From the NCBI GenBank assembly GCA_021789355.1, contig JAJYJR010000101.1, positions 1 through 12,882 on the forward strand: 12,882 bases of DNA. The letters run 5' to 3'. This document shows positions 1-12,882 of this stretch, in pieces; the first letter of the stretch is position 1, and each line of letters starts with the position of its first letter. Position numbers and translations under genes: made by a program. This DNA comes from Chloroflexota bacterium. Lineage in GTDB: Bacteria > Chloroflexota > Limnocylindria > Limnocylindrales > CSP1-4. Under the pieces are notes generated by a model. That model was not told the origin of the DNA. It saw only the letters and a program-made list of their open reading frames with translations, and made no database searches.

Positions 1-75
1 GATGCCCACCATCACGACGAGGCCGCCCAGCATCCATAGCCAGCCGCCGGGCCCGAGGCCGTAACCGAACATCAT
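1..75 (-). CDS. Small membrane protein, N-terminal fragment (truncated by window edge)
   Basis: The visible 25 residues begin [15 protein letters not shown] and continue into a hydrophobic stretch typical of a single membrane segment. A strong ribosome-binding site (GGAGGTG) lies a few bases upstream of the ATG at 75. The start overlaps the stop of the copper ATPase gene as ATGA, so translation is probably coupled. The opening resembles that of the small SHOCT-domain protein at 4068-4298 (double Met, Gly-rich, a Trp-Leu-Trp-Met motif, then a membrane helix). By analogy it may end in a SHOCT motif, but that part is outside the window. Function is unknown. I infer an accessory role in the copper island from position alone. 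Confidence 0.7.
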   Translation of the reverse strand, partial: MMFGYGLGPGGWLWMLGGLVVMVGI

Positions 76-2261
76 GGGAACACCTCCGTGGGTTGCAGGG
101 ACGAGGGAGACGGCTGCGGCGCCAGCCGGAGCCGGCGCAGCAGCTGGGCGTTGGCGGCCACGATGATGGTCGAGGCGCTCATCGCGACCGCCCCCACCGC
201 CATCGGCAGCTCGATGCCCCAGGGGGCGAGGATCCCCGCCGCGACCGGGATCGCCACCAGGTTGTAGGCGGTCGCCCAGGCGAGGTTCTGGAGCATCTTG
301 CGGTAGGTCGCGCGCGAGAGCGCGATGGCGCCGACCACGTCGCGCGGATCGCTGCGCACGAGCACGATGCCGGCCGACTCGATCGCCACGTCGGTGCCCG
401 CGCCGATGGCGATCCCGACGTCAGCGCTGGCCAGGGCGGGCGCGTCGTTCACCCCGTCGCCCACCATGGCGACCTTCCGCCCGCCGGCCTGGAAGCGCCG
501 CACGGCCTGCGCCTTGTCGTCCGGCAGCACCTGCGCCGCCACCTCGTCGATGCCGAGACGGCGCGCCACCGCGTCCGCCACCGCCTGCGCGTCCCCGGTG
601 ATCATGGCGACCCTGAGTCCCAGCGCATGGAGGCGATGGATCGCCTCGGGCGACTCGGGCCGGATCTCGTCCTCCAGCGCGAGGGCGCCGGCGACCCGCC
701 CATCGGCGACGACGTGGAGCACGGTGCGGCCCCCGCGCGACCAGGCGTCTCCGGCCGGGTCGGGATCGAGGCCCAGGTCGGCGAGCAGGCGGGGGCCGCC
801 CACGGCGACCACCCGGCCGTCGACCGCTGCCCGGGCACCGCGCCCGGGCAGCGCCTCGAAGCCGAGCGCAGCCGCCGTCTCGATCCCGCGGGACCGCGCG
901 CCTTCGACGATCGCCCGCGCGAGCGGGTGCTCCGAGTCGGCCTCCACCGAGGCGGCCAGGCGCAGGACCTCGGCCTCGTCGGCCCCGGAGACAGCGGCCA
1001 GGGCCGGCGCTCCCTTCGTGAGGGTGCCGGTCTTGTCGAAGATGACCAGGTCGAGGTCGCGTGCCCGCTCGAGGGCGGTGCGGTTCTTGACCAGGAGGCC
1101 GTTGCGGGCGCCCAGCGAGGTGCTGATGGCGATCACGAGCGGGATCGCGAGCCCCAGGGCATGCGGGCAGGCGATGACGAGCACGGTCGCCAGGCGCACG
1201 AGCGCCCCAGCCCGGTCGCCCTCGATCCACCAGAAGGCGAAGGTGATCGCCCCGGCGGCGACCGCGACGTAGAAGAGGACCGCGGCGGCCCGATCGGCGA
1301 GCGCCTGCGCCCGCGACGCCGACGCCTGCGCCGCGGCGACCATGCGCATGATCCCCGACAGCGCCGTCGCCTCGCCGACCGCCGTTACCCGGACGCGCAG
1401 GCTGCCGCCCGCGGCCACCGTGCCCGCCACGACCGTTGCGCCGGGCTCCTTTGGGACCGGGTGCGACTCGCCCGTGATCATCGACTCGTCGACGTCGGCT
1501 GCGCCCTCGGCGACCACCCCGTCGACCGGCACCCGGGCCCCCGGACGGACGAGGACGAGGTCGTCCACGGCGAGCGCGTCGAGCGGCACCGTCTCGATGC
1601 CGGCGTCGGTCACCCGCTCGGCGGTGTCGGGCAGCAGTTCCGCCAGCGCCGTCAGGGCGCCCCGGGCCTGCGCGATCGAGCGCATCTCGAGCCAGTGCCC
1701 GAGCAGCATGATGACGATGAGCGAGGCGAGCTCCCACCAGATCTCGATGTCGAAGAGCCCGAGGGTTCCGGCCCAGCTGGTGAGGAAGGCCACCACGATC
1801 GCCAGCGAGACAAGCGTCATCATGCCGGGCCGCCGATCGGCCAGCTCCCCGCGGGCGCCGCGCAGGAAGACGAGGCCGCCGTACAGGAAGACCAGTGTGC
1901 CGAGCACGGGCGGGATGAGTTCCGAGCCCGGGAACGTCGGCGCGGCGTAGCCGAGCCAGGCCTGCGGGTCGCGGCTCCAGGCGATCACCGGGATCGTCAG
2001 CGCCAGGCTCAGCCAGAACTTGTCGCGGAACATGGCGACCGAGTGGCCGGCATGGCGATCGTGCGCCGCGTGTCCCGTGCCGGGGTGGGTGCCGGGTTCG
2101 GCCGCATGGGCACCGTGCGCCGGCGCCGCCGTCTCGTGGGGCATCTGCTCGTGGTTCATCGGTGCGTGGTTCATCGGTGCGTGGTTCGCGTGGTGCTCGA
2201 TAATACTCCCTGGGGGTATTGTCGCATGCCGGTCCACCGCGCCCGGGAGCCGGGCGCTCAT
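72..2261 (-). CDS. copB: Copper-exporting P1B-type ATPase, CopB-like (CPH type)
   Basis: ATP-driven heavy-metal pump of the inner membrane, 729 aa from this start. Residues 23-73 form a His/Met-rich tail with NHAPM repeats instead of a ferredoxin-like CxxC domain. Family landmarks run in order: TGES (263-266) in the actuator domain, the CPH metal site in a membrane helix (365-367), the phosphorylated Asp in DKTGT (D409), SEHP (443-446), MITGD (553-557), GDGVND (601-606), then Tyr-Asn (666-667) and MSAST (694-698) in the last two helices. CPH plus a His-rich N-terminus is the CopB/P1B-3 pattern, so I infer copper or silver export. The chosen ATG overlaps the CcdA-like gene's stop (ATGA) but has no clear Shine-Dalgarno. 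A CsoR-like operator lies inside the first codons, so ATGs at 2174 (700 aa) or 2159 are real alternatives. Confidence 0.93.
2151..2187. repeat. 15-bp tandem repeat encoding the NHAPM motif
   Basis: The plus-strand unit GTGGTTCATCGGTGC occurs at 2151-2165 and 2166-2180, followed by a partial third copy (GTGGTTC). On the coding strand it gives Asn-His-Ala-Pro-Met repeats in the metal-binding tail of the ATPase. Being a multiple of three, copy-number change would add or remove His/Met ligands without a frameshift. Confidence 0.9.
2202..2220 (-). promoter_or_regulatory. CsoR-type copper operator with overlapping -10
   Basis: AATACTCCCTGGGGGTATT is a 19-bp palindrome about a central T, with one mismatch in nine arm positions. 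The AT-flanked C-run/G-run layout matches operators described for the Cu(I)-responsive repressor CsoR. On the minus strand TATTAT (2200-2205) overlaps one arm and could serve as a -10. No convincing -35 is seen 16-18 bp upstream. The site lies within the first 20 codons of the longest plausible ATPase reading frame, 28 bp upstream of the next in-frame ATG (2174). No csoR gene is in the window, so the regulator would act in trans. Confidence 0.7.
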
Positions 2262-3217
2262 GTGCCCAGCGAGAGCAGGAGCCCGAAGCTCATCGCCACC
2301 ACGCCGAGCGCCAGCACGGTCTTCACGACGGCCCCGTTGCGCCGGTTCCAACGCCCGAGGTTGCCCAGCACCCGCCGGTTCGAGACCAGCAGCAGGAAGA
2401 GGAGCAGGGGCAGGATGAAGGCGATGTTGTAGAGGACGAGCAGCGCGAGGCCCACCGGGCCGCCGCCCGAGGCGTGGAGCACCGCGATCACGTCGAGGTA
2501 GATGGCGCCCGAGCACGGCACGGTGCAGATGCCGACGAGGACGCCCGCCAGCAGCATGCCGGCCAGGCCGCCGCGCTGCATGGCCTTGTTCATCCAGCCG
2601 TGGGTGCCCGACGGCGCGGCCATCGTGGGCCCCCAGCCCGGGAAGAAGACGTCCTTCAGCATCCACACCGCCATGAGGAGCGCGAGCACCGCGGCGACGC
2701 GCGCCACGATGTGGTCCTGCCCCAGCCAGGCGAGGAAGCCGAAGAGCCCCAGGCCGATCAGGAAGTAGGTGATGACCACCGCCCCGACGTAGAGCGATCC
2801 CGCGCCCAGCAGCGTGCGCCGGGCCGACGCCGTCGGCGTCCCCTCGGCGGTGACGGCGTTGACCAGGGTGAGCGTGTAGGTCGCGAAGAGGACGAGCAGG
2901 GCGAAGGCACAGGGGTTGAACCCGTCGGCGACGCCACTGGCGATCACCACCGGCGCCGTCAGTCCCCCGAACTTCGCGGTCTCGAACGGCACGAGCGCGA
3001 CCGTGGCGAGCGAGAGCAGGCCAGCCGCGCCGAGTCCCGCGAACAGGGCGAGCGCGGTGCGCGGCAGGCCGGTACCTGCGACGAGGGTCACCCAGGGCGC
3101 CGTCGGGGCGGCCCCGGCCGGTGTGACCCCGGCCGGTGTGACCCCGACCGGTGTGGCCTCGTGGGAGCTGCGGCGACTCTCGGGCCTGACCGCCCGTGGG
3201 TCGTGGCAGTGGGACAT
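2258..3217 (-). CDS. CcdA/DsbD-like transmembrane thiol-electron transporter
   Basis: A polytopic membrane protein of 319 aa resembling the cytochrome c biogenesis/DsbD membrane domain, which moves reducing equivalents from cytoplasmic thioredoxin to outward-facing thiol proteins. The family's paired cysteines are visible: GVADGFNPCAF (C103) in an early helix and CTVPCSG (C231, C235) in a later one, with hydrophobic helices between and after. The N-terminus carries a small Cys/His cluster (MSHCHD) and a TPAGV repeat before the first membrane segment. The upstream cupredoxin gene ends TGA immediately before GTG-ATG. I chose the ATG at 3217; the GTG at 3220 adds one residue. Its stop overlaps the ATPase ATG. 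Next to a cysteine-bearing cupredoxin, it may keep that partner reduced, which is an inference. Confidence 0.85.
   Translation of the reverse strand: MSHCHDPRAVRPESRRSSHEATPVGVTPAGVTPAGAAPTAPWVTLVAGTGLPRTALALFAGLGAAGLLSLATVALVPFETAKFGGLTAPVVIASGVADGFNPCAFALLVLFATYTLTLVNAVTAEGTPTASARRTLLGAGSLYVGAVVITYFLIGLGLFGFLAWLGQDHIVARVAAVLALLMAVWMLKDVFFPGWGPTMAAPSGTHGWMNKAMQRGGLAGMLLAGVLVGICTVPCSGAIYLDVIAVLHASGGGPVGLALLVLYNIAFILPLLLFLLLVSNRRVLGNLGRWNRRNGAVVKTVLALGVVAMSFGLLLSLGT
3112..3156. repeat. Three 15-bp tandem repeats in the CcdA-like gene
   Basis: Plus-strand CCCCGGCCGGTGTGA occurs at 3112-3126 and 3127-3141, with a third copy at 3142-3156 differing at two bases. It encodes Thr-Pro-Ala-Gly-Val-type repeats in the N-terminal linker ahead of the first membrane helix. 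The repeat is in frame, so expansion or contraction only changes linker length. Confidence 0.9.
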
Positions 3218-3220
3218 CAC

Positions 3221-3730
3221 TCAGGCCGCCACGTGCAGTGTGCCGTGCATGTCGGGCGAGTCCCTGCCGCCGCAGCACGAGTCGCACCAGAAGTCGTAGT
3301 CGCCGGGCGTGGCCGGCGCCGTGAGGGTGATCGTCTCGCGCGACTCGGCCGGCAGCGCGTAGCGCACGCCGAGCGCGTCCGAGACGAGGGTGTGGACGCC
3401 ACCCTGCAGGTGCATCGCGGCGTCAGTGTTCCACCAGTCGAGCGTGATCGTCTGCCCGGGCTTCGCGTCGATGGTCGCGGGATCGAAGCCCGCCATGCTG
3501 ATCCGCACCGGGATCGCGCCGGCGACGTGCGTCTGGCCGCGCTGGCCCAGGAAGACGGACGCCGCCAGGTAGGTCCCCGCGCCAAGAACGAGGACGGCGA
3601 TCAGCCCGAAGGCGGCGATGCGGGGCAGGAGGTCGCGACGGCGCCGGCGCGCGCCGGCCTGCAGACGCTCTTCCTCCTGCTGCTCGGTCAGCTCCCGCTG
3701 CTCAGCGCGGCGGGACGAACGGGTGGTCAT
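3221..3730 (-). CDS. Membrane-anchored cupredoxin-domain protein
   Basis: 169 aa. A charged, Arg/Glu-rich cytoplasmic N-terminus (1-33) is followed by one membrane helix (about 34-62). The rest is an extracytoplasmic beta-rich domain with the cupredoxin pattern: Phe-Asp-Pro near 82-84, PGQTITLDWWN (91-101), and a C-terminal WCDSCCGG...MHG segment. Candidate copper ligands are H107 or H113, C149/C152/C153, M161 and H162. Ordinary cupredoxins have one Cys followed by His and Met. Here there are three Cys and no His between the CCGG and the Met, partly recalling a CuA-like cluster. GAGGA lies about 8 nt upstream of the ATG. The gene abuts the CcdA-like gene downstream. Probably a periplasmic-side copper carrier or electron-transfer protein; the exact metal site is uncertain. 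Confidence 0.8.
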   Translation of the reverse strand: MTTRSSRRAEQRELTEQQEEERLQAGARRRRRDLLPRIAAFGLIAVLVLGAGTYLAASVFLGQRGQTHVAGAIPVRISMAGFDPATIDAKPGQTITLDWWNTDAAMHLQGGVHTLVSDALGVRYALPAESRETITLTAPATPGDYDFWCDSCCGGRDSPDMHGTLHVAA

Positions 3731-3777
3731 GGTCGGTCCTCAGGCTGCGAGTGCCGGCTCGCCGTGTGCGGCGGCGT

Positions 3778-4071
3778 CTACCGGGTTGATGGGGCAGGCG
3801 AGGCCTCTCCCGACGCCCACGAGTGCATCGCGTCATGCGCCTCGTCGCATGCCTGGAGCAGCGCCGCACGCTGGGACGGATCGATTGATCCCATCATCCC
3901 GGGGCCGGAGGTGGCCCAGCCGCCCATCATCTGGCTCCAGGGCGTCGTGGTCGCCGCGGCATTCCCGGCGGCCGGGGCGGGGCTCGCGGCGAGGGCCGAG
4001 CCGGCCGCCCCCACCGCGATCCCGAGTGCCAGACCTGCGCCCAGCAGCAGTCCGCTTCGTGTGCGTGTCAT
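3778..4071 (-). CDS. Small secreted Met/His-containing protein, putative copper binder
   Basis: 97 aa with a clear signal peptide: basic MTRTR, a hydrophobic core, and a probable cleavage site after Ala-Leu-Ala at 26-28. The mature part has Ala/Pro/Thr-rich low complexity, then MMGG (48-51) and GMMG (58-61), and finally a probable helix with Cys75, His79, Met82 and His83. Met pairs plus C-x3-H-x2-MH suggest Cu(I) or Ag(I) binding, but I do not recognise a named family. The start has GGAGAAGGAG just upstream and overlaps the SHOCT gene's stop as ATGA. A longer in-frame version from 4326 would read antisense-like sequence through the SHOCT gene and is rejected. The 47-bp gap after it holds the cupredoxin ribosome-binding site. 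Confidence 0.75.
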   Translation of the reverse strand: MTRTRSGLLLGAGLALGIAVGAAGSALAASPAPAAGNAAATTTPWSQMMGGWATSGPGMMGSIDPSQRAALLQACDEAHDAMHSWASGEASPAPSTR

Positions 4072-4298
4072 GGATGTGTCTCCTTCTCCGTGTGCAGCAC
4101 GCGTCGTGCCTGCTCGAATTCGACCTCGGTGATCTCCCCGCGGGCGAACCGGGCGCGCAGGATCGCGTCTGGGTCGTCCGTCCAGGTGGAGCGCTCGCCG
4201 CCCCGCACGAGCAGCCAGACCATCGCGAGGAGCGCGACGACCCACACGCCCATCCAGAGCCAGGCGCCGAGCGTCATGTCGCCCCAGGCCGTCATCAT
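4068..4298 (-). CDS. Small membrane protein with C-terminal SHOCT domain
   Basis: 76 aa. A Trp/Met-rich membrane helix spans about residues 10-31 (WLWMGVWVVALLAMVWLLV). After a short linker comes a SHOCT motif at about 42-68 (DPDAILRARFARGEITEVEF), the short helical module often found at the C-terminus of small membrane proteins. TGGAGG lies about 8 nt before the double ATG (4298 and 4295). It is the first gene after the kinase, separated by about 105 bp that hold a candidate promoter and regulator site. Its stop overlaps the next start. SHOCT is thought to mediate oligomerisation; no enzymatic role is expected. Similar small proteins are common near copper genes, but the role is unknown. Confidence 0.85.
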   Translation of the reverse strand: MMTAWGDMTLGAWLWMGVWVVALLAMVWLLVRGGERSTWTDDPDAILRARFARGEITEVEFEQARRVLHTEKETHP

Positions 4299-4342
4299 GG
4301 CCGTGCCTCCAGTGCTCGCCGCTCATCCGAGCGACATGTCCG

Positions 4343-4370
4343 AGGCTAGGGGCGACGGGTCAGGAATCCA
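4343..4370 (-). promoter_or_regulatory. Candidate promoter for the SHOCT-to-copB operon
   Basis: On the minus strand TAGCCT (4343-4348) fits a TAnnnT -10. TGGATT (4365-4370) lies 16 bp upstream as a weak -35. Transcription would start near 4336, giving a leader of about 38 nt before the SHOCT gene. The -35 is poor, as expected for an activator-dependent promoter. This is a tentative call. Confidence 0.35.
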
Positions 4371-4391
4371 TGGAGGCCGGGTCTGGCCTTC

Positions 4392-4408
4392 CTCAAGATC
4401 CGCTCAAG
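4392..4408 (-). promoter_or_regulatory. Direct repeat with 11-bp period, candidate response-regulator site
   Basis: CTTGAG-N5-CTTGAG on the minus strand gives two hexamers exactly one helical turn apart, the arrangement bound by OmpR/PhoB-family dimers. It overlaps the kinase stop codon (4404-4406). It would sit about 56-72 bp upstream of the proposed start of the SHOCT operon, a usual activator position. The cognate regulator is probably the one encoded at 5498-6202. Confidence 0.5.
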
Positions 4409-5498
4409 CGGCGGGCAGCTCGACCGCGAACGTGGCGCCCCGGCCGGGGCCGTCGGACTCCGCCCACACGCGCCCCTCCATGGCCTGCGCCAGGGCGTGC
4501 GTGATGGCGAGCCCGATGCCCGAGCCGCCGAGTGCGCGCGACCGCGAGGGGTCCACCCGGTAGAAGCGCTCGAAGACCGACGCGCGCTGCTCCGCTGTCA
4601 GGCCGGGCCCCTGGTCGCGCACCGCCAGTACCACGCCCCGCGTCGAGCGCGTGCCGGTAACCCGGACCGCCGTGCCGTCGGCCGTGTAGCGCAGGGCGTT
4701 CGAGAGGTAGTTGTCGAGGATCTCGGCGAGGCGACCGCGGTCGGCGCGCACCAGGAGGCCGTCCGGCACCTCGAGCTCGAGCGCGAGGCCGCGCGCCGCG
4801 GCCTGCGGGCCGAAGCGCTCGACCACCTCACGCGCGAGCGTCGCGGCGTCGAACGCCTCGATCGCCAGGGGCAGCTGGCGCGCCTCCGCCCGCCACAGTT
4901 CCTGCAGGTCGGTGACGAGGCGGGTCAGGCGCGCCGTCTCCCCGCGCAGGAGGCGCCAGGTTTCGGGGCCCGCCGCCACGACCCCGTCCTCGAGTCCTTC
5001 GAGGTAGCCGTCGATGGTCGTCAGCGGTGTGCGTAGCTCGTGGGCCACGTCGCCCACCAGCTCGAGGCGGCGCCGCTCCGTCGCCTCGAGCGAACCCGCC
5101 ATCGCGTTGAACGAGGTGCCCAGCCCGGCGATCTCGTCGGTCCCGGACGCGGGCACGCGCTCCGCGTAGTGGCCCCGCGCGATGCGGCCGGCGGCGGCCG
5201 CCAGACGAGCGACAGGCCGGGCGATTGCCGAGGAGAGCGCGAGGCTCACGACGAGCGAGGTCACGACCGCGATCAGCCCGGCCGCGAGCAGGGCGTTGCG
5301 GACCGCGTCGTCGAAGGCCACCTTGGTCGCCGCGTCCATCGCGGCGCCCATCATGTCGCCCGCGGGATGGCCCATCGCCTGGGCGAAGTACCCGGGGCCG
5401 ACCAGGCTGACCGCCACCACCACGGTGCCGAGGACGGCGCCCGCGACGACGAGGTTGGCGAGCAGCAGGCGGCCGCGCAACCCGCCCGGCAGCCGCAT
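4404..5498 (-). CDS. Sensor histidine kinase of a two-component system
   Basis: 364 aa, a membrane-bound kinase expected to phosphorylate the adjacent regulator. TM1 is about 12-33 and TM2 about 69-90. They flank a short periplasmic loop of about 35 residues containing AMGHPAGDMMGAAMD (41-55), which carries four Met and one His and could bind Cu(I) or Ag(I). A HAMP domain (about 91-142) follows. The H-box is DVAHELRTPLT (H153), the N-box LDNYLSNALRYT (N267), G1 RDQGPGL, the F-box FERFYRVD and G2 GGSGIGLAI, so all catalytic boxes are intact. The ATG overlaps the regulator stop (TGATG). Metal sensing is inferred from the loop and the downstream genes. Confidence 0.95.
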   Translation of the reverse strand: MRLPGGLRGRLLLANLVVAGAVLGTVVVAVSLVGPGYFAQAMGHPAGDMMGAAMDAATKVAFDDAVRNALLAAGLIAVVTSLVVSLALSSAIARPVARLAAAAGRIARGHYAERVPASGTDEIAGLGTSFNAMAGSLEATERRRLELVGDVAHELRTPLTTIDGYLEGLEDGVVAAGPETWRLLRGETARLTRLVTDLQELWRAEARQLPLAIEAFDAATLAREVVERFGPQAAARGLALELEVPDGLLVRADRGRLAEILDNYLSNALRYTADGTAVRVTGTRSTRGVVLAVRDQGPGLTAEQRASVFERFYRVDPSRSRALGGSGIGLAITHALAQAMEGRVWAESDGPGRGATFAVELPAA

Positions 5499-6202
5499 CA
5501 GCGGGTCACCAGCCGGTATCCCACGCCGCGCACGGTCTCCACGAACCGGGGGTGTTCCGGGTCGTCACCGAGCTTGCGCCGCAGGTTGGCCACGTGCACG
5601 TCGACGAGGTGGTCGTCGCCCACGAAGTCGGAGCCCCAGATCCGGTCGAGCAGGGACGCCCGCCCCAGGACGACGCCCGGGTCCCGGACAAGCGCGGCGA
5701 GAATCTCGAACTCGGTGGCCGTCAGCTCGACCGGCGTGCCGTCGACCCGCACCTCGTGGCGCGCCTCGTCGAGTGAGAGTGCCGCAGGCGAGACCGCGGC
5801 CGCAACCGACGTTCTCGGGCGGCGCAGCAACGCCTTGACGCGCGCGACCAGCTCGCGCGGGCTGAACGGCTTGACCAGGTAGTCGTCGGCGCCGACCGAC
5901 AGTCCGACCACCCGGTCGATCTCCTCCCCGCGCGCCGTGAGCATCAGCACGTAGGCGTCCGAGAAGATGCGCAGCTGCCGGCACACCTCGACCCCGTCGA
6001 GCCCGGGCAGCATGACGTCGAGCACGAGCACGTCAGGCGACGCGGAGCGAGCCAGCTCGAGGCCCCGCGGCCCGTCCGCTGCGGAGAGCACCTCGAACCC
6101 CTCCCGTTCGAGGTACCCACGGACGAGGTCCACGATGGGGGGCTCGTCGTCCACGACGAGAACGCGCGGGGAGCGCGCTGATGCGGCCGGGTTCGTCTGC
6201 AT
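5498..6202 (-). CDS. OmpR/PhoB-family response regulator
   Basis: 234 aa from the ATG at 6202. The receiver domain has the acidic pair D18/D19 (VVDDE), phosphoacceptor D62 (VLDVMLPGLDG), switch T89 (LTARG) and K111 (LVKPF). The C-terminal winged-helix domain has the family's ELTATEFEILAAL opening and ends RRKLGDDPEHPRFVETVRGVGYRL. A GTG at 6217 would add five residues, and neither start has a strong Shine-Dalgarno. The gene is translationally coupled to the kinase. Its expected target is a tandem repeat with 11-bp spacing, and such a repeat is found right after the kinase gene. Control of the copper operon is the simplest reading. Confidence 0.95.
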   Translation of the reverse strand: MQTNPAASARSPRVLVVDDEPPIVDLVRGYLEREGFEVLSAADGPRGLELARSASPDVLVLDVMLPGLDGVEVCRQLRIFSDAYVLMLTARGEEIDRVVGLSVGADDYLVKPFSPRELVARVKALLRRPRTSVAAAVSPAALSLDEARHEVRVDGTPVELTATEFEILAALVRDPGVVLGRASLLDRIWGSDFVGDDHLVDVHVANLRRKLGDDPEHPRFVETVRGVGYRLVTR

Positions 6203-6240
6203 GCGGACATGGTCCACCAGCGCGCCAGATCTGGAAACCG

Positions 6241-6257
6241 CCCCCGTCCGGAGGGGG
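6241..6257 (-). terminator. Weak hairpin between upp and the response regulator
   Basis: CCCCC (6241-6245) can pair with GGGGG (6253-6257) across a 7-nt loop just after the upp stop. Only a TTT follows on the minus strand. It could attenuate readthrough from upp into the regulator gene, but the stem is short and there is no real U-tract. Confidence 0.25.
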
Positions 6258-6261
6258 TCCG

Positions 6262-6951
6262 TCAGTCGCTTTGACCCGTCCCGAACTGCCGGTCACCGGC
6301 GTCGCCCAGGCCCGGCAGGATGTAGCCGCGCTCGTTGAGCTGCCGGTCCACGCCGGCGCAATAGATCGCGACGTCGGGGTGCGCCGAGGTGACCGCGCGG
6401 ATCCCCTCGGGGGCCGCGATCAGGTTCACCAGCTTGATGCGCACCGCGCCCCAGCGTTTGAGCACCTCGATGGCGGCCGTCGCCGAGCCCCCGGTCGCCA
6501 GCATCGGGTCGAGGATCAGGCACAGGTCGACCGTGGCCGAGTCGGGGAGCTTGTTGTAGTACTCCACCGGCCGCAGCGTCCGTTCGTCGCGGAACAGGCC
6601 GAGATGCCACACCTGGGCGGTGGGCATCAGCTCGAGCATCGCGTCGAGCATCCCGAGGCCCGCGCGCAGGATCGGCACCAGGCCGATCCGGTCGGCCAGC
6701 ACGGCGCCCACCGTCTCCTCCATCGGCGTGACGACCGGCACGTCGCGGAGCCGTGCGTCCGCAAGCGCCTCGTACCCCACCAGCCAGCTGATCTCCCGGA
6801 CCAGCTCCCGGAACTTCTTCGGTTCGGTGCGCTGGTCACGCAGGAGCGCGAGCTTGTGGAGGATGGCGGGATGGTGCGACACGTGGACCGTCGGCGGGAG
6901 CCACCCGAGGTCGGCTGCGACGGGAGAGTGGGCGGAATCTGCCACGCGCAT
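6262..6951 (-). CDS. upp: Uracil phosphoribosyltransferase
   Basis: 229 aa cytosolic salvage enzyme converting uracil and PRPP to UMP. Family marks include [16 protein letters not shown] (24-39), MEETVGAVL (77-85), RAGLGM (96-101), the PRPP loop [11 protein letters not shown] (147-157) and the uracil-binding end [16 protein letters not shown] (210-225). It carries about 20 more N-terminal residues than typical members, which start close to the V-x-H-P motif. An in-frame GTG at codon 24 is therefore an alternative start. For the ATG at 6951 an AGGAG lies only 1 nt upstream, an unusually short spacing. The gene faces away from the asparaginase gene and lies upstream of the regulator on the same strand. 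Confidence 0.97.
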
Positions 6952-6983
6952 GCTCCTGATTCATCTCAGGGGAGTCGCGGCCG

Positions 6984-6989
6984 ATCCTA
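6984..6989 (-). promoter_or_regulatory. Candidate -10 of the upp promoter
   Basis: TAGGAT on the minus strand, 32 bp upstream of the upp ATG, fits TAnnnT and gives a leader of about 26 nt. No recognisable -35 is present at 16-18 bp. Confidence 0.35.
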
Positions 6990-7013
6990 GCATCCGGGAG
7001 CCCCGGCCGGAGG

Positions 7014-7106
7014 GACGTCGTGACGTCAGCGGATACCGGCCCGCCCCGGCCGGATGGGTTGCGTGCCCGCCGCGCCGCTGTCGGATGCCGGCCCGCCCCG
7101 GACCGG
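7014..7106. repeat. Repeats in the upp/asparaginase divergent region
   Basis: GACGTC occurs at 7014-7019 and 7022-7027, the second within the perfect palindrome TGACGTCA (7021-7028). A 23-24-bp GC-rich direct repeat beginning GGATACCGGCCCGCCCCGG at 7031 recurs at 7083 with one substitution and one inserted base. These lie between the two divergent starts and could be operator sites, or simply GC-rich drift. No coding sequence is supported here. Confidence 0.5.
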
Positions 7107-7115
7107 CCGACGCGC

Positions 7116-7121
7116 TACCAT
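7116..7121 (+). promoter_or_regulatory. -10 element close to the asparaginase start
   Basis: TACCAT (TAnnnT) lies 9 nt before the ATG at 7131, and 3 nt before an in-frame GTG at 7125. With no Shine-Dalgarno upstream, transcription probably begins at or next to the start codon, giving a leaderless or nearly leaderless mRNA. The same hexamer precedes gltX. Confidence 0.5.
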
Positions 7122-7130
7122 CCCGTGTGC

Positions 7131-8303
7131 ATGCCAGATCGGCGAGCCACCACCGCGACGCTCCCGCGCCCGCCGGCGCAACAGCCGCGCGTGTCCCAGC
7201 CCCGGGGCCGTGCCGGTCGCTGGCCACGAGGCGCCGCTCCTCCGGTCCTGGTCGAGGTGCGCCGGGGCGGGATCGCGGAGAGCCGGCACCGGGGCCATGT
7301 CGTCCAGGTGGGGGCCGACGGCGCGATCGAGCGCGTGATCGGCGACCCCCAGGTCGTGGTGGCGCTGCGCTCCGCGGCCAAGCCGCTGGGGCTCGCCGCG
7401 TTCGTCGAATCGGGCGCGGCCGACGCGTTCGAGCTGTCGGCGCCCGAGCTGGCCGTCCTGGCGGCCTCGCACTCCGGCGAGGACCTGCACGTGCGCACGA
7501 TCCAGGCGATCCTCCGGCGAGCCGGGATCAGCCAGACCTTCCTCGGGTGTGGCACGGAGAACGCGCCGCTCGACCAGCTGACCGCACAGCGGCTGGCACG
7601 CGACGGCGAGCGACCTGGCGCGATTCGCCACCAGTGCTCCGGGCAGCACGCGTCGTTCCTGCTCTTCGCGAAGCACGCGGGCTGGCCGCTGGAGGACTAT
7701 TGGCTGCCGGAGCATCCGACGCAGGTCGCCTTCCGCGAGGCGCTGGCGCGCGTGCTGCGCCTGCCGGTCGGCGAACTCGTCACGTCGGTGGACGCCTGCG
7801 GGATCCTGACATACCACGTCCCGCTCGTCGACGTGGCCCGCGCCTACGCGCTGCTGGCCGACCCGGCCGGCGTCGCCGGCGACCAGGTGCGCCGGACGCT
7901 GGTACCGGCGCTGACCAGGATCCGCGATGCGATGCTTGCCGCCCCCGACCTCGTGGCCGGGCCACGCGAGCGGTTCGACACCGCGCTCATGCGCACCTTG
8001 CCCGGCCGCGTGGTCGCGAAGGGGGGCGCGGAGGCGCTGCAGGGTGTCTCCCTCCTGCCGGGGAGCAGACCGGGGCAGAAGGCGGCGGGCGGCCTGGCCG
8101 TCAAGATCGACGATGGCGACGGGCGGGGACGCGCGCGGCCTGCGGTGGCCGTCGAGGCGCTCCGCCAGATGGGCGTGCTCGGCGACGCCGAACTGCGACG
8201 GCTCGCCCCGTATCACCGTCCGCCGCTCCACGACCCACGGGGGGCCATCGTGGGCGAGGTCGTGACGTCCTTCGAGCTGGCCCCCCTGTCAGAACTTCGC
8301 TGA
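7131..8303 (+). CDS. L-asparaginase II-like protein (ReAII/COG4448 family)
   Basis: 390 aa. This family, unrelated to E. coli AnsA/AnsB, hydrolyses L-asparagine to aspartate and ammonia in characterised rhizobial members. Visible motifs are RSAAKP (80-85), holding the S-x-x-K pair (S81, K84), SHSGE (113-117), CGTENAP (140-146), HQCSGQH (167-173) and DACG (221-224). In the rhizobial enzyme Zn is held by Cys, Lys and Cys spaced 3 and 51 residues apart. Here the matching residues are C169, Q172 and C223, so the Lys is replaced. The first 36 residues are low-complexity and Pro/Arg-rich; a GTG at 7191 is an alternative start. Activity on asparagine is therefore uncertain. Confidence 0.85.
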   Translation: MPDRRATTATLPRPPAQQPRVSQPRGRAGRWPRGAAPPVLVEVRRGGIAESRHRGHVVQVGADGAIERVIGDPQVVVALRSAAKPLGLAAFVESGAADAFELSAPELAVLAASHSGEDLHVRTIQAILRRAGISQTFLGCGTENAPLDQLTAQRLARDGERPGAIRHQCSGQHASFLLFAKHAGWPLEDYWLPEHPTQVAFREALARVLRLPVGELVTSVDACGILTYHVPLVDVARAYALLADPAGVAGDQVRRTLVPALTRIRDAMLAAPDLVAGPRERFDTALMRTLPGRVVAKGGAEALQGVSLLPGSRPGQKAAGGLAVKIDDGDGRGRARPAVAVEALRQMGVLGDAELRRLAPYHRPPLHDPRGAIVGEVVTSFELAPLSELR

Positions 8304-8310
8304 CGGGGCT

Positions 8311-8940
8311 GTGTCCGTGCAGCCGGCCGGCGACCCGTACCGTGTGCTCGGCGTTCGCCGGGACGCGACGCCAGGCGAGGTCAAGACGGCCCACCGGCGG
8401 CTCGCCAAGGCCCACCACCCCGACGCCGGTGGCGACCCGGCGCGCTTTCTGGCCATCCAGGCCGCGTATCAGATGCTCGCGGATCCCGTCCAGCGGAGCC
8501 GGTGGGACGCGGCGCATTCGCCGGGCCCGGTTGCCGCTCACGATCCCTGGACGGAGAGCGGCGGGCCGGGCCACCGGCGGGGGCGGGCGGCACGTCCCGC
8601 CGGGGAGCGGCAGAACGCGGCGCCTGGCGATGGGCCGGGGACCGTGCCCCGCGGCCCGACCGGCACCGCGCCTGGTGGGCCACCGGAGGACGTGGGGCAG
8701 CACCCTGCCGGGTCGGCGGGTGGCCCGACGATGGACGCGTTCGTGCGGTCGAGCGGCGCGGCCTGGTCGGCGGCCTCGCGTGCCTACTTCCGCCGGGTCG
8801 CGACCGAGGTCCCGCACGGAGCCCGAATCGACCACGGCCCACAGACTGGCCGGGGCGCCACCGGTGGAGCGGCGGTGGACGGGACCGCTGGCGGGGTTGG
8901 GCGGCTCGTCCGGCGGGTCGCCCGCGCCATCAGGGGCTGA
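8311..8940 (+). CDS. J-domain (DnaJ-like) protein with disordered tail
   Basis: 209 aa. The N-terminal J domain (about 8-67) reads DPYRVLGVRRDATPGEV and has the essential HPD at 36-38, so it should stimulate the ATPase of a DnaK partner. There is no Gly/Phe region, zinc finger or client-binding domain of canonical DnaJ. The rest (about 70-150) is Gly/Pro/Arg-rich and probably disordered. It is followed by a short more ordered piece (about 157-185) and a basic C-terminus (RLVRRVARAIRG). The GTG start lies 7 nt after the asparaginase stop, suggesting co-transcription. A second in-frame GTG at 8317 is possible. The specific role is unknown. Confidence 0.8.
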   Translation: MSVQPAGDPYRVLGVRRDATPGEVKTAHRRLAKAHHPDAGGDPARFLAIQAAYQMLADPVQRSRWDAAHSPGPVAAHDPWTESGGPGHRRGRAARPAGERQNAAPGDGPGTVPRGPTGTAPGGPPEDVGQHPAGSAGGPTMDAFVRSSGAAWSAASRAYFRRVATEVPHGARIDHGPQTGRGATGGAAVDGTAGGVGRLVRRVARAIRG

Positions 8941-8960
8941 CACTGCCGCCTGTTCCGGCG

Positions 8961-8998
8961 TTGCCCAATTCCGAGTCCATGGGTAAGATTTCGCCCAT
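8961..8998 (+). promoter_or_regulatory. efeU promoter with inverted repeat around the -10
   Basis: TTGCCC (8961-8966), a 17-bp spacer and TAAGAT (8984-8989) make a good sigma-70-type promoter, each hexamer matching 4 of 6 consensus bases. ATGGG (8979-8983) and CCCAT (8994-8998) form an inverted repeat flanking the -10, a position where a repressor would block transcription. It does not match a classical Fur box or the DtxR/IdeR consensus as I know them. Confidence 0.55.
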
Positions 8999-9025
8999 CT
9001 GCCGGGACTCGGGGACGGACGGACC

Positions 9026-9031
9026 AGGAGG
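9026..9031 (+). promoter_or_regulatory. Ribosome-binding site fixing the efeU TTG start
   Basis: AGGAGG, six bases before TTG at 9038, is the strongest Shine-Dalgarno on the plus strand of the window. It decides for the rare TTG start, since no ATG or GTG is available in frame before the conserved MINGLLIGLREG opening. Confidence 0.8.
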
Positions 9032-9037
9032 CGCGGG

Positions 9038-9901
9038 TTGATCAACGGGCTCCTCATCGGGCTGCGGGAGGGCGTCGAGGCGTCGCTCGTAGTCGGGATC
9101 GTGGTCGCGTACCTGGTGCGCACCGGCAACCGGCAGCATCTCCCCCGGGTCTGGGCGGGGACGCTCGGGGCGGTCGCCGCGTCCGTCCTGCTCGGCCTGG
9201 TCCTGTACGTGACCGTCGGCGACCTTCGAGCCCCGTACGAGCAGATGTTCGAGGGTGCCACGATGCTGCTCGCGACCGCCGTCGTGACCTGGATGCTGTT
9301 CTGGATGCGCGGCCAGTCGCGCGCGCTCCGCGGGCATCTCGAGGCACAGCTGGCGCGGGCCCTGACGTCGGGTGGAGCCTGGGGCCTGGCCGTGCTGGCC
9401 TTCAGCGCCGTCATCCGCGAGGGCATCGAGACCTCGCTGTTCGTGTTCGGCCAGGTCACGGCCGTCGCCGGTGCCGGCACGACCGGTGCGGGTGCCACCG
9501 GGGGCGCCGCGGGAGTCCTCGCCGGCACCATCGTCGGTCTCGTCGTGGCGGCCGGCATCGGGTACGCGATCTACCGCGGCAGCCGGCGCGTCAACCTGCG
9601 CGTGTTCTTCAACTGGACGGGGATCGCGCTCGTGTTCATCGCCGCGGGCCTGGTGTCCCGCGCGGTGCACGAGTTCGTCGAGGTGGGAGCCATCAGGATC
9701 GGCACCCAGACCGCATTCGATGCACGCGGCATCCTCTCGCAGGACCAGACCGTGGGATCCTTCCTGCGTGCCGTGCTCGGGTACTCCTCGCAGCCCGAGG
9801 TCGTGACGGTCGTGGTCTATCTGCTGTACGTCGGCGCCGTGCTCGCCCTGTACACGCTGCCGCAGCGGCAGGCACGCCCCGTCCAGCCCCAGGCCGCGTA
9901 G
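9038..9901 (+). CDS. efeU: FTR1/EfeU-family iron permease
   Basis: 287 aa multi-helix inner-membrane protein importing iron. Both REGxE signatures of the family are present: REGVE (10-14) in the first helix and REGIE (127-131) in a central one, each followed by a Ser-Leu. About seven hydrophobic helices can be drawn, with a Gly/Ala/Thr-rich loop at 144-160. In EfeUOB systems the permease works with EfeO and the peroxidase EfeB. Neither follows here; gltX is next. It may act alone or with partners elsewhere. The gene has its own promoter and a TTG start with an ideal ribosome-binding site. Confidence 0.93.
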   Translation: MINGLLIGLREGVEASLVVGIVVAYLVRTGNRQHLPRVWAGTLGAVAASVLLGLVLYVTVGDLRAPYEQMFEGATMLLATAVVTWMLFWMRGQSRALRGHLEAQLARALTSGGAWGLAVLAFSAVIREGIETSLFVFGQVTAVAGAGTTGAGATGGAAGVLAGTIVGLVVAAGIGYAIYRGSRRVNLRVFFNWTGIALVFIAAGLVSRAVHEFVEVGAIRIGTQTAFDARGILSQDQTVGSFLRAVLGYSSQPEVVTVVVYLLYVGAVLALYTLPQRQARPVQPQAA

Positions 9902-9965
9902 GCGCGGGCGTCCGGGGCGCACGCCTCGTCCATCGGCCGGGAGGGCCTGTCGGGCGGCGCGGCGG

Positions 9966-9971
9966 TACCAT
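9966..9971 (+). promoter_or_regulatory. -10 element giving a probably leaderless gltX mRNA
   Basis: TACCAT ends 7 nt before the GTG start at 9979, so the transcription start should fall on or next to the start codon. No Shine-Dalgarno is present. No clear -35 is seen at 16-18 bp. Confidence 0.55.
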
Positions 9972-9978
9972 CGGCGGC

Positions 9979-11493
9979 GTGACCGTACGCTGCCGCATCG
10001 CCCCCAGCCCGACGGGGCCGCTCCACATCGGGACCGCGCGCACCGCGCTGTACAACTTCCTGTTCGCCCGGCACGAGGGCGGCGCCTTCGTGCTGCGGCT
10101 GGAGGACACCGACGTCGCCCGCTCGACCGTCGCGTACGAGCGCGACATCCTCGAGGGGCTCCACTGGCTCGGCCTGGAGTGGGACGAGGGCCCGGAGGTC
10201 GCCGGCCAGCCGGCGCGCGGACCCTATGCCCCGTATCGCCAGATGGAGCGCCTCCCGCTCTACCGGGACGCCGCCGAGCGGCTCCTCGCGCAGGATCTCG
10301 CGTATCCCTGCTACTGCACCCGGGAGGAGCTCGACGCGGATCGGGCCGCCCAGGAGGCCGCGCGCCAGCCGCCCCGCTACATCGGTCGCTGCGCCCGCCT
10401 CACCGCGGATCAGCGCCGTGCCCGGGAGGCCGAGGGGCGGCGGCCCGCCGTCCGCTTCCGGATCCCACCCGGGGCGGTGGGCTTCGACGACATCGTCCGG
10501 GGCCACGTCGAGATCGAGTCCGACACGCTGGGCGGCGACCTCGTGATCGTGCGCTCCGACGGCACCCCCCTGTACCACTTCACGGTGGTCGTCGACGACG
10601 CGGAGATGGCGATGACCCACGTCATCCGCGGCGAGGATCACCTCTCGAACACGCCGAAACACATCCTGCTGTTCCGCGCCCTCGGCGCCGAGGTTCCCGC
10701 GTTCGCGCACCTGCCGCTGATCCTGAACCCCGACCGCACCAAGATGAGCAAGCGCAAGTCGCAGACGGCTATCGCCGACTATCGCCGCCAGGGCTTCATG
10801 CGCGAGGCACTGGTGAACTTCCTCGCGCTCCTGGGATGGGCCAGCGGCACCGAGGAGGAGATCTTCACGCTCGACGAGCTCGTCGAGCGGTTCGACCTGT
10901 CGCGCGTGCACTCCGGCGGGGCCGTCTTCGACCGCGAGCGGCTGGAGTGGCTGAACGGCCAGTGGATCCGCCGCCTGCCCACGGAGGAACTCGCCGAGCG
11001 GCTCGTGCCGTTCCTCTCGGCCGACCTTGCGCTGCGCACGGAGAACGGCGCACGCCTGGTGCGCGAGCCGACCGTGGAGGACATGCGCCCGCTGATGCCG
11101 CTGGTGCAGGAGCGGCTGCCGGTCCTGGGCGCGATCGGCGAGCTGGTCGACTTCCTGTTCATCGATCCGATCGCCGTCGAGCCGGCGCTGCTGGTGCCGA
11201 AGCGGTGGGATGCCGGGACTACGGTGGAGGGGCTCGAGGCGGCACGCGACGTGATCGCGGCGCAGGGCCGGGTGAGCTTCGAGGCGGATGAGCTCGAGGG
11301 GCCCCTTCGCGAGCTCGCGAGCCGGCGCGGCTGGAAGGCCGGTGACCTGTTCATGGCGATCCGGGTGGCGATCACCGGCCGGACTGCCACGCCACCCCTG
11401 TTCGACACGATGGTCGCGCTCGGCCGGGCTCGAACGCTCGACCGGCTGGACGCCGCTGCCGGGGCGCTCCGGGAGCGGCTTTCGGCGAGCTGA
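9979..11493 (+). CDS. gltX: Glutamyl-tRNA synthetase
   Basis: 504 aa class I aminoacyl-tRNA synthetase charging tRNA with glutamate. The protein opens RIAPSPTGPLHIGTA, with the HIGH-type motif at 16-19 (HIGT), and has KMSKR at 255-259. A zinc-binding C-x-C...Y-x3-C arrangement is present (C111, C113, Y134, C138), as in E. coli GltX. FDDIVRG, IVRSDGTPLYHF and RGEDHLSNTPKH are family blocks of the catalytic domain. The C-terminal half is the helical anticodon-binding region. Length is normal. Whether it is discriminating or also charges tRNA-Gln cannot be told from the motifs. The start is GTG at 9979, supported by the adjacent TACCAT and the immediate start of conserved sequence. Confidence 0.98.
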   Translation: MTVRCRIAPSPTGPLHIGTARTALYNFLFARHEGGAFVLRLEDTDVARSTVAYERDILEGLHWLGLEWDEGPEVAGQPARGPYAPYRQMERLPLYRDAAERLLAQDLAYPCYCTREELDADRAAQEAARQPPRYIGRCARLTADQRRAREAEGRRPAVRFRIPPGAVGFDDIVRGHVEIESDTLGGDLVIVRSDGTPLYHFTVVVDDAEMAMTHVIRGEDHLSNTPKHILLFRALGAEVPAFAHLPLILNPDRTKMSKRKSQTAIADYRRQGFMREALVNFLALLGWASGTEEEIFTLDELVERFDLSRVHSGGAVFDRERLEWLNGQWIRRLPTEELAERLVPFLSADLALRTENGARLVREPTVEDMRPLMPLVQERLPVLGAIGELVDFLFIDPIAVEPALLVPKRWDAGTTVEGLEAARDVIAAQGRVSFEADELEGPLRELASRRGWKAGDLFMAIRVAITGRTATPPLFDTMVALGRARTLDRLDAAAGALRERLSAS

Positions 11494-11578
11494 CGCACCC
11501 CGGCGGGCCGACGCGCGCCGGTCCCCGTCCGCGCCGCGCGCCTGCGGTGTGGCTCCGGTGCTGTGCCGGGCCGGCTGG
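11494..11578. other. Convergent gltX/pit intergenic region
   Basis: 85 bp between two converging stops. It is extremely GC-rich, with only short imperfect inverted repeats (for example CCGGC and GCCGG around 11503-11525) and no T-tract on either strand. No convincing intrinsic terminator is seen. Confidence 0.5.
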
Positions 11579-12589
11579 CTACGTGCCCGTGACCGCGTGG
11601 AGGATCGCCCACGCGATCGCGGCGACGGAGGCGCTGGCCGGGATCGTCAGCACCCAGGCCCAGACGATGGAGCCGGCGATGCCCCATCGCACGGCTGAGA
11701 ACCGATCGCTTGCGCCGGAGCCCATGATCGCGCCGGAGACGACGTGCGTGGTCGACACCGGCATGCCCAGGTGGCTCGCCGCGACGATGACGGTCGCGGC
11801 AGCGGTCTCGGCGGCGAACCCGTGGACGGGATCCAGCTTCACTACCCGCTGGCCCATCGTCCTTATGATCCGCCACCCGCCTGCCGCGGTGCCCAGCGAG
11901 ATCGCACCGGCCGCCAGCACCATGACCCAGATTGGGACCTTGAACGCGGGCAGGATCCCGGCCGTGACCAGCGCAGCTGTCATGATCCCCATCGTCTTCT
12001 GGGCGTCGTTGGAGCCATGGCTGAACGCCATGTACGCGGCGGACACCAGCTGGAGCCGGCGGAAGCGCTCGTTGATGCGATGCGGGTCGGCGTGCCTGAA
12101 CACGTTGAGCAGCACGACCATCACCAGGAACGCCCCCAGCAGACCGACGACCGGTGAGCCCACGAGAGGACCGACGACTTTCGTCAGGATCGCGTCCACG
12201 CGCACGCCGGAGGCTCCGACCGCCGCGAGCGTTGCCCCGAGTAACCCGCCGATCAGGGCGTGGCTGCTCGAGCTGGGAAGCCCGAGCCGCCAGGTCAGCA
12301 GATTCCAGGTGATTCCCCCGATCAGTGCCGCCGCGATGATGACCTGTCCGTGGCTCCCGGCCGGCGTCGTGACGATGCCGCTGCCGATGGTCGTTGCCAC
12401 CGCCGTGCCGGTGAGGGCGCCAAGAAAATTCGCGATCGCGGAGAGGACGATCGCGAACTCTGGACGCAGCGCCCGCGTGGACACCGAAGTGGCAATCGCA
12501 TTCGCCGTGTCGTGGAATCCGTTGATGTAGTCGAACAGAACGGCCAGCCCGAACAGCGCGATCAGCGAGTACGTGACCCCCGCGCTCAT
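11579..12589 (-). CDS. pit: PiT-family inorganic phosphate permease
   Basis: 336 aa polytopic membrane protein, the low-affinity ion-coupled phosphate (or metal-phosphate) transporter family. The duplicated family signatures are GFHDTANAIAT (24-34) in the N-terminal half and HGSNDAQKTMG (191-201) in the C-terminal half. Each is paired with a second repeat block: GLPSSSSHALIGG (103-115) and GMPVSTTHVVSG (275-286). Length matches short bacterial and archaeal PiT proteins lacking the long central loop. The ATG at 12589 has only a weak GGA upstream. Many pit genes sit next to a PhoU-like/DUF47 gene. Here the gene downstream on the minus strand is the convergent gltX and the divergent neighbour is unidentified. 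Confidence 0.95.
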   Translation of the reverse strand: MSAGVTYSLIALFGLAVLFDYINGFHDTANAIATSVSTRALRPEFAIVLSAIANFLGALTGTAVATTIGSGIVTTPAGSHGQVIIAAALIGGITWNLLTWRLGLPSSSSHALIGGLLGATLAAVGASGVRVDAILTKVVGPLVGSPVVGLLGAFLVMVVLLNVFRHADPHRINERFRRLQLVSAAYMAFSHGSNDAQKTMGIMTAALVTAGILPAFKVPIWVMVLAAGAISLGTAAGGWRIIRTMGQRVVKLDPVHGFAAETAAATVIVAASHLGMPVSTTHVVSGAIMGSGASDRFSAVRWGIAGSIVWAWVLTIPASASVAAIAWAILHAVTGT

Positions 12590-12621
12590 CGCGTCCGGCT
12601 CGCCAGGATGGCAGGAGTTGG

Positions 12622-12627
12622 ATTATC
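12622..12627 (-). promoter_or_regulatory. Candidate -10 of the pit promoter within a short palindrome
   Basis: GATAAT on the minus strand matches TATAAT at five of six bases, giving a leader of about 26 nt before the pit ATG. It lies within the 9-bp palindrome GGATTATCC (12620-12628), so a regulator could control it. The -35 is unclear. The same 80-bp gap must also hold the promoter of the divergent gene. Confidence 0.4.
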
Positions 12628-12670
12628 CTGATACGCGCTAGCTGGTCCCGTATTCGAAGGGAAACATGGC

Positions 12671-12882
12671 GTGAAAATCCGTAAGACCGATGCGTCGGCA
12701 ATGGCGCCGGCACCGACCCGACCCGCGCGCCCGTTGAGCCCGGCGGCCCAGGCCCGGCTCGAACAGGCGGAACTCCTGCGCAGGTCGGTGATCGACCGGC
12801 TCGAGGGCCCCGACGACGTGTTCAAGGTCGCGCTCGACGAGGGCGAGAAGGCGGCCTCCATTCGCCAGCGGCTCCTGAAGGT
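12671..12882 (+). CDS. Unidentified protein, N-terminal part (runs off the window)
   Basis: An open frame of 70 codons without stop from GTG at 12671 to the window end. AAGGG (12657-12661) lies 9 nt upstream as a plausible ribosome-binding site, and an ATG at 12701 is a fallback start. The first 24 residues are Ala/Pro/Arg-rich. From about residue 25 the sequence looks helical and charged (ARLEQAELLRRSVIDRLEGP, then DDVFKVALDEGEKAASIRQR). No signal peptide or membrane segment is seen. I do not recognise the family. It is divergent from pit and does not look like the PhoU/DUF47 partner often found there. Confidence 0.55.
   Translation, partial: MKIRKTDASAMAPAPTRPARPLSPAAQARLEQAELLRRSVIDRLEGPDDVFKVALDEGEKAASIRQRLLK

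Follow-up and report, generated by a model that had tools for sequence, protein, structure and literature searches.

What does a CopB-type copper pump have to do with the cysteine-rich cupredoxin, the CcdA-like membrane protein and the two-component system encoded beside it, and do these genes work as one unit? The window, by which we mean the whole 12,882-nt stretch analyzed, comes from a Chloroflexota genome of the Limnocylindria type. The original prediction saw in it eight same-strand genes, most with overlapping or abutting starts, under a two-component system, and proposed that the pump may hand exported Cu(I) to a cupredoxin that the CcdA-like protein keeps reduced.

Layout of the gene set

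The eight-gene set is real and, as predicted, every gene in it lies on the minus strand. The features are the following.

5498..6217, minus strand: OmpR/MtrA-type response regulator (Pfam Response_reg and Trans_reg_C)
4404..5498, minus strand: histidine kinase whose short outer loop, AMGHPAGDMMGAAM, contains Met and His (HAMP, HisKA and HATPase_c)
4392..4408, minus strand: direct-repeat box CTTGAGCGGATCTTGAG, 11-bp period, pattern TTGA[CG]N6TTGA, probable response-regulator site
4068..4298, minus strand: small SHOCT-domain membrane protein, 76 aa (PF09851; found in 21 of 29 relatives)
3778..4071, minus strand: secreted Met/His-containing protein, 97 aa (from its translation)
3221..3730, minus strand: membrane-anchored cupredoxin P0003, CxxCCGG motif, 169 aa (PF13473)
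2258..3220, minus strand: CcdA-like membrane protein P0002, 320 aa, with C104, C232 and C236 (from relatives and fold)
2203..2219, minus strand: CsoR-like operator, the palindrome ATACCCCCAGGGAGTAT; a possible -10 box read by eye, TATTAT, overlaps it
72..2174, minus strand: CopB-type copper P1B ATPase with a CPH motif (ACPHAL) and a His/Met-rich N-terminus (TIGR01511)
1..75, minus strand: first 25 codons of a small membrane protein interrupted by the window edge, probably another SHOCT protein (from its translation)

Four of the seven joints between neighboring genes are tight: the regulator and kinase genes overlap by 1 nt, the SHOCT and secreted-protein genes by 4 nt, and the CopB and last small-protein genes also by 4 nt, and the cupredoxin gene abuts the CcdA-like gene. 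The description of most starts as overlapping or abutting thus fits these joints but not the three remaining gaps of 105, 47 and 83 nt. The ATPase scores 570.6 bits against the NCBIfam copper ATPase model TIGR01511 (cut-off 397), and it also has the His-rich N-terminus of a CopB (P1B-3) pump and the CPH motif typical of P1B-3 ATPases. The truncated protein at the window edge is tentatively assigned to the SHOCT family because the pump of relative L005 is followed by a SHOCT match. No Pfam or NCBIfam family exceeds its cut-off for the 97-aa secreted protein; a similar protein is present in L003, and look-alikes occur in only some relatives. The buffer function that the original prediction gave it is hypothetical. 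An Rfam search of the window gave zero matches.

The cupredoxin and the CcdA-like protein are conserved as a pair

The eight genes are not one fixed unit; their conserved core is the pair formed by the cupredoxin and the CcdA-like protein. In a sample of 301 Chloroflexota genomes, a CcdA-like match adjoins 26 of 30 cupredoxin matches, and a cupredoxin match adjoins 26 of 32 CcdA-like matches; these counts are lower bounds because only the best first-look candidates of each genome were scored. Recovered from both sides, the pairing is near-obligate in Chloroflexota, and its conservation is far beyond chance. Since the search profiles were built from pairs and the sample includes the genomes of our own loci (G001, G002, G004, G010 and G068), relatives that have lost one partner may be under-sampled. 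The pair also occurs in Rokubacteria, in one Gemmatimonadetes genome and in Ca. Methanoperedens. The predicted tie between a cysteine-rich cupredoxin and a CcdA-like thiol protein is therefore borne out, and conservation of the gene set holds for this core, but the full set is not general.

CcdA-like relatives outside such pairs have a fused thioredoxin-like domain instead. In a set of 107 CcdA-like domains, which excludes identical rows, proteins lacking the PC motif (such as those of L101-L103) and domains shorter than 200 aa, 89 have a fused thioredoxin-like CxxC domain versus 14 with a cupredoxin, in an either-or pattern, and a quick tree with long branches separates the two kinds by one change. 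One cupredoxin row of this set also has a CxxC match upstream in open frame, and L101 has, by eye, a thioredoxin-like N-terminus.

Invariant residues and predicted folds

H113, C149, C152, C153 and M161 of P0003 are invariant in all 61 cupredoxins, and the CxxCCGG motif is likewise invariant. The predicted model of P0003 (pLDDT 88.8) contains the anchor helix; the cupredoxin profile matches CuA domains and CupA, and the predicted fold matches Cupredoxin_1, CuA and CupA. When the cupredoxin and the CcdA-like protein were searched against solved structures with phmmer, matches were weak or absent.

P0002 itself matches no Pfam family at E<=0.1 and hence does not fall into DsbD_TM, whereas 16 of its 65 relatives match DsbD_TM at E<=0.01. 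It is from these relatives and from the predicted fold that P0002 appears to be CcdA-like: the best Foldseek match of its model is CcdA (5vkv), a second structural search returned CcdA mixed with Nramp and amino-acid transporters, and the family profile found no match among solved structures. C104, C232 and C236 are invariant in all 65 relatives. CcdA and DsbD_TM proteins have a six-helix core whose first and fourth helices carry the active cysteines, and the cysteines of P0002 take the corresponding places in its model (C104 in helix 103-123, C232 and C236 in helix 204-250) when the helices are numbered, as we did here, from that model. The evidence that points to electron transfer from P0002 to an outer thiol partner consists of gene linkage and the fusions described above.

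The mixed structural matches would also be consistent with a CcdA-like protein that itself transports copper or a sulphur compound and has the cupredoxin as its outer binding protein, as would the finding that 12 of the 65 relatives touch the SfLAP family. We consider this unlikely, as the invariant cysteines in CcdA-like places and the thioredoxin-like fusions in relatives both favor thiol chemistry.

Two DNA boxes and the place of CopB

The direct-repeat pattern occurs at 39 sites in 462 kb, versus 0.7 expected from 20 mononucleotide shuffles. Of the 21 SHOCT-bearing relatives, 17 have it ahead of the SHOCT gene, as the window does; the strict form is missing in L004, L015, L022 and L023. 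The same box also stands ahead of genes for HMA-DsbD_2-cupredoxin proteins. By eye, the AMGH loop of the kinase recurs in relatives, in the kinases encoded immediately upstream of their pairs. The two-component control proposed for the whole set is thus plausible for the SHOCT, cupredoxin and CcdA-like genes, which the box precedes, but CopB has an operator of its own.

CsoR operators are TAC-CC..GG-GTA palindromes at promoters, from which CsoR dissociates in response to Cu(I), and positions 2203-2219 fit this type. We found 11 such sites in 960 kb versus 0.05 expected (again from 20 mononucleotide shuffles), eight of them just upstream of copper ATPases. The strict operator stands before two of six CPH pumps (those of the window and L005, not those of L002, L011, L029 and L035) and, in the close group, before 6 of 14 CPC pumps. 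All 13 related genomes have CsoR-family genes, which show the Cys-His-Cys triad in the six loci read. A short CsoR-like gene lies near the pair in the Chloroflexota loci L015, L016, L042, L059, L067, L074 and L075; it was not counted as CsoR because, by eye, it lacks this triad. The most likely start of CopB is the ATG at 2174, 29 nt after the palindrome, and the aligned pump start in L005 lies 28 nt after that locus's own operator. A start within an ATGA overlap with the CcdA-like gene was rejected, the pump frame of L005 opening only past the CcdA-like stop.

Downstream sequence of at least 3 kb is available for 25 relatives. Four of them have a same-strand CopB (>=65% identity, start within 4.5 kb), eight a different copper ATPase and 13 neither pump type. 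CopB is therefore not the fixed member that it had been taken for. Because it is variable and has its own operator, the supposed transfer of Cu(I) from it to the cupredoxin does not amount to a conserved link, despite the CopB gene that directly follows the pair in L029, and a single transcription unit for all eight genes is rejected on the same two grounds. The gene order in the window could still suggest one CopB-centered export unit, with pumped Cu(I) passed on to the cupredoxin, and CopB also follows the pair in L002, L005 and L029, about 12 nt past the CcdA-like gene in L029 and with no strict operator ahead of it in L002 or L029. Given the four relatives in 25 with a CopB of the window type and the operators before CopB in the window and L005, such a unit seems to us very improbable.

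Cytochrome c maturation genes beside the pair

Because the pair adjoins cytochrome c maturation (ccm) genes in archaea and Rokubacteria, the main rival explanation is an assembly role. The pair would then be a thiol-reducing branch for cytochromes c or copper enzymes, its cupredoxin acting beside or instead of CcmG/ResA or Sco/PCuAC and passing electrons or copper to apo-proteins, and the copper homeostasis genes nearby would be secondary. In the archaeal locus L069, genes for CcmE, CcmF and CcmH are followed on the same strand by the pair and then by PCYCGC and YHS genes, and 12 of the 18 Methanoperedens-type loci have a CcmF-like cluster, whereas the remaining six are short on that side; these neighbors were checked with Pfam for L069 and L073. 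The Rokubacteria show the order DsbD_2, CcmF, thioredoxin-like protein, CcmH, pair in L049, and a thioredoxin-like protein and CcmH upstream of the pair in L048. In the Chloroflexota locus L001, a ccm set (ABC protein, CcmB, Cytochrom_C_asm, CcmF and DsbD_TM) stands head to head with the pair on the opposite strand. The CuA-like ligands of the cupredoxin would also suit a CuA assembly factor.

However, L001 is the only locus among L001-L044 with a CcmF-like cluster gene, and many of these loci have copper ATPases, CsoR-like sites and the shared box. The ccm loci of L049 and L001 already have a DsbD-type protein of their own, as L049 has a thioredoxin-like one, and separate DsbD_TM proteins occur in 8 of 8 Methanoperedens-type genomes. 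A dsbE match at E<=1e-5 is absent from 8 of 8 Methanoperedens-type genomes, which would speak for this role, but this absence is weak evidence because the dsbE model is also silent in Methanosarcina acetivorans. The dsbE matches in four of four Chloroflexota fall below the model cut-off. No ccm genes were seen in the window in translations, Pfam or NCBIfam. On balance, we regard an assembly role as possible but doubtful.

A proposed two-protein copper module

In Chloroflexota the setting of the pair is copper-related, with ATPases, CsoR-like operators and CsoR-family genes. The reading that we favor, with confidence just short of even, is a two-protein copper module in which the CcdA-like protein keeps an outer cupredoxin reduced for copper binding and carriage. 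The CcdA-like protein would draw electrons from the cytoplasm, probably from thioredoxin, and pass them via C104 and C232/C236 to the outer face, where they would keep C149, C152 and C153 of the cupredoxin reduced. The reduced cupredoxin could bind Cu(I) through H113, the cysteines and M161, might reduce Cu(II) to Cu(I) along the way, and would act at the outer face as a carrier or safe for copper, feeding export or the loading of copper enzymes. The two-component system would govern the SHOCT, secreted-protein, cupredoxin and CcdA-like genes, and CopB in the window would be controlled mainly by a CsoR-type repressor. We propose more tentatively that a cupredoxin replaced thioredoxin as the outer partner of a CcdA-type protein, so that reducing power from the cell would cross the membrane into a copper site. 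The product would be a cupric reductase and carrier of Cu(I) that can be recharged, common to Chloroflexota, Rokubacteria and methane-oxidising archaea.

The thiolate-site cupredoxin would thus come with an apparent electron supplier of its own, which suggests how copper carriers might be recharged. This also offers a function hypothesis for cupredoxins named only by domain or, in some sources, as 'plastocyanin' or 'cytochrome c oxidase subunit II', and would connect copper handling with both thiol chemistry and the maturation of cytochromes c in Ca. Methanoperedens and Rokubacteria.

Comparison with known systems

In the open-licence literature we found no description of the cupredoxin/CcdA-like pair and nothing on copper resistance in Limnocylindria, and a literature search of open-licence papers for DsbD_2 together with cupredoxin returned nothing. 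Some of our own loci encode HMA-DsbD_2-cupredoxin proteins, which resemble the pair in joining a DsbD-type membrane domain to a cupredoxin and share several loci and the same box with it. They differ in being one fused protein, of the DsbD_2 family, with a cupredoxin of the C...CxMxM type (by eye); those of L013 and L021 are Pfam-supported, with the cupredoxin part below cut-off. For a Chloroflexi MAG, PMC8756737 lists a protein that combines DsbD_2 with a cupredoxin and has a P-type ATPase and CsoR as neighbors.

The CuA domains of N2O reductase and cytochrome oxidase share the fold, and the C-x3-C (C149/C153), first His (H113) and Met (M161) of their ligand set (His, C-x3-C, His, Met) align with P0003. 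One His of that set is missing, with none between C153 and M161 in any of the 61 cupredoxins, and Cys152 is extra. CcdA with ResA or CcmG combines, as the pair probably does, a membrane thiol electron carrier with an outer thiol partner (PMC9145763), but there the partner is thioredoxin-like and the substrate is apo-cytochrome c.

In ScsB-ScsC, both proteins bind Cu(I), and ScsC is held in its reduced state by ScsB (PMC8900818). The system proposed here resembles it in having a DsbD-type membrane protein maintain the reduced state of an outer thiol protein that binds Cu(I). ScsC, however, has a thioredoxin fold with a CXXC site, whereas here a small CcdA-like membrane protein is paired with a cupredoxin.

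CupA of Streptococcus pneumoniae is presented in the accessible portions of PMC5646241 and PMC7558416 as a membrane-anchored cupredoxin with a Cys/Met copper site, encoded in the cop operon. Its cysteines reduce Cu(II), and the source of their re-reduction is stated there to be unknown, with thioredoxin suggested (PMC5646241). P0003 matches CupA in profile and predicted fold, and its model likewise combines a cupredoxin fold with a membrane anchor. In place of two distant Cys and C-x-M-x-M, P0003 has CxxCC...M, so that the CupA ligands C74, C111, M113 and M115 (PMC5646241, available text) stand against H, CxxCC and M here. CupA is described as acting inside the cell, whereas P0003 is probably outside; and those portions of PMC5646241 and PMC7558416 name no CcdA partner for CupA, whereas P0003 is paired with a CcdA-like protein. 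With these two proteins, the question of the electron source for such a cupredoxin becomes testable.

Genes in the window

Read in the direction of transcription, the minus strand encodes a response regulator, histidine kinase, SHOCT protein, 97-aa secreted protein, cupredoxin, CcdA-like protein and CopB-type ATPase; an eighth gene, also for a small membrane protein, is present only by its start. The CopB-type ATPase passed a copper ATPase model and has a His/Met-rich N-terminus and the CPH motif of P1B-3 pumps. For the CcdA-like protein no match to Pfam reaches E ≤ 0.1, and NCBIfam gave only a hit below threshold. In the genome scan the nearest relatives were Chloroflexota metagenome genomes; one protein source named Limnocylindrales. 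The cupredoxin/CcdA-like pair, and an iron permease with its two neighbors, are located as follows:

2258..3220, minus strand, CcdA-like membrane protein
3221..3730, minus strand, membrane-anchored cupredoxin with CxxCCGG
7134-8303, opposite strand, asparaginase II
8311-8940, opposite strand, DnaJ-domain protein
9038-9901, opposite strand, EfeU/FTR1-type iron permease

Conservation of the pair

The original prediction was of an eight-gene copper island built around CopB. Among 36 closely related loci, counting those whose flank reaches far enough, the cupredoxin gene lies ahead of the CcdA-like gene in 31/31, but CopB (≥65% identity, within 4.5 kb downstream) is found in only 4/25; another copper ATPase lies downstream in 8/25. 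A SHOCT gene precedes the CcdA-like gene in 21/29, and a two-component pair lies upstream, within a strict position window, in 12/26. The core of the module is the cupredoxin/CcdA-like pair; the module is real, conserved and copper-related, and the eight genes of the window are one local assembly of it. Two relatives (L011, L029) carry a Met-rich secreted stretch fused to a plastocyanin-type copper domain, checked with Pfam for L029 only.

We searched 301 Chloroflexota genomes from each side (CcdA-like, E ≤ 1e-20; cupredoxin, E ≤ 1e-12), scoring the best first-look candidates per genome, so that counts are lower bounds. Of 32 CcdA-like matches, 26 adjoin a cupredoxin on one strand, as do 26 of 30 cupredoxin matches a CcdA-like gene. 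The six partnerless CcdA-like matches comprise one thioredoxin fusion (G202:C98), three long open frames (566-688 aa), one partial match and one whose sequence lies outside those read; the four partnerless cupredoxins are a duplicate copy in one genome (G068) and three weak matches.

The same CcdA-like profile (E ≤ 1e-30) matched in 10/95 genomes of the Rokubacteria seed's phylum, 22/246 of the Methanoperedens seed's, 2/249 of the Gemmatimonadetes seed's and 1/1 of the 'Deltaproteobacteria' seed's. Ten Rokubacteria-phylum loci gave eight cupredoxin motifs, one contig edge and one thioredoxin fusion; twelve archaeal loci gave a cupredoxin motif in the seed genome only and eleven thioredoxin-like fusions; in Gemmatimonadetes the seed has the motif (L076, contig edge) and the other genome a fusion.

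Cupredoxin or thioredoxin-like domain

We compared 107 distinct CcdA-like domains. For 89 of them a same-strand CxxCCGG cupredoxin is encoded no more than 1.5 kb upstream, and 14 are joined, within one open frame, to an N-terminal thioredoxin-like CxxC stretch; three others lie at contig edges and one (L022) is left unclassified. In a quick maximum-likelihood tree the fused domains all lie beyond one branch (SH-aLRT 87), a single label change. We therefore read the cupredoxin as occupying the place of the CcdA-like protein's thioredoxin-like partner, and this swap is the strongest, though indirect, evidence for thiol transfer. Archaeal fusions L126-L136 have FELPC or VELPC instead of CTVPC, and have therefore lost the first of two cysteines.

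Candidate regulatory sites

Two sequence elements are candidate regulatory sites. The direct repeat TTGA[CG]N6TTGA (period 11 bp) has 39 sites in 462 kb versus 0.7 expected. Sixteen sites in 15 loci, the window included, follow a kinase gene, and the box precedes SHOCT in 17/21 SHOCT-bearing relatives. It also precedes HMA-DsbD_2-cupredoxin genes in L016, L017 (by eye), L021, L026, L030, L033 and L034; Pfam confirmed such domains for L021 and L013 only. By eye, an outer AMGH loop is common to the kinases that adjoin the pair. One locus, L014, holds the box-SHOCT-cupredoxin stretch twice (L014:11771-12613 and L014:7312-7935), one copy having a CPC-type copper ATPase next and no CcdA-like gene.

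The second element, the CsoR-like palindrome ATAC[CT]CC-N0-4-GG[AG]GTAT, has 11 copies across the 960 kb of the window and 76 loci, versus 0.05 in mononucleotide shuffles. Eight copies lie 10-29 nt ahead of a copper ATPase start; the others lie 27 nt ahead of a secreted cupredoxin (L035), between lipoprotein and SHOCT-cupredoxin-CcdA genes (L030), and elsewhere (L049). CsoR-family genes occur in 13/13 related genomes, and all six loci read have the Cys-His-Cys triad of CsoR. In L015, L016, L042, L059, L067, L074 and L075 the cupredoxin has a CsoR-family-like gene nearby in which, by eye, the triad is missing; it perhaps encodes a repressor that no longer senses metal.

Copper handling or cytochrome assembly

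The main rival is that the pair serves cytochrome or copper-enzyme assembly, because it sits by ccm genes in archaeal, Rokubacteria and L001 loci. Archaeal L069 reads CcmE, CcmF, CcmH, unknown, CcmH, unknown, cupredoxin, CcdA-like, PCYCGC, YHS, DUF2933; Rokubacteria L049 reads DsbD_2, CcmF, thioredoxin-like, CcmH, cupredoxin, CcdA-like, and L048, also Rokubacteria, has thioredoxin-like and CcmH genes upstream of the pair. In L001, a close Chloroflexota relative, a ccm set with its own DsbD_TM protein (L001:209-7135) stands head to head with the pair. Further DsbD_TM proteins occur in 8/8 Methanoperedens-type genomes; dsbE matched in 0/8, a weak absence because a methanogen control lacked a match too. 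The copper and assembly readings share the electron-supply step.

Near the pair in Methanoperedens and Chloroflexota lie two adjoining genes without a Pfam family (L069:9727-10617, L008:9250-10346), one encoding a protein of 131-200 aa, the other a protein of 163-170 aa in which a CC..H motif can be seen by eye inside a hydrophobic stretch. Another family, mostly 160-200 aa, has 41 genes in 18 loci (L045, L048 and Methanoperedens-type), often as tandem copies downstream of the pair.

Comparison with known systems

Within the portions of the openly licensed literature available, cupredoxin, CcdA and copper came together only in PMC9145763, which gives CcdA a part in oxidase assembly and does not describe this pair. 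Excerpts likewise report that copper limitation raises DsbD genes in an archaeon (PMC7785015), treat archaeal ccm (PMC9084895), and, for a Chloroflexi MAG, list a DsbD_2-cupredoxin protein with CsoR and a P-type ATPase as its neighbors (PMC8756737). For CupA, also treated in part of PMC7558416, an excerpt states the source of electrons to be unknown (PMC5646241); ScsB/ScsC are covered in part of PMC8900818. A membrane thiol reductant with a copper-binding partner is a kind already known, and the present module would be a variant of that kind.
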